64,000 bases of DNA from Solidesulfovibrio carbinolicus. GTDB taxonomy: Bacteria > Desulfobacterota > Desulfovibrionia > Desulfovibrionales > Desulfovibrionaceae. Shown here piece after piece: positions 1 through 64,000 of the stretch. The stretch lies in assembly GCF_004135975.1 (NCBI RefSeq), contig NZ_CP026538.1, positions 3,534,001 through 3,598,000 on the forward strand. The letters are read 5' to 3'. Positions within the stretch are counted from its first letter, which is position 1. Each line of letters begins with the position of its first letter. The position numbers and the translations under genes were made by a program. The notes under the pieces are model-generated. The model searched no databases and was not told the origin of the DNA. It saw only the letters and a program-made list of their open reading frames with translations.

Positions 1-2
1 CC

Positions 3-866
3 CCGGACACGCCCACCATCGTGGTTTCGGGCACGGGCCTGTTGCAGGACGCCCTGGAGGCCATCCGCCTGGGGGCCTGGGATTTTATCACCAAGCCCAT
101 GGCCGACATGGCCGTGCTGCTCCACGCCGTGGACAAGGCCCTGGACCGGGCCAGGCTCATCAATGAAAACCGCCGCCACCGGGAGCACCTCGAAAGCGAA
201 ATCGCCCGGCGCACCCTGGCCCTGGAGCGCTCCCTGGAAGAAAAAAAGGTGCTCCTGGCCGAGATCCACCACCGGGTCAAAAACAACCTGCAAATCATCC
301 TGGGGCTGGTCGCCATCCAGGCCGAGGAAGCCGACAGCGACGCCGAACGCGAACGTTTTTCCCGCCTGGAAACCCGGGTGCGCTCCATGGCGCTCATTCA
401 CCAGCAACTCTACAAGCACGGCGATCTGTCCACCATCGACATGGCCGAATACGCCCAGGCCCTGATCGGCTCCCTGGTGGCCATCTTTCGCCACGCCATG
501 GCCGGGGTGGAAGTCGTGTGCGACTGCCAGCCCTTCCAGCTTGGCCTGGGCAAGGCCGTGCCCTGCGGGCTGCTTTTAAATGAACTGGTCTCTAACGCCT
601 GCAAACATGCCTTCGCTCCAGGCCAGGGCGGCCGGCTGACCATCCGCATGGCCCTGGAAAACGGCCAGGCCGCCATCGAGGTGGCCGACGACGGCCGGGG
701 GCCGGGGCCGGATTTCTCCCTGGAAACCGCCCAGACCATGGGCATGACCCTCGTGCGGGAACTCACGCGCCAGCTCGAAGGGATCATCCGCCGCCTGCCC
801 GGGCCGGGCCTGCATCTGGCCGTGGCCTTCCCGGTCGGCCAGGGAGGGGCCAAACCGGCCTCCTGA
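3..866 (+). CDS. Response regulator / HisKA_2-type histidine kinase hybrid, 5' truncated by window edge
   Basis: The reading frame is open from base 3, so the start lies outside the window. The first ~45 residues are the C-terminal part of a receiver domain, including the conserved Lys in 'FITKP'. A short coiled coil (LESEIARRTLALERSLEEK) follows, then a HisKA_2/HWE-like phosphoacceptor region with 'EIHHRVKNNLQI', where the first His of the HHR is the likely phosphorylation site. A HATPase domain has its N box at 'LLLNELVSNACKHA' and a G box at 'VADDGRGPGP'. Receiver-kinase proteins of this order are usually cytoplasmic and relay a phosphate received from another kinase. No output gene is adjacent here. 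The family call is firm; the partner is unknown. Confidence 0.88.
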   Translation, partial: PDTPTIVVSGTGLLQDALEAIRLGAWDFITKPMADMAVLLHAVDKALDRARLINENRRHREHLESEIARRTLALERSLEEKKVLLAEIHHRVKNNLQIILGLVAIQAEEADSDAERERFSRLETRVRSMALIHQQLYKHGDLSTIDMAEYAQALIGSLVAIFRHAMAGVEVVCDCQPFQLGLGKAVPCGLLLNELVSNACKHAFAPGQGGRLTIRMALENGQAAIEVADDGRGPGPDFSLETAQTMGMTLVRELTRQLEGIIRRLPGPGLHLAVAFPVGQGGAKPAS

Positions 867-1000
867 ACAGCGGCCGGCGCCAAAGGCCGAAGCGCCCAGC
901 CGCAGACGGGGCGGCCCGGCTCCCCACCGTCCCGAACCTTTGCCCCCGGGCCGCCCCCGTGCTAGGCTGTCCGGACAGTCCCACACCCCGGGGAGGCGAC

Positions 1001-1267
1001 ATGACCGTTGAATGGATCAGACACGACGACAGCACCCACTACGTCAACCTCGGCAAGGCCCTGCTCGTCACCGTGGTCCAGGAACGCATCGGCGCGCCCG
1101 GCTGGAAAGTCCACGTGGGCAAGCGTTCCATCAAGGACAAGATCCCGGACCTCGACGCGGCCAAGCGCGTGGCCCTGGCCTTTGCCCACCGCGTGCTCAA
1201 GGACGTCGTGGTGGACCTTGAGGAGATCGCCCCGTCCGCGCCCCAACCGCCCAAGGAGTCCGCATGA
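1001..1267 (+). CDS. Small conserved-looking protein of unknown function, 88 aa
   Basis: An ATG at 1001 with GGGAGG seven bases upstream is preferred to earlier in-frame GTGs. The product is small, with no signal peptide or membrane segment and no motif I recognise. It starts MTVEWIRHDDSTHYVNLGKA, has a beta-rich first half (VTVVQERIGAPGWKVHVGKR) and a helical second half. Its stop overlaps the ATG of the downstream HD-domain gene by four bases (ATGA), so the two are translationally coupled. Function unknown. Confidence 0.7.
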   Translation: MTVEWIRHDDSTHYVNLGKALLVTVVQERIGAPGWKVHVGKRSIKDKIPDLDAAKRVALAFAHRVLKDVVVDLEEIAPSAPQPPKESA

Positions 1268-1821
1268 TCCGCCGCGACGACGCCCTGGCCCTGATCCGGG
1301 CCCAAAACCCCAACCCCGGCCTTTTGGCCCACGGCCGGCAGACCGAGGCCGTCATGCGCGCCCTGGCCGAGCGCCTGGAACACGACCCGGAGTTGTGGGG
1401 CGTAACCGGCCTGATCCATGACCTGGACTACCCGGCCACGGCCGAAACGCCCGAACGCCACGGCTTGGCCCTGCGCGAACTCTTGCCGCCGGACTCCCTG
1501 CCCGAGGAAGCCCTGGCCGCCATCGCCGCCCACAACGACGAACACACCGGCCACGCCCCGGCCACGCCCTTTGACTACGCCCTGCGTTGCGCCGAGTCGG
1601 TCACCGGCATCATCAGCGCCGCCGCCCTGGTGCGGCCCGACAAAATGACCGGCCTGGCCGCCAAGAGCATCAAAAAGAAGATGAAGGACAAGGCCTTTGC
1701 CGCGAACGTCCGGCGGGCCAACATTCTCGAATGCGACAAGGCCGGGCTGCCCCTGGACGAATTTCTGACCCTGGCCATCGCCGCCATCGCCGGCGTGGCC
1801 GCCGAAACCGGTCTGGCCTAG
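1264..1821 (+). CDS. HD-domain (HDIG-type) phosphohydrolase-like protein
   Basis: 185 aa, starting at an ATG that overlaps the previous stop. It shows the metal-binding His/Asp pattern of HD hydrolases: 'LLAHGRQTEAVMRAL' supplies the first His, 'LIHDLDY' the HD pair, and 'AIAAHNDEHTG' the later His residues. This small HDIG type is a single soluble domain found as a putative metal-dependent phosphohydrolase. The substrate cannot be deduced. It sits in a short operon with the upstream 88-aa gene; the transporter gene starts 22 bases downstream and may be co-transcribed. Confidence 0.8.
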   Translation: MIRRDDALALIRAQNPNPGLLAHGRQTEAVMRALAERLEHDPELWGVTGLIHDLDYPATAETPERHGLALRELLPPDSLPEEALAAIAAHNDEHTGHAPATPFDYALRCAESVTGIISAAALVRPDKMTGLAAKSIKKKMKDKAFAANVRRANILECDKAGLPLDEFLTLAIAAIAGVAAETGLA

Positions 1822-1843
1822 GCCCCGGCCCCATCTTTCCCCC

Positions 1844-2776
1844 ATGGCACGCACCATCCTTCTTGGCGCGCTGGCGGCGCTGTTTTTCAGCGCGACCTTC
1901 ATCCTCAACCGGGCCATGAGCCTGGAAGGCGGCCATTGGCTGTGGTCGGCCAGCCTGCGCTACGCCTTCATGCTGCCCATCCTCCTGCTGTGGACCCTGG
2001 CTTCCGGCGGACCCAGGGCCGTGGCCGAGGCCTTGCGGCTTTTCGGGCGCAATCCGCTGTTCTGGACCCTGGCCGGCTCCATCGGCTTTGGCGTGTTCTA
2101 CGCCGGCGTCACCCTGGCCGCGGCCTATTCCCCGGGCTGGGTCACGGCCACCACCTGGCAGGCCACCATCCTGGCCACGCCGCTGGTTTTGGCGGCCCTC
2201 GGCCGGCGGGTGCCCAAGAAAGGCCTGGCCTTCACCGGGGCCATCTTCGCCGGCATCGTGTTGGTCAATATCGAGCAGGCCGGCCCCCTGGCCGATGTCG
2301 GCAGCCTGTGGGGCGTGGCCGCCGTCCTGACCGCCGCCCTGGCCTACCCCCTGGGCAACCAGCTCGTCTGGGAGGCCCGCCATGGCGGCAAGGGCCGCAT
2401 CCCGCGCATCGACCAGCCAAGCCTGGACGCCGGGCGCACGCCCACGCTGCTTCTCACCATCGGCTCGATCCCCTTCTGGCTCGTGCTCATCGCGGTCACC
2501 CAGCCGCCGCCGCCAAGCCAGGGCCAGGTGATCCAGACCGGGCTTGTGGCCCTGTCCGCCGGGGTCATCGCCACGACGCTTTTTCTGCGCGCCCGCAGCC
2601 GGGCCAAGAACGCCTACGAGCTGGCCGCCGTGGACGCCACCCAGGCCCTTGAGGTGGTCTTTTGCCTGGCCGGCGAGACGCTGCTTTTAGCCGCGCCCCT
2701 GCCCGGCCCCCTGGGGGCGGCCGGCATCGCCCTGGCCGTGGGGGGGCTGGTGCTCTACGTCTGCCGCCAAGTCTGA
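1844..2776 (+). CDS. DMT-superfamily (EmrE-like multidrug efflux) membrane transporter
   Basis: 310 aa with about ten hydrophobic segments spread over the whole length, the layout of two-repeat EamA/DMT carriers. The N terminus (LLGALAALFFSATFILNRAM) matches the start of the multidrug-resistance efflux branch of the superfamily. It is an inner-membrane exporter; the substrate is not predictable from sequence. It starts at an ATG without a strong Shine-Dalgarno site, 22 bases after the HD-domain gene, so co-transcription is likely. Confidence 0.82.
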   Translation: MARTILLGALAALFFSATFILNRAMSLEGGHWLWSASLRYAFMLPILLLWTLASGGPRAVAEALRLFGRNPLFWTLAGSIGFGVFYAGVTLAAAYSPGWVTATTWQATILATPLVLAALGRRVPKKGLAFTGAIFAGIVLVNIEQAGPLADVGSLWGVAAVLTAALAYPLGNQLVWEARHGGKGRIPRIDQPSLDAGRTPTLLLTIGSIPFWLVLIAVTQPPPPSQGQVIQTGLVALSAGVIATTLFLRARSRAKNAYELAAVDATQALEVVFCLAGETLLLAAPLPGPLGAAGIALAVGGLVLYVCRQV

Positions 2777-2860
2777 AGGGCCGCCGACTGGACGGCCGCA
2801 AGACCCTGCGCGGGTAGCTCGCCCCGTCACACGCCGCCAGCTTGCCTTGGTTGAACCCGC

Positions 2861-2896
2861 AAAAAAAGACGCCCCGGAGCTTGTCCGGGGCGTCTT
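2861..2896 (-). terminator. Rho-independent terminator of the RiPP precursor gene
   Basis: An 11-bp GC-rich stem (GACGCCCCGGA / TCCGGGGCGTC) is followed on the minus strand by a run of seven T. It lies downstream of the minus-strand precursor gene ending at 3029. Confidence 0.85.
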
Positions 2897-3028
2897 GCCA
2901 AGTGGCGCCAAGGCTCGCCGTCCATCGGTCTCGAACCCTGGCGGCGCCGGCGGCTTGGGCAAGGCGGCGCGGCAGGCCCGGCCCTTGCCGAGTCCCCGGC
3001 AAATGCCAGGCCTGTTGCGGACGCGACG

Positions 3029-3322
3029 TTAGATGGCGCAGCCGGCAGCCGGATTCTGACAGCTCTTGGAGTCGCCGGCCGGGACCTCCGGGTCCTCGCA
3101 CACGGCCACGTAAGGGCTTAAAAATTTGATGCTGCTGTGTTTGTGGGGCAGCACCAGCCACACTTCCTTGTCCGTGGACTCCACCACCTTGACGGTGACG
3201 CCGTCGGGCACGGCAACGCCTTCCTCGCCAAGGGCTTTCGACGGATCGGCGAGCAAACGCTGCTTGAAGTCGGCATCGGCTCCGGCCTTGTCGATAATGG
3301 CTTCCCAATTCACGGTTTTCAT
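3029..3322 (-). CDS. NHLP-family RiPP precursor (nitrile hydratase-like leader peptide), orphan
   Basis: 97 aa. Residues ~1-60 match the leader seen in nitrile-hydratase-like leader peptide precursors: 'FKQRLLADPSKALGEEG' followed by 'VPDGVTVKVVESTDKEVWLV'. The leader ends near 'LVLPHKHSS'. The C-terminal ~36 residues are a candidate core containing three Cys (CEDPEV, SCQNPAAGC). Start at ATG 3322 behind a GGAGGATC site. Such leaders are normally bound by LanM, SPASM or cyclodehydratase enzymes and cleaved by C39-peptidase ABC exporters, but none is visible in this window. The gene is single, with its own terminator. Confidence 0.8.
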   Translation of the reverse strand: MKTVNWEAIIDKAGADADFKQRLLADPSKALGEEGVAVPDGVTVKVVESTDKEVWLVLPHKHSSIKFLSPYVAVCEDPEVPAGDSKSCQNPAAGCAI

Positions 3323-4555
3323 GGATGATCCTCCAGTTCAAAACGACTTCTGGTTGGGCACGCCGGCCTGCCGGGGATACGGCGTGCTCTCGTTGAGCTG
3401 ACTTTTATGGAAAACAATTATCCATATGACAGAATTCCGTGCTGCTGACAAGGGCCTTGGATCGGGAACAAAGCCATCTCGCCAGTTGAACCATACCGGA
3501 AATTCCCCCACGCGAACAGTGGAGTTTATGCTGCGTCAAAACGAATTTCCAAGGGAAAGGAAATGCCCATGCCTTGCGCCTCATGGGAAGCGGACCAGGA
3601 GGTTTGAAGGTTCCAAGCCAACGCGGGCCGAGGTCGTGCTCCGGCCGTCCTTCGCGTTCCAGCCCGGCCGGCAGACGCTCGCACACACCAAAAGAAAGGC
3701 CCCGGCTGCACAAGCCGGGGCCAGTAAAGTCATGTTGTAAAAAGACTCATGGGTTGACGATTTCGCCTCGGCTTGGACTGTAGAGCTCGTGTTTACCACA
3801 CATGGAGTTTGCCAGATAATTGCATTTTACTGGCCTGGATATGCTCTACTGCGAGGAAGCCTCTCCGACAAGATTTTTACCCAATGGCATCGCCTCCGTT
3901 AGGGTTGCTGACAACCTTCACTAGGGACACGCCTAACATATAGGTCCCCGTCATGGCGATGTCCAGTGCTTTTCTGAAGCGACCGGCAAAAACGTCGCCG
4001 CAAACGCCGCGATCAGACAAATACCTGCGCTTTCCCAGCGGATGTCCTCCTGCTGTTTCTGGCCGACGCCGTTCGGGGCGCAAGCCGCCGCCCCCCCCCC
4101 GATCCCAAGGAAAACCCTGCTCGGAACACGGAAACGACGGGAGGGAGGGGTGTCTGCGGATGTTCTCGAAAGGCGGAAAACTGGACTTCAAGACGGAACC
4201 ACGGTATCCTTTCAATACAAATACCAGCGTCCATGCTGGGCATGCGATTATTCCAACGCCGCATGTCCGCCAAGAGGCCGGCATGTCTGTACGGCCGGAA
4301 GCCCCTCTGGCTATAGAGATCCGCCATGGGCTGCCACCCGCTTGAGGGCCCTTTACCTGAAGGCTGCACAGGCTGCGGCGCTTCAGGGCGAACCACAAAC
4401 ACCCCCTGGCGACAACGGTTCGAAAAATGGTTTTGCACAAGCTGTCGGGGATTGAACCTTTGACGGCTTTTTTCTTGCCCGCGATCCGGGCGGCTGCCGT
4501 CCTGACCATGGCCTTGCCGCCTTCTGGCTATGAACACGCCGACAGATAGAAGAGC
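3323..4555. other. Long intergenic region without a convincing gene
   Basis: About 1.2 kb. Short open frames on both strands lack codon bias, Shine-Dalgarno sites and recognisable motifs. A terminator-like hairpin for minus-strand transcription lies at 3691-3722. The proximal part should hold the promoter of the RiPP precursor. Confidence 0.5.
3691..3722 (-). terminator. Terminator-like hairpin (minus strand)
   Basis: A 10-bp stem GGCCCCGGCT / AGCCGGGGCC with a 5-nt loop, followed on the minus strand by TTTCTTTT. No convincing minus-strand gene precedes it, so it may end a small RNA or be a relic. Confidence 0.55.
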
Positions 4556-6940
4556 ATGAACGTCAATCGCCAAAGCATATCCCGTGACCCGGGGACCACG
4601 ACCTTCTTTTGCCTGGCCATCCTCCTGAGCGTCGGCGCCTGGCTTCGCCTGCACAACCTGGGAGCGCCCTCCATGTGGGCCGACGAAATGCAGGCCGCGT
4701 TCGGCGCGTCATTTCCCCTTGACTATCTGGCGCGATGGATCATGCAGGTGGAGGTCCATCCTCCGACCTACCATCTCCTGCTCAAAATCTTTCTGTTCTT
4801 TGGCGATGCGGACGCCATCCTGCGACTCCCTTCCGCCCTATGCGGCATAGCGACCATCTACCTCGTGTACCGCCTGGCCGCCGAAAGCCAGGGCGAAGAA
4901 GCCGGGCTCTTTGCCGCCGCCTTGTTGACCGGCAACAGTTTGCACATCTGGATATCCCGTCAGGTTCGCCCCTACGGCGTCCTGGTCTTCCTGTTCAGTC
5001 TGAGCCTGCTGTATTTTTTGCGTTTTCTGCGAGACGGAACCGAGAAAAATTTCCGCCGCTTTCTGCTGGCCAACATCCCGGTGGTGCTCTTTCATTTGTT
5101 AAGCGTCCTGATTTTGGCGGCCCAAGCCGTCATTTTGCTCTGCACAACCCTTGGCAGGCGCACGCGGCCCAGGCAGCTCGCCGTGTTTTGCGTCGCTTCG
5201 GCCGTGTGCTTCCTGCCGGTCAGCCCGGTCCTTCTCAAAACCATGCTGCACCGACCCGATCTGACCACACCAAGCCCCTTGGGCAAAGTCATCCAGGACA
5301 CGCTTGGCAATCTTTCGGGCTTGTTCGACTTTTTCCAAACGGGCTGGACGTTGCCGGCATACCTTGTCCCCTTGGGCTTGGGACTTGTCCGCCTGGGCTT
5401 CGTCTCCCGGCTGAGCCTGGGGGTGACCGCCGCCTTTGTCCTGACCCCTCTTGCCATCATCATCCTCAAACACTACGCCGCCTATTATTTCTCCACGCAT
5501 CTGGCCTTCATGCTCCCGGTGCTCCTGATTCCGGCGGGGCTCGGAGCGGCCATGGCCTGCCCCTTCGGGAAACGTGCCGCCGGGGTCTTGTCGGTCTGCC
5601 TGGCCCTGGCGCTTGGCGCTTCCGTGTTTTCCAAGAACGGGGACAAGCTGTACCGCGAAGACTCCCTGGTCGTTACTTGGTGGAATTTCGGCAATTTCAA
5701 GGCCATGGCCAGGACTTTGAAAGACTATGCGACAGAAAAGGCGATGATCGTATTCAACGATCCGCTTCTTGAAAAGGCGACAGACTGGTACTACCGGCAA
5801 GAACACCGACGCAGTTTCATGGCTGCACAAGGGCTCACCCCGCAGGACAAGCAGGCGACCCTGCACGTGATGGATATTCACGACAATTTCAGCGGGCTTT
5901 CCGACGTCCTGGAGCGAGCCAAGCGTGGCGGCAACTTCCTGGCGACGTCTCGGGCTGAAAAACTGCACATCGCCACCCTGTCCTTTCCCCGGTTTCCCAT
6001 CACGGCAATCGACAGCCTGCCCTTTACCGTCACCTACACTGCCGAACCCGACGATGTGTTGGCGCGTGCCTACGCCCTCAAGGACGTTGGCCTGAAGACG
6101 GACGGCTCCCGTTTCTTGCGTGCCGCGCGCTATGACTCCCCAGGCGTGGTTGCGTATTGTCTGGAAAACACCACCCGCGCGCCCATCGATTTCATCGCCG
6201 TGGGCGTCCAATTCGAAAACACGGGCAAGGACAATCAGATCAGCCTGGAATATGCTTTCGACGCCGGGCCGCCGGTTCGAAAACTCCTGACCAAAGGCCC
6301 CGACACGCGCCGGTTCTCCTACGACACGATCCAGCCACCTGGGGAATTCCGCACGCTCCATCTGAAAGTGGAAATGGCCTGCCGGCAGATCACTGCCCAA
6401 AAAGTCGAAGGCAACCTTGAGACGTTGTTGGTCAAAAGCGTCTTTGTCGCCCTGTGCGACCCCCAAACCCAGGGACCATGCAGCACAGGCATCATGGACT
6501 GGCACAACAAAATGCTGCAAGCCTCCTATATCGCCGAGTATTTTTTACAGTCTGGACCCGAACAGGCATTTTCCGTCACGGATCCGTCGGCCGCGACATC
6601 GCATTCCGAAAAGGCGGGCTGGGAAATCCTTTCGCCGGTCTCGGACGACCGCCCTGTCCTGTTGCACGTTAATCTCCGGTCAGCGGGCCAGGATCTTGTG
6701 TTTTACCCCCGGGTGGGCGGCAACAGTTCGATTCGGGCTTTCCAGGTCGGCCCGGACGGCGCGCAGAACACCATTATGACGATTCCGGGCATTCCCGGGC
6801 ATTGGTCGCCTGTCGCCGCCCAATATCCGCTGCCGGAAATACAGGGAGAAATGTTCATCGAACTCAAGGGGAAACAGGCGCAGTTGTGGCGCACCCAAGA
6901 TACGGTGCTCTTTTCCCGTGACTCGTATCGCGTCCCTTGA
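4556..6940 (+). CDS. Membrane glycosyltransferase of the GT39/PMT-like type
   Basis: 794 aa. An N-terminal hydrophobic segment is followed by 'GAPSMWADEMQAAFG', which resembles the acidic first-loop motif of PMT/ArnT-like C-type glycosyltransferases, and then 'HPPTYHLLLKIF'. About ten more membrane segments extend to residue ~370. The last ~400 residues are a soluble, beta-rich periplasmic region of no recognised fold. Family members transfer a sugar from a polyprenyl-phosphate donor to protein, lipid or polysaccharide on the outer face of the inner membrane. The acceptor is unknown and no glycan cluster is adjacent. The start ATG at 4556 has only a weak ribosome-binding site (AGAAGAG). Confidence 0.8.
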   Translation: MNVNRQSISRDPGTTTFFCLAILLSVGAWLRLHNLGAPSMWADEMQAAFGASFPLDYLARWIMQVEVHPPTYHLLLKIFLFFGDADAILRLPSALCGIATIYLVYRLAAESQGEEAGLFAAALLTGNSLHIWISRQVRPYGVLVFLFSLSLLYFLRFLRDGTEKNFRRFLLANIPVVLFHLLSVLILAAQAVILLCTTLGRRTRPRQLAVFCVASAVCFLPVSPVLLKTMLHRPDLTTPSPLGKVIQDTLGNLSGLFDFFQTGWTLPAYLVPLGLGLVRLGFVSRLSLGVTAAFVLTPLAIIILKHYAAYYFSTHLAFMLPVLLIPAGLGAAMACPFGKRAAGVLSVCLALALGASVFSKNGDKLYREDSLVVTWWNFGNFKAMARTLKDYATEKAMIVFNDPLLEKATDWYYRQEHRRSFMAAQGLTPQDKQATLHVMDIHDNFSGLSDVLERAKRGGNFLATSRAEKLHIATLSFPRFPITAIDSLPFTVTYTAEPDDVLARAYALKDVGLKTDGSRFLRAARYDSPGVVAYCLENTTRAPIDFIAVGVQFENTGKDNQISLEYAFDAGPPVRKLLTKGPDTRRFSYDTIQPPGEFRTLHLKVEMACRQITAQKVEGNLETLLVKSVFVALCDPQTQGPCSTGIMDWHNKMLQASYIAEYFLQSGPEQAFSVTDPSAATSHSEKAGWEILSPVSDDRPVLLHVNLRSAGQDLVFYPRVGGNSSIRAFQVGPDGAQNTIMTIPGIPGHWSPVAAQYPLPEIQGEMFIELKGKQAQLWRTQDTVLFSRDSYRVP

Positions 6941-7168
6941 CCACGACGCGCGCACTTTTCATAAAAGTCAAACTCTGGGAGTCCCCCGGCAAAGCCGGGG
7001 TTTACCCGTGATTATTAATAGTTTTAGCCTCTTGACTGCGAAATGCGCTCTGTGCTTTTCGTGGACGCGACACGAGCGAGGAGAACTCCCTCCCCCTTTG
7101 AGGCGGTCCGGTCAAAGAATTGCCGGGCGGGGACAGCCGCAATCGGTGAAAATCATACGGAAATACTC

Positions 7169-8362
7169 ATGAAACTGGACATCATGACGCTCCTCGTCAT
7201 GAACCTCATCGTCAACGCCGTCAGCGCCTGGGCCATGGCCGTCATCTGGCGCGAAAACCGGCGACAGTATCCGGGCATCGGCTACTGGCTGGCCAACATG
7301 CTCCTGCAAACCGGCGGACTGGCCCTGATCCTCATGCGGGGCCGGCTGCCGGACGTGTTCTGCGTGCTTCTCGCCAACCTCATGATGCAGTCCGGGGCCG
7401 TGCTGCTGCTGGCGGGCCTTGCGCGCTTCACCGAAGCGCGCTGGCGCCAGGGCCGCAACCTCGCCCTTCTGGCCGCGTTCACCCTGGCCATGGCCTACTC
7501 GCTCTACGTCGCCCCGGACATGCAGGCCCGCCAGATCATCGTCTCGGCCTCCATCATCCTGATCACCGGACAAGCCGCCTGGCTGCTGCTGCGGGAGGTC
7601 GGGCCGCGTTTTCGGGCCGTCACCAACCTTACGGGCTACGTCCTGGTCGGCTTTGTGGCCACAAGCCTGGCGCGCATTGTCCTCATTGTGACCAACCCGT
7701 CGGGCGCCCAGGACTTTTTCAATTCCGGCACGGCCGACGCCCTGGCCATCACCCTGTATACGACCCTCAACGCCTGTCTGGCCATCTGCCTGGTGTTGGC
7801 CGTCAACCGGCGGCTTTTGGCCGACGTGGGGGCGCTCAAGGACAAGCTGGAAATCCTGGCTACCCACGACGCCCTGACCGGCCTGCCCAACCGGCCGCTT
7901 TTCTACGACCGTCTGGCCGTGGCCCTGGCCGGGGCCAGACGCCAGGACCTCCAACTGGCCATCATGTCCGTGGACCTCGACGGCTTCAAGGGCGTCAACG
8001 ACAGCCTGGGCCATCCGGCCGGGGACGCGCTCCTTCGGGAGGCGGCCCGGCGTCTGGCCGGGTGCCTGCGCGCCTCGGATACGGTGTCGCGCTTTGGGGG
8101 CGACGAGTTCGTGCTGCTCATTGGCGACGTCGGCGGCCCCGGCGATGCCCTGGCCGTGGCCGCCAAGATCCTGGTCGCTTTCCGGGAGCCATTTGTGCTT
8201 GCCGGCCAGGAGGCACACGTTTCCACCAGCATCGGCGTGGCCTTGTCTCCGGCCCATGGCCGGGAGATCGAGGAACTCGTGCGCCGCTCCGACGAAGCCC
8301 TGTACCGGGCCAAGGCCGGAGGCCGGGACGCCTGCCGGCTCTACGGCGAAGACGCGGCCTGA
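7169..8362 (+). CDS. Membrane-anchored GGDEF diguanylate cyclase
   Basis: 397 aa from the ATG at 7169. The frame is open back to 7043, but that extension is hydrophilic and breaks the membrane pattern. About six to seven transmembrane helices (residues ~5-230) precede a full GGDEF domain beginning 'DALTGLPNRPLFYDRL', with the intact active-site motif SRFGGDEF and 'SIGVALSP' near the end. The enzyme would make cyclic di-GMP from GTP at the inner membrane, with the membrane part as a sensor. I see no obvious RxxD inhibitory site five residues before GGDEF: the residues there are SDTVSRF. Confidence 0.9.
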   Translation: MKLDIMTLLVMNLIVNAVSAWAMAVIWRENRRQYPGIGYWLANMLLQTGGLALILMRGRLPDVFCVLLANLMMQSGAVLLLAGLARFTEARWRQGRNLALLAAFTLAMAYSLYVAPDMQARQIIVSASIILITGQAAWLLLREVGPRFRAVTNLTGYVLVGFVATSLARIVLIVTNPSGAQDFFNSGTADALAITLYTTLNACLAICLVLAVNRRLLADVGALKDKLEILATHDALTGLPNRPLFYDRLAVALAGARRQDLQLAIMSVDLDGFKGVNDSLGHPAGDALLREAARRLAGCLRASDTVSRFGGDEFVLLIGDVGGPGDALAVAAKILVAFREPFVLAGQEAHVSTSIGVALSPAHGREIEELVRRSDEALYRAKAGGRDACRLYGEDAA

Positions 8363-8380
8363 TCCCGACCCGGCCCCCCA

Positions 8381-8420
8381 AAAAAAGACAAACGGGCGGG
8401 ACACCCAAGCGCCCCGCCCG
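8381..8420 (-). terminator. Terminator of the TauE/SafE operon
   Basis: A 7-bp stem GGGCGGG / CCCGCCC followed on the minus strand by a T-rich tract that includes seven consecutive T. It lies between the convergent cyclase and permease genes. Confidence 0.75.
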
Positions 8421-8454
8421 CCACCGCTTGCGAAACTTCTTCGTCGCTTGTGCC

Positions 8455-9510
8455 CTAGGCCTCGGACGTCGCTGCCACCGCAGCCGGACGCTTGGCTCGG
8501 ACCATGCTGCCCAGGATGATGACCGCGCCGACCACCAGCGAGACCACCATGAAGCCGAAGCTCACCTTGTCCAGCAAGGCGATGGTCGGCTCGCTCACGT
8601 CCATGAGCCCGAGTTTGGCCAGGTACTTGGGCATGGCGAACCCGCGTGACAGGGCCACGATGAGCATGATCGTGCCCATGACGATCTTGATCATGTGCTC
8701 CTTGACAAAGGTGGTGCCGATGGCCCCGAGCTGCACGCCCAGAAGCGAGCCGGCCAGGATGATGAGCGTGAGGCGGATGTCCACCATGCCCTGCATGGCC
8801 CAGTTGACCGAGCCGGCCAAACCCATGACAAAGGCGATGACCAGCTCCGTGGCCGAGGCCACCAGGCTCGACGCGCCCAGGATGTAGATCATGCCCGGCA
8901 CGCCGACAAAGCCGCCCACGGCGATGGTGGCGGCGAGCAAGCCGGTGGCCAGGCCCACGGGCAGCAGAAACCACATGGAAATGCGCAGATTGGCCTTTTT
9001 AAAGGTCATCATGGGCCACAGCTCGATCTTCTGGAGCCGCAAGGCCAGGGAGCAGGTCTGCTCCGCGCCGCAGGACTTGGCCGAAGCCAGGGCGTCGCGC
9101 ATGACGATGCCGCCGACCACCACCAGCACGGCCACGAACGATACGCTCACATAGAGGTCCGAACCGGCCGGTCCCCACAGATTGAGGACATAATTCTGAA
9201 TCTTGATGCCGATCTGCACGCCGATGCCGGCGAACGCGGCCAGATACAGCCCGAGCTTGATGTCCACCTGGCCGTACTTGTAGCGCTTGATGGAGCCGAC
9301 CAGGGCCTTGGGGAACTTGTGGCACATGTTGGAAGCCACGGCGACCGTGCCGGGCACGCCCAGGCTCATCATGCCCGGGGTGAGCACAAAGGCCCCGCCG
9401 GAACCGATAAATCCGCTGACCAGGCCGCCGATGAAGCCGACAATGAAGAGGAAACAGATTCCGGCCGGATCGAGCTGGATGAACCGGGCGGCGTCGTTAA
9501 GCATATCCAT
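8455..9510 (-). CDS. TauE/SafE-family anion permease (sulfite exporter-like)
   Basis: 351 aa from the ATG at 9510, chosen because AAGGAGCG precedes it; an upstream in-frame start at 9549 lacks a site. Around eight membrane helices with the family's glycine-rich helices 'GFIGGLVSGFIGSGGAF' near residue 30 and 'IAVGGFVGVPGMIYILG' near residue 190, which are the two TauE repeats. A cytoplasmic loop carries 'CGAEQTC'. Family members move small sulfur or carboxylic anions across the inner membrane. It is the last gene of a minus-strand operon whose first gene has a sigma-54-type promoter (see 10822-10837). Confidence 0.87.
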   Translation of the reverse strand: MDMLNDAARFIQLDPAGICFLFIVGFIGGLVSGFIGSGGAFVLTPGMMSLGVPGTVAVASNMCHKFPKALVGSIKRYKYGQVDIKLGLYLAAFAGIGVQIGIKIQNYVLNLWGPAGSDLYVSVSFVAVLVVVGGIVMRDALASAKSCGAEQTCSLALRLQKIELWPMMTFKKANLRISMWFLLPVGLATGLLAATIAVGGFVGVPGMIYILGASSLVASATELVIAFVMGLAGSVNWAMQGMVDIRLTLIILAGSLLGVQLGAIGTTFVKEHMIKIVMGTIMLIVALSRGFAMPKYLAKLGLMDVSEPTIALLDKVSFGFMVVSLVVGAVIILGSMVRAKRPAAVAATSEA

Positions 9511-9630
9511 GAAACGCGCTCCTTGAGATCGTAGAGTCGTTGGTGTCAAGCCGAAGAGGCCGGATTCACGTACTTCCTCGGAGAAACCTGTGGCGTTTCA
9601 CCAGCAAGACGCGAAAACCACGCCTTTTCT

Positions 9631-9657
9631 GGAAAAATACTGTCGTATTTTTCCAGG
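9631..9657. repeat. Perfect 11-bp inverted repeat between operon genes
   Basis: TGGAAAAATAC, a 4-nt loop, then GTATTTTTCCA, in the gap between the 99-aa membrane protein and the permease. It could be an attenuator or an mRNA processing/stabilising hairpin, changing the ratio of the two gene products. Confidence 0.6.
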
Positions 9658-9662
9658 GGGGC

Positions 9663-9962
9663 CTAGACGCTGACCGTGGCTCGGGGCCGGCTGTCCTGGC
9701 GGGCCGGGGCGCGGGTGGCGGTCTGGGCCGGAGCCTTGGTCACGGCGCTTACGCCAAGCACTTCCCACAGCGTCCCGGCAAAGGTGCCGTGGACCCAGGA
9801 GAACAGGAAGACCGTGGCGATGGGCAGGGCCGTGAACACGCCGCCCCGGGCAGACGTGGTCAAAAGGATATCCTGGAACTGGTACACGGCCGCATACAGG
9901 GCCACGCTGCCGATGCCGTAAGCCAAGAGCTTGGCCAGGGGCTTTTTCGCCTTCGCTTGCAT
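9663..9962 (-). CDS. Small membrane protein of unknown function
   Basis: 99 aa. ATG at 9962 behind a strong AAAGGAGAGG site. Two hydrophobic segments (about residues 13-33 and 43-66: 'YGIGSVALYAAVYQF', 'ALPIATVFLFSWVHGTFAG') and a positively charged, proline/arginine-rich tail. It lies between the stress-like gene and the TauE/SafE permease, so a supporting role in the same inner-membrane process is plausible. No named family recognised. Confidence 0.72.
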   Translation of the reverse strand: MQAKAKKPLAKLLAYGIGSVALYAAVYQFQDILLTTSARGGVFTALPIATVFLFSWVHGTFAGTLWEVLGVSAVTKAPAQTATRAPARQDSRPRATVSV

Positions 9963-10012
9963 CAATGCCTCTCCTTTACCCGTTCGTTCATCCGTTACAG
10001 GGACGGCGTCCC

Positions 10013-10615
10013 CTAACCAGTCACTTCAAAAAGCGGCATGCTCACCGCGAATCCATCCCTGGCCCGCTGCTCGCGGGCCGCCAGCACGAATTCCACCCGG
10101 CGCAGCCGGCCGCATTCCTGCTCCACCACCTCGGCCGGGCGGCCGAAACACACCACATGCCGAAACCCCAGCCCCAGCCGCTCGGCCTCCCGGGCGAACT
10201 CCCCGGCCGAAAGTCTGGCCCGGCGCAGAAACGCCTCCCGCCCGTTGTCCGTCGCGCCGCCCTCGGCCGGCGCGGCGACGCTTAAGCCCACGATGTCCGT
10301 GCCAAGCCGGCCGGCCACGCCCAGGGCTCGCCGAACGAGCCCCAGGGGAAATTCCGGGGCCGTGGACACGGCCACGATCTTCTTGCCCTCGGCGGCCCCG
10401 GCCCCCTGGGGCATGGGCGCTGCGAGCCGGCCGCCCGCCTCGGAAAATTCCAATGGCCCAGGCTGGCCAAGGGGGCCGGACACCACGCCAGTCAGCGACA
10501 GGCCGTGCTCGGCCAGCCCCACTTCTTGGGCCGTGTCTTCCAGGAAGCGCCGCAGCCGCGACGGGCGTCCAGGGCGCGTCCCGGGCGACGCGGCGGCCTT
10601 TTCGCGCTTGGCCAT
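10013..10615 (-). CDS. Universal-stress-like (Usp/adenine-nucleotide alpha-hydrolase-like) protein
   Basis: 200 aa. The central part 'GKKIVAVSTAPEFPLGLVRRALGVA' followed by 'LGTDIVGLSV' has the first strand-helix-second strand pattern of the Usp fold, and 'REAFLRRARLSAGEFAREAERLG' supplies the helix before the next strand. The usual C-terminal GxxGxxxxS/T phosphate loop is not evident, so ATP binding is doubtful. The N-terminal ~70 residues are low-complexity and basic. Second gene of the operon read from 10789. Confidence 0.6.
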   Translation of the reverse strand: MAKREKAAASPGTRPGRPSRLRRFLEDTAQEVGLAEHGLSLTGVVSGPLGQPGPLEFSEAGGRLAAPMPQGAGAAEGKKIVAVSTAPEFPLGLVRRALGVAGRLGTDIVGLSVAAPAEGGATDNGREAFLRRARLSAGEFAREAERLGLGFRHVVCFGRPAEVVEQECGRLRRVEFVLAAREQRARDGFAVSMPLFEVTG

Positions 10616-10621
10616 GTCGGG

Positions 10622-10789
10622 CTAGACCCGCACCCGGGGACGGTTGTCGGCCCGCTTGGCCGCCACAGCCGCCGCGTCGGCCGCCTGGCCTCCTTCGGCC
10701 AGGACTTCCCGGGCCTCCCTGGTCAGATGGCGTTCGGCAAAGGGCAGGGCGGCGAAAACGGTCTCCACATGTTCCCTGATGCTGGCCAT
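10622..10789 (-). CDS. 55-aa leader protein of the permease operon
   Basis: ATG at 10789 with AGGAGG at ideal distance; 55 aa (MASIREHVETVFAALPFAER...) with one predicted helix and a short basic tail, no membrane segment. Its stop is seven bases from the start of the Usp-like gene on the same strand. It is the first gene after the sigma-54-type promoter. The string 'HVETVFAALPFA' resembles the C terminus of the divergent Lon-like protein ('HVATVFAALPLALA', ending at 13046). This suggests a shared segment, possibly a degradation tag or common docking element. Confidence 0.7.
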   Translation of the reverse strand: MASIREHVETVFAALPFAERHLTREAREVLAEGGQAADAAAVAAKRADNRPRVRV

Positions 10790-10821
10790 GTCCGTGTCCT
10801 CCTGTCGTTTCCCGCTCTTTT

Positions 10822-10837
10822 TCCAAGTTCCGTACCA
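10822..10837 (-). promoter_or_regulatory. Sigma-54-type promoter of the minus-strand operon
   Basis: On the minus strand TGGTAC-N5-TTGG matches the -24/-12 consensus TGGCAC-N5-TTGC with correct spacing, two bases differing. It lies 33 bases before the ATG at 10789 and below three activator-type palindromes, which supports the call. Confidence 0.65.
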
Positions 10838-10889
10838 ACAAGACAAACTCTGTAATAATTTAACTTTTCGACAGGCTGAAACTTTTTTT

Positions 10890-10968
10890 GTTGCGAATCG
10901 CAACGCCGCGCCGCGCCATCCCCGGCCAGACGGCGTTGCCGAATGCAACAGGCGTTGCGGATTGCCAC
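10890..10968. promoter_or_regulatory. Three tandem GTTGC-N5-GCAAC activator sites
   Basis: Palindromes at 10890-10904 (GTTGCGAATCGCAAC), 10935-10949 (GTTGCCGAATGCAAC) and 10954-10968 (GTTGCGGATTGCCAC, one arm with a mismatch). They sit 55-130 bp upstream of the sigma-54-type promoter and 70-150 bp upstream of the Lon-like gene. An NtrC-family activator is encoded 2.1 kb away and is the likely ligand. Confidence 0.75.
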
Positions 10969-11036
10969 GGCGGCCGATTCCGGTGTTGCGAGGGGGCGTA
11001 AAAAAGCTCAATCAGGAGGGAAACCACGGAGAGACC

Positions 11037-13046
11037 ATGCTGTTTTTCCAAAAACGCGCCGAGAGCGTCCTGCCGCCGCCGCCCGCCAGCGACATCGGCC
11101 AGTTGCGCACGCGCATCGAGAGCCAGGAACTGCCCCACCACGCCCGGGAAGCGGCCAAACGCGAATTGGAACGTCTGGAAAAGACCGACCCTTCGGCGGC
11201 CGAGTACGGCGTGGGGCTGGCCTATCTGGATTTTCTGCTCGGCCTGCCCTGGGCCGCCGTCACCCCGGACCGGCTGGATCTGGCCCAGGCCGAAGCCGTT
11301 CTCGACGCCCGCCACCATGGGCTGGGGCAGATCAAGGACCGGGTGCTCGAATACCTGGCCTCCCGGGCGCTACGGGCGGCCCCGGATTTCCATGTGCTGG
11401 TGGTGGACGACGAGGACATCGCCCGGGCCAATCTGGAGCACGTGCTGCGCAAGGAAGGCTTCAAGGTGCGGGGGGCGGCCAACGGCCTGGAAGCCCTGGC
11501 CGAGGTGCGGCGAAGCGAGTTCGACCTCATCGTCACCGATCTCAAGATGGACAAGATGGACGGCCTGCAGCTGCTCGCCGAGGCCCGGCGGATCTCCCCG
11601 GCCACCCGGGTGATGCTGGTGACGGGATTCGCCACCGTGGACACGGCCGTGGAGGCCATGCGCCAGGGCGCGGTCTACTACCTGGCCAAGCCGGTCAATC
11701 TCGACGAGCTGCGGGCCACCGTGGCCGCGCTGGCCAAGGAAAAGACCGCGCCGGCCTCGTTTCGAAGCCCGGTGCTCTGTTTTTCCGGCCCGCCGGGCAC
11801 GGGCAAGACCTCGGTGGGGCAGGCCATTGCCGAGGCCCTGGGGCGGCGTTTCCACCGCATCTCCCTGGCTGGCCTGCGCGACGAGGCCGAGCTGCGCGGC
11901 CATCGCCGCACCTATGTCGGCGCGCTGCCCGGCCGGGTGCTCCAGTCCTATGCCCGGCTGGGCGTGGCCAACCCGGTTTTCATGCTCGATGAGATCGACA
12001 AGATCGGCAAGGACTTCCGGGGCGATCCGGCGGCGGTGTTTCTGGAGATGCTCGACCCGGAGCAAAACAGCCAATTCGTGGACAATTATCTGGAAGCGCC
12101 CTTCGACCTGTCGCGCACGCTATTTATCGCCACGGCCAACGACCTGGCCGAGCTGTCCGGGCCGCTGCGCGACCGTCTGGAGGTGGTCCCTTTCCGTGGC
12201 TACACCACCCGGGAAAAGGTGCGCATCGCCGCCGAGCACTTGCTCCCGCGCCAGTTGCGCGAGCATGGGCTGACCCATCCCTTTCCCACGGTCACCGAGG
12301 AGGCCTTGCGATTGACGGTCACCGGCCACACCCGGGAGGCCGGGGTGCGCAACCTCGACCGGGAGCTTGGCCGCATCTGCCGCAAACTGGCCCGGCTTCG
12401 CCTGGAGCAGGGCGAGGGCCAGGCCGTCGCCGAGGTGGACGCCGCCCTGGCGGCGGCGCTCCTTGGCCCGCCGCCCTATCGGGGCGAGACGGCCGGGGCC
12501 GCGCCGCGCCTGGGCGTGGCTACGGGGCTGGTCTATGCCGACTATGGCGGGGAGATTATTTCGGTGGAAGCCATCCGCATGGAAGGAACCGGGGAGCTTT
12601 TGCTGACGGGATCCCTGGGCGAAGTGCTGCGCGAATCGGCCCGCACGGCGCTCAGTCTCGTGCGCTCCCGGGCCGGGGAGCTTGGCGTCGATCCCGGACT
12701 GTTCGCCAGCCAGGACGTCCACATCCATATCCCGGCCGGCTCCATCCCCAAGGAAGGCAGCTCGGCCGGGCTGACCGTGGCCGTGGCCCTGGCGTCGCTT
12801 TTTTCCGGTCGGCTCCTGCGCCCGGACGTGGCCCTGACCGGCGAGATCACGCTGACCGGCAAGGTGCTGCCCGTGGGCGGCATCCGGGAAAAGATCCTGG
12901 CCGCCGCCCGGGCCGGCATACGCGAGGTGCTGGTGCCCGAGGCCAACCGGCCCGAGGTGGCGGCCATGGCCGGCGAAGACAGCCCGGAAGTGCTCGTGCG
13001 CCACGTGGCCACGGTCTTTGCGGCCCTGCCCCTGGCCCTGGCTTAA
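11037..13046 (+). CDS. Lon-type AAA+ protease with an embedded receiver domain
   Basis: 669 aa from the ATG at 11037 (GGAGAG upstream; the frame stays open further 5' but without coding character). Residues ~20-112 correspond to the helical region before the Lon AAA+ module ('LDFLLGLPWAAVTPDRLDL'); the N-terminal Lon substrate-binding domain is missing. Residues ~119-235 are a complete receiver domain: acidic pair D124/D125, phosphoacceptor D168 in 'IVTDLK', Lys in 'LAKP'. The AAA+ module follows with Walker A GPPGTGKT (251-258) and Walker B MLDEID (316-321). The C-terminal S16 peptidase has the Ser/Lys dyad at about S576 ('PKEGSSAG') and K619 ('GGIREK'). Likely a cytoplasmic ATP-dependent protease gated by phosphorylation. 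It is flanked by an NtrC activator and kinase. Confidence 0.9.
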   Translation: MLFFQKRAESVLPPPPASDIGQLRTRIESQELPHHAREAAKRELERLEKTDPSAAEYGVGLAYLDFLLGLPWAAVTPDRLDLAQAEAVLDARHHGLGQIKDRVLEYLASRALRAAPDFHVLVVDDEDIARANLEHVLRKEGFKVRGAANGLEALAEVRRSEFDLIVTDLKMDKMDGLQLLAEARRISPATRVMLVTGFATVDTAVEAMRQGAVYYLAKPVNLDELRATVAALAKEKTAPASFRSPVLCFSGPPGTGKTSVGQAIAEALGRRFHRISLAGLRDEAELRGHRRTYVGALPGRVLQSYARLGVANPVFMLDEIDKIGKDFRGDPAAVFLEMLDPEQNSQFVDNYLEAPFDLSRTLFIATANDLAELSGPLRDRLEVVPFRGYTTREKVRIAAEHLLPRQLREHGLTHPFPTVTEEALRLTVTGHTREAGVRNLDRELGRICRKLARLRLEQGEGQAVAEVDAALAAALLGPPPYRGETAGAAPRLGVATGLVYADYGGEIISVEAIRMEGTGELLLTGSLGEVLRESARTALSLVRSRAGELGVDPGLFASQDVHIHIPAGSIPKEGSSAGLTVAVALASLFSGRLLRPDVALTGEITLTGKVLPVGGIREKILAAARAGIREVLVPEANRPEVAAMAGEDSPEVLVRHVATVFAALPLALA

Positions 13047-13069
13047 AAACGCGTCGTAAGGCCGCGCCC

Positions 13070-14428
13070 CTACTCCACGGCCAGCCCCAGGCGCTTGACC
13101 TTGCGCCACAGCGACACCCGGTCGATGCCGAGGATCTCGGCCGCCCGGGTCTTGTTGCCGTCGCAGTAGGTCAGGATGTCGCGGATATGGCGGCGTTCCA
13201 GCTCCTCCAGGGCAATGAGCTCCGGCCCCTCGCGCCGGGCCAGGGCCGGGGCGTCGCCATGCAGGTCCTGGGGCAGGTCGCCGGCCTCGATGACCTCGCC
13301 CCGGGCCATGATGACGGCCCGCTGGACGATGTTTTCCAGCTCCCGGATGTTGCCGGGATACTCGTAGGCCATGAGCCGCCGCACGGCCTCGGCGGAAAAG
13401 CCGGTCACGGGCTTGTCCATGCCCCGGGCGTAGCGGGCGGCAAAGGCCCCGGCCAGCAGCGGAATGTCCTGGCGGCGGGCGGCCAGCGGCGGCACGCGCA
13501 GGGTGATGACGTTTAGGCGGTAGTACAGGTCGGCCCGAAACAGCCCGCGTTCCACGTCGGCCTTGAGGTCGCGGTTGGTGGCGGCCAGGATGCGGGCGGC
13601 CACGGGAATTTCCTTGTCCCCGCCCACCCGGAAGAAATGCCGCTCCTGAAGCACGCGCAAAAGCCGCACCTGCATGCTGGGCGACATCTCACCGATCTCG
13701 TCCAGAAACAGCGTCCCCTCCCCGGCCACCTCGAAAAGGCCTTTTTTGAGGCTCATGGCCCCGGAAAAGGCCCCCTTTTCGTGGCCGAAAAGTTCGCTGG
13801 TCAACAGTTCCTCGGTAAATGCCCCGCAGTTGACGGCCAAAAAACGGTTGGCCCGTTGCAGGCCGGCGGCGTGGATGGCCCGGGCCACCAGCTCCTTGCC
13901 CGTGCCGGTCTCGCCCAGGATCAGCACCGTGGAGTCGGTGGGCGCGATGTGGCGGATGTTGTCGATAAGCGCCAGGATGGCCGGACTTTCGCCGATAATA
14001 AGCGGCCCCTGCCCAAGCTCGGCCACTTGCCGCGACAGCCGGGCCACCTCCAGGCGCAGCCGGCGCTTGTCCATGGCCTCGGCCACCGTGGCCCGGACCT
14101 CGGCCAGGCCGTAGGGCTTGGTCAGGTAGTGACAGGCCCCCAGGCGCATGGCCTCCACGGCCGAGGCCACCGTGGCGTGGCCGGTCATGACCACCACTTC
14201 GGTATCCGGCCACAGCCGCTTGGCCTCCCCCAGCACGGCCAGCCCGTCCAGGCCCTTCATGCGCAGGTCCGTCAGGACCAGATCGAATTCCTTGTCGGCA
14301 AGCAAGGCCACGGCCGCCTCGCCGCTGGCCGCCGCAACCACGTCGTAGCCCTCCCGGGTCAGGATGTGGCTGAGGTTGTCCACGGCAATGGCCTCGTCAT
14401 CGACCACCAGCACCGACGCGCCCGTCAT
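13070..14428 (-). CDS. NtrC-family sigma-54-dependent response regulator
   Basis: 452 aa: receiver domain (residues 1-~120, phosphoacceptor D54 in 'VLTDLRM'), sigma-54 interaction AAA+ domain (~142-375; Walker A GETGTGKE at 171-178, Walker B LFLDEIGE at 239-246) and a Fis-type HTH at the C terminus ('NKTRAAEILGIDRVSLWRK'). The sigma-54-contacting loop reads GAFSGA (218-223) instead of the common GAFTGA. It is co-transcribed with the upstream kinase gene (4-bp overlap), its probable partner. The GTTGC palindromes and sigma-54-type promoter at 10.8-11.0 kb are the probable targets. Confidence 0.93.
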   Translation of the reverse strand: MTGASVLVVDDEAIAVDNLSHILTREGYDVVAAASGEAAVALLADKEFDLVLTDLRMKGLDGLAVLGEAKRLWPDTEVVVMTGHATVASAVEAMRLGACHYLTKPYGLAEVRATVAEAMDKRRLRLEVARLSRQVAELGQGPLIIGESPAILALIDNIRHIAPTDSTVLILGETGTGKELVARAIHAAGLQRANRFLAVNCGAFTEELLTSELFGHEKGAFSGAMSLKKGLFEVAGEGTLFLDEIGEMSPSMQVRLLRVLQERHFFRVGGDKEIPVAARILAATNRDLKADVERGLFRADLYYRLNVITLRVPPLAARRQDIPLLAGAFAARYARGMDKPVTGFSAEAVRRLMAYEYPGNIRELENIVQRAVIMARGEVIEAGDLPQDLHGDAPALARREGPELIALEELERRHIRDILTYCDGNKTRAAEILGIDRVSLWRKVKRLGLAVE

Positions 14429-15855
14429 GCCGCGCCCGTCCCGGTCCGGAGCAGGGGCAGGCGGATGACGAAGCGCGCCCCCCGGCCGCCGGTTTTTTCG
14501 GCCACGATGGACCCTTGATGCTTTTCGATGATGCCGAAAACGATGGACAGCCCAAGGCCCGTGCCCTTGCCCACCTCCTTGGTGGTGTAGAAGGGATCGA
14601 AGACCCGGCCCAGGTCTTCGTCGGCAATGCCCGGTCCGGTGTCCTCCACCACCAGGGCCACGGCCTCGCCGTCGATGCGGGCCGAGACCGTGATGGCCCC
14701 GGACGGGGCGTCCATGGCCTGGACGGCGTTTAGCAGCAGGTTGATGAGCACCTCCTGCATCCGGGCGGCGTCGAGGTTAAGGATCAGATCCTCGGGCACG
14801 TCCCGGGACAGGGTGATGCCCGACGGCGTCTGGCTCGACACCAGCCTAAACGCCCCGGCCACCACCGGGGCCAGGGGCGTGGGCTTGAGACTGAAGTCCT
14901 TGGCCCGGGAAAATTCCAGCAGCCCTTTGACGATGTCCCGGGCTCGCAGCACCTCCTGCTGGATGTTGGCGAGCATCCGCCCGGCAAAGGCCGGCTCGCA
15001 CTGGCCGTGCTCCTCAATGAGGATCTGGCAGGAGGTGGAGATGTTATTGAGGGGATTGTTGAGCTGGTGGGCGATGCCCGAGGTCAACACGCCAAGGGAC
15101 GACAGCTTTTTTTCCTGAACGAGCTGGGCCTGCCGGCGCTCCAGCTCCCGGGTCATGCGGTTAAAGGCCTCAATGACCTGGCGCGTCTCGTCGTCGGCCT
15201 GGGGGGGAGTCAGGGTCTTGAAACGGCCCTGGCCGATGTCGGCCGTGGCCTGGACGATGACGCCCAGGGCGCGCAGGATCTTGCGGGCCAAAAGCCAGGC
15301 CAGGGCCAGGGCCGAGGCGATGACGCACAGCCCGGCCACCAGCAGCTGCCGTTTGAGGTTGGACACCAGGGCCAGGGTGCGGCTGCGCTCGGCGTTTTTG
15401 ATGTCCAGCGACAGATCAACCATATCCTTGCCGGCCTGGCGCAGGGCGTCCAAGTGTTCGGCCGGGGCGGCGGCGGCCGGCCCCAGGGCTTGCCCCTTGG
15501 CCTGGTAGGTATTAAGCGCCGCATCCAGGGCGGCGATGCCCCGGCGGCTGCGGCCGTCGCGGGCGTCGGCGGCCATGGCGAGCAAGGTGGCCCGGGCCTG
15601 GTCGATGTAGCGCTGGGCTTCCTCGAAATCCTCGCCGTGGCCGTAGAGCAGGTAATTTTTCTCGTAACGCCGCACTTCCAGGATGGTGTTGGAGAGGTCG
15701 TCGGCCATCTCCATAAGCGTCAGCGTCGTTTCCAGACGGGTCAGGGAATTGAGCGACACCACGCCGACCACGGCAAAGGCCAGCACCGGAATGACGACGC
15801 CGGCCAGCACCTTCTGGCGGATGGTGAGATGGGGCAGCCGAAGCCACTGTAACAA
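14425..15855 (-). CDS. Membrane sensor histidine kinase (NtrB/AtoS-like layout)
   Basis: 476 aa from a TTG at 15855 with GGGAGGA in front; a GTG at 15903 in frame lacks a site. TM1 at about residues 14-36, a ~140-residue periplasmic helical domain ('RRYEKNYLLYGHGEDF', typical of four-helix sensor modules), TM2, HAMP, HisKA with 'SGIAHQLNNPLNNI' (phosphoacceptor His in AHQ) and HATPase (N box 'LLLNAVQAM', 'DTGPGI', 'GTGLGLSI'). It would sense a periplasmic signal and phosphorylate the NtrC-type regulator whose gene overlaps its stop. Confidence 0.9.
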   Translation of the reverse strand: MLQWLRLPHLTIRQKVLAGVVIPVLAFAVVGVVSLNSLTRLETTLTLMEMADDLSNTILEVRRYEKNYLLYGHGEDFEEAQRYIDQARATLLAMAADARDGRSRRGIAALDAALNTYQAKGQALGPAAAAPAEHLDALRQAGKDMVDLSLDIKNAERSRTLALVSNLKRQLLVAGLCVIASALALAWLLARKILRALGVIVQATADIGQGRFKTLTPPQADDETRQVIEAFNRMTRELERRQAQLVQEKKLSSLGVLTSGIAHQLNNPLNNISTSCQILIEEHGQCEPAFAGRMLANIQQEVLRARDIVKGLLEFSRAKDFSLKPTPLAPVVAGAFRLVSSQTPSGITLSRDVPEDLILNLDAARMQEVLINLLLNAVQAMDAPSGAITVSARIDGEAVALVVEDTGPGIADEDLGRVFDPFYTTKEVGKGTGLGLSIVFGIIEKHQGSIVAEKTGGRGARFVIRLPLLRTGTGAA

Positions 15856-16185
15856 GGCGTCCTCCCGGGGCTGGGGCGGCCATACGCCGTCCGCCCGGGG
15901 CACGGTACGCCCGAGCCGGGCTTTTGTCAGCCCGGCCGGCGGCCGGCCCGAGGCCGGAGCCGACCGGCCTTCCCAAGCGGACGGACCTCGGCCGGAACAT
16001 GTCCGGCCGCGTCGGTCATGGCCCGGACAGGCGACGCCCGCGTCAGCCTACGCCAACGACAAAGCGATTGACCGGATGTGCCGATTTTCTTATGGTTTTA
16101 TGGTCCGAAACAGTCGACTCCAGCCTTGCCCTGGCTATAGCGACGTACCGGCGCCTGCCCACAACCCCTGGCAACGGAGCACGAC

Positions 16186-17040
16186 ATGGGTCGTTCCCTG
16201 GCCGTCAATCTCGGCTGGCGGGCTTTGTCCCTGCTGGAGATGGGCGGCGTCATGGCCACCTACTTCTGGGGCATCTGGCAGGTCGGACCGGCCCTGGTCC
16301 AAAACGGGGCCTCCCTTGGCCCCTGGGTGGGCGGACTGTTCCTGGCCACGGCCGTCTACGCCGCCGTCATCTCCCCGCTTGTCGTGCACCGCGACTCCGG
16401 GCCGCTACGGGGCATTGGCTCCTGGCGGCGGGTTTTCCTGCGCACCGACAACCTGGGCCGGGCGCTTGCCGTCTACGGCTCCTTCGCCAGCGCCGCCCTG
16501 GTCCTCATCGTGGCCGCCGCCCTGGCCACCGACCGCTTCTCGCCCCTGACCTTCGACTGGGACGCGCTTAGCCGGCGCTTTTTTCTCTACATCTTCTCGG
16601 CCCTGGGCCAGCAACTGTTCATCTTCGGCTTCTTCTACCCCCGGCTGACCTGCCTGCTCTACGGCGGCCGCGCCTTTAACGGCGACCACCTCGATGCCGA
16701 CGCCTGCCGCCGGCCCTTTGCCCAGGCCCGCTTCTGCCAGGGGCTCACCGACCGGGAACTGCTGTGCGCCGGCTGGCTGGGGCTTGTGGCGGCGCTGTTT
16801 CATTACCCCAATACCACGCTCATGCTCGGCGTCTTTTTCGCCGCCGCCCTGTGGAGCCTCGTCTACCGCACAGTGCCCTCCATCTGGGTTTCGGCCGTTG
16901 CCCATGCCGCCATCGGCGCGTCGCTGAACCTGATCCTGGGCGTCAACACCCGCATCGGGCCGTCTTTTGGCTCCAACTATCGGGGCTTTTTCCGCACCGT
17001 GTTCCCCTTCCTGGAGCAGGTCATCAACGGGAAGTTCTAG
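16186..17040 (+). CDS. CPBP-like integral membrane protein
   Basis: 284 aa, about eight hydrophobic helices. The second half resembles CPBP/Abi (CAAX protease-like) proteins: 'FSALGQQLFIFGFFYPRL' in the position of the EExxxR motif, then 'LVAALFHYPNTTLM' and 'WVSAVAHAAIGAS' with the two later His motifs. The glutamates of the first motif are replaced, so peptidase activity is doubtful. ATG at 16186. The next gene (MacB/FtsX permease) starts 24 bases downstream, suggesting an operon. Confidence 0.65.
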   Translation: MGRSLAVNLGWRALSLLEMGGVMATYFWGIWQVGPALVQNGASLGPWVGGLFLATAVYAAVISPLVVHRDSGPLRGIGSWRRVFLRTDNLGRALAVYGSFASAALVLIVAAALATDRFSPLTFDWDALSRRFFLYIFSALGQQLFIFGFFYPRLTCLLYGGRAFNGDHLDADACRRPFAQARFCQGLTDRELLCAGWLGLVAALFHYPNTTLMLGVFFAAALWSLVYRTVPSIWVSAVAHAAIGASLNLILGVNTRIGPSFGSNYRGFFRTVFPFLEQVINGKF

Positions 17041-17063
17041 GAGCAGTAAGGACTGACGCCGCC

Positions 17064-18287
17064 ATGACGCCGCCCCGCCTTGTCCGCATCGCCGGCCACG
17101 CCCTGCGGGCCGTTTTCGCCTACCCGACAAGCGCCTGCTTCTCCATTTTGGCCGTGGCCCTGGCCATCTGCGTGGTCAGCCTGACCGAGGCGGCCACGCG
17201 CGGGGCCAACGCCAAGATCGAGGAGTTCGTCCAATGGTTCGGGGCCGACGCGGCCTTCGTGGCCGGCGGCGAGGTGCGGGGCAGGGCCGTGGGGCAGCGA
17301 AACGAAACCATCACCATGGCCGATTGGCGGGCCATCCGCGACGGGTTGCCCGGGGTCCACGACGTCTCGGCCTCACGCCTGGTGCGCCGCAAGACCTTCA
17401 AATACGGCAGCCGGACCCATGAGACGCCGGCCCTGGTCGGGGCCATGCCGGGATTTACCCGGGCCTGGAACTGGAGCCTGGCCCTGGGCCGCGACCTTGA
17501 ACCCGATGACGAGGCCGGCCGGGCCAGGGTGTGTCTGCTGGGCGAAATCCCCAGGCGCGCCCTTTTCGCCGACGAAAACCCCCTTGGCCGGCAAGTGCGC
17601 CTGGACGGCCAGCCTTACACGGTCATCGGCGTGCTGTCCGAGCGCGGTTTCGTCAGCGGCGGCGTGTCCGTGGACGACCGGGTCGTCGTACCCCTGTCGA
17701 GCCTGACCCGGCACTATAATTTAAACCCGCTGTACTTGCGCGGCATCCGCCTCAAGTTCGCCGACGCCTCGGACATGGACGCCAATATCGCCGAACTGCG
17801 CCGGTTCCTACGCCGCCTCCACGGCCTGGGGCCGGAACAGGAAGACGACTTCACGGTGGTGACCATCCAAGAAATATTTAATTTCCTGTCCGTGCTGCGC
17901 CTGGGCATCCAGCTGTTTCTGGTCGTCACCTCGGCGGTGGTCATCGCCGCCGCCGGGTTCACGGCGGCCAATCTGGCCTATCTGAACATCAGCCTGCGCC
18001 GGGTCGAGATCGGCCTGCTCATGGCCGTGGGGGCCAGGCGGCGCGACATCGTCGCCCACATCGTGCTGGAGCTGCTCATTCTCGATTTGGCCGGGGCGAT
18101 TTTGGGCTACGCCCTGGGCGAGGCGGCCTGCTGGCTGGTCAACCGGCAAGGCTTGCTCGTGGCCGTGGCCACCTGGCGCACCTTTGGCCTGGCCCTGGGC
18201 CTGGGGCTGGCCGTGACCCTGGTTTTCGGCCTGCGCCCGGCCCTGGCCGCCGCCGCCCTGCAACCGGACCAGGCGCTGCGCGGCTAA
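17064..18287 (+). CDS. MacB/FtsX-type ABC transporter permease, orphan
   Basis: 407 aa from the ATG at 17064 (AAGGA 12 bases upstream). One N-terminal membrane helix (residues ~17-40), a ~210-residue periplasmic MacB-like domain ('NPLGRQVRLDGQPYTVIGVL' is characteristic) and three C-terminal helices with 'RRVEIGLLMAVGARRRDI', the conserved cytoplasmic coupling region of FtsX permeases. Such permeases need an ATPase partner of the LolD/MacB type, which is absent here. It may move lipoproteins, lipids or peptides in mechanotransmission fashion. Likely co-transcribed with the CPBP-like gene. Confidence 0.82.
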   Translation: MTPPRLVRIAGHALRAVFAYPTSACFSILAVALAICVVSLTEAATRGANAKIEEFVQWFGADAAFVAGGEVRGRAVGQRNETITMADWRAIRDGLPGVHDVSASRLVRRKTFKYGSRTHETPALVGAMPGFTRAWNWSLALGRDLEPDDEAGRARVCLLGEIPRRALFADENPLGRQVRLDGQPYTVIGVLSERGFVSGGVSVDDRVVVPLSSLTRHYNLNPLYLRGIRLKFADASDMDANIAELRRFLRRLHGLGPEQEDDFTVVTIQEIFNFLSVLRLGIQLFLVVTSAVVIAAAGFTAANLAYLNISLRRVEIGLLMAVGARRRDIVAHIVLELLILDLAGAILGYALGEAACWLVNRQGLLVAVATWRTFGLALGLGLAVTLVFGLRPALAAAALQPDQALRG

Positions 18288-18823
18288 AGCCGCGTCCCTG
18301 ACAAAGGGAGGGGATGCTCCGGCGGCCGGGGGTGATGCCCCCCCCCGGACCCCCTCGACGGGAAAGGGGATAACGCATGGTTTGCCTTGATGGAACCCAC
18401 CGACTCGCCAAGCTTTCTGGGCGGCGGGCAGGCGGCTTTCGCCTCCCCGACAAAAAAATTTCGCCCTGACCGCCTGAAACTGACCAGCCAACTGGGACAG
18501 GACGCGACCTTGCCGCCGGCTGACGCAAATTTCGGACAAAGAATTGCTAACCACCCTGAATAATTACCTTAAGATCTCTACTTTCAGGCTCTGCAACAGG
18601 GACGACTCGCACAGCGTCCCATTTTTCAACCGCCCGCAATCGCCGAAATTTTTTATCCCGACAAGCTCGCCGGCCATATTTTCTATTGCGTAAATCCTCG
18701 TTCCAGGTATTGTCCCCCGAACCCAACAACGTGCATGATGCATTCGCCCCTCGGAACGCAGCGCAAGTTCATCCCGGACGACGAAATTAGCCCCATGCCA
18801 AATACCGGAGCCCAAGCCTAGCC
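18288..18823. other. Intergenic region before the RRM gene
   Basis: No convincing gene. A 16-bp G/C-rich string at 18317-18332 (CTCCGGCGGCCGGGGG) recurs exactly at 31360-31375 between pheS and pheT, a short dispersed element. The distal part is AT-richer and should hold the RRM gene promoter and 5' UTR. Confidence 0.5.
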
Positions 18824-19123
18824 ATGTCGAAGAAACTTTACGTCGGCAACCTGTCCTTCTCCTCCACCGAAGACGATGTCCGCAATCATTTCGCCTCTTA
18901 TGGCGAGGTGCTGAGCGTCAACCTCATCACCGACCGTGAAACCGGCCGCCTGCGCGGCTTCGGCTTTGTGGAAATGGACGACGCCGGCGCTGCCGCCGCC
19001 ATCCAGAACCTGGACGGCAAGGAACTCGGCGGTCGCACCCTGAAGGTCAACGAGGCCCAGGAAAAGCCCCGCTCCGGCGGCGGCGGCGGCGGTCGCGGCG
19101 GTTACGGCGGCGGACGCTGGTAG
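18824..19123 (+). CDS. RRM-domain RNA-binding protein (cold-inducible/Rbp type)
   Basis: 99 aa. A single RRM with RNP2 'LYVGNL' at residues 5-10 and RNP1 'RGFGFVEM' near residue 45, followed by a Gly/Arg-rich tail (GGGGGGRGGYGGGRW). Bacterial proteins of this shape bind RNA in the cytoplasm and are often cold-induced. The start ATG has GGAG rather far upstream. The gene stands alone with its own terminator. Confidence 0.92.
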   Translation: MSKKLYVGNLSFSSTEDDVRNHFASYGEVLSVNLITDRETGRLRGFGFVEMDDAGAAAAIQNLDGKELGGRTLKVNEAQEKPRSGGGGGGRGGYGGGRW

Positions 19124-19188
19124 TCCTTCGGTCCGGCGGCCGACGTCGGACACGGCGCTTTCGTAGCGCTGTCCTATAGCCTTTCCGA

Positions 19189-19216
19189 GGGCCGAGGTTT
19201 TGCCTCGGCCCTTTTT
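19189..19216 (+). terminator. Terminator of the RRM gene
   Basis: A 9-bp stem GGGCCGAGG / CCTCGGCCC followed by TTTTT. Confidence 0.88.
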
Positions 19217-19640
19217 CATTCCCTGGCCCGTTCGCCCGTCCCTTTGGCCTCCCGTGTTGTCAGGCCCCGGCGGCCTGATCCTCCCGCTTTGCGCCGCGGA
19301 CAGGCTCTGAATGCGCCCTTTTCCCCTCTCCCCCTGCCGCTTGCTCGCCCCCGCCCAGCCTTCCAACGGCAACGCACCGCCCGCAAAAACCGACATCGCA
19401 CCGCTGCACCACAGCGCGGCAAGCAATGCCGGGGAAGCCAGCCCCCCATCAATAAATTCATTTACAACAATATACCCTGCAATAGTTATGGCCGACATGA
19501 ACTCCTGCTTCAGCCCTCAAGGCCCTTTTATCTGCGTTGCAGCGTTTTCCCATAGAAGTCCTTGCTTCAGCCAACATGGCATGGCAAAAGAATTCTAGGT
19601 TGCAAAATCTGCACATCTGCGCCCCACCAAGGAGGATTCT
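19217..19640. other. Intergenic region before the Cache gene
   Basis: About 420 bp with no supported gene. AT-rich stretches near 19450-19500 could contain the promoter of the Cache/chemoreceptor pair; I could not fix a precise site. Confidence 0.45.
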
Positions 19641-20102
19641 ATGAAACGCCTGCTCGTTGTTGCTCTGTGCCTTGCCGTTATGGGGTTTGCCGCCACGGCC
19701 ATGGCCGAAGAGCGCGGCACCAAGGACGAAGCCGTGGCCATGGTGAAAAAAGCCGTGGCCGCCATCAAGGCCGACGGCAAGGACCAGACTTTTGCCGTCA
19801 TCAACACCCCGGGCGGCCCCTACCACGACCGCGACCTCTATGTCGTGGTCTACGACCTTTCCGGCAAATGCCTGGCCCATGGGGCCAATCCCAAGCAGAT
19901 CGGCAAGGATCTTCTGGAGCTGCGCGATCCCGACGGCAAGTTCTTCGTCAAGGAGCGCGTGGAAATGGCCAAGACCCAGCCCAGTTTCTGGCAGGACTAC
20001 AAGTTTCTCAATCCCGTGACCCGTCAGATCGAACCCAAGTCCATGTACCTGGAAAAGGTCGATGACATGCTGGTGGGCTGCGGCATCTACAAGCCGGCCT
20101 AA
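19641..20102 (+). CDS. Secreted single-Cache domain protein
   Basis: 153 aa with an N-terminal signal peptide ([22 protein letters not shown]) and one small Cache (sCache_2-like) domain: '[20 protein letters not shown]' and '[19 protein letters not shown]' are the typical ligand-pocket strands. AAGGAGG precedes the ATG. It would be a free periplasmic small-molecule binding protein. A chemoreceptor without its own Cache domain starts 37 bases downstream, so the Cache protein probably feeds that receptor. Confidence 0.85.
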
Positions 20103-20139
20103 CAGGCCCTTGCCTTTCCCCATGTTCGGGAGGACGCCA

Positions 20140-21918
20140 ATGAACGGTTTGTCCGTCGGCACGAGAATCATGACGGCGTTTCTGGTGATGGCGGCCATTG
20201 CCCTGGCTGTCGGCGCCGTGGGCTGGAGGGGGTTGTCGCGGACATCTGGCTCCATGGACGACATCGTGGCCAGGCGTTTGCCGGCCATCCCGGCGCTCAT
20301 GCGCGTCGGCGCGGGCCTGCGCGAAATCATCATCGCCCAGCGCACCCTGCTCATTCCCGGCATTGACAAGGCCGTGGCCGCCGAACAGGGGCGCGTCATG
20401 GACAAGGCTCGCGAGACCATGGCCCGGGCCATGGCCGAGGCGGTCGAACTGGCCGACGCCCCGGCCGAGCGGCAGCGCCTGGACGCCTTGCGCACCGTGC
20501 TCGACGCCGCGCAGAAGGGCAACGACGCCTTGCTGGGCAAAATTCGGGAATGGGAAAAGGATAAGAGCGACATCCTGGCCATGATGGACGTGCTGGCCAC
20601 GGCAACCGATCTGCGCGCCGTCCAGGCTGCGGTCCTAACGGCCCTGGACGAGGCCATCGCCGCCGCCGTGGCCGAATCCCGGCAAGTGGTGGACGCGGCC
20701 GAAAGCGTGGCCGCCGCCAGCACCCGCAACATCCTCATCGGCATGGCCGCTGGCGCGCTTCTGGCCCTGGGCTTCGGCGCGGCCCTGACCCGCATGATTA
20801 CCCGCCCTCTGGCCGCCGCCGTCACCTTTGCCGACAACATCAGCCGGGGCAATCTGGACGGCCCGCCGCCCCGGCGCGGCTGCGGCGAACTAGCCACCCT
20901 CGGCCTGGCCCTGACCCGCATGGCCGGCGAGATCCGCCGCCTCTTGGGCGAGGCCCGGCAAAAGACCGACGAGGCCGACGCCGCCGCCCAAAAGGCCCGA
21001 CACGCTGCCCAGGCCGTGGAAGAAGCCCGCAAGGGCTCGGTCGAGGCGACCCGGCGCGGCATCGCCCAGGCCGCTTCGGAAATCGAGCAGGTGGTGGCCG
21101 TGGTCACCTCGGCCTCGGAGCAGCTCGCCCGGCAAGTCGAGCTGACCCGCCAGGGCATGGAGAAACAGTCGCGCAGCTTGTCCGGCACCGAATCGGCCAT
21201 GGACGTCATGTCCCACACCATTGCCGGCGTGGCCGAGAACGCTTCCGTGGCCGCCCGTACGGCCGAAGACGCCCGGTCCAAGGCCCTGGAAGGCGAAAAC
21301 GTGGTGGGGGAAGTGGTGTCGGGCATCGACAAGGCCCAAAAGCTGGCCCTGGGGCTCAAACAGGATATGGCCGCCCTGGGCGGCCACGCTGAGGGCATCG
21401 GCCGGGTCATCGGCGTCATCAGTGAAATAGCCGACCAGACCAACCTGCTGGCCTTAAACGCCGCCATCGAGGCGGCCAGGGCCGGCGACGCCGGCCGGGG
21501 ATTTGCCGTGGTGGCCGACGAAGTGCGAAAGCTGGCCGAGAAGACCATGGTGGCCACCCGCGAGGTGGATGTGGCCGTGCGCGACATCCAGGCCGGGGCG
21601 CGCACCACCATCGACGGCGTGGACCAGGCCGTGGCCGCCATCGACGCCTCCACCAACCTGGCCGCCGCCTCGGGCCGCACCCTGGCCGACATCGTAGCCC
21701 TGATCGAGCGGGCCTCCCAGCAGGTCCAGGCCATCGCCGAAGCCTCTCGCAAGGAGGCCGCCGAGGGCGAGGAGATCGACCAGGCTGTGCGCGAACTGGC
21801 CGGCATTTCCCAGGAGACCGCCGAGGCCATGGGCCAGGCCAGCCGGGCCGTGGGCGAGCTGGCCGGCCAGGCCCACGTCCTGCAACAGCTGGTGGAGAAC
21901 ATGCAGCGCACCGGCTAG
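20140..21918 (+). CDS. Methyl-accepting chemotaxis protein, four-helix-bundle type
   Basis: 592 aa from the ATG at 20140 (GGGAGG in front). TM1 at residues ~9-29, a ~165-residue helical periplasmic domain, TM2 near 195-218, HAMP, then the long MA signalling helices with the conserved hairpin tip '[18 protein letters not shown]'. No C-terminal CheR-binding pentapeptide. The receptor signals to CheA/CheW. It is paired with the upstream periplasmic Cache protein, likely as receptor and ligand-binding partner. Confidence 0.93.
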
Positions 21919-21970
21919 GGGGTGCTTGCCGGCGCCATCGCAACAACAGCCTGCGCCCGCGCCAAACAAC

Positions 21971-22002
21971 AAAGGGCCGCTCCGTTGCCGGAGCGGCCCT
22001 TT
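21971..22002. terminator. Bidirectional terminator between chemoreceptor and glutamine synthetase
   Basis: A 13-bp stem AAAGGGCCGCTCC / GGAGCGGCCCTTT with a 6-nt loop, placed between convergent genes, with A and T ends serving both strands. Confidence 0.85.
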
Positions 22003-22023
22003 CCCATCCCGAAGGATTGGCAA

Positions 22024-24204
22024 TTAGCGGATGAACAGCATTTCCTGGTAGCTCGGCAGCGACCACAGGTCGTCGGCCACCACGGCTTCCAGGGCGTCGG
22101 CCACGGCGCGCACTTCGTTCATGGCCGGCAGGACCGTGCAGCACATGTGCTTGGCTTCGGCCAGGGCGCCGTCGGCCGTGTGCTCCATGATCTTTTCCAG
22201 CTCGGCGGTTTTGGTCTGGAGGTCGCGCAGCTTGGCCGTGACGCACTCCAGGGTGTCCATCTTGTAGTCGTGGCCGATGGCCTTGAGGTTGGCGCAAGCG
22301 GCGGCCAGTTCGCTCTGGTAGCGCATGGCGGCCGGGAAGATGATGGTCTTGGCCATGCGCACGACCAGATTGGCTTCGGTCTGGATGGTCTTGACGTACT
22401 GCTCGAGGTAGATCTCCTCGCGGGACTTCAGTTCGGCCTCGCTGAAGATGCCGTAGGTGGTGAAGAGCTTGACCACCTCGGGGCTGGAGATGACCGGCAG
22501 GGCGTCGGGCGTGGTCTTGAGGTTGGGCAGGCCGCGCTTGGCCGCTTCGGCGTGCCATTCCTCGGAGTAGCCGTCGCCGTTGAAGACGACCGCGTCGTGT
22601 TCCTTGATGATTTCCTGGATCACGCTCTGCACGGCCGCGTTGAGCTTGGCCGGATCGCCGCCGGTGGCGGCTTCGAGCTTGGTGGCGATGTAGTCCAGGG
22701 ACTCGGCCATCATGGCGTTAAGGGCCACCTGGGAACCGGCGATGGACTGGCTGGAGCCCACGGCGCGGAACTCGAAGCGGTTGCCAGTGAAGGCAAAGGG
22801 GCTGGTGCGGTTGCGGTCGCCCGGATCCATGGGCAGCGGCGGCAGGGTGTCGACGCCGACGCTCATGACGCCCTTCTGTTTGGAGCCTTCGACCTTGCCC
22901 TTTTTGATCTGCTCGAAGACGTCGGTGAGCTGCTCGCCGAGGTAGACGGACATGATGGCCGGCGGGGCCTCGTTGGCGCCCAGGCGATGGTCGTTGGACG
23001 GCGTGGCCACGGTGGCGCGCAAAAGCCCCCCGAACTTGTGGACGGCGCGGATGGCGGCGGCGCAGAAGACCAGGAACTGGGCGTTCTCATGCGGGGTGTC
23101 GCCCGGATCGTACAGGCTGCCGAGTTCGGCGTTGCCGATGGAGTAGTTGAGGTGCTTGCCCGAGCCGTTGATGCCGGCAAAGGGCTTTTCGTGCAGCAGG
23201 CAGATCATGCCGTAGCGCTTGGCCACGGTGCGAAGCACCGTCATGACCATCTGATTGTGGTCGGTGGCCAGGTTGCCGGTCTCGAAGATCGGGGCGATCT
23301 CGAACTGGCTGGGGGCTACTTCGTTGTGGCGGGTCTTGACCGGGACGCCGAGCTTGTACAGCTCGCGCTCGACTTCCATCATGAAGGACAGCACCCGGCG
23401 GGGGATGACGCCGAAGTATTGGTCCTCGAACTCCTGGCCCTTGGCCGGCTTGGCGCCGAACAAGGTCCGGCCGGCGATCAGCAGGTCGGGGCGGGAGAAG
23501 ACGAAGTTGCGGTCAATGAGGAAGTACTCCTGCTCGGGGCCGGCAAAGGAACCCACGGGCAGCTTGGTCTCGACGCCGAACAGCTGGAGCACCCGTTTGG
23601 CCTGCTTGTTGAGCGCCTGGGTGGAGCGCAAAAGCGGGGTCTTCTTATCCAGGGCCTCGCCGGTCCAGGACACGAAGGCGGTGGGGATGCACAGGAAGGT
23701 GCCGTTGGGATTTTCCAGGATGTAGGCCGGGCTGGTCACGTCCCAGGCAGTGTAGCCGCGGGCTTCAAAGGTGGAGCGCAGGCCGCCGGAGGGGAAGCTC
23801 GAGGCGTCGGGCTCGCCCTGGATCAGCAGTTTGCCGGAGAACTCGGCAATGGCGCCGCCCTTGCCGTCGGGCACCAGGAAGGAGTCGTGCTTTTCAGCGG
23901 TCAGGCCGGTGAGCGGATAGAACACGTGGGTGAAGTGGGTGGCCCCGCGCTCGATGGCCCAGTCCTTCATGGTGTTGGCCACGGTGTCGGCGATGGAGGC
24001 GTCCAGCTTTTCGCCAAGCTCGATGGTCTTTTTGAGCGATTTGTAGACATGCTTGGGCAGACGCTCGCGCATGACCTTGTCGCTAAAGACGTTGCAGCCG
24101 AACACGTCGGTGGGCTTGGTCTCGCTGAAATTGAGAGGGGCATGGGCCGGCTTATAGCCGATGATCGCCGAAATCGCGTCCAGACGAGCTTTGATTCCGC
24201 TCAT
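22024..24204 (-). CDS. glnN: Type III glutamine synthetase
   Basis: 726 aa from the ATG at 24204 (AGAGGA in front; an upstream ATG at 24219 has no site). Length and motifs fit the GSIII family and not GSI (~470 aa): '[14 protein letters not shown]' and '[11 protein letters not shown]' at the active site, '[16 protein letters not shown]' in the N-terminal part. It makes glutamine from glutamate, ammonia and ATP in the cytoplasm. No PII or ammonium transporter gene is adjacent. It is monocistronic between a MerR regulator upstream and a convergent chemoreceptor. Confidence 0.93.
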
Positions 24205-24545
24205 AGAGTCCTCTTGCATGTGTTAAGCGGGTTACACGTCAGGCCGTCCGAGCGCCTGCCCGCCGGGTTTGGCGCGATGTCGCGCCTGGGTCCGGCAATA
24301 TGGCAGGGCCGTGTCGGGCGGCCCGTTGCCGAAAAGGGCGTTCCCTCATCTTATGCCCTGTCCGGACTGAAAATTTCCACCTCTCGCCACGTCTGCGGTC
24401 ACTCTCCATCCACAGACGCGCGAACTAGCAATAATGTAAAACCCAAGCCCCGTCCATAGCCAAAACGCTCCAAAAGCAGCGTCCAGGACAGCCATACCGG
24501 CGATTGCGCCCGGCCGCGCAATTGAAACAATTGTGTCAATCGGCT
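24205..24545. other. Intergenic region upstream of glutamine synthetase
   Basis: About 340 bp holding the glnN promoter and the 3' end of the MerR unit. A short CAATTG-N3-CAATTG repeat follows the MerR stop. No gene and no riboswitch recognised. Confidence 0.4.
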
Positions 24546-24872
24546 TCAGGACGTCCCGAAACGCGGCCGGTCGCCGTCGTCGAGCAGACGCCGGATGTCC
24601 CGCAGCTCGTCATAGACCTGGCGCAGCACCGTCGCCTCGCGGTCGGGGCCGGCCAGACGGCGACGCGCCCCGTCGATGGTGAGTTTTTCTTCGTAGAGAA
24701 GGGTCTTGATGGTCGATAGCAGACAGAGATGTTCGTCGGTGTAAAGCCGCTGCCCTTTTTTGGTGCGCACCGGAACGAGCTGAGGAAATTCCGTCTCCCA
24801 AAAGCGCAGAACAAAGGGCTTAAGCCCCGTAATATCGGCGACTTCACCAATCTTGTAGGTCTTTTGGCTCAT
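24546..24872 (-). CDS. MerR-family transcriptional regulator
   Basis: 108 aa. N-terminal MerR winged HTH: 'YKIGEVADITGLKPFVLRFWETEFPQL' (residues 6-32), 'GQRLYTDEHLCLLSTIKTLLYEEKLTIDGARRRL'. Only a short C-terminal helix follows, with no effector domain and no metal-binding Cys, so it resembles the small MlrA/HspR-like group. Target unknown. Confidence 0.88.
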   Translation of the reverse strand: MSQKTYKIGEVADITGLKPFVLRFWETEFPQLVPVRTKKGQRLYTDEHLCLLSTIKTLLYEEKLTIDGARRRLAGPDREATVLRQVYDELRDIRRLLDDGDRPRFGTS

Positions 24873-25400
24873 GCCCGGCCAACATGCGCCAAGCCCGCCC
24901 CCGGGTCAAGCCCGGCCAGCCTGACCTTTCCGAACTGGCAAACGACTCCCCAGGCCGATGGCGACCGGCCGTCACGTTCTTTCACCCGTCTGCCCGCAAA
25001 CCAGGACGGCTGGTTCGGCCGCCAAGGTCAATTTGCGTCGCATCATGGTTTTCCTCGCTTGTGGCTTGGGGTTTGACGGCGCGCCTGCCGTCCCGGTCAC
25101 GAACCCGAAAGTCGGGAAGCCGGACCGGCTCGGCGTCGAACGTCTCGTTGCCCATGATACGCGCCGCCGCGCCTCACCCCCCAGGCGCGCGCACGGTCCT
25201 GCGTCCAGCCGATGGGCAGCCCCCAATGCGCTGCGACCAGCCGCGTACGCCGCCCCATCCCACCGCCTGGCATCCAACGGCCCGCCGCAGACTTTCGCCA
25301 GATGACCGCAAAAGCAGGCGGGGGATTTCCCCGGCCTGACCGTATCATCCCCAAAGACCGCCCCGTGGCGGCCATAAAGCACCCAAACGAGGACATGCCC
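24873..25400. other. Intergenic region, no supported gene
   Basis: About 530 bp; open frames here are GC-skew artefacts without ribosome-binding sites. It probably holds divergent promoters for the MerR gene and the exported Cys-rich protein. Confidence 0.4.
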
Positions 25401-25706
25401 ATGCCAATCGTTTTCCAAGCCCGCGCCCTGGCCGGCCTGCCCAAAACCCTGGCCGCCGCCGTCGCCCTGGCCGGCTGCCTGACCGTCGCCGGGCCGGCTA
25501 CGGCCCAGCAGCCCGCCCCGGCCGCCGGCCAGGCGCTCAAGGAGGCCTGCAAAGGCGACTACAAAACCCTGTGTTCCGAGGTGCAGCCAGGCGGCGGACG
25601 CATTGTCGCCTGCCTCAAACAGCAGGCCGACAAGCTTTCGCCCGGCTGCAAGCAGGCCTTGACGGCGGCCCAGTCAGCCAAGCAGGCTGCCGGAGCCAAG
25701 CAGTAA
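25401..25706 (+). CDS. Exported small protein with a cysteine-rich repeat
   Basis: 101 aa from the ATG at 25401 (GAGG eight bases upstream; another ATG lies six bases earlier). A signal peptide with a long hydrophobic stretch ends near 'GPATAQQ'. The mature part carries 'CKGDYKTLCSEVQPGGGRIVACL' and 'LSPGCKQAL', i.e. four Cys spaced as in the Cys-rich repeat of PF00839 (FGFR Golgi-apparatus repeat). It is probably periplasmic with disulfides. Function unknown; it precedes the ECF sigma operon by 100 bp. Confidence 0.72.
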   Translation: MPIVFQARALAGLPKTLAAAVALAGCLTVAGPATAQQPAPAAGQALKEACKGDYKTLCSEVQPGGGRIVACLKQQADKLSPGCKQALTAAQSAKQAAGAKQ

Positions 25707-25806
25707 CACGCACCCGCCCACGCAAGGCCGCAAGCCCGGCGCGGGCGGCCTGGGGCGACCCGGACACGGCCCGCCCCAGCGCAACCTCAAGGCCCGGACA
25801 AGCACC

Positions 25807-26436
25807 GTGGAAAAATGCTGGCCCTTTGGCGGCTTGCTGCCGCTGCCCCGCCGCCCGGCCGCGCCGCCGGCCCGGGACTACGCCGGGGCCGACGACGACG
25901 CCCTGGCCGTCTGGGCCGGCAGCGGCGACCGCCGGGCTTTCGACGCCCTGGTCCTGCGCCACGGGGCTTTTGCCCTGCGGGTGGCCACCCGGCTGACCCG
26001 CGACGCGACCGTTGCCGAGGATCTAGCCCAGGAAGCCTTTGTGCGGGCCTGGAAGGCCATCGGCCGCTTCGATCCGCAGCGTGCCCGGCTGACCACCTGG
26101 TTGTATCGCATCGTGGCCAACCTCTGCCGCGACCACCAGCGTCGGGCGCGGCCCGAGGCCCTGCCCGACGGGTTCGATCCGGCCGATCCGGCCGCCGGCG
26201 CGGAGGAACGTCTCGTTGCCGGCCAGCAGGCCAGGGCCATGGCCGCCGCCCTGGCCGAACTGCCGGACCGGCAACGCACGGCCCTGGCCCTGGTCTACGA
26301 GGAAGGCCTGTCCGGGGCCGAAGCGGCCAAGGCCCTGGGCGTTTCGGCCAAGGCCGTGGAACGGCTGCTGGCCCGGGGCCGCCAGTTTTTGCGCACCCGG
26401 CTGGCCGACGCGGCCGGCCAAGGAGGTCCGCCATGA
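25807..26436 (+). CDS. ECF-type sigma-70 factor
   Basis: 209 aa with a GTG start. Sigma region 2 is present ('AFDALVLRHGAFALRVATRLTRD', 'EDLAQEAFVRAWKAIGRFD', 'LTTWLYRIVANLCRDHQRR') and region 4 ('LPDRQRTALALVYEEGLSGAEAAKALG', 'SAKAVERLLARGRQFLR'). Its stop overlaps the next ATG. It directs RNA polymerase to a stress regulon. The following small membrane protein and CpxP-like sensor suggest envelope or metal stress. Confidence 0.92.
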   Translation: MEKCWPFGGLLPLPRRPAAPPARDYAGADDDALAVWAGSGDRRAFDALVLRHGAFALRVATRLTRDATVAEDLAQEAFVRAWKAIGRFDPQRARLTTWLYRIVANLCRDHQRRARPEALPDGFDPADPAAGAEERLVAGQQARAMAAALAELPDRQRTALALVYEEGLSGAEAAKALGVSAKAVERLLARGRQFLRTRLADAAGQGGPP

Positions 26437-26906
26437 TGCCCCTGTCGCGCTTTGCCGCCCTGGCCGACAGCTACGGCGGCGATATCGGCCGCTGGCCCGA
26501 AATCTTCCGGGACGAGGCCCGGGCCCTGGCCGCCGCCTCGGCCCAGGCCCGCGCCCGGCTGGCCGAGGCCGCCCGCCTGGACGCGGCGCTTATGGCCGGC
26601 AGCCGCCGCGCCCTCGAAACGCTTTTGCCCCCGGGGGCCGAGGACGCGGCCGTGGCCCGGCTTCGCCGGGGCGTCGCCGGGCGCATTGCCGCGACGTCCC
26701 TGGCGACGACTGCGCCCTGGGCCGGCTGGCTGGCCCGGCTGGCCGACCGGCTGCCTGGCCTGCCGCGTCTGGCCGGGCTGGCCACGGCCGGCGGCGTCGC
26801 GGTCATGGCCGGGCTGCTGGTCGGCGCGCTCACCGTGGCCCAACCCGATGGCGACGCGCTGGTGTCGCTTATGCAACCCACGCCCCTTGCCGTTTTTATC
26901 GAATAA
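26433..26906 (+). CDS. Putative anti-sigma factor (single-pass membrane protein)
   Basis: 157 aa starting at the ATG overlapping the sigma factor stop, with AGGAGG in front. The N-terminal ~100 residues are soluble and helical, followed by one hydrophobic segment near residues 112-135 (GLATAGGVAVMAGLLVGALTV) and a short periplasmic tail. The position after an ECF sigma gene and the topology fit an anti-sigma factor, but no zinc-type HxxxCxxC motif is present and the call rests mainly on context. Confidence 0.6.
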   Translation: MMPLSRFAALADSYGGDIGRWPEIFRDEARALAAASAQARARLAEAARLDAALMAGSRRALETLLPPGAEDAAVARLRRGVAGRIAATSLATTAPWAGWLARLADRLPGLPRLAGLATAGGVAVMAGLLVGALTVAQPDGDALVSLMQPTPLAVFIE

Positions 26907-26916
26907 CGAGGCCGCC

Positions 26917-27381
26917 ATGGACGTCACACCCAATCCCCCGAGCGGCTGGCGGCGCTTCGTCCTGCCCTGCTCGCTGCTCCTGAATTTGTTTTTGGTCGCG
27001 GTCATCGGCGGCCGGCTGCTCTACGGCCGGGTCGAACGCCTGGACGGGGCCAACATGCTCTCTCGCCTGACGAGCCGGGCCGAAGCCGTGCTGCCGGCAG
27101 GCGAAGCCAAGGCCTTCAAGGACGTCATCGCCCGCGACGCGCAACGCTTTGCCAAAACCCGACAACAACTCGGCGCGGCCAGGGCCGAGCTGGTACGCCA
27201 AGTGGTGGCCGACCCGTACGACAAGAAAGCCACCGGCCAGGCGCTTTTGGCCTGGAAAGCCGCCTGGGACAGCTTTGCCGCCGATTTCAGCGACACCCTG
27301 GTGGACGCCCTGGGGCAAGTCTCCCCCGAAGGCCGCCGCAAACTCATCGCCGGCCGGTTCGGCAAGCCGGCCAAGGACTAG
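26917..27381 (+). CDS. Periplasmic metal-sensor/CpxP-like protein (Metal_resist type)
   Basis: 154 aa. One N-terminal membrane anchor (residues ~13-33) and a helical periplasmic domain with 'AFKDVIARDAQRFAKTRQQLGAARAELVRQV' and 'FSDTLVDALGQVSPEGRRKLIAGRF', as in Spy/CpxP/CnrX-like heavy-metal resistance proteins. The gene starts 10 bases after the previous one. With the ECF sigma and anti-sigma genes it forms a CnrYXH-like module: signal sensing in the periplasm, release of the sigma factor. Confidence 0.78.
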   Translation: MDVTPNPPSGWRRFVLPCSLLLNLFLVAVIGGRLLYGRVERLDGANMLSRLTSRAEAVLPAGEAKAFKDVIARDAQRFAKTRQQLGAARAELVRQVVADPYDKKATGQALLAWKAAWDSFAADFSDTLVDALGQVSPEGRRKLIAGRFGKPAKD

Positions 27382-27423
27382 CCGGGCGACAACGAGGAGG
27401 TGAACGCGACACCCCTCTTGCGC

Positions 27424-27471
27424 CACGGCCCGCGCCCTCCCGAAACAGCGACGGCGCGGGCCGTGTTGTTT
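27424..27471 (+). terminator. Terminator of the ECF sigma operon
   Basis: A 13-bp stem CACGGCCCGCGCC / GGCGCGGGCCGTG followed by TTGTTT. Confidence 0.82.
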
Positions 27472-27603
27472 GGGCGGCATGCGCCCACCCCGCCCTGGCA
27501 GCTCCCTTTGGTTGTTTGCCAAAATGGGAAGAATCTGCCATGACGCAAGGCGTCCGCCATATCCTGCCCCCTGCTTGCCGCTCCGCGAGAACCTCAATCC
27601 AGC

Positions 27604-28659
27604 ATGAATCCATCTCTCCCACAGCCCACGCCCGTCGCCCGGGATACAACAACGGCGCTGCGCGGCATTGCCATCCTCATTGTGCTTCTCTCGCACTTTC
27701 TGACGAATTTCATCGTCAGCCACGACAGTTTCGGACATGCGGGAAACGCGGCGGTGGCGCTTTTTTTCATCGCCAGCGGCTACGGCAATGCCTGGTCACT
27801 CGAAAAGCGCCATGCCGGCGGGAATTTTTCGTTGCGCCGGTATTATGGCGACAGATTCTTCCGCCTCTATCCGCTCTACTGGCTGGCGCTGTGCGGCATC
27901 TGGGCATCGACCAAAACCGCTCCTGATCTATGGGCGTTTTCCGCCATCAAAGCGCCCTATTGGTTTGTCAGCGCCATCATCCACTGCGCCGTTGCCGCGC
28001 CGCTGCTGTACCGCTTCCTGAGACGAGCCGGACCCTGGCGGTTTTCCCTGAGCCTTTTTGGGCTGCTCGCCGCAGCCACGGCCGGGGCCACGGCGCTTCC
28101 CGAGGACATCCGGGCCATCGTTTTGTCCAACACCATCAGCTACCGGAACATCGTTCTTGGCCACATCGGCTTTTTCGGCATCGGCATGGCCCTGGCGTTT
28201 CTTCCTGTTGCCGGCTCCCAAACCCGGCCGGCAACGGCCCCGCTTCGGGCCAAGGCCTTGGGCCTGCTGGCCCTGGCCGGCCTGCTGCCCGGACTTGTGC
28301 TGCTCGGGGGGCCCAAGGGCCAGCTTGCCGCCAGCCTCGCCGGCCTGGGCCTGGCCGCGCTTTGCACGGCTTTCACGGTCGTTTTGCTCTCCGGCAAGGC
28401 GCAACTGCCCTGGACGCGGGGGCTGGCATTTTTGGGGCGCAATTCCTACGCGCTCTATCTCTTCGAACCCAATTACTTCTGGGCCATGGCGCGTCTGGGG
28501 TTCAACCCTTGGACCAGGACCGGACTTGTCTGGTGCGCCCTGGCTGCGCCGGCCTTTCTGGTGTTCTGCCAACTGGCCGAATCCTCGGCGGCCTGGTTGT
28601 CGCGACGGCCCATGTTCCGCTTCAAGCCCGGCAGCGACGCCGCGCCAAGCACACGCTAG
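27604..28659 (+). CDS. Acyltransferase family 3 membrane protein
   Basis: 351 aa, around ten membrane helices. 'LRGIAILIVLLSHFLTNFI' near residue 20 is the hallmark first helix of acyltransferase-3 enzymes (catalytic His in the first helix), and 'RFFRLYPLYWLALCG' is the second typical motif. Family members O-acetylate or acylate sugars of lipopolysaccharide, exopolysaccharide or small metabolites at the inner membrane. The acceptor is not deducible. It stands alone. Confidence 0.88.
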   Translation: MNPSLPQPTPVARDTTTALRGIAILIVLLSHFLTNFIVSHDSFGHAGNAAVALFFIASGYGNAWSLEKRHAGGNFSLRRYYGDRFFRLYPLYWLALCGIWASTKTAPDLWAFSAIKAPYWFVSAIIHCAVAAPLLYRFLRRAGPWRFSLSLFGLLAAATAGATALPEDIRAIVLSNTISYRNIVLGHIGFFGIGMALAFLPVAGSQTRPATAPLRAKALGLLALAGLLPGLVLLGGPKGQLAASLAGLGLAALCTAFTVVLLSGKAQLPWTRGLAFLGRNSYALYLFEPNYFWAMARLGFNPWTRTGLVWCALAAPAFLVFCQLAESSAAWLSRRPMFRFKPGSDAAPSTR

Positions 28660-28778
28660 TGTTACGCCCCTAAAAACTGCGATCGGTATTTTCAGGGCGC
28701 TTTGTACAAGAAATTGCATCGGGGTCCGGTAATCCTCCCCATCGTTGCGACAGGCTCTCCCAGAGGGCAAAACAAAAC

Positions 28779-28819
28779 GCCCGCCCCGCAGGGTCCTGCG
28801 GAGCGGGCGCTCATTTTTT
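28779..28819. terminator. Terminator between acyltransferase and pheT
   Basis: A long G/C stem (GCCCGC...CCGCAGG / CCTGCGG...GCGGGC) followed by TTTTTT on the plus strand; the minus strand has TTTTGTTTT. It serves the convergent genes. Confidence 0.8.
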
Positions 28820-28943
28820 GGAGAAAGCCTCGACGTAGGGGACACCGTCCCCATCCTCCGCGGCAACGCTCACGACACGGCCGCAAGCCACGCCCCCGCG
28901 CCTTGGCGAACGCGGTCCGCCGCCGCCAGAACGAGGAAACCCG

Positions 28944-31349
28944 TTACGGCCGCGTCACCGGCAGCTTGGCCAGAACGGCGGCAACCAGCCCCTCGTGGAC
29001 CTTGTCCACTTCCTTGTCCTTGAGGGTCTTTTCCGGGTGACGGTAGGTCAGTCGGAAGGTCAGGCGGCGCTCGTCGGTTCCCTCGGGGGTAAAGGCGTCG
29101 ATCAACAGCACGTCCTCGAAGATAGCCGCCTTGGCCTCGGCGATGGCGGCCAACACGTCGCCCACGGCCACCCCGGCCGGAGCGGCCAGGGTCACGTCGC
29201 GGCGCACCGGCGGGAAGCTCGGCAGGGTCTTAAAGCCCCGCGTAACACTATCGGCCAGGGCGCGCAAAGCGTCCAGGTCGAGCTCGGCCAGCCACAGGGC
29301 ATGGCGGGCGTGGTAGGCGTCGGCCACTTCCGGCGTCACCTGGCCGATGACGCCCAGGCGCTTGCCGCCCACGGTCACCACAACCTGGGGGGCCAGCCAG
29401 GGCAGGCTGTCGTCGCGTTCGTAGACGCCGGCCGGCAGCTTGAAATGGGCAATCAGCGCCTCGACGATGCCCTTGATGTCGCCGTAGCCGGCCAGCTCGT
29501 CCTTGGGCCAGGGCCAGCCGTCGGGGTGGCGCAGGCCGTGCAGCGCAATGCCGAGCCGTCCGGCCTCCCGGGCCGAGGTCTCGGACGCGGCGTCGGCGGC
29601 GAACACCCGGGCGACCTCGAAAAGGCGCAGGTTGGCGTTACCGTGGGACAGGTTGTGGCGCACCGTGGCCAGCAGTCCCGGGGCCAGCATGGGCCGCATG
29701 ACGTTCTGGTCTTCGGACAAGGGGTTGGCCACGGACACGCGGCAGGCGGCGTCCAGGCACAGGATGTCGAGATCGGCATGGCCGACAAAGCTATAATTGA
29801 CGGCCTCGCGCAGCCCCAGGCCCACGGCAAAGGTCCGCACCCGCGACCAGAAGCCGAACTCGGACTCGGCCGGCACGTCGTCCAGGGCCTTGGACACCCG
29901 GGGCAGACGCGGCGCGATGCGGTCCAGGCCGTACACCCGCCCCACTTCCTCGATAAGATCGGCCTCGCGCTCCAGATCCAGGCGGTGGGACGGCGGGGTC
30001 ACGGCAATAACGCCCGAAGGATCGGTCTCGGACAGCTGGCAGCCAAGGCCCGTGAGCACCTTGCGGCAGAAATCCTCGGGCATGTCTTCGCCCAGCAGCA
30101 TGGTGGCCCGGGCCGGACGGAAGCCGATGCCGCGCGGAGTGAACGGCTTGGGTTCGGCCATGGCCACGCCGGGCAGGGCCGTGCCGCCGGCGGTTTCGAG
30201 CATGAGCGACACGGCGCGGTTTAAGGCATAGACCGAGCCGACCTGATCCACGCCGCGCTCGAACCGGTAGGAGGCTTCGCTGGGCAGGGCCAGACGGCGG
30301 GCGGTCTTGCGGATGGTCCCGGGACGGAACACGGCGCATTCCAGCACCACGTCGGTGCTGCCGACGGCCATCTCGCTGTTAGCCCCGCCCATGACCCCGG
30401 CCAGGGCAACGGGCTTGTCGGCGTCGCAGATGAGCAGGTCGCGGGCGGTCAATTTGCGCTCCTGGCCGTCCAGGGTGACGATGGCCTCGCCCTCGGCGGC
30501 GTTTCGCACCTTGATGACGTTGCCGGCGAGTTTGGCCCGGTCAAAGGCGTGCAGCGGCTGGCCGAGCTCAAAAAGCACGTAGTTGGTGGCGTCGACGATG
30601 TTGGAAATCGGGCGCTGGCCGATGGCGGTCAGCCGCCAGCGGATGCGGTCGGGCGAAGGAGCGACCGTGACGCCGGCAATGATCTTGGCCCGATAGACCG
30701 GGCACTGGTCCGGGTCCTCGATGTCGATGGCCAGTTCCTTGGCCGCCTCGGGGCCGGATTCGGCGTAGGCGACTTCGGGCAGGGTCAGGGGCAGGTCAAA
30801 GGCCATGGCCGTTTCCCGGGCGATGCCGAGCACGGACAGGCAGTCGGCCCGGTTGGGCGTGATGGAGACGTCCAGGACGCAGGTGTCCAGGGAAAGCGCT
30901 TCGGGCAGCGGCGTGCCGACCTTGCAGGATTCCGGCAGGACCATGATGCCCGGGCTTTTTTCCTCGGCCAGGCCCAGCTCGGATTCCGAACAGATCATGC
31001 CTTCGGAGACTTGGCCGCGAATCTTGCTTTTCTTGATGGTCAGCCCGCCCGGCAGGGAAACGCCCACCGTGGCCACGGGCACGAGCTGGCCGGCGGCCAC
31101 GTTGGCCGCGCCGCAGACGATGGGCAGGGGCGACTCGCCGCCGACGTCCACGGTGCACAAGGACAGGTGGTCGGAATCGGGATGGGCTTCCCGGGTAAGC
31201 ACCCGGCCGACGACCACGCCCATGATGGCTTCGAAGGGGTTGAAAATGTCCTCGATTTCGAGGCCGAGCATGGTCAGGCGGTCGGCCAATTCCTGGGCCG
31301 TGCCCTGATACGGGGTCAATTCGCGAAGCCAGGACAGACTGAGCAGCAT
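28944..31349 (-). CDS. pheT: Phenylalanyl-tRNA synthetase beta subunit
   Basis: 801 aa, full length for the bacterial beta subunit. An N-terminal tRNA-binding (EMAP-II-like) domain with 'VVVGRVLTREAHPDSDHLSLC', the B3/4 editing domain, B5 ('RPARATMLLGEDMPEDF'), the core and a C-terminal anticodon-binding FDX domain ending 'RLTFRLTYRHPEKTLKDKEV'. It works with PheS in an alpha2beta2 complex. Last gene of the translation cluster, 156 bases after pheS. Confidence 0.97.
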   Translation of the reverse strand: MLLSLSWLRELTPYQGTAQELADRLTMLGLEIEDIFNPFEAIMGVVVGRVLTREAHPDSDHLSLCTVDVGGESPLPIVCGAANVAAGQLVPVATVGVSLPGGLTIKKSKIRGQVSEGMICSESELGLAEEKSPGIMVLPESCKVGTPLPEALSLDTCVLDVSITPNRADCLSVLGIARETAMAFDLPLTLPEVAYAESGPEAAKELAIDIEDPDQCPVYRAKIIAGVTVAPSPDRIRWRLTAIGQRPISNIVDATNYVLFELGQPLHAFDRAKLAGNVIKVRNAAEGEAIVTLDGQERKLTARDLLICDADKPVALAGVMGGANSEMAVGSTDVVLECAVFRPGTIRKTARRLALPSEASYRFERGVDQVGSVYALNRAVSLMLETAGGTALPGVAMAEPKPFTPRGIGFRPARATMLLGEDMPEDFCRKVLTGLGCQLSETDPSGVIAVTPPSHRLDLEREADLIEEVGRVYGLDRIAPRLPRVSKALDDVPAESEFGFWSRVRTFAVGLGLREAVNYSFVGHADLDILCLDAACRVSVANPLSEDQNVMRPMLAPGLLATVRHNLSHGNANLRLFEVARVFAADAASETSAREAGRLGIALHGLRHPDGWPWPKDELAGYGDIKGIVEALIAHFKLPAGVYERDDSLPWLAPQVVVTVGGKRLGVIGQVTPEVADAYHARHALWLAELDLDALRALADSVTRGFKTLPSFPPVRRDVTLAAPAGVAVGDVLAAIAEAKAAIFEDVLLIDAFTPEGTDERRLTFRLTYRHPEKTLKDKEVDKVHEGLVAAVLAKLPVTRP

Positions 31350-31505
31350 GGTAATATGCCTCCGGCGGCCGGGGGGAAGTTGTCCCCCGCTCTTGAAAAG
31401 GGGTTCCGACGGCGCCCCGCCCTCCTCCGAAATCGCTGCCTGCGGCCGTTTGGCCTGGAGAAGGCGGGACCGGCGGAACCCCGGCGAGACAGGGAAGGCC
31501 CCTGA

Positions 31506-32549
31506 TTAAAACTGACTCAAAAAGCGGATGTCGTTTTCAAAAAACATGCGCAGATCGCCGATGCCGTACTTGAGCATGGTCACGCGCTCCACGCCCATGC
31601 CGAAGGCAAAGCCGGTGTAGCGCTCGGTGTCGTAGCCCACGGCGTCGAACACGTTGGGATCGACCATGCCGCAGCCCAGGATCTCGACGAACCCGGTGCC
31701 CTTGCACACCCGGCAGGGGCCGGCCGCAGTCGAGCCCTTGCCGCCGCACAGGACGCAGGAAATGTCCACCTCGGCGCTGGGTTCGGTGAAGGGGAAAAAG
31801 CTCGGCCGGAAGCGCACGTTGGTCTTGGGGCCGAAGATGCGGCGCACGAAAGCGGTCAGCGTGCCGCGCAGATCGGCCATGGACACGCCCTCGTCGACCA
31901 ACAGCCCCTCGATCTGGTGGAACATCGGGGTATGGGTGAGGTCGGAGTCGCGGCGGTAGACCTTGCCCGGGGCGATGACCGCGACCGGCGGCTTCCGGGC
32001 CAGCATGGTGCGGATCTGCAAGGGCGAGGTGTGGGTGCGCAGCACAATGGAGTCGGATATGTAGAGGGTGTCCTGCATGTCCCGGGCGGGGTGCTCGGGG
32101 GGCATGTTGAGGGCCTCGAAGTTGTAGTAATCGGTCTCGATCTCGGGGCCGGTGACGATAGAAAAGCCAAGCTCCTCCAGCGCCTTGCAGATCTCGGCCG
32201 TGACCAGGGTCACGGGGTGGAGGCTGCCGGCGGCCGGGGCGTAGCCCGGCACGGTGGGATCGAATCCGGCCAGGGCGACGTCCATGGCGGCCCGGTTGAG
32301 GTCGGCCAGCCGGGCGTCGTAAAGGGCGGTGAGGCGCTCCTTGACGGCGTTGGCGGCCTTGCCGGCCTCGCGGCGGGCGTCGGGATCGAGCCCCGGCAGG
32401 CGGGACATGACGGCGGCGAGCTGCCCCTTGCGGCCGAGGAATTCGACCCGGGCGGCTTCGAGCTCTTCAAGCGCCAAGGCCCGGTCGAGGCGTGCGGCGC
32501 ACGCCTCGACCAGGCCTTCGAGCTCGGCGACGAGCGAAAGTCCGGACAC
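31506..32549 (-). CDS. pheS: Phenylalanyl-tRNA synthetase alpha subunit
   Basis: 347 aa. An N-terminal coiled coil, then the class II core: motif 2 region '[21 protein letters not shown]' and motif 3 '[18 protein letters not shown]'. The GTG start follows the rplT stop codon with no spacer, and the ribosome-binding site (AAGGTGG) lies inside the end of rplT, implying coupled translation. Confidence 0.97.
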
Positions 32550-32903
32550 TTAGGCCACCTTGGATTTGACGAGCTCCGCCAGCTTCTGGAAGCTGTCCTT
32601 TTCGCGAACGGCCATGTCGGCCAGCACCTTGCGGTCGAGCTCAACGCCGGCGACGGTCAGCCCGTGCATGAACACGCTGTAGGACAAGCCGTTTTCGCGG
32701 GCGGCGGCGTTGATGCGCAGGATCCAGAGCTTGCGCATCTGGCGCTTGCGCTGCTTGCGGTCGCGGTAGGCGTAAACGAGCGAGCGTTCGGCGACTTCGC
32801 GTGCGGTTTCGTACAGCTTGCTGCGGGCACCGACGTAGCCCTTGGCCATCTTCAAAAATTTCTTGTGCCGCTTATGGGCGGCTTGACCGCGTTTCACGCG
32901 CAT
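32550..32903 (-). CDS. rplT: 50S ribosomal protein L20
   Basis: 117 aa from the ATG at 32903, the usual L20 length. It starts [20 protein letters not shown], with '[19 protein letters not shown]' in the globular domain. L20 is an early assembly protein on 23S rRNA and, in several bacteria, represses its own operon; an inverted repeat lies just upstream (33003-33031). Confidence 0.97.
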
Positions 32904-33002
32904 GGGGCAGCTCCTTGAATCGTATAAACGGCCCCGTTGGGGGCCGCCTGCCGCGCCCGGCCGGCGCTCGCGCGCAGGCCAGGACAAACAGCGAGAATGT
33001 TA

Positions 33003-33031
33003 ACTTAAGCGATACGGCGGTATCGTTTAAG
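33003..33031 (-). promoter_or_regulatory. Inverted repeat between rpmI and rplT
   Basis: CTTAAGCGATAC / GTATCGTTTAAG arms of 12 bases with one mismatch and a short loop, in the 138-bp rpmI-rplT spacer. No U-run follows, so it is not a simple terminator. It could be a processing hairpin or part of an L20 feedback site. Confidence 0.5.
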
Positions 33032-33041
33032 GCCGCTCGGT

Positions 33042-33239
33042 CTAGGCGTAGGGCAGCAGGCGGCTGACGGCCTTGACGTTGGCGGAATCGACCAGGGCGC
33101 CCTGACCCAGACGACGGGTGCGTTTGGCGCTTTTCTTGGTCAGGATATGACGCAGGTTCTGGCGGCGGCGGGTGAACTTGCCGGAACCGGTCTTGCCGAA
33201 GCGCTTGGCGGCGCTGCGGTTGGTCTTCATCTTGGGCAT
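33042..33239 (-). CDS. rpmI: 50S ribosomal protein L35
   Basis: 65 aa, typical L35: 'MPKMKTNRSAAKRFGKTGSG' and a very basic middle region. An AAGGAGT site is present. It lies in the conserved infC-rpmI-rplT order. Confidence 0.97.
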   Translation of the reverse strand: MPKMKTNRSAAKRFGKTGSGKFTRRRQNLRHILTKKSAKRTRRLGQGALVDSANVKAVSRLLPYA

Positions 33240-33265
33240 GACGGACTCCTTGGTGTCGCGCCGGC

Positions 33266-33808
33266 TTACGCGGGCACGGTCGGTTTCTTGACTTGCGGGG
33301 CCAGCAGCATGGTCATCATGCGTCCCTCGGTACGAGGCTCCTGCTCCACCTTGATCAATTCGCCAAGGTCGGCAACCACGCGAGTCAGGATGGTCAGGCC
33401 GCGATCTTTATGCACGATTTCGCGTCCGCGAAAGAACACCGTGACCTTGCAGCGGTCGCCGTCCTCGATGAAGCGGCGAATGTGCTTGAGCTTGGTCTGG
33501 TAGTCGTGCTCGTCGGTCTTGGGCCGGACTTTAATTTCCTTGAGCTGAACCGTGGTCGCCTTTTTCCGGGCCTCTTGCAGCTTTTTTTGCTGCTGATACT
33601 TGAAACGCCCGAAATCCATGATCCGGCAGACGGGGGGCTCGGCATTGGGCGCGACCTCGACGAGGTCCAGGCCCTTTTCCTGGGCCATGCGCAACGCCTC
33701 GCTGGTCGGGATGATACCCACCTGCGAGCCGTCGTCGGCAATCACCCGCACCTCGCGGGCGCGGATCCGGTGATTACACCGAGGATCACTACTGGGAGCA
33801 GAAGTTAT
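33266..33808 (-). CDS. infC: Translation initiation factor IF-3, probable AUA start
   Basis: 180 aa if started at the ATA at 33808-33806. The N-terminal domain begins at '[20 protein letters not shown]', with linker and C-terminal domain ('[22 protein letters not shown]'). A GTG at 33823 is in frame but has no ribosome-binding site, while GGAGGG at 33821-33816 sits seven bases before the ATA. Rare start codons (AUU, AUC, AUA) on infC are a known feature that lets IF-3 limit its own synthesis. The gene overlaps the 3' end of thrS. Function in start-codon selection is certain; the start is inferred. Confidence 0.93.
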
Positions 33809-35732
33809 AGCGCATCCCTCCACGCTTGAATGGTTCTTGGCAGTCGGCCGTGATCATGAGCGCCACTTCGTCCAGGGTCTTGACGCCAAGATTTTCCCCG
33901 GAGCGCAGGCGCACATTCAGGCCGCCGAGTTCCTTTTCCTTGTCCCCTGCCACGAGCATGTAGGGGATCTTCTCCACCTGGGCCTCGCGAACCTTGAAGC
34001 CCAGTTTCTCGTTACGATCGTCGAGTTCGACCCGGATGCCGGCCTCTTTGAGCCGGGCCTGGGCCTGTTCGGCAAATTCTTTCTGGGCGTCGGTGACGAT
34101 GAGGATACGAGCCTGCACCGGCGAAAGCCAGGTCGGCAACGCCCCGGCGGTGTGCTCGATGAGCACGCCGAGGAACCGCTCCACCGCGCCCAAAATGACG
34201 CGATGCAACATCACCGGCCGCTTGCGCTCCCCGTCAGCATCCATATAGACGAGATCGAAGCGCTCCGGCAAGGTGAAGTCGCACTGGAGCGTGGCGCATT
34301 GCCAACGGCGGTCTAAAGCATCCTTGAGCTTGATGTCAATCTTCGGCCCGTAAAACGCCCCGTCGCCTTCGTTGACTTCATAGGGCAACCCGATGGATTC
34401 CATGGCGTCGACCAGGGCCTTGGTGGCGCGGTCCCAGTCCTCGTCGGAGCCGATGGACTTCTCCGGCCGGGTGGACAGTTCGGCCTCGAAATCGAAGCCG
34501 AAAAGCCCGACCACGTCCTGCACGAAGCGCACGACGCCGGTGATTTCCTCTTGCAGCTGATCCGGGCGGCACAAAATGTGGGCGTCGTCCTGGGTGAACT
34601 GGCGCACGCGCAACAGGCCATGGAGCACGCCGGACTTCTCGTGGCGATGCACCACGCCCAGCTCGAAGTAGCGCTGGGGCAGATCGCGGTAGCTGCGCAC
34701 CCTGGATTTATAAATGAGCATGTGCGACAGGCAGTTCATGGGCTTGATGCCGTAGGCCTGCTCGTCGATCTCGGTGAAATACATGTTCTCGCGGTAGTTG
34801 TCGTAATGCCCCGACCGCTCCCAAAGCTCCCGACGCAGGATCAGCGGGCCGCGCACCAGATCATAGCCCCGGCGCAGATGCTCGCGGCGCTCGAAATCCT
34901 CAATGATGGTGCGGATCAGCTCACCCTTGGGGTGCCAGATGCACATGCCCGCGCCCACTTCCTCGGAGAAACTGAACAGGTCCAGCTGCGCGCCGAGTTT
35001 GCGGTGGTCGCGTTTTTTGGCCTCTTCGAGGTGGCGCAGATAGGTCTTGAGGTCGGCTTCGGAGGCAAAGGCCGTGCCGTAGATGCGCTGGAGCATGGGC
35101 CGCTTTTCGTCGCCGCGCCAGTAGGCTCCGGCCACGGACAAAAGCTTCACGGCCCGCACTAGACCGGTGGTCGGCACATGGGGACCGCGGCACAGGTCAG
35201 TGAACGTGCCGTGCCGATACAGGGACACGGTGTCGCCGACGATGTTCTCGTCCATGATCTCGAGCTTGTAGCTCTCGCCCTGGGCGGCGAAAAGCGCCTT
35301 AGCGTCGGCCTTGGGCACATAGGTGCAGGCAAACGGCTGATTGGCGGCAATGCTTTTTTGCATCTCCGCCTCAATGGCCTCCAGATCGTCCGGAGTAAAC
35401 GGACGCTCGTAGGCGAAATCGTAGTAGAAGCCGTTTTCGATGGCCGGGCCGATGGTGACCTGGACGGACGGAAAAAGCGTCTTGACGGCCTCGGCCATGA
35501 TGTGAGCGGCCGAGTGGCGGATGATGGACAACCCCATGGGCGAGTCGGCGGCGACAAGGGCCAGCTCATGGGCGTCTTCAGGCAGCGGAAAAGCGAGATC
35601 GCGAGGCTGCCCGTCCACCAAGCAAGCCACGGCGTTTTTCAGGCGCTTGCCGGAAACGGCACGGGAAAGGACTTGGCCGCAAGCTTCGCCGGCCGCCGCC
35701 TCCAGGGATTGATCCTCGATTGTGACCTGCAC
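33789..35732 (-). CDS. thrS: Threonyl-tRNA synthetase
   Basis: 647 aa with TGS domain, editing domain ('[16 protein letters not shown]', HxxxH), class II core ('[20 protein letters not shown]', motif 2 '[24 protein letters not shown]') and anticodon-binding domain. GTG start with GGAGAAGG in front. The conserved thrS-infC-rpmI-rplT-pheS-pheT order runs from here on the minus strand. Confidence 0.97.
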
Positions 35733-35769
35733 GTCGCCTTCTCCGGGGGCGGTAGCCCCGTCATCATCT

Positions 35770-35795
35770 AAAAAAAAGGGAGGCCAAAGCCTCCC
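35770..35795 (-). terminator. Terminator of tRNA-Val
   Basis: A 7-bp stem GGGAGGC / GCCTCCC, loop CAAA, followed on the minus strand by eight T. It lies directly after the tRNA and before thrS. Confidence 0.88.
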
Positions 35796-35805
35796 TGGAG
35801 TTTCG

Positions 35806-35880
35806 TGGTAGGAACGGGGAGATTTGAACTCCCGACCCCTTGCGTGTCAAGCAAGTGCTCTCCCCCTGAGCTACGCTCCT
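35806..35880 (-). tRNA. tRNA-Val (GAC)
   Basis: 75 nt including the encoded CCA. Acceptor AGGAGCG pairs near-perfectly with CGTTCCT, the D arm is GCTCAGGGGGAGAGC, the anticodon arm CTTGC-TTGACAC-GCAAG gives anticodon GAC, and the T arm is GGGAGTTCAAATCTCCC. It has its own promoter and terminator. The AT-rich island begins on its 5' side. Confidence 0.95.
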
Positions 35881-35903
35881 ATTTTCATAAGCAGGGAAGG
35901 GGA

Positions 35904-35932
35904 TAACTATTCCGAAATCTTCCCCTTGTCAA
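35904..35932 (-). promoter_or_regulatory. Sigma-70 promoter of tRNA-Val
   Basis: On the minus strand: -35 TTGACA (35932-35927), a 17-bp spacer, -10 TAGTTA (35909-35904), ending 23 bases before the tRNA 5' end. Confidence 0.8.
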
Positions 35933-36131
35933 CCCCGAATTTTCCGTTTCCCAGATTTTTTCGGGGACCAACCCGTTGGCGCTTGTTGGCACCGTGTTGG
36001 CGAGGTGGGTAAGTACGGTTTCTGGCCGGGGAGGTCAAGGGGAAAGTTTGGGAAAAGTCCTGTTTGCACTTATGTTAAATTTAACTTATATCAAAACTGA
36101 CTAATGATTTCGGATTTTTCAAAGCACTACC

Positions 36132-36169
36132 CTACTTGCCCTTGGACTAAGAAAGGTGTTAACGTCTTC
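36132..36169 (+). promoter_or_regulatory. 38-bp element upstream of chemoreceptor 1, copy A
   Basis: 36 of 38 bases equal the element at 42183-42220 (key stretch CTTGCCCTTGGACT, then AAAGGTGTTAACGTC). Both precede chemoreceptor start sites and sequence on either side is unrelated, so it is probably a promoter or regulator site. It does not fit a clear sigma-70, sigma-28 or sigma-54 consensus. Confidence 0.6.
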
Positions 36170-36282
36170 CCATCGGTTGACACACTCTCGCAAATGCAAC
36201 AATCATAACTTTACCCATATACTATTTTTAACAGTGGAAGATCTTGCAACTTCAAGCAACCCCACAAGACAAAGGAAAAGTC

Positions 36283-36345
36283 ATGAAATTCAGCGACATG
36301 CGCATCTGGACAAAGCTCTTGAAGCGCCGGTTCTGGTTGGTTTAG
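36283..36345 (+). pseudogene. 5' remnant of a chemoreceptor gene
   Basis: ATG at 36283 behind AAGGA encodes 20 residues (MKFSDMRIWTKLLKRRFWLV) and a stop. The beginning looks like the cytoplasmic N terminus of a chemoreceptor before TM1. It lies between the 38-bp element and the intact receptor at 36556. A recombination probably replaced one receptor with another. Confidence 0.5.
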
Positions 36346-36555
36346 CGGCAGATTATCTCAATGCAACAGCTTTCCTAGCAGATTGTAGATGGACCGTCCA
36401 CAACCGGAACCCGATCAGGCCACCCTCAAGAATTGATTGGTCCGAAAAAACCCGGCAGGTCAAAGCTGAAAATTTTCATATACAAAACCGGATTGCTGTC
36501 ACATGTGAGATGGAGTCCAGGTGGACGACCCTAAAATACGAACTCACATCAGCGA

Positions 36556-38925
36556 GTGAAATTCATGAGATTAAATATCTTTGCCCGAATTCTTATTGTG
36601 ATGATAGCCGTTGCAATTGTTACGAGTACTGCTATTTTTTTTGTATCAAACTATTATTCTTTTAAAAATTTCAACATTGAAGCAAATGCAGAAGTAGAGC
36701 GGGGGAAAAATATCGTAGAAAGCAAAATAGAATCAGATAAAAAATCCTTATATCACAAAGTAGAGATTGCAGCAACTGACACACGTCTTGTAGAATCATT
36801 GGCCAGTAAAGACGCCGTGGCGAGCAAAGAAATACTTACTCGCTATATGAAAACAATGGGTTTAGACAACGCTGTGATCTGCAATGCGAGTGGGGTTGTT
36901 ATTGCCCGTGGTCACGATGACAAGACCGGTGACAACATAAGTAAACGCGTAGAAATAGACGACGCTCTGAATGGTCGCCAAAGCTACGGAATTGTACGTG
37001 GATCGCTTGTAAAATTTGCAAATCGAGCAACGTACCCTCTCAAGCAAAATGGAATAATTATTGGGGCGATATCCATGGGCAACGCCCTTGCCAGTGACAA
37101 GTATGTAGACCTCATCAAAGAAATTACAGGTCTCGAGGTTACCGTTTTTGACGGTGACACTCGAGTGGCAACCACAGTTGTCAATGAGGGCAAACGTGCC
37201 ATTGGCACAAAGATTGAAAATCCTGCTATTCTGAAAGCAGTCCTAGAAAATGGGGAAGTTTTTGTTTCACAGAACACTATAATGGGAACGAAATATACGA
37301 CCGCATATTGGCCACTCAGAGGTGTCAACGGGAAAATAGATGGGATGCTGTTCGTTGGCAAGAATCGAGTAAACTTCGACAGTCTCCAGAGCAGTATACA
37401 AAAGTCAATCTTGTTCACTGCTATAGTTGTGTTGCTGCTTGTGATTGTATTATCAATACTTTTTGCAAAGTCTCTTGCCGATCCACTTCGACAGACAGCA
37501 GAGTTTACCAAAAAAGTGTCGGAAGGAAAATTTGATGAACAATTGCAAGTGTTTCGTAAAGATGAATTAGGTGTTCTCGCGGACGGAATGCGTTCAATGG
37601 TATACAACTTGCGCAAAGAGTTAGCATTTTCTACAGGTGTCATGCGCGGCGTCGCTGCACCATTTTCTGTTTTTTCTCCTCACGACACAACCATTTATAC
37701 AAATCAGGCAATGCTTGATTTAATTGATATCCCAGGTAATCCAAATGATTATTTAGGGACTCAATCTGGAGAATTTATATTTGGCGTCAAGGGGAAAGAT
37801 ACTTTGTCGTCTCGTAGTCTTCGTGAAAAACAAATTCTATTTGAAGACTCAACGATACAGTCGCGAGCAGGTAAAACCAAGCATGTGACTATCTCCTCTG
37901 CCCCGTTTTTCGATGCGAATGGAGAACTCCTTGGCACGGTGTCAGTTTGGCTTGACAAGACAGAATTTGTAGAAGCCAAAGAACAGGCTGACAAAGCTAA
38001 AGCAGAGGGCATACTTCAAGCAGCACGACAACTTGAAGCTGTCGTGGAGATTGTCACTTCTGCTTCTGAACAACTTTCTGCTCAAATTGAACAATCGAGT
38101 CACGGGTCAGAAGAACAAGCTCGAAGCATAGCTGAAACTGCAACTGCAATGGAAGAAATGAACGCAACGGTTCTCGAGGTTGCTAAAAATGCTTCTAATG
38201 CTGCTGGCACCGCTGATGAGGCAAAAATTAAAGCTGAAGAAGGCGCTAAGATGGTCGGGCAGGTAATCCATGGGATTGAACAGGTTCAACTCCAATCCCA
38301 AGCGATGAAAACGGATATGGGCAACCTTGGGAAACAAGCTGAAGGAATCGGTCAGATTTTAAACGTCATCTCCGATATCGCTGACCAGACCAACCTTCTG
38401 GCCCTGAATGCCGCCATTGAAGCTGCTCGTGCTGGTGACGCCGGACGAGGATTTGCGGTTGTTGCTGACGAGGTCCGGAAACTTGCTGAGAAGACCATGA
38501 CCGCCACCAAGGAAGTCGGCAACGCGATCCGGGACATCCAAGCTGGAACAAAGACGAACATTGAAAACGTTGAGCGCACCGGGAAAAACATTGAAGAGGT
38601 TACAAACCTCGCCACTAATTCTGGCGAAGCTTTAAAACAAATTGTCACTTTGGCTGAAAAAACTACAGATCAAGTCCGTTCTATTGCTACAGCTTCTGAA
38701 CAGCAATCGGCTACTAGCGAAGAAATTAATCGTAGCATTGAATCTGTGAATCGGATTTCATCTGAAACGGCTGATGGCATGAGACAATCTGCGCAGGCAG
38801 TAGCTGAGTTAGCTGACCAAGCTCAAGTCCTTAAGCGACTCATTGACGAGATGAAATCGGACGGAGGATCTGGCACTAAAGAACTTCCTGCCGGCAAGAA
38901 AACCCTTGCATTAGGGAGAGGGTAA
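36556..38925 (+). CDS. Methyl-accepting chemotaxis protein with sCache-like sensor and PAS-like insert (chemoreceptor 1)
   Basis: 789 aa from a GTG at 36556; an ATG nine bases later (36565) is equally possible. TM1 at residues ~8-31, a periplasmic Cache-like domain (~40-275; '[20 protein letters not shown]', '[17 protein letters not shown]', '[19 protein letters not shown]'), TM2 ~283-306, HAMP, a PAS-like segment (~370-475; '[19 protein letters not shown]') and the MA domain with hairpin tip '[18 protein letters not shown]'. Codon use is AT-rich, but the hairpin-tip region is GC-richer and close to the core receptor, suggesting recombination with host receptors. It would signal to the host chemotaxis pathway. 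Confidence 0.92.
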
Positions 38926-39008
38926 TTGTAAATATTCCTCAATCATGCCAAGCTACGGTCCAATCCGTTAGTGCACATCGTCAGCAGAAGCGTCTTCTAA
39001 GATTAACT

Positions 39009-39050
39009 GGGGTGAGTTCATATTACATGAAATTTATGTGAGCTCACCCC
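39009..39050 (+). terminator. Hairpin after chemoreceptor 1
   Basis: GGGGTGAG / CTCACCCC arms around a 26-nt loop, no U-run. A similar hairpin, different in sequence, follows chemoreceptor 2. It may be a weak terminator or an mRNA stabiliser before the co-directional small gene. Confidence 0.5.
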
Positions 39051-39068
39051 CCAACCCTCAGAAAAAAT

Positions 39069-39407
39069 ATGCCCTACAAAGATCTTAGATTTATATCAAA
39101 CGGCATTCTCGGCGAAACATATCCGTCCTCTTTTGAACGAAAGGTTCTACTCGTCATGTATTATTCTGAATTGTTAGCAATCAACTTTGAAGAGATCGAA
39201 AGTTTCCTGAATATGTATAGCAGGGAAAAGCTGCTCAAGATTTTTTATTTAGACATAAACTTTGTTGAACATATTTACACTGAGTTTGTAAACTCAGGGA
39301 TAGACACCATATTGCCTAAAATTTTCGATAGGCTCATAAAGATCCAAGAACTACTCCACCAGAGAGAAATGCTTAAATCTTGTAAAACTTTGGGACTCGC
39401 CCAATAA
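39069..39407 (+). CDS. 112-aa helical protein of unknown function linked to chemoreceptor
   Basis: MPYKDLRFISNGIL start, then mostly amphipathic helix ('FERKVLLVMYYSELLAINFEEIESFLNMYS'). No signal peptide, membrane segment or known motif recognised. A truncated copy of its first 14 codons lies at the same place after chemoreceptor 2 (44478). The repeated receptor/small protein arrangement suggests a linked role, for example a receptor-associated adaptor, but that is inference. Confidence 0.65.
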   Translation: MPYKDLRFISNGILGETYPSSFERKVLLVMYYSELLAINFEEIESFLNMYSREKLLKIFYLDINFVEHIYTEFVNSGIDTILPKIFDRLIKIQELLHQREMLKSCKTLGLAQ

Positions 39408-39972
39408 TTGCTTTTCAGTCCAGTCAAAAACGAGAAAAATTTCGTATTTGGGAAATATCTTGTATTACGGCTGTTTAACATTGCTAAGCCGCCCTACCCC
39501 ATCCCAGGACCAGAAACAGGCCAGTTTCAGTCTCGTTGGTCATTACCAGAGGCTGAAAATTCACAGGATCCTGCGATCCGACACCAGCGTTTTTGGTTCG
39601 AAATGACATACAGCCCCAAATAGCCGAACTTTCAACCCATCAGCAGAAAATCAAAAATTCCAGTAAACTGGACTTTCCAACTACCTATATTTTCCTATTT
39701 TTTTTCTCAGCAAACAGCTGAAGCAATCTCCGGGGGATATTGGGACCTGGTCTTTCCCCCCGGACACCCCTCCCCTGCTCTCTACCAGCCCGTTCCTGGG
39801 CCTTTTCCCCGGCACCCGCCCCTTTCTATCCCCCCGGGCCCAAATCCCAGGAAATCGCGTCCTACACCCAACGTCCGATTTCCATAGGGCTTTGTCCAGC
39901 TTAAACTATCCTGCCCCGTGACCACCCAACTGGTCCAGGCTATCCTTCTACTTAAAAAGCAAAGGAGGCCAT
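39408..39972. other. Non-coding leader of duplicated segment A
   Basis: About 560 bp without a supported gene. It contains the palindromes at 39563-39578 and 39660-39671 and a C-rich stretch ending in AAAGGAGG before the 73-aa gene. The conservation with copy B suggests a long 5' UTR or regulatory region. Confidence 0.5.
39660..39671. repeat. Island palindrome CCAGTAAACTGG, copy 1
   Basis: One of seven copies (others 41991, 45753, 48273, 54129, 62302, 62870). Preceded by TT or GT and followed by A, all intergenic. Here followed by ACTTTCCAACTACC as in copy 3. Confidence 0.8.
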
Positions 39973-40194
39973 ATGGGCCAGAAAGATCATGATCTTCTTC
40001 AAATCAAGGACGAAATAGTCAATGCATTTCGTCCGATTGAACAGCTCTTCAAAATAATGGATACAAGTTCTGTTGAAATATACGGTCATCTAACGCGCTC
40101 ATACGCCGATGTTGGGATCACACTGTGCAAAAACTTCCGTCAACGTCTTGATGCCATTTTAGACATACAAAGCGGAGGTAGCTCAGATGAGTAA
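39973..40194 (+). CDS. 73-aa protein of unknown function (copy A)
   Basis: ATG with AAAGGAGG at ideal distance. Acidic/helical: MGQKDHDLLQIKDEIVNAFR..., no membrane segment, no motif recognised. It overlaps the DUF6573 gene by eight bases, so they are co-translated. The partner in copy B (46067) is about 80 percent identical. Confidence 0.75.
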   Translation: MGQKDHDLLQIKDEIVNAFRPIEQLFKIMDTSSVEIYGHLTRSYADVGITLCKNFRQRLDAILDIQSGGSSDE

Positions 40195-40582
40195 CGATAA
40201 AGCTTTTGGCAACGTCATCTACAGCTACACCAGGGCACAGGCCATCGCCGACGGCGTCCTCATCGACGTCACCGACACTGCCAAAGCCCACGGGTTCAAA
40301 GTCCCTACGGTAATTACCGATAATCTCTACCACCGATACGTTGAAGTTCCTACCGGATTGGACGGGGGTTTCGGTCAATCCAGGGCTGGACGGCTCCATG
40401 ATCTGCTGACACTGGCCCTGTTCGCCGCCCGGTCCAGCAAAGGGGCAGATCGGGTGTACTTCAAAGTGGATTTCCTGATGGAGCCAGGACGAACTGAAAC
40501 CGTCCAAGTTATCGCCCATATTGGCCCCGGTGACGATGGTGTCATTCCAGTCCTAACGATCATGCTACCCGAGGATGACTGA
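40187..40582 (+). CDS. DUF6573-family protein (copy A)
   Basis: 131 aa. 'VIYSYTRAQAIADGVLIDVT' near the N terminus and the C-terminal 'GPGDDGVIPVLTIMLPEDD' are the conserved ends of DUF6573, a family common on integrative elements and plasmids with unknown function. It forms an operon with the 73-aa gene and is convergent with the XRE gene six bases away. The last third is identical at DNA level with copy B. Confidence 0.82.
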   Translation: MSNDKAFGNVIYSYTRAQAIADGVLIDVTDTAKAHGFKVPTVITDNLYHRYVEVPTGLDGGFGQSRAGRLHDLLTLALFAARSSKGADRVYFKVDFLMEPGRTETVQVIAHIGPGDDGVIPVLTIMLPEDD

Positions 40583-40587
40583 GGCCC

Positions 40588-40911
40588 TTATCGAAAGATG
40601 ACCTGGGCCATGCTGAAAAAGGTACGCAGCCGATCTTCATCCGCTGATTCAATCTGCCGCATCAGGATCGCTCGTAGCTCCTCCGGTGCCAACCGGAACT
40701 CCTCCAGACTGAACAGTTCCGCCATGGGGATGTCCAGGGCTTGGGACAGCTGCTCGATGCTGGTCAGGGACGGATTGCGCCGGCCACGTTCGATCTCTCC
40801 GATGTACTGGAGGGACAGACCGGACAAGTCGGCCAGCTTTTCCTGGGTAATGTCTCTGGCGCGACGGATCGCTTTGATTTTCTTCCCGAAAAGATCTTGT
40901 ACGGTGTCCAT
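40588..40911 (-). CDS. XRE-family HTH regulator (copy A)
   Basis: 107 aa. N-terminal XRE/Cro HTH ('FGKKIKAIRRARDITQEKLA', then 'LSLQYIGEIERGRRNPSL') and a short helical C terminus ('PEELRAILMRQIESADEDRL'). AGGAGTGGC precedes the ATG at 40911. Identical at DNA level to 46682-47005. It probably represses element genes; target unknown. Confidence 0.9.
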   Translation of the reverse strand: MDTVQDLFGKKIKAIRRARDITQEKLADLSGLSLQYIGEIERGRRNPSLTSIEQLSQALDIPMAELFSLEEFRLAPEELRAILMRQIESADEDRLRTFFSMAQVIFR

Positions 40912-40985
40912 GCCACTCCTCCGCAGCGTAGAGGATATGGCAATGATTCCGGTTGCATAACAAATGATCGGCTGGTTTAATTGCC

Positions 40986-41984
40986 TACGTGGCTATTGCC
41001 TTCACTCAGCAATTATGACATAATTAGTGTGAAATCAGCTGATTGTGGAGGTTTTTATGCCCAAGCCCTACAGCCAGATGGACCTCATTTCTTTCCAGAA
41101 ACAGTTCTCCACGGAAGAGGCTTGCCGGGAGCGACTCTTCACCTTGCGTTGGCCGGAAGGCTTTCGATGCCCAAAGTGTGGCTGTCAAGAGTCGTATCGC
41201 ATAGAAAATCGCACGCTGTTTCAATGTGTTGAGTGTAGGCATCAAACGTCGCTCACTGCTGGAACAATTATGCACCGGACCAGGACACCGCTGGTCAAAT
41301 GGTTCTGGGCAATTTTCCTCGTCAGCACTGATAAACGCGGCCTCTCGGCTCTGGCCCTGTCGCGAAAGATCGATATCGGCCTCAAGTGTGCATGGACCAT
41401 GCTGCATAAGATTCGCAAAGCGATGGAAACCCGCGACGCCGGTTACCAATTGGCTGGACTCATCCAGGTCGATGATGCCTTTTTCAAAGGCGGAGTTAGC
41501 AAAGGTGGCGACAAGCGCGGGCGAGGTACTGACAAGGTTCCCGTAATCGTCATGGCCGCCGTGAAAGACGAAGCCATCACCTTCGCAAAAATGGAAGTTG
41601 TCGAAGACGTCGAAAGCGACTCAATCAAGTCTGTCCTGGGGGTGCATGTTGCTCCTGGTCAAACGGTTCGCTCCGATGGGTTTCCAGCCTACAACGTCGT
41701 CAAGGACATCGGACTGACCCATGACAAGCAGATCGTCTACCCCAAGCACGGCGCTCCTCGGTATGACGTTTTGAAGTGGGTCAACATTCTAGTATCCAAC
41801 GCAAAAGCTTTCATACTGGGCACATATCACGGGGTTCAGAAGAAACATCTTCAACGTTATCTTGACGAATTCTGCTATCGTTTCAATCGTCGTTTCTGGC
41901 CAGGCCAAGCTTTTGATCGCCTGCTGCTGGCCTGCTCACGGTCAGGCCCCATAACCTATGCTGAGTTGAGGGGATAGCCACGTA
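40986..41984 (+). mobile_element. IS1595-family (ISXO2-like) insertion sequence, intact
   Basis: About 1.0 kb with 26-bp imperfect terminal inverted repeats: left starts TACGTGGCTATTGCC, right (reverse complement) TACGTGGCTATCCCC, 22 of 26 matching. It holds one full transposase gene. No 8-bp target duplication is visible: the flanks are TTAATTGCC and ATAGTTCC. The left end abuts duplicated segment A exactly and the right end abuts another CCAGTAAACTGG palindrome. Confidence 0.88.
41057..41977 (+). CDS. IS1595-family transposase
   Basis: 306 aa from the ATG at 41057 (GGAG six bases upstream; GTG at 41045 less likely). An N-terminal zinc ribbon (CPKCG...CVEC, residues ~39-61) and an ISXO2-like DDE-type nuclease: 'LIQVDDAFFKGG' with the first Asp, 'VRSDGFPAYN' with the second, and 'GTYHGVQKKHLQRYLDEFCY' at the third position. 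No frameshift, so potentially active. Confidence 0.93.
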   Translation: MPKPYSQMDLISFQKQFSTEEACRERLFTLRWPEGFRCPKCGCQESYRIENRTLFQCVECRHQTSLTAGTIMHRTRTPLVKWFWAIFLVSTDKRGLSALALSRKIDIGLKCAWTMLHKIRKAMETRDAGYQLAGLIQVDDAFFKGGVSKGGDKRGRGTDKVPVIVMAAVKDEAITFAKMEVVEDVESDSIKSVLGVHVAPGQTVRSDGFPAYNVVKDIGLTHDKQIVYPKHGAPRYDVLKWVNILVSNAKAFILGTYHGVQKKHLQRYLDEFCYRFNRRFWPGQAFDRLLLACSRSGPITYAELRG

Positions 41985-41990
41985 ATAGTT

Positions 41991-42002
41991 CCAGTAAACT
42001 GG
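41991..42002. repeat. Island palindrome CCAGTAAACTGG, copy 2
   Basis: Directly right of the insertion sequence. The ~70 bases after it resemble those after copies 1 and 3 (CACAACCTACATTTTC, TCTCAGCAATCAGCTG), so a third partial copy of the duplicated leader starts here. Confidence 0.8.
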
Positions 42003-42182
42003 ATTTTTTCACAACCTACATTTTCGTAGCTTTTGTCTCAGCAATCAGCTGTCTGTCTATGGAAATCTGAGAACTGGTGGGTTCCTCCTCGGGCGCTCGT
42101 ACTATCCAGGTGGGACGAAGGTATGCCAAACTCAACCTGTGTCAAATTAGACCAATTATTTCGTATTGTTCATAGCTCGACT

Positions 42183-42220
42183 CTACTTGCCCTTGGACTG
42201 AAAAAGGTGTTAACGTCTTC
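42183..42220 (+). promoter_or_regulatory. 38-bp element upstream of chemoreceptor 2, copy B
   Basis: Partner of 36132-36169 with two mismatches. It ends 58 bases before the receptor ATG at 42279. See copy A for the argument. Confidence 0.6.
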
Positions 42221-42278
42221 TCAGACTAAGAGTATTTCGCTTAGCCAAAACATCACCAATTTAGGAGGATATAGTACC

Positions 42279-44405
42279 ATGAAAATTTCCAGCAAGCTAA
42301 TACTGCTGACAACGATTCCACTTATCGCATTTCTGGCGATCAGTATTCTTTATGCCAAAATTAGCATCGACGAATCCGATACAGTAGATAAAATGTCTGG
42401 AAATACGCAACTTTTTATCGCGATATCAGACCTAGTCCATGAATTACAGAAAGAACGCGGTCGGACTTCCATATATCTCTCCGGCGGTTCTCAAGACGAT
42501 ATGAACTCACAGAGGAAATTATCCGACAATCAAATCAAACCCGTAATTGATGCGCTTAAAACGGCAAACCTTACCCCACAAGTCAAAGAAGCCACTTCTC
42601 AAGCAGTCTCAAACATTGAAAAAGTACGAACTCAGGCGAATCAAAATTCACCAGTGAGAGAAGTTGTCGATGCATATGGAAAAATCATTGCAGATTTGAT
42701 GACCAGCGAAACTGCTATCGCCAACTCCAAAACAACTCGAGGATTCGGAAAATCTCTGACGACCATCATTATACTAGAGACTGCAAAAGAAAATGCGGGA
42801 AAACTCCGTGCTACTGTTTCCGGTATCTTAACAGCTGACAAGCCTATCAACGAAGAGATGTTTACTCGTCTCATTACATTCAAATCCAACATTGATGCAA
42901 ACCTTGAATCAAAAGCTCTTGTACTTGGAGCCCAAGCACACTCCATCCTTGATGAAAACAAAAAATCGCAAGCGTGGCTGGACACAAATAAATGGTTCAA
43001 CACAGTACTTGTAAAATCAAAAGAAGGCAATTTCGGGATAAATGGGAAAGATTTTTTCTCTACGATAACTCAGGTGATCGACTCTTTGAACTCTGTTAGA
43101 ACAAAAGAAATGATAACAATTACAAACAATTTAACTACGATTCAAAACGAAATATCTTCATCACTAACAAAAGTTTATGTCGTCATCGGAACCACACTCA
43201 TTTTATCACTTTTAATTGCATTTTTTGTAGCCAAATCGATCACAAACCCCATCAAACATCTTATTCAGTACGCACAAAAAGTTTCTGGGGGAAATTTAGA
43301 AGCTGAAATCTCCGAAAAGTTCTCGCACGAACTTGGGAGCCTGAAATCTTCATTAAACACCATGATTTCAAATTTAAAAACTAAAATTTCCGAGGCAGAA
43401 ACAAACAGTAGAAAAGCTGAAGAAGAATCTTTACACGCGAAAATCGCCACGAGAGAAGCTGAGGAAGCTAAAATATATGCTGAACAAGCAAAAGCTGAAG
43501 GGATGAACGCAGCTGCGAATTCTATTGAAAATGTTGTTGAAATTGTCAGTTCAGCATCTGAAGAATTATCAGCGCAGATTGAGCAATCGACTCAAGGGGC
43601 TGAAATTCAGTCACAACGAGTAGCAGAAACTGCCACTGCCATGGAGCAAATGAACGCTACCGTCATGGAGGTGGCAAAGAATGCTTCCCAAGCAGCAGAA
43701 ACCGCAGACCAAGCTAAACATCAAGCGCAAGAGGGCGAAAAAGTAGTTACTGAAGTTGTTACAGGCATAGCCGAAGTCCAAAGCACTGCACTTGAACTCA
43801 AAAACGATATGACATTGCTCGGTAAACGTGCAGAAGAAATTGGCCAAATACTCAATGTTATATCCGACATAGCTGATCAAACTAATTTGCTAGCCCTTAA
43901 TGCAGCAATAGAAGCTGCTCGAGCTGGTGACGCCGGGCGTGGATTTGCAGTTGTTGCAGATGAAGTAAGAAAACTGGCTGAAAAAACGATGTCGGCAACC
44001 AAAGAGGTTGGTGATTCCATTCGCGGAATCCAAAACGAAGCCAGAAAAAATATTGAAAACGTTGATTTAGCTGTTTCTAGAATCGGTACAGTTACAAGCT
44101 TGGCGACGAAGTCGGGAAATTCTTTAGAGGAGATCGTTAAGTTTGTTGATTTAACTACGGATCAAGTGCGGGCTATCGCAACAGCTTCCGAAGAACAATC
44201 CGCAACCAGCGAAGAGATCAACAGAAGCATTGAAGACGTCAACAGGGTTTCCATGGAAACCTCCGACGCAATGCGACAATCTGCTCAAGCAGTTGGTGAA
44301 TTAGCCAATCAGGCACAGGTTCTCAAGAGACTCATTGACGAGATGAAATCGGAAGGCTCCGACACCCGTGCCCTCTCGGGATCTAGCCCTAAAAAACTCG
44401 CGTAA
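42279..44405 (+). CDS. NIT-domain methyl-accepting chemotaxis protein (chemoreceptor 2)
   Basis: 708 aa from the ATG at 42279 with AGGAGG upstream. TM1 ~9-27, a large helical periplasmic domain whose 'ISDLVHELQKERGRTSIYL' is the signature of NIT (nitrate/nitrite-sensing type) domains, TM2 ~298-320, HAMP, an EA-rich coiled coil and the MA domain with the hairpin tip '[18 protein letters not shown]'. It is predicted to signal to the host Che pathway; ligand inferred from family only. Uniformly AT-rich codons, unlike the host receptor at 20140. Confidence 0.93.
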   Translation: MKISSKLILLTTIPLIAFLAISILYAKISIDESDTVDKMSGNTQLFIAISDLVHELQKERGRTSIYLSGGSQDDMNSQRKLSDNQIKPVIDALKTANLTPQVKEATSQAVSNIEKVRTQANQNSPVREVVDAYGKIIADLMTSETAIANSKTTRGFGKSLTTIIILETAKENAGKLRATVSGILTADKPINEEMFTRLITFKSNIDANLESKALVLGAQAHSILDENKKSQAWLDTNKWFNTVLVKSKEGNFGINGKDFFSTITQVIDSLNSVRTKEMITITNNLTTIQNEISSSLTKVYVVIGTTLILSLLIAFFVAKSITNPIKHLIQYAQKVSGGNLEAEISEKFSHELGSLKSSLNTMISNLKTKISEAETNSRKAEEESLHAKIATREAEEAKIYAEQAKAEGMNAAANSIENVVEIVSSASEELSAQIEQSTQGAEIQSQRVAETATAMEQMNATVMEVAKNASQAAETADQAKHQAQEGEKVVTEVVTGIAEVQSTALELKNDMTLLGKRAEEIGQILNVISDIADQTNLLALNAAIEAARAGDAGRGFAVVADEVRKLAEKTMSATKEVGDSIRGIQNEARKNIENVDLAVSRIGTVTSLATKSGNSLEEIVKFVDLTTDQVRAIATASEEQSATSEEINRSIEDVNRVSMETSDAMRQSAQAVGELANQAQVLKRLIDEMKSEGSDTRALSGSSPKKLA

Positions 44406-44427
44406 TCTACCCACACAAATTTAAGCA

Positions 44428-44466
44428 GGGGGATAGGTCATGGATCAGCCAGAAGGCTTATCCCCC
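44428..44466 (+). terminator. Hairpin after chemoreceptor 2
   Basis: GGGGGATA / TATCCCCC arms, 23-nt loop, no U-run; positional counterpart of the hairpin at 39009. Confidence 0.5.
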
Positions 44467-44477
44467 GAAAACAAAAT

Positions 44478-44576
44478 ATGCCATTCAAAGACCTTAGAAT
44501 CATCTCCAATCACATTCTCCATTCTTGGATGCAGGGATTGAGCCGACCTCCCGGTAAAGTCACTCCACCACATTGA
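44478..44576 (+). pseudogene. Truncated copy of the chemoreceptor-linked small gene
   Basis: ATG at 44478 encodes MPFKDLRIISNHIL, 11 of 14 residues equal to the start of the 112-aa protein at 39069, then 18 unrelated residues and a stop. It stands in the same position relative to its receptor. Confidence 0.6.
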
Positions 44577-44609
44577 GCAATATTGTTTTCAAATTTTCAG
44601 GAATAATCT

Positions 44610-45008
44610 GTGAACAAAAATCAAACAATTCTTATCGTCGAAGATGACGTCATCAACAGAGTTGCACTTTGCCGTTTTCTCAGCAAACAGGGGCATGTAG
44701 TTCATCCAGCAAAGGACGGCGACGAAGCCCTGGAAATATATGCAAAAAATAAATTCGACCTGATAATAATGGACCTTGTTATGCCAGGGATAGATGGCGC
44801 TGAAACAGCAAGGAAAATGCGGTTTATATCCAACAGCACGGATGGTGACTACCCACCGATCATTTTAATTACTGCTGTTGACCACCGCGCACAAAATCTA
44901 GAAAAAATATTCAGAGCAGGCGTCGACAGAATAGTACAAAAACCAATCGAACATGCTCAACTACTTGAATGCATGTACGAACTTTTGATGCCCCAAAATC
45001 ACAACTAA
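44610..45008 (+). CDS. CheY-like single-domain response regulator
   Basis: 132 aa, GTG start. A full receiver domain: acidic 'VEDD' near residue 10-13, phosphoacceptor D55 in 'LIIMDLVMPG', Thr in 'ILITAVD' and Lys in 'IVQKPIE'. No output domain. Next to a chemoreceptor, it may act on the flagellar motor or as a phosphate sink. AT-rich like the receptor, so part of the cargo. Confidence 0.9.
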   Translation: MNKNQTILIVEDDVINRVALCRFLSKQGHVVHPAKDGDEALEIYAKNKFDLIIMDLVMPGIDGAETARKMRFISNSTDGDYPPIILITAVDHRAQNLEKIFRAGVDRIVQKPIEHAQLLECMYELLMPQNHN

Positions 45009-45013
45009 GAGAG

Positions 45014-45049
45014 AAGCCCCTTCCCACTGGCAAGAACAGGAAGGGGCTT
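45014..45049. terminator. Hairpin between CheY-like and HTH genes
   Basis: An 11-bp stem AAGCCCCTTCC / GGAAGGGGCTT between convergent genes; likely a bidirectional terminator although the U-run is poor. Confidence 0.65.
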
Positions 45050-45070
45050 ACAATGAAATTTTCTAGTTTA

Positions 45071-45391
45071 CTACTTCTTTTCCAAAACGATCCGCCCTTC
45101 TTCCAGGCTCGAAACCTTAAACTCATCACCGATTTCGAAACCATAGTTCCCCATAAGGGTCGGAGACAACCGCAGTCCATTCTTTGAAAACTTCACATTC
45201 CCCGACACGGTTCTCTCTTCCATCCCTTCGATTCGATAGAACTTTTGATCCATTTGCATGAGTTTTAGGAGATGAGATTTCAAGGTAACCTTGTTGATTC
45301 CAAAAGCATCCATGATCTGCTGAGCGGTCTTCACTTCGGTGATCATAGTACGAAGTTTCATCGCGTCGAATTTCGATTCTTTTCCAGGCAT
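45071..45391 (-). CDS. Small HTH plus AbrB-like DNA-binding protein, paralog 1
   Basis: 106 aa. The N-terminal half reads like a helix-turn-helix ('TAQQIMDAFGINKVTLKSHLLKLMQ'). The C-terminal half ('NGLRLSPTLMGNYGFEIGDEFKVSSLEEGRIVLEK') resembles the SpoVT/AbrB-type beta hairpins, where G-F-x-x-G-D-E-F is typical. The protein at 58530 has the same two-part layout. It is probably an element-encoded transcriptional regulator. The ATG at 45391 has AAGGAG upstream. Confidence 0.65.
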   Translation of the reverse strand: MPGKESKFDAMKLRTMITEVKTAQQIMDAFGINKVTLKSHLLKLMQMDQKFYRIEGMEERTVSGNVKFSKNGLRLSPTLMGNYGFEIGDEFKVSSLEEGRIVLEKK

Positions 45392-46066
45392 GGGTACTAC
45401 TCCTTAAAAAGTGGTTAATTTGATTTCCAGAAAGTAGCTTAAAACATTAAGATGTCAATACATCCAGCGGTTAACGGCAAAAGATGCTTTACTGGTAAAT
45501 TGTCAAATTTCGTCCAGTCAAAAACGAAGGAAATTTCGTATTTGGCAAAAGTACGCGATTACAGGTTATTAACATTACTGAGCCGCCCTACCCAACACTA
45601 GGACTAGCGACGTGTCAGTTTCAAAGGTTTTGGTCGTTACCAGGGGCTGTAAATGGCAGAATTATGCCATCTGAAACCAACGTTTCTGGTTCGAAATGAC
45701 ATACAGCCCCAAATAGCCGAACTTTCAACCCATCAGCAGAAAATCAAAAATTCCAGCAAACTGGACTTTCCAACTACCTATATTTTCCTATTTTTTTCCT
45801 CAGCAAACAGCTGAAGCCCTCTCCGGGGGATATTGGGACCTGGTCTTTCCCCCCGTACACCCCTCCCCTGCTTTCTACCGGCCCGTTCCTTGGCCTTTTC
45901 CAATGGCCGGGGCCTTGGGGTTCCCCCTGGGCCAAAATCCCAGGAAATCGCATCCTACACCCAATGTCCGATTTCCATAGGGCTCTGTCCAGCTAAACTT
46001 CCCAGACTCCCGTGACCACCCCACTCGTCCAGGGTATCCTTCTGCTTAAAAAGCAAAGGAGGCCAT
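45392..46066. other. Non-coding leader of duplicated segment B
   Basis: No supported gene. It contains the HTH gene promoter, the start of the repeat at 45512, a TGGCAGAATTATGCCA palindrome at 45653-45668 and the CCAGCAAACTGG palindrome (45753-45764). Parallels 39408-39972. Confidence 0.5.
45753..45764. repeat. Island palindrome CCAGCAAACTGG, copy 3
   Basis: Copy with one substitution (T to C) in the left arm, within duplicated segment B. Confidence 0.75.
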
Positions 46067-46294
46067 ATGGACCAAAAAGATCATGATCTTCTTCAAACAA
46101 AGGACGAAATATTCAATGCTTTTCGTCCGATCGAACAGCTCTTCAAAATAATGGACACGAGTTCTGTTGAAATCTATGGAGAACTAACGCGCTCATACGC
46201 TGAAGTTGGGATCACACTGTGTCAAATCTTCCGTCAAAAGCTTGATACTATTTTAACTGCCAAATCTGGAGACACCCAAAATGACCACCGATAA
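46067..46294 (+). CDS. 75-aa protein of unknown function (copy B)
   Basis: MDQKDHDLLQTKDEIFNAFR...; counterpart of the gene at 39973 with scattered substitutions and a different C terminus (TAKSGDTQNDHR). AAAGGAGG in front. It overlaps the DUF6573 gene by 14 bases. Confidence 0.75.
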   Translation: MDQKDHDLLQTKDEIFNAFRPIEQLFKIMDTSSVEIYGELTRSYAEVGITLCQIFRQKLDTILTAKSGDTQNDHR

Positions 46295-46676
46295 AGCTTT
46301 TGAAAACCTCATCTACACCTACACCAGGGCACAGGCTATCGAGGACGGAGTTCTGATTGACATCACTGCTGATGCCCAAGTCCACGGGTTCAAAGTCCAC
46401 ACCGTCGTCACCGACAACCTTTATCACCGGTATATCGAAGTTCCTAGCGGATTGGACAGGAGTTTCGGTCAGTCCAGTGCTGGTCGGCTCCATGATCTGC
46501 TAACCCTGGCTATGTTCGCTGCCCGCGCCAGCAAAGGGACAGATCGGGTGTATTTCAAAATCTCGTTTCTGATGGAGCCAGGACGAACTGAAACCGTCCA
46601 AGTTATCGCCCATATTGGCCCCGGTGACGATGGTGTCATTCCAGTCCTAACGATCATGCTACCCGAGGATGACTGA
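46281..46676 (+). CDS. DUF6573-family protein (copy B)
   Basis: 131 aa, same frame organisation as 40187-40582. The N-terminal two thirds differ at many residues (for example 'VLIDITADAQVHGFKVHTVV'). From 'LMEPGRTETVQV' onward both protein and DNA are identical to copy A, as expected after gene conversion. Confidence 0.82.
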   Translation: MTTDKAFENLIYTYTRAQAIEDGVLIDITADAQVHGFKVHTVVTDNLYHRYIEVPSGLDRSFGQSSAGRLHDLLTLAMFAARASKGTDRVYFKISFLMEPGRTETVQVIAHIGPGDDGVIPVLTIMLPEDD

Positions 46677-46681
46677 GGCCC

Positions 46682-47005
46682 TTATCGAAAGATGACCTGG
46701 GCCATGCTGAAAAAGGTACGCAGCCGATCTTCATCCGCTGATTCAATCTGCCGCATCAGGATCGCTCGTAGCTCCTCCGGTGCCAACCGGAACTCCTCCA
46801 GACTGAACAGTTCCGCCATGGGGATGTCCAGGGCTTGGGACAGCTGCTCGATGCTGGTCAGGGACGGATTGCGCCGGCCACGTTCGATCTCTCCGATGTA
46901 CTGGAGGGACAGACCGGACAAGTCGGCCAGCTTTTCCTGGGTAATGTCTCTGGCGCGACGGATCGCTTTGATTTTCTTCCCGAAAAGATCTTGTACGGTG
47001 TCCAT
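46682..47005 (-). CDS. XRE-family HTH regulator (copy B)
   Basis: 107 aa from the ATG at 47005 with AGGAGTGGC; longer in-frame starts upstream lack sites. Identical in sequence to the protein at 40588-40911, so the two copies form one regulator dose. Confidence 0.88.
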   Translation of the reverse strand: MDTVQDLFGKKIKAIRRARDITQEKLADLSGLSLQYIGEIERGRRNPSLTSIEQLSQALDIPMAELFSLEEFRLAPEELRAILMRQIESADEDRLRTFFSMAQVIFR

Positions 47006-47151
47006 GCCACTCCTCCGCAGCGTAGAGGATATGGCAATGATTCCGGTTGCATAACAAATGATCGGCTGGTTTAATTGCCTATTATAGCAACTAAAGTTAT
47101 TAATTGCTCTAGCCGAAAACAACCTTAACCAGGGAAAGCACGGGGTTTACC

Positions 47152-47454
47152 ATGAAAACCAGGTTGATCGGTGTCGCCGTTGTCGCGCTCGCCCTCCTCT
47201 CCCCCGCTCCGGGACTGACTGACGACAACATCAAATACAGCCAGTGCCTGAATACCTTCAAGGAAAAGGACGGGATTCAGACCGGAACCATCGTCAAATT
47301 GGCGACTGGGGAAGTTTTTGAAACTCTAGGAAGTGCTTTCAGCTACGACAAAGACCTAAATAGCCCTATGTGTACGATCATCAAAGACAAGCGCTTCTAC
47401 TATCTACTCATCAGCGGCATTGGAAAAAAGATCATGGTTCGGAGGCTTAACTAA
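47152..47454 (+). CDS. Small exported protein of unknown function
   Basis: 100 aa. Signal peptide (MKTRLIGVAVVALALLSPAPG) and a mature part with two Cys ('YSQCLNTFKEKDGIQTG', 'SPMCTIIKDKRF'), likely one disulfide. It sits two bases before the next exported-protein gene, forming a two-gene operon. No family recognised. Confidence 0.7.
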   Translation: MKTRLIGVAVVALALLSPAPGLTDDNIKYSQCLNTFKEKDGIQTGTIVKLATGEVFETLGSAFSYDKDLNSPMCTIIKDKRFYYLLISGIGKKIMVRRLN

Positions 47455-47455
47455 G

Positions 47456-47965
47456 ATGAAAAGAGTTTTTATACTTGCCAGCTTACTTCTCGCAACTCAA
47501 TCGTCTAGCTTTGCACAAAAAAGTACGGAACCATTGGATTTCCGGGGCATTGAATGGGATACGCACTATTCTGCTGTCCGAGGAATGCAAAAAACTGGCT
47601 CGAAAAATGAAAAAATCGAAGTATTTAAAAAACAAAATGAAGACATGACCCTAGGACCGTGCGAACTCAAAGATTTGCATTACGAAGGTTACAGCGGCAG
47701 AATCTACAAAGTCCTTATGCGTCTTTCTGAATGTCCGACAACTAAAGTTTTCAATATGTTTAAGCAAAAATACGGCGAGTGCACCAAGGTTGAGGATTCG
47801 CTAGACAACTTCATCTGCACCTGGGATTGGAAACGAGTCAAACTCGAGTATGCCATCGACATGGAAAATTCTTATACTGAAATCACCTACACCTACAAGA
47901 TCACCGAAAATGAATACAAAAGATACTTAAAAGAAAAAGAAGCCGGCAAAAAATATCCTTATTGA
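47456..47965 (+). CDS. Exported protein of unknown function, 169 aa
   Basis: ATG at 47456 with GGAGG nine bases upstream inside the previous gene. Signal peptide ending near 'SSSFAQ'; the mature part begins 'LDFRGIEWDTHYSAVRGM', a start seen in many small periplasmic proteins, and holds four Cys. Operon partner of the 100-aa exported protein. Function unknown. Confidence 0.72.
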   Translation: MKRVFILASLLLATQSSSFAQKSTEPLDFRGIEWDTHYSAVRGMQKTGSKNEKIEVFKKQNEDMTLGPCELKDLHYEGYSGRIYKVLMRLSECPTTKVFNMFKQKYGECTKVEDSLDNFICTWDWKRVKLEYAIDMENSYTEITYTYKITENEYKRYLKEKEAGKKYPY

Positions 47966-47981
47966 TTTTAACTAGGAATCG

Positions 47982-48161
47982 CTACTTCCATTTCGTCTTA
48001 TCGAAGACGCCACGCTTGGAAAGTTCTCGCTCTTTATATTGGTCAAAACTGAAGAATCCAGGAACGGAGCGTTTCTTATGCCCTTTCTTTTTGCCAAGAA
48101 ACAGCCCGAGCATTACGACGATTATGCCCATAACCAGGGCTGATCCTATGAACCACTCCAT
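47982..48161 (-). CDS. 59-aa single-pass membrane protein
   Basis: Minus-strand ATG at 48161. One N-terminal helix (IGSALVMGIIVVMLGLFLG), then a basic stretch KKKGHKKR and a tail SVPGFFSFDQYKERELSKRG. The residue pattern is that of a real membrane-anchored protein, whereas the overlapping plus-strand frame is not. No strong ribosome-binding site. Convergent with the exported-protein operon. Confidence 0.6.
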   Translation of the reverse strand: MEWFIGSALVMGIIVVMLGLFLGKKKGHKKRSVPGFFSFDQYKERELSKRGVFDKTKWK

Positions 48162-48272
48162 GCCGTAGAGTTACCAGAACGGGGCTTCGTCTGCTATGTG
48201 AAAAATACTGTTTAAAATCAATAGACTACGATGGACCAGGATTAGACGTCAAAGCACTGAGGTTCGGAATGT

Positions 48273-48284
48273 CCAGTAAACTGG
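48273..48284. repeat. Island palindrome CCAGTAAACTGG, copy 4
   Basis: Between the 59-aa membrane protein and the flagellin 3' end. Confidence 0.78.
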
Positions 48285-48378
48285 AATTATTGAATAGGAC
48301 TATCCTGCTGAAATTTAGTGATAAAAATTTTCAGTAGGCTTAAATGAACGGGACGGCATCCTTGGTTCTTCGATTTTA

Positions 48379-48434
48379 AACGCACAAATTCCATACGATT
48401 TTTCGATGAAATAGCTGCGTGACATTTCAAACCC
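48379..48434. repeat. ~55-bp direct repeat flanking the flagellin module, copy 1
   Basis: Shares AACGCAC, then CATACGATTTT, GATGAAATAGCTGCG and CATTTC with 50506-50560 in the same order and orientation. The two copies enclose the flagellin and the XRE gene. Confidence 0.7.
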
Positions 48435-48444
48435 ATGCTTCCTC

Positions 48445-48468
48445 AAAAACGAATTTTCCTTCGTTTTT
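48445..48468 (-). terminator. Flagellin terminator
   Basis: AAAAACGAA / TTCGTTTTT stem with the T-rich arm at the end of a minus-strand transcript. Related AAAAACGA...TTTCGTATTT hairpins occur at about 39423 and 45518. Confidence 0.6.
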
Positions 48469-48485
48469 CAAAAGCCCCATAGGTA

Positions 48486-49259
48486 CTACCCGCCGCTAAT
48501 CAACTGAATCGCCATCTTCGGGATGGAATTGGCTTGTGCCAACATCGCCGTAGCTGCTTGACTTAGTATCTGTTCTTTCACGAAGTTTGTCATTTCATTA
48601 GCGACATCCACATCAGATATCTGCGATTCGGCAGCTTGCAAGTTTTCTGCTTGAATTTGCAGATTAGAAATTGTATTTTCGAGCCTATTCTGTGTGGCTC
48701 CCAAGCTTGCTCTTATAGTATCTTTTCGAACCATGGCGCTTTTTAAAATGTCGAGCGAAGCCTGTGCATTATCTTGTGTCGTTATATTTTGACCAAGAAC
48801 GCCGAGCCCCTGCAACGTTGAAGATTGTATAAAAACATTGTATGAAGACTCATTCGGATTGTTATTTAATCCAAATTGTATACCGATATTTTTACCCAAG
48901 CTGCTTTGTGGAGTTGTCATTAAATCGAGTATCTCTTGCTGACTAAGGGCAGTTCCAAATACTTTAAAATCACTTAAATATCCATCCAGACTTTCTCCTA
49001 TCCTTGTATATCCTTCATTTTCAATAGGAGTCATCACATCCCCAACATATCCACCTTGAACTTTCAAGTTACCATCGACATATAACTTCATCGAATTTCC
49101 CGGACCATCGACTGACGCGGTGATCAAATGCCAGCCATTAGGCATTATAGCGTTAGACGCTGTTGTAATTATTTGACTGTCGTCTCTTAACCCAAATACA
49201 ATTGAATTATCACCATTAATTCCTAGCTTAAAATCGCGCGGAGTAAGACTATCCTGCAA
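48486..49259 (-). pseudogene. Flagellin with LamG-like domain, C-terminal part after an in-frame stop
   Basis: Continues the frame of the upstream part after TAA at 49265-49263. It holds the second half of a LamG/concanavalin-like domain ('NGWHLITASVDGPGNSMKLY', 'GYLSDFKVFGTALSQQEILD') and a complete flagellin C-terminal domain ('RASLGATQNRLENTISNLQI', then 'ILSQAATAMLAQANSIPKMA'). A TTG at 49259 could start it, but without a ribosome-binding site. Without readthrough this piece lacks the N-terminal D0/D1 helix and cannot polymerise. Confidence 0.85.
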
Positions 49260-49262
49260 AAA

Positions 49263-49967
49263 TTAAGTTCGAAGATATGAGCCAGCGTTTGAAGCAGTGC
49301 TATCAAGATTGACCCATGCCGAATATGTGGCTGAAGTTGTATGAATACCATAATAAACCAAGTCGTAAGAAGCAGACAAATATTTGAAATACGCTCCTGC
49401 CTTTCCGTTTTTCACTCCAAAAGTAACATTATTGCTGTCTAGATAGTGATTGTTTTGAGTCGCGTCCTGGAATGAATAGTTAAATGGCCAATATGCAATG
49501 AGATTACTATCGAGACCTGAACCATTCTCATCGAACCTAATTTCTTGACCATTCAACAGATGTATGCCATTGAAATCAGTAGCATTGGAAATTCTCTGAA
49601 TTTCACTAGCCATAGCTTGGAATTCGGAATCTATTATAATCCTCTGGTCCGATGTATATGTTCCCGTTGCAGCCTGTTCTGCCAGCTCTTTCATACGAAT
49701 AAGTTTTTCATCAACAACTTCTAAGGCACCATCAGCTGTCTGAATCATCGAAATCGCGTCATTAGCATTCCTGATCCCCTGATTTAGGGTAGCCACGTCT
49801 GACCGCATGAGCTCCCGAACGGCAAGACCAGCTGCATCATCCGCTGCCGTACCGATCCTTAGACCAGATGACAGCCGCCGTGTCGAAACGCTGAGTTCCT
49901 GATAGTGATCACCCAGGTTTCTGGATACGTTCATCGCCATCAGGTTATGATTTATTCCAAAGTTCAT
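49263..49967 (-). pseudogene. Flagellin with LamG-like domain, N-terminal part ending at an in-frame stop
   Basis: 234 aa. Intact flagellin N-terminal domain (MNFGINHNLMAMNVSRNLGD, 'STRRLSSGLRIGTAADDAAG') to about residue 150, then 'LDSNLIAYWPFNYSFQDATQ', the usual start of a LamG_3-like domain inserted at the hypervariable surface region. The frame runs into TAA after 'GSYLRT' and continues open beyond it. A single base change such as TAT to TAA explains it. The LamG-like domain would be displayed on the filament, where such domains often bind carbohydrate. Confidence 0.88.
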
Positions 49968-50152
49968 TGGTTCTACTCAACTACTTGAAAAAACTTAGTT
50001 TACCAGGAACATCTCGAGTCGCCAAAACCAACGGAGACCAACGCCACAAAAGGAAATCTTTACCTACGTAAAGTTATAAATTCAAAATCTATACCCTGAT
50101 TGCTTTTGCAAAGGACTACCTCCCCGTAAAGGAAATACGGTGAGGTAACTCC

Positions 50153-50494
50153 ATGGAAAATTTGGAAAAAGCTCTTGGCGATCGAATAAAGACTTTAAGA
50201 AAACTGCGCGGTTGGACCCAGGAAAATTTGGCCGAGCAGGCCAAAGTTTCCGTCCAGCATGTGGGCGAGATCGAACGGGGTGATGGAAACCCCACTCTTC
50301 AGAGTCTGGAGCGACTCTCCAAAGGATTGGGCGTGACCGTTTCGCAGCTGCTGGCCGTGGAGGAACCGGAGCAGGAAAGGGAGCTGCTCCAGGAGCAAGT
50401 CATTGACGTGGTGAAGGAAATGCCCACAACAGAACTGAAGCTGTTGCAGAGCGTGATTAACCTAACGAAAAGATTATCTTTACGAGTCAAATAG
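50153..50494 (+). CDS. XRE-family HTH regulator
   Basis: 113 aa. XRE HTH ('GDRIKTLRKLRGWTQENLAE', 'SVQHVGEIERGDGNPTLQSL') and a C-terminal helix ('TTELKLLQSVINLTKRLSL'). It is divergent from the flagellin gene and could control it or the following operon. GAGGTAACTCC precedes the ATG. Related to, but distinct from, the two identical XRE proteins at 40588 and 46682. Confidence 0.9.
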   Translation: MENLEKALGDRIKTLRKLRGWTQENLAEQAKVSVQHVGEIERGDGNPTLQSLERLSKGLGVTVSQLLAVEEPEQERELLQEQVIDVVKEMPTTELKLLQSVINLTKRLSLRVK

Positions 50495-50505
50495 TCTTGA
50501 TGGGC

Positions 50506-50560
50506 AACGCACGAGTTTCATACGATTTTCAGATGAAATAGCTGCGCGCCATTTCCAACC
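50506..50560. repeat. ~55-bp direct repeat flanking the flagellin module, copy 2
   Basis: Counterpart of 48379-48434. It lies 12 bases after the XRE stop codon. Confidence 0.7.
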
Positions 50561-50772
50561 AAAGTGGTGAAAAGTTTTTCCAATTTGGCTAGAAATTGCC
50601 CGCTGGTGGGAAACTAAAAAGTCTCACCCCGCGTTTTGGAGCACTCACTGTCGAGAACAAGGCTATAAGTGGGAAATCAGTTAACTGAGTTTTCCCCTAG
50701 GGAGCTACTGGCGAAGGACGACATTTTTCAGCGCAGAAAAGGCATTGCTAACTGTACAAGTGAGCTAAACGT

Positions 50773-51720
50773 ATGAACAAAGACATTGACAAACTTCCCG
50801 CCGATGACACTGACCGCCTTAAGAGAATCGCATTTTGGTACTGGGAATATATGAGACGGAACACGTCATACCTTCGATTTTGGGAGGTTTTTGAACGTTA
50901 TCATGATTTTTTCAAATCAATAGACATCTTTGATTCGATGCAAACGAAAGAATACTTGGACGAAATGTTTGAGTATTTATCGACGCATCACACACGTGCA
51001 GAAATTCGCTATACACCCTTTCGAAGAAGAGTCGAAGCGAACCACGGCGAACGAGCAGGAAAACTATTTTTCAAGTATGGATTTTTAAGCTGTGGTTTTG
51101 AAAAGAAATTTCGCAGACTTCTCAAAGACCCCACTGAAGGCCTAGACAGCCATGAGGCCCTTGACAAACTCCTTGAAGGCAAAAACGTCGCCTTTGAAAC
51201 AGATGACATTATAGACATGTCTGCACTTGGACGATTCAATGAATCCTGGTTAATTTCTGTCGATGGCGATAGTCCTCTTAACTTTCATTACGACTTAGAA
51301 AGAACCCACAGCATTAAAATATCACCAAAAGGGATTCTTGACCAGCCATCAAAAGTTGGACAAGAAATCCATGCTCTTAATTTTACAAACAAAGCTGTTG
51401 AAAGTCTTTTCGAAAAGCAAAATGTTGACGACGAAACATTCCAGTCTTTTTACAAACTTAATATGTCTGGGAAACATATAAACAGCTCCAACGTCATGCG
51501 CTTAGCGATGATCTGGCTTTGGGATACCGCCCATGCCGCCCCCGGCACCCCTCGATCTTTTGACGAGGTCTACCCCCTTTTAAAGGAGAAGGTCGAGAAG
51601 GCTGGGATGGCCGACGGTGTCTGGGAACAGATCATGACCCGCCAAAAACGAATCCGGGAGTATTACGCTTCCACAGATTTTTGCATCCAAAATTACACTA
51701 TAACATCTTTAAAAAAATAA
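50773..51720 (+). CDS. 315-aa protein of unknown function
   Basis: Soluble, no signal peptide. The N terminus 'LKRIAFWYWEYMRRNTSYLRF' resembles the W-x-W-E-x-x-R-R-N start of DUF6499-like proteins found on proteobacterial mobile elements. The C-terminal part has 'SSNVMRLAMIWLWDTAHAAP', the second Trp-rich helix of that kind. The middle is unlike anything I recognise. It precedes the 396-aa gene in the same direction with 152 bases between. Role unknown; a regulatory or replication-related role is only a guess. Confidence 0.7.
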   Translation: MNKDIDKLPADDTDRLKRIAFWYWEYMRRNTSYLRFWEVFERYHDFFKSIDIFDSMQTKEYLDEMFEYLSTHHTRAEIRYTPFRRRVEANHGERAGKLFFKYGFLSCGFEKKFRRLLKDPTEGLDSHEALDKLLEGKNVAFETDDIIDMSALGRFNESWLISVDGDSPLNFHYDLERTHSIKISPKGILDQPSKVGQEIHALNFTNKAVESLFEKQNVDDETFQSFYKLNMSGKHINSSNVMRLAMIWLWDTAHAAPGTPRSFDEVYPLLKEKVEKAGMADGVWEQIMTRQKRIREYYASTDFCIQNYTITSLKK

Positions 51721-51872
51721 CTTTTTCAGTTTTACCTGCTTCTGCCATTTTCTTTTTCTAGAAAATGGCGAGTCTTCCCACGCTCACTTTGGGATTGGTG
51801 CATCAACGGGACGGGGCAACGCCAAAGAGCCTCACCCGAAACGATGAACACTAACCCCAAAAGGAGCATCTC

Positions 51873-53063
51873 ATGGAATCCCAGAACGACATTCTGAATG
51901 TTACTGCTCAGCCGAACGGCGCGACCGGTGGAACCGGTGGTGTCGGTCACACTACCAACACGGGCGGCCCTGGCCTTCCTGGTGGCCCGGTAAACTCCAA
52001 CCCGATCACCCCAAACTACACTCCCCAGTCCTTTGAAGAGTTGAACGCCCAGGTCCGGAATGAACGTATCAATATGTTCATCGGAATGACCGGTGGCGTA
52101 GGGCTTCCTGGCGACATCAAGCTCAACGAACATAACGAAGTGATCTCGGACATCTCGCCCGAGGTTGAAGCGGCACTTAACCACCTCACCCAGACCAAGA
52201 TCGACACCATGGAACTGGATGAGTGCCGGGACGTCATCGTTGACAACAATAACCAGCTCAATGCGGCTCAGAATAACATCAATGCCCACAATGCCAACCG
52301 CGCATATACCATCGGGAAGACGCTTCACCGTGTGAAGTATCTCACCGAAACTACCGGCTATCCAGGAGGTTTTGAAAAGTGGTGTAAGGAGAATCTTAAG
52401 AAAACAAAGTTGCAGAAGACTCAACGTCGTAAGCATATGGATATGTGCACGATATACGACGTGCTGGATTACGCCTCTTTCGGTATCGAAAAGCTGGCGG
52501 CACTGTATCCGGTTTTGAAGGTGACTCCGGACCTTGACCCCAAGCATCCCATCCGCGATTTCCTGGAACGTTTCAACGTCAATATCCATGACTGCCCGGA
52601 TGTCGAAGACATGCGCTTTGAAATCAGCATCGCCATTGACATGGCAAAGTTGGAAAACAACGGCATTAGCGGCATCAACAAAGGCTTGGTTCGTGAATTC
52701 CGGGAGTGCGGATTTCAGCTGAACAAGAAGGATTTCGAGGCGATGAAAGTCGCCAAGGATACCGGCGGTGATCCTTCCAAGTACCTCGAACAGGTCATAG
52801 AGAACAAGAAGCGTATCACAGCTAAGCCCCCGGTTATGCCGTTCACCTCCCCTGCTCCAAAGAACATCATGGAGCAAGCCCAGGAAATCCGTGACACGGT
52901 GCAGACACTTTTAAACGCGCCTACGATTAGCGGCGATATCCAACCCGAACGCATTGATGATCTCATCAAGGACCTGGAAGCGTTGAAGTTACGGGTTACT
53001 CAGGCCAAGGGCCAATCTCAACCCACTCAACAGACCGCCAGCACTACGGAAGCTGCCGCCTAA
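51873..53063 (+). CDS. 396-aa protein of unknown function with Gly/Pro-rich N terminus
   Basis: Residues ~15-45 are low-complexity Gly/Thr/Pro. A helical region 'RAYTIGKTLHRVKYLTETTG' followed by 'FEKWCKENLKKTKLQKTQRR' resembles the DUF3102-type segment seen in phage and plasmid proteins. The C terminus is a coiled coil plus a Gln/Thr/Ala tail. AAAGGAG precedes the ATG. The codon use is less AT-rich than its neighbours. It is 60 bases upstream of the TGT-like gene, with a hairpin (53078-53103) between them. Function unknown. Confidence 0.7.
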   Translation: MESQNDILNVTAQPNGATGGTGGVGHTTNTGGPGLPGGPVNSNPITPNYTPQSFEELNAQVRNERINMFIGMTGGVGLPGDIKLNEHNEVISDISPEVEAALNHLTQTKIDTMELDECRDVIVDNNNQLNAAQNNINAHNANRAYTIGKTLHRVKYLTETTGYPGGFEKWCKENLKKTKLQKTQRRKHMDMCTIYDVLDYASFGIEKLAALYPVLKVTPDLDPKHPIRDFLERFNVNIHDCPDVEDMRFEISIAIDMAKLENNGISGINKGLVREFRECGFQLNKKDFEAMKVAKDTGGDPSKYLEQVIENKKRITAKPPVMPFTSPAPKNIMEQAQEIRDTVQTLLNAPTISGDIQPERIDDLIKDLEALKLRVTQAKGQSQPTQQTASTTEAAA

Positions 53064-53077
53064 CTATCCACAATAGT

Positions 53078-53103
53078 ACGCCCCTCAGTAATAGCTGGGG
53101 GGC
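53078..53103 (+). terminator. Hairpin between the 396-aa and TGT-like genes
   Basis: ACGCCCC / GGGGCGT arms with an inner CAG/CTG pair, no U-run. It could attenuate transcription into the TGT-like gene. Confidence 0.45.
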
Positions 53104-53123
53104 GTTACCCAAAGGAGATTACC

Positions 53124-54035
53124 ATGTTGCTCCATATATCATCCCCCACGATTGAACAGGTTTTGGCCTTTCACGCTCTTCACCCAAAGAAACCTTTGAA
53201 TGTCTTGCTAAGCTTCGCTTCGCCTAAAATTGAGTTCGAAGAATTCCAGAAGTTACACAGAAAAAAGGTTTGCAGTTTGATACTAGATTCGGGAGCATAT
53301 ACACTCAACAAAAGCGCGTGGGCCAAGCGGCCGAAAAACATCCTTCAAGCGTATGCAAACTTTTGCAAACGATCAGCCAAGTATTATGATTTTTCGTTCA
53401 ACTTGGATGAAGATTTCTCAATCCACGGATTCGATGCCAACATGTATAACCAACTCGACCTTGAAGAAAATGAATTGAATCCTGTTCCAGTTGTCCATAG
53501 TCTCGACACCGCAGAGGACAGTGAGATAGCTCGTTTGAGCAAAATGGATTACGACCTCATCGCAATAGGTCAATGTCAAGGCGGCCGCCCTTTCTCAAAA
53601 CTTAGACCTGCGGTTCATAAGATTTGCGACGGCGGCAAACGAAATGTCCATCTTTTTGGTGTAACCGAGTTGAATATTCTCCAAGAGTTGCCCATTTGGA
53701 GTTGTGATTCAAGCTCTTGGGCACAATATGTTAAATTTGGTCAGGTTATGTGGTGGAACGACGCCAATGCGGACTGGAATCCATGGGAAGTAATATACTT
53801 CCCCAAGAAACAGGTGGAACATGACCCGAGCAAGGGAAGAAATTACTGGGACTACCGATTCAAGGATCAGTTTGACCAGTACATCAAAACCAACCTTAAT
53901 ATCACTATCGACCACTTGCTTGGAGGCAAGAAAGAACTTTACAGAGGACTGGTAAACATCTTCTTTTTCAAGGAGATGGAACGGCGCGTCACAGAATACC
54001 ATCGGGATGTGAAGAAATTCATATTCCCCGAGTAA
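53124..54035 (+). CDS. TGT/DpdA-like protein (putative 7-deazaguanine DNA transglycosylase)
   Basis: 303 aa. Pattern of the tRNA-guanine transglycosylase TIM barrel as in phage DpdA proteins: 'LILDSGAYT' (D55), 'SFNLDEDF' (~93-98), 'PVPVVHS' (H125), 'YDLIAIGQCQGG' (~143-154), 'HLFGVTE' (~176-182) and 'SCDSSSW' (D195, the likely nucleophile region). The zinc-binding Cys/His cluster of tRNA-specific TGTs is absent, as in DNA-modifying relatives. Such enzymes exchange guanine for preQ0 or derivatives, marking element DNA against restriction. No deazaguanine synthesis genes are in the window, so the substrate would come from the host. AAAGGAG precedes the ATG. The assignment rests on motif order, not a search. 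Confidence 0.68.
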   Translation: MLLHISSPTIEQVLAFHALHPKKPLNVLLSFASPKIEFEEFQKLHRKKVCSLILDSGAYTLNKSAWAKRPKNILQAYANFCKRSAKYYDFSFNLDEDFSIHGFDANMYNQLDLEENELNPVPVVHSLDTAEDSEIARLSKMDYDLIAIGQCQGGRPFSKLRPAVHKICDGGKRNVHLFGVTELNILQELPIWSCDSSSWAQYVKFGQVMWWNDANADWNPWEVIYFPKKQVEHDPSKGRNYWDYRFKDQFDQYIKTNLNITIDHLLGGKKELYRGLVNIFFFKEMERRVTEYHRDVKKFIFPE

Positions 54036-54061
54036 GACGGATCAAATAGCAGATTCAAAAC

Positions 54062-54087
54062 TGGGGTGGTCGGAAACGGCTGCCCCA
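54062..54087 (+). terminator. Terminator of the TGT-like gene
   Basis: An 11-bp stem TGGGGTGGTCG / CGGCTGCCCCA (with G-T pairs) closed by a GAAA tetraloop, followed by a T-rich stretch. Confidence 0.7.
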
Positions 54088-54128
54088 TTCATATTTAAAA
54101 AACCAGCAAAATCATTATGTTGAAAATT

Positions 54129-54140
54129 CCAGTATACTGG
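54129..54140. repeat. Island palindrome CCAGTATACTGG, copy 5
   Basis: Perfect 12-bp palindrome downstream of the TGT-like gene terminator. Confidence 0.78.
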
Positions 54141-54974
54141 CATTTTATAAAACCGGTCCTTGCCCATATTACCTGAGCCAAATGGCCGATCCATGGGTTA
54201 GCAGCCAGCAACAATTAGATCGAGAAAATACCTCAGGATAACGGAGCGATTTAAGCAGGTAGTCACGGGTGTCCCTCTTTCTACCCCATGGCATTGTCAG
54301 TAACGACAACCAGCTGAGTCTATGCATCCAATTCAACGTACTGGTAGTCACCCGTCAGCACCACCTGGATTAGTCGCTCCCATACTCGCTCTTGCCCAGG
54401 ATCACCCACGAGTCAGCGTTCATCCACCTCGGCCACCCTGCGCCATCAACTGAGGTTGAGAAAAAGAGATTAAAAAGATGAAGCCGGGATACCCCTATTC
54501 CCTCTTGTTTGAAATAAAAAACAGTGTGCAAATAATATCTATAACATCTCCATCAACTGAAAAAGCTCCACAAGACAACGTCTTCAGCACCAGCAAATAC
54601 ACCGGTTACAGATTTTGTAACCAAGAAGGAATTTAAGCAGCTTGGATGCCAACTAAAAACACTCATTTGTATGCTATATGGATCCGATATAGGATTAGCA
54701 AAGAGCTCAAGCCGAGCAAGTCGGTGACAAATTATAAGCAGCCAAAAGGACAGCTTCAAAAAAAACTTCTGACCCATTTCTTTGGACTTTGCTAATTCCT
54801 TGTTTTCGAAACAATTCTTTGAGGATTGGAGAAAATTAGCAAATCTTGTTTTAAAAGTAGCTGAAAGTTCCTTTTGTTCCTTTTGCTGGAAAAGATTCTG
54901 CTTCTGCAACACTGCTAAACTATTGTGAGACAGGAGGGGGTGCGTAAGCAACCCCCCTCTAATATATATACCCT

Positions 54975-55102
54975 TTTTGACTTTGATTTCTAAAAGATTT
55001 TAACGGGTTACAGCAGACAAACGCGTTTTGACTTTGACTACCCCAAAACAGCATTAACTCCCCAAAATCTTTAGATTTTCAGCAGACAATTTTGATTTTG
55101 AC
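54975..55102. repeat. Iteron-like repeats, candidate replication origin
   Basis: TTTTGACTTTGA at 54975-54986 and 55026-55037, and TTTTGATTTTGA at 55090-55101. The latter two are each preceded by CAGCAGACAA (55011-55020 and 55080-55089). A further partial TTTTGACT lies at 55132. They are AT-rich, in one orientation, next to the primase/helicase gene. Confidence 0.5.
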
Positions 55103-55158
55103 GTCAATTGACTGCTTGTCTCCCCCCAAGCTTTTGACTGGAGAATCAATATACTTCG

Positions 55159-57237
55159 TCAAAATGTGTAGGTCTTAGAGCCTGATGGACCAGTAACTTC
55201 TTTGATGACACCTTCTTTAACGGCGCGTTTGATGTCATTTCCAGCAGTGCCTTCAGAAGGAATGTCATTTGGCTTCTTTTTCTTATATATTTCAATGATA
55301 GTATCTTTCAATTGCTTCTGGGTTGAAGCTGTGCCACCAAGAGCCTGCAACGCGTCGACAACGATTGCCATCTTCCCATCCATTCTCGCAGTTTTCCCAA
55401 CAGCAGGAGATGATCCCATTGGATAAAATCTCAGATCCTTCATTTGCAACATCATCTTTAAGTTTGATTCGTAGCTCCTTGCTTTTTTTTGTGTAAAAAG
55501 ATAATGCGCTACATGTTTAAGATTACCGTCCTTATCTTTTCTTTCTTCAACAAATTCCAATTCCCAGGTGTTAGCAGACCAGTCGCCAATAGCACTGGCA
55601 CCACGACCACCACCGATTCCTTTTTCTGCACGAAACTTTCCATGGTGATGGATCATCAACGGCGTTACTTTTAGATTGTCACAAAAGTCGAAGAATTTAT
55701 CCAGAAAACGTCGCATCGCGTCGTTAGAATTTTCATCCTGATCATGAAAGCTGATCAATGGATCAAGTATTAAAATATCGAAATTGGTCTGACCATGAAT
55801 TCTTTCCAGAGGATGCTTAAGCTTGTCATCATTTATATCGCCAGAAGAACGAACATCCCCTTTCTTGCCAAAGAAAAGCAACTTATCTCGAATAACATCA
55901 GGAGGAATCGCATAAGTCTTGGCGATAATCTCCATTCGCCGTTTAAGTCCAACTAGGGAATTCTCCGACTGAACAAACATCACCTTATGTTCGCTGGACA
56001 TGACCTGAAATCTATCAAGGAGACCTTGCTGCGGCGGGAAGACAAGGTCCATGGCGATTTGCAAAGTCATGACCGACTTTCCCGACCCGCCAGGACCAGT
56101 GATCAGTAGCGGCTCATTTTTTGGCCAGAAGTTGTCTATGATAAATTCGAAATTCTGAGGAGAATTCAAAACATCAAGGCCATTTAAAAATCCATATTCT
56201 TCATTAAGAGAAGAATTGTTAGCTCCAGAAAGAAAACCGGATTGCATATTAACCCCTATTTGATTTTGGGCAATCAAATTCTTTGCTCGCTCAATTTCCC
56301 GTTCAAACCACTCTGGCTTTTGTCTAGATTTATCGCCAATGGGATAGTGATCATAAATATGACGTATAGCCTTTTCATCAACTTTGGCATTTAGCAAACC
56401 CAGCAGAACAGACCAGGAAGCTTCCGATCTAGTGCCATGAACATACTGGGTCATGATCTTTTGTTTCACATCATCAGAAACAGGCAAGTTAGCAATAAAA
56501 AAATCCATTTCACCACTTATTGTTTCAGAAAGCTCTATATCCGAGGTGTCAGCCCGTGTTGTATTCGAGAAACTCTTTCTGGAAGTACTCTCGGGTTCTT
56601 CTTCTGTAAAAATTTCTCTTGACCTTGAAGCGTATTCCAGCAACCACTCGGGCGCGTCCAAAATATTTTCATTTGTTGCGACCAGATACGGCTTTGTCGT
56701 TTCAGGATGCAAAGAACCAGGGCAGATCACTTGCCCACCAACTCCTCTCACGTCAAAGCATCCAGCCTTAGATCGGTTGGAGTATTTCTTCCCATCAGTC
56801 GGATATTTGAAATAGTAATGATACCGGTCCCCTCTTCCGCCAGTTTTAACGGCAAAGGTTGGAGGAAGCGTTTGCTCGATACTGTTAAATTTTAGAACTT
56901 CCCAGAATCTACCCATATCATCAACATCCAGGACCAGCACACCACTGGCTGGGCCACACGCGACACCCGCGCGGTCGGTGCTGCAATTTGCTCGAATAAA
57001 GGGTCGTTTCTCTTGGCACCACCGTTCCCACCCTTTCTCAACCGGGCCCTTGTACTTCTTGGCTGCCTTGGCCAGCGAACCGCACTCCTCGATCTCTGCC
57101 GGGGTTGGAAATCCATCGCGTAGGGGGATAAGGGATAGCGTCTGGGCCAGAAATTCAAAAATCGTGAGCCGCCCACCAGCGTCAAGCTGATCGGCCCGTT
57201 GGATCAGTAGGTAAATCTCATCCCAGGAGTAGTTCAT
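55159..57237 (-). CDS. Primase-polymerase / RepA-like helicase fusion (element replication protein)
   Basis: 692 aa. Residues ~50-215 form a bifunctional primase/polymerase domain: 'GVACGPASGVLVLDVDD' with the catalytic Asp pair, 'TGGRGDRYHYYFKYP' and 'DVRGVGGQVICPGSLHP'. A linker follows, then a RepA/RecA-like ATPase (~350-590) with Walker A 'ITGPGGSGKSVMTLQI', Walker B 'ILILDPLISFHD', and 'IHHHGK'. The C terminus is a winged-helix-like region. This domain order occurs in replication proteins of plasmids, satellites and integrative elements. It would prime and unwind element DNA at a nearby origin. Minus strand, alone. Confidence 0.88.
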   Translation of the reverse strand: MNYSWDEIYLLIQRADQLDAGGRLTIFEFLAQTLSLIPLRDGFPTPAEIEECGSLAKAAKKYKGPVEKGWERWCQEKRPFIRANCSTDRAGVACGPASGVLVLDVDDMGRFWEVLKFNSIEQTLPPTFAVKTGGRGDRYHYYFKYPTDGKKYSNRSKAGCFDVRGVGGQVICPGSLHPETTKPYLVATNENILDAPEWLLEYASRSREIFTEEEPESTSRKSFSNTTRADTSDIELSETISGEMDFFIANLPVSDDVKQKIMTQYVHGTRSEASWSVLLGLLNAKVDEKAIRHIYDHYPIGDKSRQKPEWFEREIERAKNLIAQNQIGVNMQSGFLSGANNSSLNEEYGFLNGLDVLNSPQNFEFIIDNFWPKNEPLLITGPGGSGKSVMTLQIAMDLVFPPQQGLLDRFQVMSSEHKVMFVQSENSLVGLKRRMEIIAKTYAIPPDVIRDKLLFFGKKGDVRSSGDINDDKLKHPLERIHGQTNFDILILDPLISFHDQDENSNDAMRRFLDKFFDFCDNLKVTPLMIHHHGKFRAEKGIGGGRGASAIGDWSANTWELEFVEERKDKDGNLKHVAHYLFTQKKARSYESNLKMMLQMKDLRFYPMGSSPAVGKTARMDGKMAIVVDALQALGGTASTQKQLKDTIIEIYKKKKPNDIPSEGTAGNDIKRAVKEGVIKEVTGPSGSKTYTF

Positions 57238-57875
57238 AACGATTCCAGGGCATTTTTAGCACAGCGCTTGCCAGCCCTCAACTACTCTCAGGACGACTGT
57301 CATCACCAGGGACATCCTCTACCCTGTTCCAGCAAGTTGTATTGATTAAACTCCTAGAGATATTAATACCTGGCAAATAAGCTATAGAGACAAAACTTTG
57401 CAATTTATAAACGCCATGGGCGCTTTGTAGATTTTAAATCCTATCCTAGCACGTTTAGCTAGGAGCTAGCCATACTTGAATGACAGCAAGTCAAAAAAAA
57501 TTAAACATTACTTGGATTAAACTAATTGATCGCTTCTCCTCGAATCAATTCACCAAGGATGACTAACCTGTTTAATGAAGTAATTCAGACAGGGGAGAGG
57601 TTGAGACGGAAGCTAGCCCGTATGCACAAAATGCAGAAGTCACGGTGGCCTATGTATCGAACGAAGTTCATGGCAAACTGAAGTTCGTTAGTCTTAAAAG
57701 ATTATTTCGGAATCATGGTAAATCAAGTTAACCATGCTTTTGATACTTAGATGCGGTTAGACACGGGATGGATTCAAAAGGATTAAAATTGACCAAAGGA
57801 AGCCCTTCTGGGAAGATTCCATGGAGATGGAAGCTAATTCCCCCAAGGGTGACTGAAGTTTGTAAGAAACTATCG

Positions 57876-58112
57876 ATTGGTATTCGATGCTGAAAATTTG
57901 AAATGTATTTAACAAAAACAACAAAAACCATTGCTTTGGGTATTAACTCGAAGCCCCTGTTTCGTTGTAGCACAGGTTCGTCAAAAGCTACTTAAAAACA
58001 TTAGACATTTACGAGACATCGAATACCAATTGACGTAGCTGTATGCGGGAAAACCGCTTGTACGGTTGCAACAGAGTGCTAGGACTGGTGACGGTTCCTT
58101 TCGACTCTTAGA
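57876..58112 (+). ncRNA. Candidate ORF-less group II intron, domains IV-VI (5' end not located)
   Basis: A perfect 14-bp stem ATTGGTATTCGATG (57876-57889) / CATCGAATACCAAT (58017-58030) encloses ~127 nt without an ORF, as domain IV. Seven bases on, 58037-58069 folds as domain V: AGCTGTA pairs with TACGGTT, the middle is GCGG-GAAAA-CCGC, with the AGC triad at the base and strong similarity to the bacterial domain V consensus (GTATGCG...GTACGGTT). A bulged AGGAC/GTTCCT hairpin and TCGACTCT near 58108 resemble domain VI and the CL-type intron end. Domains I-III were not resolved and no reverse transcriptase is present. It may be a trans-spliced, dependent or decayed intron. Confidence 0.6.
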
Positions 58113-58179
58113 GCCATGTGTCCATCTGAAGAAATTCGGATGAATCGTGACTCTGTAAACTGCAAAGTAAGTTCTTTAC

Positions 58180-58215
58180 AAAGGCTTTCATTCGTGAAGG
58201 CCTTTTTCTTTTTCT
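58180..58215 (+). terminator. Terminator after the structured RNA
   Basis: AAGGC-TT-TCA / TGA-A-GGCCTT stem followed by TTTTCTTTTT on the plus strand, implying that the RNA region is transcribed. Confidence 0.75.
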
Positions 58216-58529
58216 AACAGACAAATTTACGCATCTCCTGGTCCACCCGGCGTCAATTCACATCGTTTGGGTAGAGAAACTTGTCCTGGCCTCGGGAACA
58301 CCCCCTGTAAAATCCCGTCTCCTGGGTTTTTCGGGCCTATCCTATAGCAAACCCTGCCCAGACAGCAAAAACCCCAGGAACAGCCTCCTAGGGCCAAATT
58401 ACGATTTTCACCCAAGAAACACGAAAAGTCTGATGCATTTTGACCCAAGAAATGCGCGTTTTACCGCGTTTTTCAGCAATTCATAGAGATATACCAAGGA
58501 AAGTAACATTTCTATGCAAAGGAGGCGTT

Positions 58530-58910
58530 ATGGGAGCGAAGAATGGCACCACTACGGAAATCCAAGAAAAGGCGTCGAAGAAGAAGATCGAATCGAAGTA
58601 CGATCCGAAGACTCTTCGCGTACTTATCAAAGAAGGTCTGGATGCTGCTACGATAATGGAGCGGATGCAGATAAAGCACCGCCAAACGCTTAAACAGTAC
58701 ATCTTAAAGCTCATCAGTACCGACAGGGTACTGTATGAGGTCAAGGGACTTTATCTCAAGGACTCGAAGAGACCGAAGGTAAACCAATTCGGTTTCCTGA
58801 AGGTCAATCTGAAAGCCCACGATCTCGGCGATCTTGAAGTCAACGAAGGCGACGAATTCACAATCGAAGTCATCGATGGAAAGATCATCTTGACCAAGAT
58901 TCTCCCATAA
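58530..58910 (+). CDS. Small HTH plus AbrB-like DNA-binding protein, paralog 2
   Basis: 126 aa from the ATG at 58530 (AAAGGAGG upstream). A basic N terminus (KKKIESKYDPKTLRVLIKEG), an HTH-like 'DAATIMERMQIKHRQTLKQY' and an AbrB-like C terminus ('DLGDLEVNEGDEFTIEVIDG', 'KIILTKIL'). It shares layout and several positions (IM, TLK, ILKL, GDEF, G-I-L-K) with the minus-strand protein at 45071. Codon use is closer to the host than that of neighbours. Probably an element regulator acting near the integrase genes. Confidence 0.68.
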   Translation: MGAKNGTTTEIQEKASKKKIESKYDPKTLRVLIKEGLDAATIMERMQIKHRQTLKQYILKLISTDRVLYEVKGLYLKDSKRPKVNQFGFLKVNLKAHDLGDLEVNEGDEFTIEVIDGKIILTKILP

Positions 58911-59300
58911 CCTCCAACTGAAATGTCATGCAGATTCGTCTGTGTGGCATTTCTTATTTTTTTACTCGGATAAGATTTTTATCCTTCTTTTAGATTTCAG
59001 ATACTTCGACTTTATCTTCAGAGTTACAGGCAAAACTTGTCAGATCGTCAACGCATGATCCTTCGCTTTGAATTTGCGATTATTGCCACAAAACTACAGA
59101 TATAAGTATTCAAAATTGAAACCTACTGCACATCGTCGAAGAACGGTTTTACCTATAAACGTACATTCGGCCTAGAAAGCTGAAGATTTCAAAGAATCAC
59201 AAGGCGTTAACGGCAAGCCCTAGGGCCAAGCCCTTAGACCAGCAGTTTTCAATATTCGTTTCTGGTCTTCCAAAAAGTAAAAACCAGATTGGAGGAATTT
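58911..59300. other. Intergenic region upstream of the recombinases
   Basis: 390 bp, no supported gene. A hairpin TCTGGT...ACCAGA lies at about 59264-59291, directly before the first recombinase start; it could mask its ribosome-binding site. Confidence 0.45.
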
Positions 59301-59858
59301 ATGAAGGTCGAACCCATAACTAATGCGAAGGACATCAAGAGCATTAAAAAGCTCTTGGCAGATCAACCTCGTAACAGGTTGCTCTTCATTCTCGGCATCA
59401 ACGCTGGCCTTCGTGTTCAAGATTTATTGAACCTGAGGGTCGGCGACATAAAACACGCCAAAGTTGGTGACCGGGTAGTTTTGCGTGAAAAGAAGACGCA
59501 AAAAGAAAACGTTTTCATGATAAACAAAGACATCAAGGATGCTCTTGAAGACTATCTGAAGACTGTTGATGCAAAGGACGAGCATTTCCTATTTAAAAGT
59601 AGAAAAGGCTCAAATGCACCATTAACGACATACGCCGTGACAATGTATGTGCAGCAATGGTGCGATGCAATCAACCTCCCGGGAAATTACGGAGCACACA
59701 CGTTAAGAAAAACTTGGTGTTATCACCAGCGAAAAACCTACGGAACTTCATGGGAGGTCATAGCTAAAAGACTTAACCACAGCAGCCCCAGTATCACAAG
59801 ACGATACATCGGAGTGAAGGAAGAAGAAGTCGAAGAAATTTTGATGAAATCGATCTAG
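59301..59858 (+). CDS. Tyrosine recombinase, catalytic domain only
   Basis: 185 aa from the ATG at 59301 (GGAGG upstream). Active-site residues in order: Arg in 'INAGLRVQDLLNL' (~39), Lys in 'LREKKTQKE', His-x-x-Arg in 'GAHTLRKTW', His in 'KRLNHSSPSI' and the nucleophile Tyr in 'TRRYIG' near 173. The N-terminal SAM-like core-binding domain is missing, as in Xer/Fim-type short integrases. It could invert or resolve DNA, or act with the full-length enzyme 100 bp downstream. Confidence 0.88.
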   Translation: MKVEPITNAKDIKSIKKLLADQPRNRLLFILGINAGLRVQDLLNLRVGDIKHAKVGDRVVLREKKTQKENVFMINKDIKDALEDYLKTVDAKDEHFLFKSRKGSNAPLTTYAVTMYVQQWCDAINLPGNYGAHTLRKTWCYHQRKTYGTSWEVIAKRLNHSSPSITRRYIGVKEEEVEEILMKSI

Positions 59859-59961
59859 ATTTTAGCAAGGGGAGTAAAATCCCCTTTATTTGTAGATCGT
59901 CTAGACTTTCCGAATCCAACGTTCCAAATCGTACATCAACCTGAAACACAAGAGGTTTCTT

Positions 59962-61110
59962 ATGGGCGTCTATCAACGTGATAGCCGATGGATGGTCTAT
60001 TGGCATTTCAACGGCAAAAGACATGACAAATCGTTTGGTCGTGGTGAACTTGCTCAGGCAAAAGCTGAAAAGTTTGATCAGGCTGTTCGTGATGCACTCG
60101 AGCAGGGTTTACCGGTTCCTGATCCTGAGTCAGTGACAGCATCGGTTCAGGTTCCAGTACCAGCGGCCGGACAGTTGGACCCCCCAGCTACCGCCCCGAT
60201 CCAGAGCTTTAACCAGGTCACTGGTCGAGTTCCTGGCGGGATGCTCCTGTCGGAGCTTGGATCGAAGTATCTGGCCCATATGAAGGCATCAGGCCGGACG
60301 GAGAAGCACATTCGGAACATCGAGCACTTGGTCAACCACGTGTTCATTCCGGTACTCGGCGACAAGCCAGTGGATTCTTTGACATACCAAGAAGATATGA
60401 TTCCGTTCATCCTGCACTTTCAAGGAGTTAGCAGCAGAACGGGAAAGGTCCGGTCCCAGTACACGGTGAATAAGTACTGTGATTACTTGAGTTTCATCTT
60501 CAACTTCGGGATAGACAACGGATTTACCTCCGTCAATCCCCTGAAGATTTGGAAGAAACCCAAGGTCCAGCCCTGGGACATGAAACTCACCTTGGACGAT
60601 GCGAAGAAGATCATGGTCAATGCCGAGCCTCATTTGAAGTGGGCAATGGAAGTTTGTTTCAACCTGGGTACTCGTCCTGGTGAATCTGAACTTCTTTCCC
60701 TCAAGTGGGAAGATATTGACTTCAAAGCCAGCACTGTTCGCATTTATGCAAGTAAAACCAAGACATACCGGACAGTTCCGATCAACCCTGAGTTCCTGAA
60801 ACGTTTGGAGAAGGAGCAGGCAGAGTCCCAAACCGAATATGTCATCGAGTACATGGGCCGGAACCTGACTACCATTCGGAAAGCATTCAAAAACGCATGC
60901 AAACGGGCTGGCATCACCTACCAGACTCGTATGTACGATCTTCGGCACTTGTTTGCGACAACCTTACTTCGCAAAGGTGCTGACTTAGCTGCCGTTTCCA
61001 AGATGATGGGTCATTCTACAGTGAAGATGACGGCAGACACCTATTACCACTACATGGAAGGAGAAAAGGAAAGAGCAGTCAACCTGTTACCAGCATTAGA
61101 AGTGGCATAG
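59962..61110 (+). CDS. Phage/ICE-type tyrosine integrase
   Basis: 382 aa. An N-terminal arm-binding-like segment ('GVYQRDSRWMVYWHFNGKRH'), a Pro/Val-rich linker, a SAM-like core-binding domain (~95-195; 'SELGSKYLAHMKASGRTEKH') and the catalytic domain: Arg in 'FNLGTRPGESELLSL', Lys in 'ASKTKTYRTV', HxxR in 'MYDLRHLFATTLL' (Leu for the usual His; His follows), His in 'SKMMGHSTVKMT' and Tyr in 'TADTYYHY'. It catalyses integration/excision of the element. The ATG at 59962 has AAGAGG upstream. Its own terminator follows. Confidence 0.92.
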   Translation: MGVYQRDSRWMVYWHFNGKRHDKSFGRGELAQAKAEKFDQAVRDALEQGLPVPDPESVTASVQVPVPAAGQLDPPATAPIQSFNQVTGRVPGGMLLSELGSKYLAHMKASGRTEKHIRNIEHLVNHVFIPVLGDKPVDSLTYQEDMIPFILHFQGVSSRTGKVRSQYTVNKYCDYLSFIFNFGIDNGFTSVNPLKIWKKPKVQPWDMKLTLDDAKKIMVNAEPHLKWAMEVCFNLGTRPGESELLSLKWEDIDFKASTVRIYASKTKTYRTVPINPEFLKRLEKEQAESQTEYVIEYMGRNLTTIRKAFKNACKRAGITYQTRMYDLRHLFATTLLRKGADLAAVSKMMGHSTVKMTADTYYHYMEGEKERAVNLLPALEVA

Positions 61111-61116
61111 ACCAGG

Positions 61117-61161
61117 AAGACGGAGCGTCTTGAAGAAGATTCTCCGTCTTTCTATTTTTTT
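61117..61161 (+). terminator. Terminator of the integrase gene
   Basis: AAGACGGAG / CTCCGTCTT stem followed by a T-rich run (TTTTTT). Confidence 0.85.
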
Positions 61162-61189
61162 GAACAATACCTAACCAGACGGAGGATTT

Positions 61190-61651
61190 ATGCCAATTAT
61201 GAAATGTGTGTGGGACAATTCCCACAAGTACGAAGTTAGTGAAAATGAACAATACAAAACGCTTTGTAAAAGCTGCTACTACAACATCTACATGAAACAT
61301 TATCAAAGCATCTATCCATTTTACGATTTCGTCAAAAACATTAAAGCCATTAGAATCCAACACCAACTTAAAGAGATGATTGACGAAGGCTGTGATTTTA
61401 AAGCTGAATTTGATTTAATAACTAACAAAATAAAGAAAACACACATGAAATGTCTCATGGACGGAAAAGAATATTATGTCAGCGAAAACGAAGAATTTAG
61501 ATTTCTTTGCAAAGAATGCTTTAAGAAATACTACCTGCCGTTAAAACCATACTTTACTGCAAACGAAATAGAAACTATTCTCACTGGAATTAAAGAAGGC
61601 GGCAGCGACATTGATGCAGCCTTCGAAGAGGTACTCAAAAATGCCAAATAA
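61190..61651 (+). CDS. Protein with two copies of a small CxxC module
   Basis: 153 aa, ATG behind GGAGG. Residues ~4-47 ('MKCVWDNSHKYEVSENEQYK', 'TLCKSCYYNIYMKHYQSIYP') and ~87-129 ('MKCLMDGKEYYVSENEEFRF', 'LCKECFKKYYLPLKPYF') are internal repeats with C-x(~19)-C-x2-C, a likely zinc or other metal site. The 91-aa protein downstream has a third copy. AT-rich. Function unknown. Confidence 0.75.
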   Translation: MPIMKCVWDNSHKYEVSENEQYKTLCKSCYYNIYMKHYQSIYPFYDFVKNIKAIRIQHQLKEMIDEGCDFKAEFDLITNKIKKTHMKCLMDGKEYYVSENEEFRFLCKECFKKYYLPLKPYFTANEIETILTGIKEGGSDIDAAFEEVLKNAK

Positions 61652-61687
61652 AACACAAATTAAGCTTATAAATTGAATTCGATATGG

Positions 61688-61724
61688 AAAGACGAGGAAT
61701 CTCTAGCACAGACTCCTCGTCTTT
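61688..61724 (+). terminator. Terminator after the two-module CxxC gene
   Basis: An 11-bp stem AAAGACGAGGA / TCCTCGTCTTT; moderate U content after it. Confidence 0.7.
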
Positions 61725-61758
61725 CATTTGTCAAAGAACAAATTGGAGAATAAACACT

Positions 61759-62034
61759 ATGTCACGTAAATGTCTGTGGGACAAATCACATCCCAGCTTT
61801 AAGAAGCATAAACTCCCTTGCCGTTTCTTATGTGAGAAATGCAACAAAGAGATTTACTCAAAATATCGTGGACTTTTCACCCCAACACAATTCAAAGACA
61901 ACATCGACTTAATCAAAGAACAAAGAAAACGAACTTCTGAACGAGAATGGAACCTAGGAGAAGCATGGGTTGTCGAAAAACTGGGATTAGATACCCTTGT
62001 AAAATTGGATTTGTTTGAAAACGGTCTTGTGTAA
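61759..62034 (+). CDS. Protein with one copy of the small CxxC module
   Basis: 91 aa from the ATG at 61759 (GGAGAA nine bases upstream). 'RKCLWDKSHPSFKKHKLPCR' then 'FLCEKCNKEIYSKYRGLFTP' is the same module as in the upstream gene; the helical C terminus is basic to mixed. A decayed copy of its 3' end lies at about 62557-62608. Confidence 0.72.
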   Translation: MSRKCLWDKSHPSFKKHKLPCRFLCEKCNKEIYSKYRGLFTPTQFKDNIDLIKEQRKRTSEREWNLGEAWVVEKLGLDTLVKLDLFENGLV

Positions 62035-62058
62035 CCGCTTTGTTTAATTTTTAGTCCG

Positions 62059-62096
62059 AAGGTGGACCGCCCTGCCCAGGTGGTTCACCTTTTTTT
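62059..62096 (+). terminator. Terminator of the 91-aa CxxC gene
   Basis: AAGGTG-GA-CC / GG-TT-CACCTT stem followed by seven T. The repeat copy at about 62632-62666 has a better stem (AAGGTGAAC / GTTCACCTT) but no T-run. Confidence 0.75.
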
Positions 62097-62301
62097 AACG
62101 GCGTGGTATGCTGGGCCATGATCAGTCCCAGGTGGTCCCAGTGCCGCCCGTTGGGTCAGTGTGGTGAGTGTATCCCATCGGCCACAGCTTGGGAAGTTTG
62201 CTTGGTGTTGCTGCTGGGGTAGAAAAAGTTCAAGAATTACTTTGGACAAGAGTCCAGTGAAGTTGCCATGAAACTCACCGTGAGACCGATGCCCCAGGAT
62301 T

Positions 62302-62313
62302 CCAGTTTACTGG
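62302..62313. repeat. Island palindrome CCAGTTTACTGG, copy 6
   Basis: End of direct repeat copy 1; followed by ACTTTTGAAAA. Confidence 0.78.
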
Positions 62314-62552
62314 ACTTTTGAAAAACCGGAATTTAGCGTTTTCTCGGCGTAGAAAATCGCAGGATCCTGTGGATGGAAGGTTGCCAACTCGTCTGTAAAA
62401 CGGTAAAACCAAGCAAAACGGCGTGATATAATCATTTTGGAGTGAAAAAGCACTTTCCAAATGGCATAATCCTGCCATTTTTCGGTAGAGGGAGGAGTCA
62501 AATACGTGGTGAACCGCGTTTTTGGAACAAAAGTGGAGCCTATGCAGTCAAA

Positions 62553-62890
62553 AGTTTTGGGTTCGATCCCCTTGTAAAAATTTACTTGTTTGAGAATAAT
62601 CCTATGTAAGTCCCGGACTTGCTCGTCTCCTGAAGGTGAACAGCCCTGCCCCGGTGGTTCACCTTTCGTTAACGGCGTGGTATCCTGGACAAGGATAATT
62701 CCCAGTGCCGCCCAGCTGAACCAGTAGAGGTGAGTGTATGCCATTGGCAGCAACTTGGGAGGTTTACTTGGTGTTGCCGTTGAGGGAAAAAAGATTAAGA
62801 ATAACTGGCAATAAGATGTTCCTATGGTTGCCGAGATAATTACCGTGCATCCACCGATGCTCAAAGATTCCAGTTTACTGGACTTTTGAA
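62553..62890. repeat. Direct repeat, copy 2, with remnant of the CxxC gene 3' end
   Basis: Counterpart of 61980-62320. Its first ~55 bases align with the last codons of the 91-aa gene (CCCTTGTAAAA, TTGTTTGA, ATGTAA) but the frame is broken. It ends at CCAGTTTACTGG 62870-62881. Confidence 0.7.
62870..62881. repeat. Island palindrome CCAGTTTACTGG, copy 7
   Basis: End of direct repeat copy 2; followed by ACTTTTGAAAA. Confidence 0.78.
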
Positions 62891-63062
62891 AATCCTGAAT
62901 TTAGCCGTTTTTTTCGGTACGGGGAATAACAAATATATTTTTCATATTGCACAAGCGACACTACGTTTACGACGAACCAGTATTGTCCTATTAAATGCAC
63001 TGTTGGATACACAAACGTTCGGTCCCAAATGAAACAAAACCCTGTTTTACCTTGGACTATTT

Positions 63063-63638
63063 ATGCAAAATACAAACAAAACAAAAGAACAGCTTACACT
63101 AGAACTACAGGCCGCACGAAAATTAATTTCAGAACTTTGGGATATCGAAACTGATCGTCAGTTAGCTGAAGAAGCTCTAAAAGAATCGGAACAATTTCTA
63201 AGATCAACGTTGGACTGCCTTTCTGCTAATATTGCCTTGCTGGACAACCAAGGAAATATTTTACATGTTAATAAAGCATGGGATGATTTCGCTCGACAAA
63301 ATGGCCTTTATCCAAATGATGTTTCAATAGGAACAAACTATTTGGGCATCTGTGATAACGCCTCTGGAACACATGCTGAAGAGGCAGTTCATTTCGCAAA
63401 AGGAATTAGAAGTGTTGCGAGTGGGGAGACAGATTTTTTTATACTTGAGTATCCGTGTGACTCACCAACGAAAAAGAGGTGGTTTGCAGGACGGGTCACT
63501 CCATTTCCCGGCGAAAGCCCCCGCAAAGTTGTCGTCGCCCATGAAGACATTACTGAACGGAAGATAGCCGAAGAAGAGATGCGTAAAAGTGAAATTCGTT
63601 TTCGACGCATAACAGATTCTGCACTAGATGCATATTGA
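63063..63638 (+). pseudogene. PAS sensor histidine kinase, N-terminal part before a frameshift
   Basis: 191 aa: an N-terminal coiled coil, a PAS domain ('STLDCLSANIALLDNQGNIL' to 'VVVAHEDITERKIAEEEMRK', a PAS-PAC end) and the beginning of a second PAS ('RFRRITDSALDAY') cut by TGA at 63636-63638. The next frame continues the same PAS domain without loss. Restoring one base near 63632 would give the usual 'DALDAILMIDSQG'. Soluble; no membrane segment. It may be a real frameshift, a sequencing error or two coupled genes. Confidence 0.75.
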
Positions 63639-64000
63639 TGATTGATTCTCAAGGAAAAGTATCTTTTTGGAATCCGGCTGCTGAACGCTTACTAGGCTAC
63701 TCGAAAGATGAAGCCAGTGGCCAAGATTTACACTCACTTATTGCGCCGGAAAGATATCTCGATGCTTATACTAAAGGATTTAAGAAGTTTCACAACACTG
63801 GTCAAGGCGACGCAATTGGCAAGACTATAGAACTTTCCGCACGTATAAAAGACGGTCGGGAGATTCCTATTTCTTTGTCACTTTCTTCACTTCATACAGC
63901 CGACGGATGGCATGCTGTCGGAATTATTCGAGACAATTCTGAATTACGACGACTCGAAAAGGCAAAAGACGACTTAGAACGTATTTCTCGTCATAATTTA
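63638..64000 (+). pseudogene. PAS sensor histidine kinase, continuation, 3' truncated by window edge
   Basis: An ATG at 63638 overlaps the preceding TGA by one base (TGATG). The frame encodes the rest of the second PAS ('MIDSQGKVSFWNPAAERLLG', 'IKDGREIPISLSLSSLHTAD') and the start of a HisKA domain ('LEKAKDDLERISRHNL', His being the phosphoacceptor). Open to the window end. Either the second half of a frameshifted kinase or a translationally coupled gene. Confidence 0.72.

Follow-up and report, generated by a model that had tools for sequence, protein, structure and literature searches.

It is known that receiver domains can act on proteases via separate adaptors. If a receiver were instead part of the protease motor itself, regulated proteolysis would become a direct two-component output. 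The closest described case is DVU3303 of Desulfovibrio vulgaris Hildenborough. Rajeev et al. (2011) reported it as a response regulator that contains a Lon protease, belongs to a three-component system, and may require phosphorylation (PMC3333781). According to the sections of that report dealing with this system, DVU3305 targets both gene groups, and the site as well as the linkage are kept in most of the related genomes named there. The same two gene groups are listed under DVU3305 in the corresponding part of PMC4641369. In the passages of a fitness study from 2023 that concern this locus (PMC10102598), the protease, kinase, and regulator genes show a co-fitness of >0.9 and the loss of any of them is beneficial in chlorate, while loss of the target transporter DVU3299 is harmful under chlorate (fitness -2.3). 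The authors of this study propose expression of DVU3299 as a possible route to the phenotype. In a literature search judged by titles, with subscription journals outside its scope, no other listed title was plainly about a fusion of Lon and a receiver. This kind of protein was described in 2011 and is under-studied, and the novelty that the initial annotation attached to the arrangement gives way to this precedent.

Here, we present a computational analysis of a locus of this kind in Solidesulfovibrio carbinolicus. The window analysed is a stretch of 64,000 nucleotides (contig NZ_CP026538.1, positions 3,534,001 to 3,598,000), and all coordinates below refer to it. New in this study are the ancestry and likely contact residues of the receiver, a unique palindrome pair, and a survey of Usp-like and transporter genes in the neighbourhood.

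Domain architecture of the protease

The Lon-type open reading frame extends over positions 11037-13046 of the plus strand, with its ATG at 11037 and a stop codon ending at 13046, exactly as first annotated. It encodes a protein of 669 aa, here termed REC-Lon, with architecture and neighbours as described for DVU3303. Pfam profiles detected four domains, all over their cut-offs: a receiver (Response_reg, residues 120-229, positions 11394-11723, E 1.1e-29), an AAA+ ATPase (AAA, residues 247-384, positions 11775-12188, E 8.7e-21), the Lon lid (Lon_lid, residues 409-459, positions 12261-12413, E 2.5e-15), and the S16 protease domain (Lon_C, residues 468-657, positions 12438-13007, E 1.1e-64). A receiver and the Lon AAA+ and S16 modules are thus combined in one chain, as expected of the DVU3303 type. 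In addition, the protein scores 608.9 bits against the LonA profile TIGR00763 (cut-off 608.05). The residues expected of a response regulator are all found in the sequence, namely the phosphorylatable D168 (codon 11538-11540), the acidic pair D124 and D125, T196, and K218. The AAA+ domain carries the Walker residues K257 and D318/E319, the pore residue Y293, and R380, and the Ser-Lys dyad of LonA is represented by S576 (codon 12762-12764) and K619 (codon 12891-12893).

Alignment to the solved Lon protease of Thermus thermophilus (7p6u) falls into two blocks, with residues 18-114 of the query corresponding to 249-345 and residues 243-664 to 352-771. The first block, encoded at positions 11088-11378, comprises the Lon helical region and the helix before strand 1 of the AAA+ domain. 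No Pfam match to the N-terminal substrate-binding domain of LonA was obtained at E 0.01, and the alignment starts only at residue 249 of 7p6u. These blocks indicate that the N-domain is absent, that the helical region is kept, and that the receiver replaces about six residues of 7p6u. A finer placement is given by an AlphaFold model, in which a helix (97-113) is followed by the receiver (119-234), a low-confidence linker (236-244), and AAA+ strand 1 (246-250); as modelled, the receiver sits after the helix preceding this strand. The model was built from 17 sequences, is of moderate quality (pLDDT 75.7, pTM 0.56), and is without ring geometry. All 50 structures among the Foldseek matches listed for it are Lon proteases, with rmsd values of 13.6-17.2 Å that probably reflect domain placement and are unfit for close reading. 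Pfam, the 7p6u alignment, and the model therefore bear out what the initial annotation had read from the letters, a receiver between a shortened Lon helical region and the AAA+/S16 modules with the substrate-binding domain missing, and the receiver itself withstood the profile search. Three more Lon_C matches occur in the same genome: two are strong and lie in open reading frames of 862 aa and 956 aa, and the third is weaker, so REC-Lon is an extra copy.

Relatives and conservation of residues

In the class, 117 of the 348 genomes searched have a REC-Lon match at E <= 1e-150, with overlap of the receiver in the matches listed. In an evenly drawn sample of 395 genomes of the phylum, which overlaps the class draw, 50 genomes match at the same threshold; in two of them the match begins only at residue 242, which leaves 48. 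For a closer survey, 72 relatives were picked by a score of >500 bits, a match starting at query residue <=35, a surrounding stretch of >=8 kb, and distinctness of sequence; loci on short stretches were dropped. Counts over these 72 loci are not independent, since many of the relatives have their genus in common with others, and the set overlaps a second one of 57 proteins. Residues D124, D168, K218, K257, E319, Y293, R380, S576, and K619 are each present in 72/72 relatives, and D125 and T196 in 70/72 (E and S, respectively, in the other two). The claim that the acidic pair, D168, the lysine, and the catalytic residues are intact can be extended to these relatives, apart from the two D125 exchanges. 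Among the 57 proteins, D124, D125, D168, T196, K218, K257, D318, E319, Y293, and R380 are invariant, the pore residue V294 is kept in 56 (A in one), and S576 and K619 are likewise found in 56, the exception being a protein cut by a contig end. Judged by this conservation, the architecture and its conserved residues are not a product of chance.

In one genus, matches end at query residues 460-500, as if the protease domain were lost. This reading was rejected, the early ends being an artefact of low-complexity linker insertions, and the five complete proteins of this genus extend to residue 647. The insertions are Gly-rich, measure 11-47 residues, and occupy the same three places in loci L115-L120 (the third is uncovered in the cut L120). 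In one further relative (G245), the match ends at query residue 422. The C-terminal tail of REC-Lon is not conserved beyond close relatives.

Neighbouring genes

Downstream of and convergent with REC-Lon, on the minus strand, lie the gene of an NtrC-type sigma-54 activator with receiver, sigma-54 AAA+ domain, and Fis-type HTH (13070-14428), the partner regulator, and that of a histidine kinase with HAMP, HisKA, and HATPase_c domains and a weak HBM-like sensor match under the cut-off (14425-15903). The two genes overlap by 4 bases and provide the adjoining kinase and regulator typical of the DVU3303 type. Upstream and divergent, also on the minus strand, are found a gene for a Usp-like protein of 200 aa (10013-10615; Pfam Usp under cut-off), an ORF of 100 aa with a membrane-spanning look by eye and no Pfam match (9663-9965), and a gene for a transporter of the TauE/SafE family (8455-9549; PF01925).

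Several further features of the surroundings were recorded. A diguanylate cyclase (GGDEF) gene at 7043-8362 on the plus strand adjoins the TauE gene. Ahead of the Usp-like gene lies an ORF of 55 aa (10622-10789, minus strand), the start of which resembles the REC-Lon tail by eye, possibly by chance; this similarity was dropped, as the tail is poorly conserved and the Pfam hit of the ORF is under cut-off. At 3029-3322 of the minus strand, the window encodes a RiPP precursor of 97 aa with an NHLP (nitrile hydratase-like) leader (TIGR03793, 64.8 bits against a cut-off of 50.9).

Across the relatives, an NtrC-type regulator was found within the fetched stretch at 49/72 loci and a kinase at 57/72, these and the other neighbour counts being lower bounds because the fetched sequence sometimes stops at a contig end or inside a gene; two loci (L128 and L129), for example, carry NtrC pieces under the score threshold. 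At 15/72 loci, neither NtrC nor kinase exceeds the thresholds within the stretch; at 8/72, a TauE match by BLAST is missing as well. By BLAST, TauE was detected at 46/72 loci, upstream and divergent in 45, and Pfam adds one (L225) to give 47. On the upstream side of 17 loci without TauE, a CitMHS-like protein is encoded; by these counts, the two families never occur together at one locus. Thus, one or the other family lies beside REC-Lon at 64/72 loci and neither at 8. Of these 17 loci, six were scanned with Pfam (L197, L125, L128, L020, L222, L219) and all six contain CitMHS (seven proteins, six with TrkA_C), the remaining 11 being assigned by phmmer similarity alone. The CitMHS-like genes of L012, L019, and L222 are on the protease strand, that of L012 being a short frame, and that of L224 is 4.5 kb off. 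A Usp-like gene lies divergently within 1.5 kb at 55/72 loci (60 frames), a somewhat circular count, since only hits at this position were fed into the profile iterations and 34 more hits lie elsewhere in the same loci. Taken together, these neighbours point to REC-Lon as part of a signalling system with a link to an anion transporter. That two transporter families replace each other next to a conserved protease raises the physiological question of which anion is handled.

Ancestry of the receiver and putative kinase-contact residues

With the receivers of 29 NtrC partners, the Lon receiver of the window shows 42-53% identity. Its identity to 40 further receivers, drawn from loci of its own genome, which has 150 Response_reg matches, does not exceed 37%. 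In a tree of 126 receivers, a branch with SH-aLRT 99 separates the 57 Lon and 29 adjacent NtrC receivers from the 40 background receivers. The Lon receivers cluster together (SH-aLRT 85), and two label changes are required for the NtrC partners; the tree is based on 120 columns, and 54 of its 122 inner branches are open. On the evidence of these sequences, the Lon receiver has common ancestry with that of the adjacent NtrC-type regulator, and the tree is consistent with a single transfer of a partner-type receiver into Lon.

Five putative contact positions were compared (REC-Lon 128, 129, 132, 135, and 136), which we take to be the Spo0F contact residues 14, 15, 18, 21, and 22. Here, Lon and NtrC receivers of the same locus are 70% identical, in comparison to 5% with the 40 background receivers, a contrast that is partly post hoc because the positions were fixed, by Spo0F numbering, after a first look at the table. 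Against the nine NtrC-type receivers of the background, the Lon receivers reach 6% identity. The rest of the domain gives 48% for same-locus pairs versus 30% with the background, and an initial choice of alpha-1 positions gave a weaker contrast (0.41 versus 0.17). Asparagine 132 occurs in 57/57 Lon receivers, 29/29 partner receivers, and 0/40 background receivers, and also in 72/72 of the wider set, including loci without an adjoining partner. At the variable positions 135/136, 21 within-locus matches were counted against a shuffled mean of 25.7, with 99% of shuffles as high or higher, which gives no hint that the two receivers co-vary at a fine level. From these comparisons, the two receivers likely share their kinase-contact residues. 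The earlier proposal that REC-Lon has a phosphate source in common with the neighbouring activator and kinase gains support from the receiver phylogeny, the contact residues, the gene linkage, and the co-fitness published in PMC10102598.

A palindrome pair in the divergent promoter

Two palindromes of the pattern TTGC-N5-GCAA lie between the divergent genes, TTGCGAATCGCAA at 10891-10903 and TTGCCGAATGCAA at 10936-10948, the second beginning 45 bp after the first; they are putative regulator sites. A pair of this pattern with 20-50 bases between the copies exists at one place in the 4.69-Mb genome, the REC-Lon divergent promoter, and a control pair of the reversed pattern at none; this count covers pairs at that distance. 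Within 420 bp upstream of REC-Lon, 42/72 loci contain at least one palindrome, 30/72 at least two, and 30/72 none. The background amounts to 24 of 1765 tiles, mostly coding, and four control patterns occurred in the same upstream stretches at 3, 2, 1, and 1 of the 72 loci. Nineteen of the spacings listed lie at 86-91 bp and five at 78 bp, compared to 45 bp at the window locus. The pair is likely read by the NtrC partner. A rough scan of the window locus for sigma-54 -24/-12 sites ahead of REC-Lon gave no hit over the threshold.

Proposed function and alternative explanations

We consider it probable, with some reserve, that REC-Lon is a response regulator with phospho-gated proteolysis and forms the proteolytic arm of a three-component system. 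The histidine kinase, probably membrane-bound, would phosphorylate two receivers of common descent, that of the NtrC-type activator and that of REC-Lon. Once phosphorylated, the activator would occupy the palindrome pair in the divergent promoter and induce both REC-Lon and the Usp-like/TauE gene group. A phosphoryl group on D168, just ahead of AAA+ strand 1, may alter ring assembly or ATPase coupling and so license proteolysis, the phospho-receiver standing in for the missing N-domain. While we infer phosphotransfer to REC-Lon and the reader of the palindromes, our statements on the direction of the switch and on the substrate are guesses. The likeliest targets would be the co-encoded Usp-like protein or the transporter, an assignment that we regard as tentative. 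Equally tentative is the wider idea that one kinase governs how the products of a single gene group are made (NtrC arm) and broken down (Lon arm), so that the built-in switch sets the level of an anion transporter or of the Usp-like protein, with TauE and CitMHS exchangeable across lineages. The opposite signs in chlorate, where transporter loss harms and loss of kinase, regulator, or protease helps, fit a protease that limits the transporter or its companion and misfit one that merely removes the kinase or the regulator (PMC10102598, passages on this locus).

The direction of the switch is unreadable from sequence, and the receiver might instead repress, with unphosphorylated REC-Lon active or phosphorylation shutting it off, so that the protease would act mainly with the kinase off. 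Receivers are able to inhibit as well as to activate. Nevertheless, the loss of a kinase should oppose the effect of losing the protease it inhibits, unless expression dominates, and the losses of protease, kinase, and regulator all help in chlorate at co-fitness >0.9, which implies that the three act one way (PMC10102598, same passages); we regard repression as unlikely. The similar fitness patterns of the three genes, together with the DVU3299 expression route suggested by the 2023 authors, would also suit a protease that removes an inhibitor and thereby allows the NtrC arm to act, with a phenotype arising only via transporter transcription. Simple activation predicts otherwise than the harm from transporter loss and the benefit from losing the presumed activator (PMC10102598, same passages), and this explanation appears less probable still.

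The receiver may also act as a targeting device that docks Lon on the kinase or another signalling protein, which the protease then removes in a feedback loop. Such a role would suit its likely kinase-contact residues common to the NtrC partner, and the receiver proteins RssB and CpdR act as protease adaptors elsewhere. A negative-feedback protease, however, predicts a phenotype opposite to that of its system, and the signs given in the same passages are alike with co-fitness >0.9 (PMC10102598), which makes this the least probable of the three alternatives. Phospho-gated proteolysis by REC-Lon remains the reading that we prefer.

Comparison with known systems

The REC-Lon protein of the window is of the DVU3303 kind, a match made by architecture and neighbours. 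Like DVU3303 with its kinase DVU3304 and the NtrC-type regulator DVU3305, it is a Lon-bearing response regulator beside a kinase, a sigma-54 regulator, and genes for a Usp-domain protein and an anion transporter (PMC3333781, PMC10102598). In contrast to the D. vulgaris genes, which are treated as one operon, the NtrC-type regulator and kinase genes lie here on the opposite strand and run towards the protease. With LonA (TIGR00763; 7p6u, 3m6a, 4ypl), REC-Lon shares the helical region, AAA+ domain, lid, and S16 domain with its Ser-Lys dyad, but it differs in being without the N-domain and in having a receiver inserted before AAA+ strand 1. In the manner of NtrC-type response regulators, a receiver feeds an AAA+ ATPase, and this receiver is closest to that of the adjacent NtrC-type regulator; unlike in those regulators, the AAA+ domain is of the Lon type and the predicted output is proteolysis instead of sigma-54 activation.
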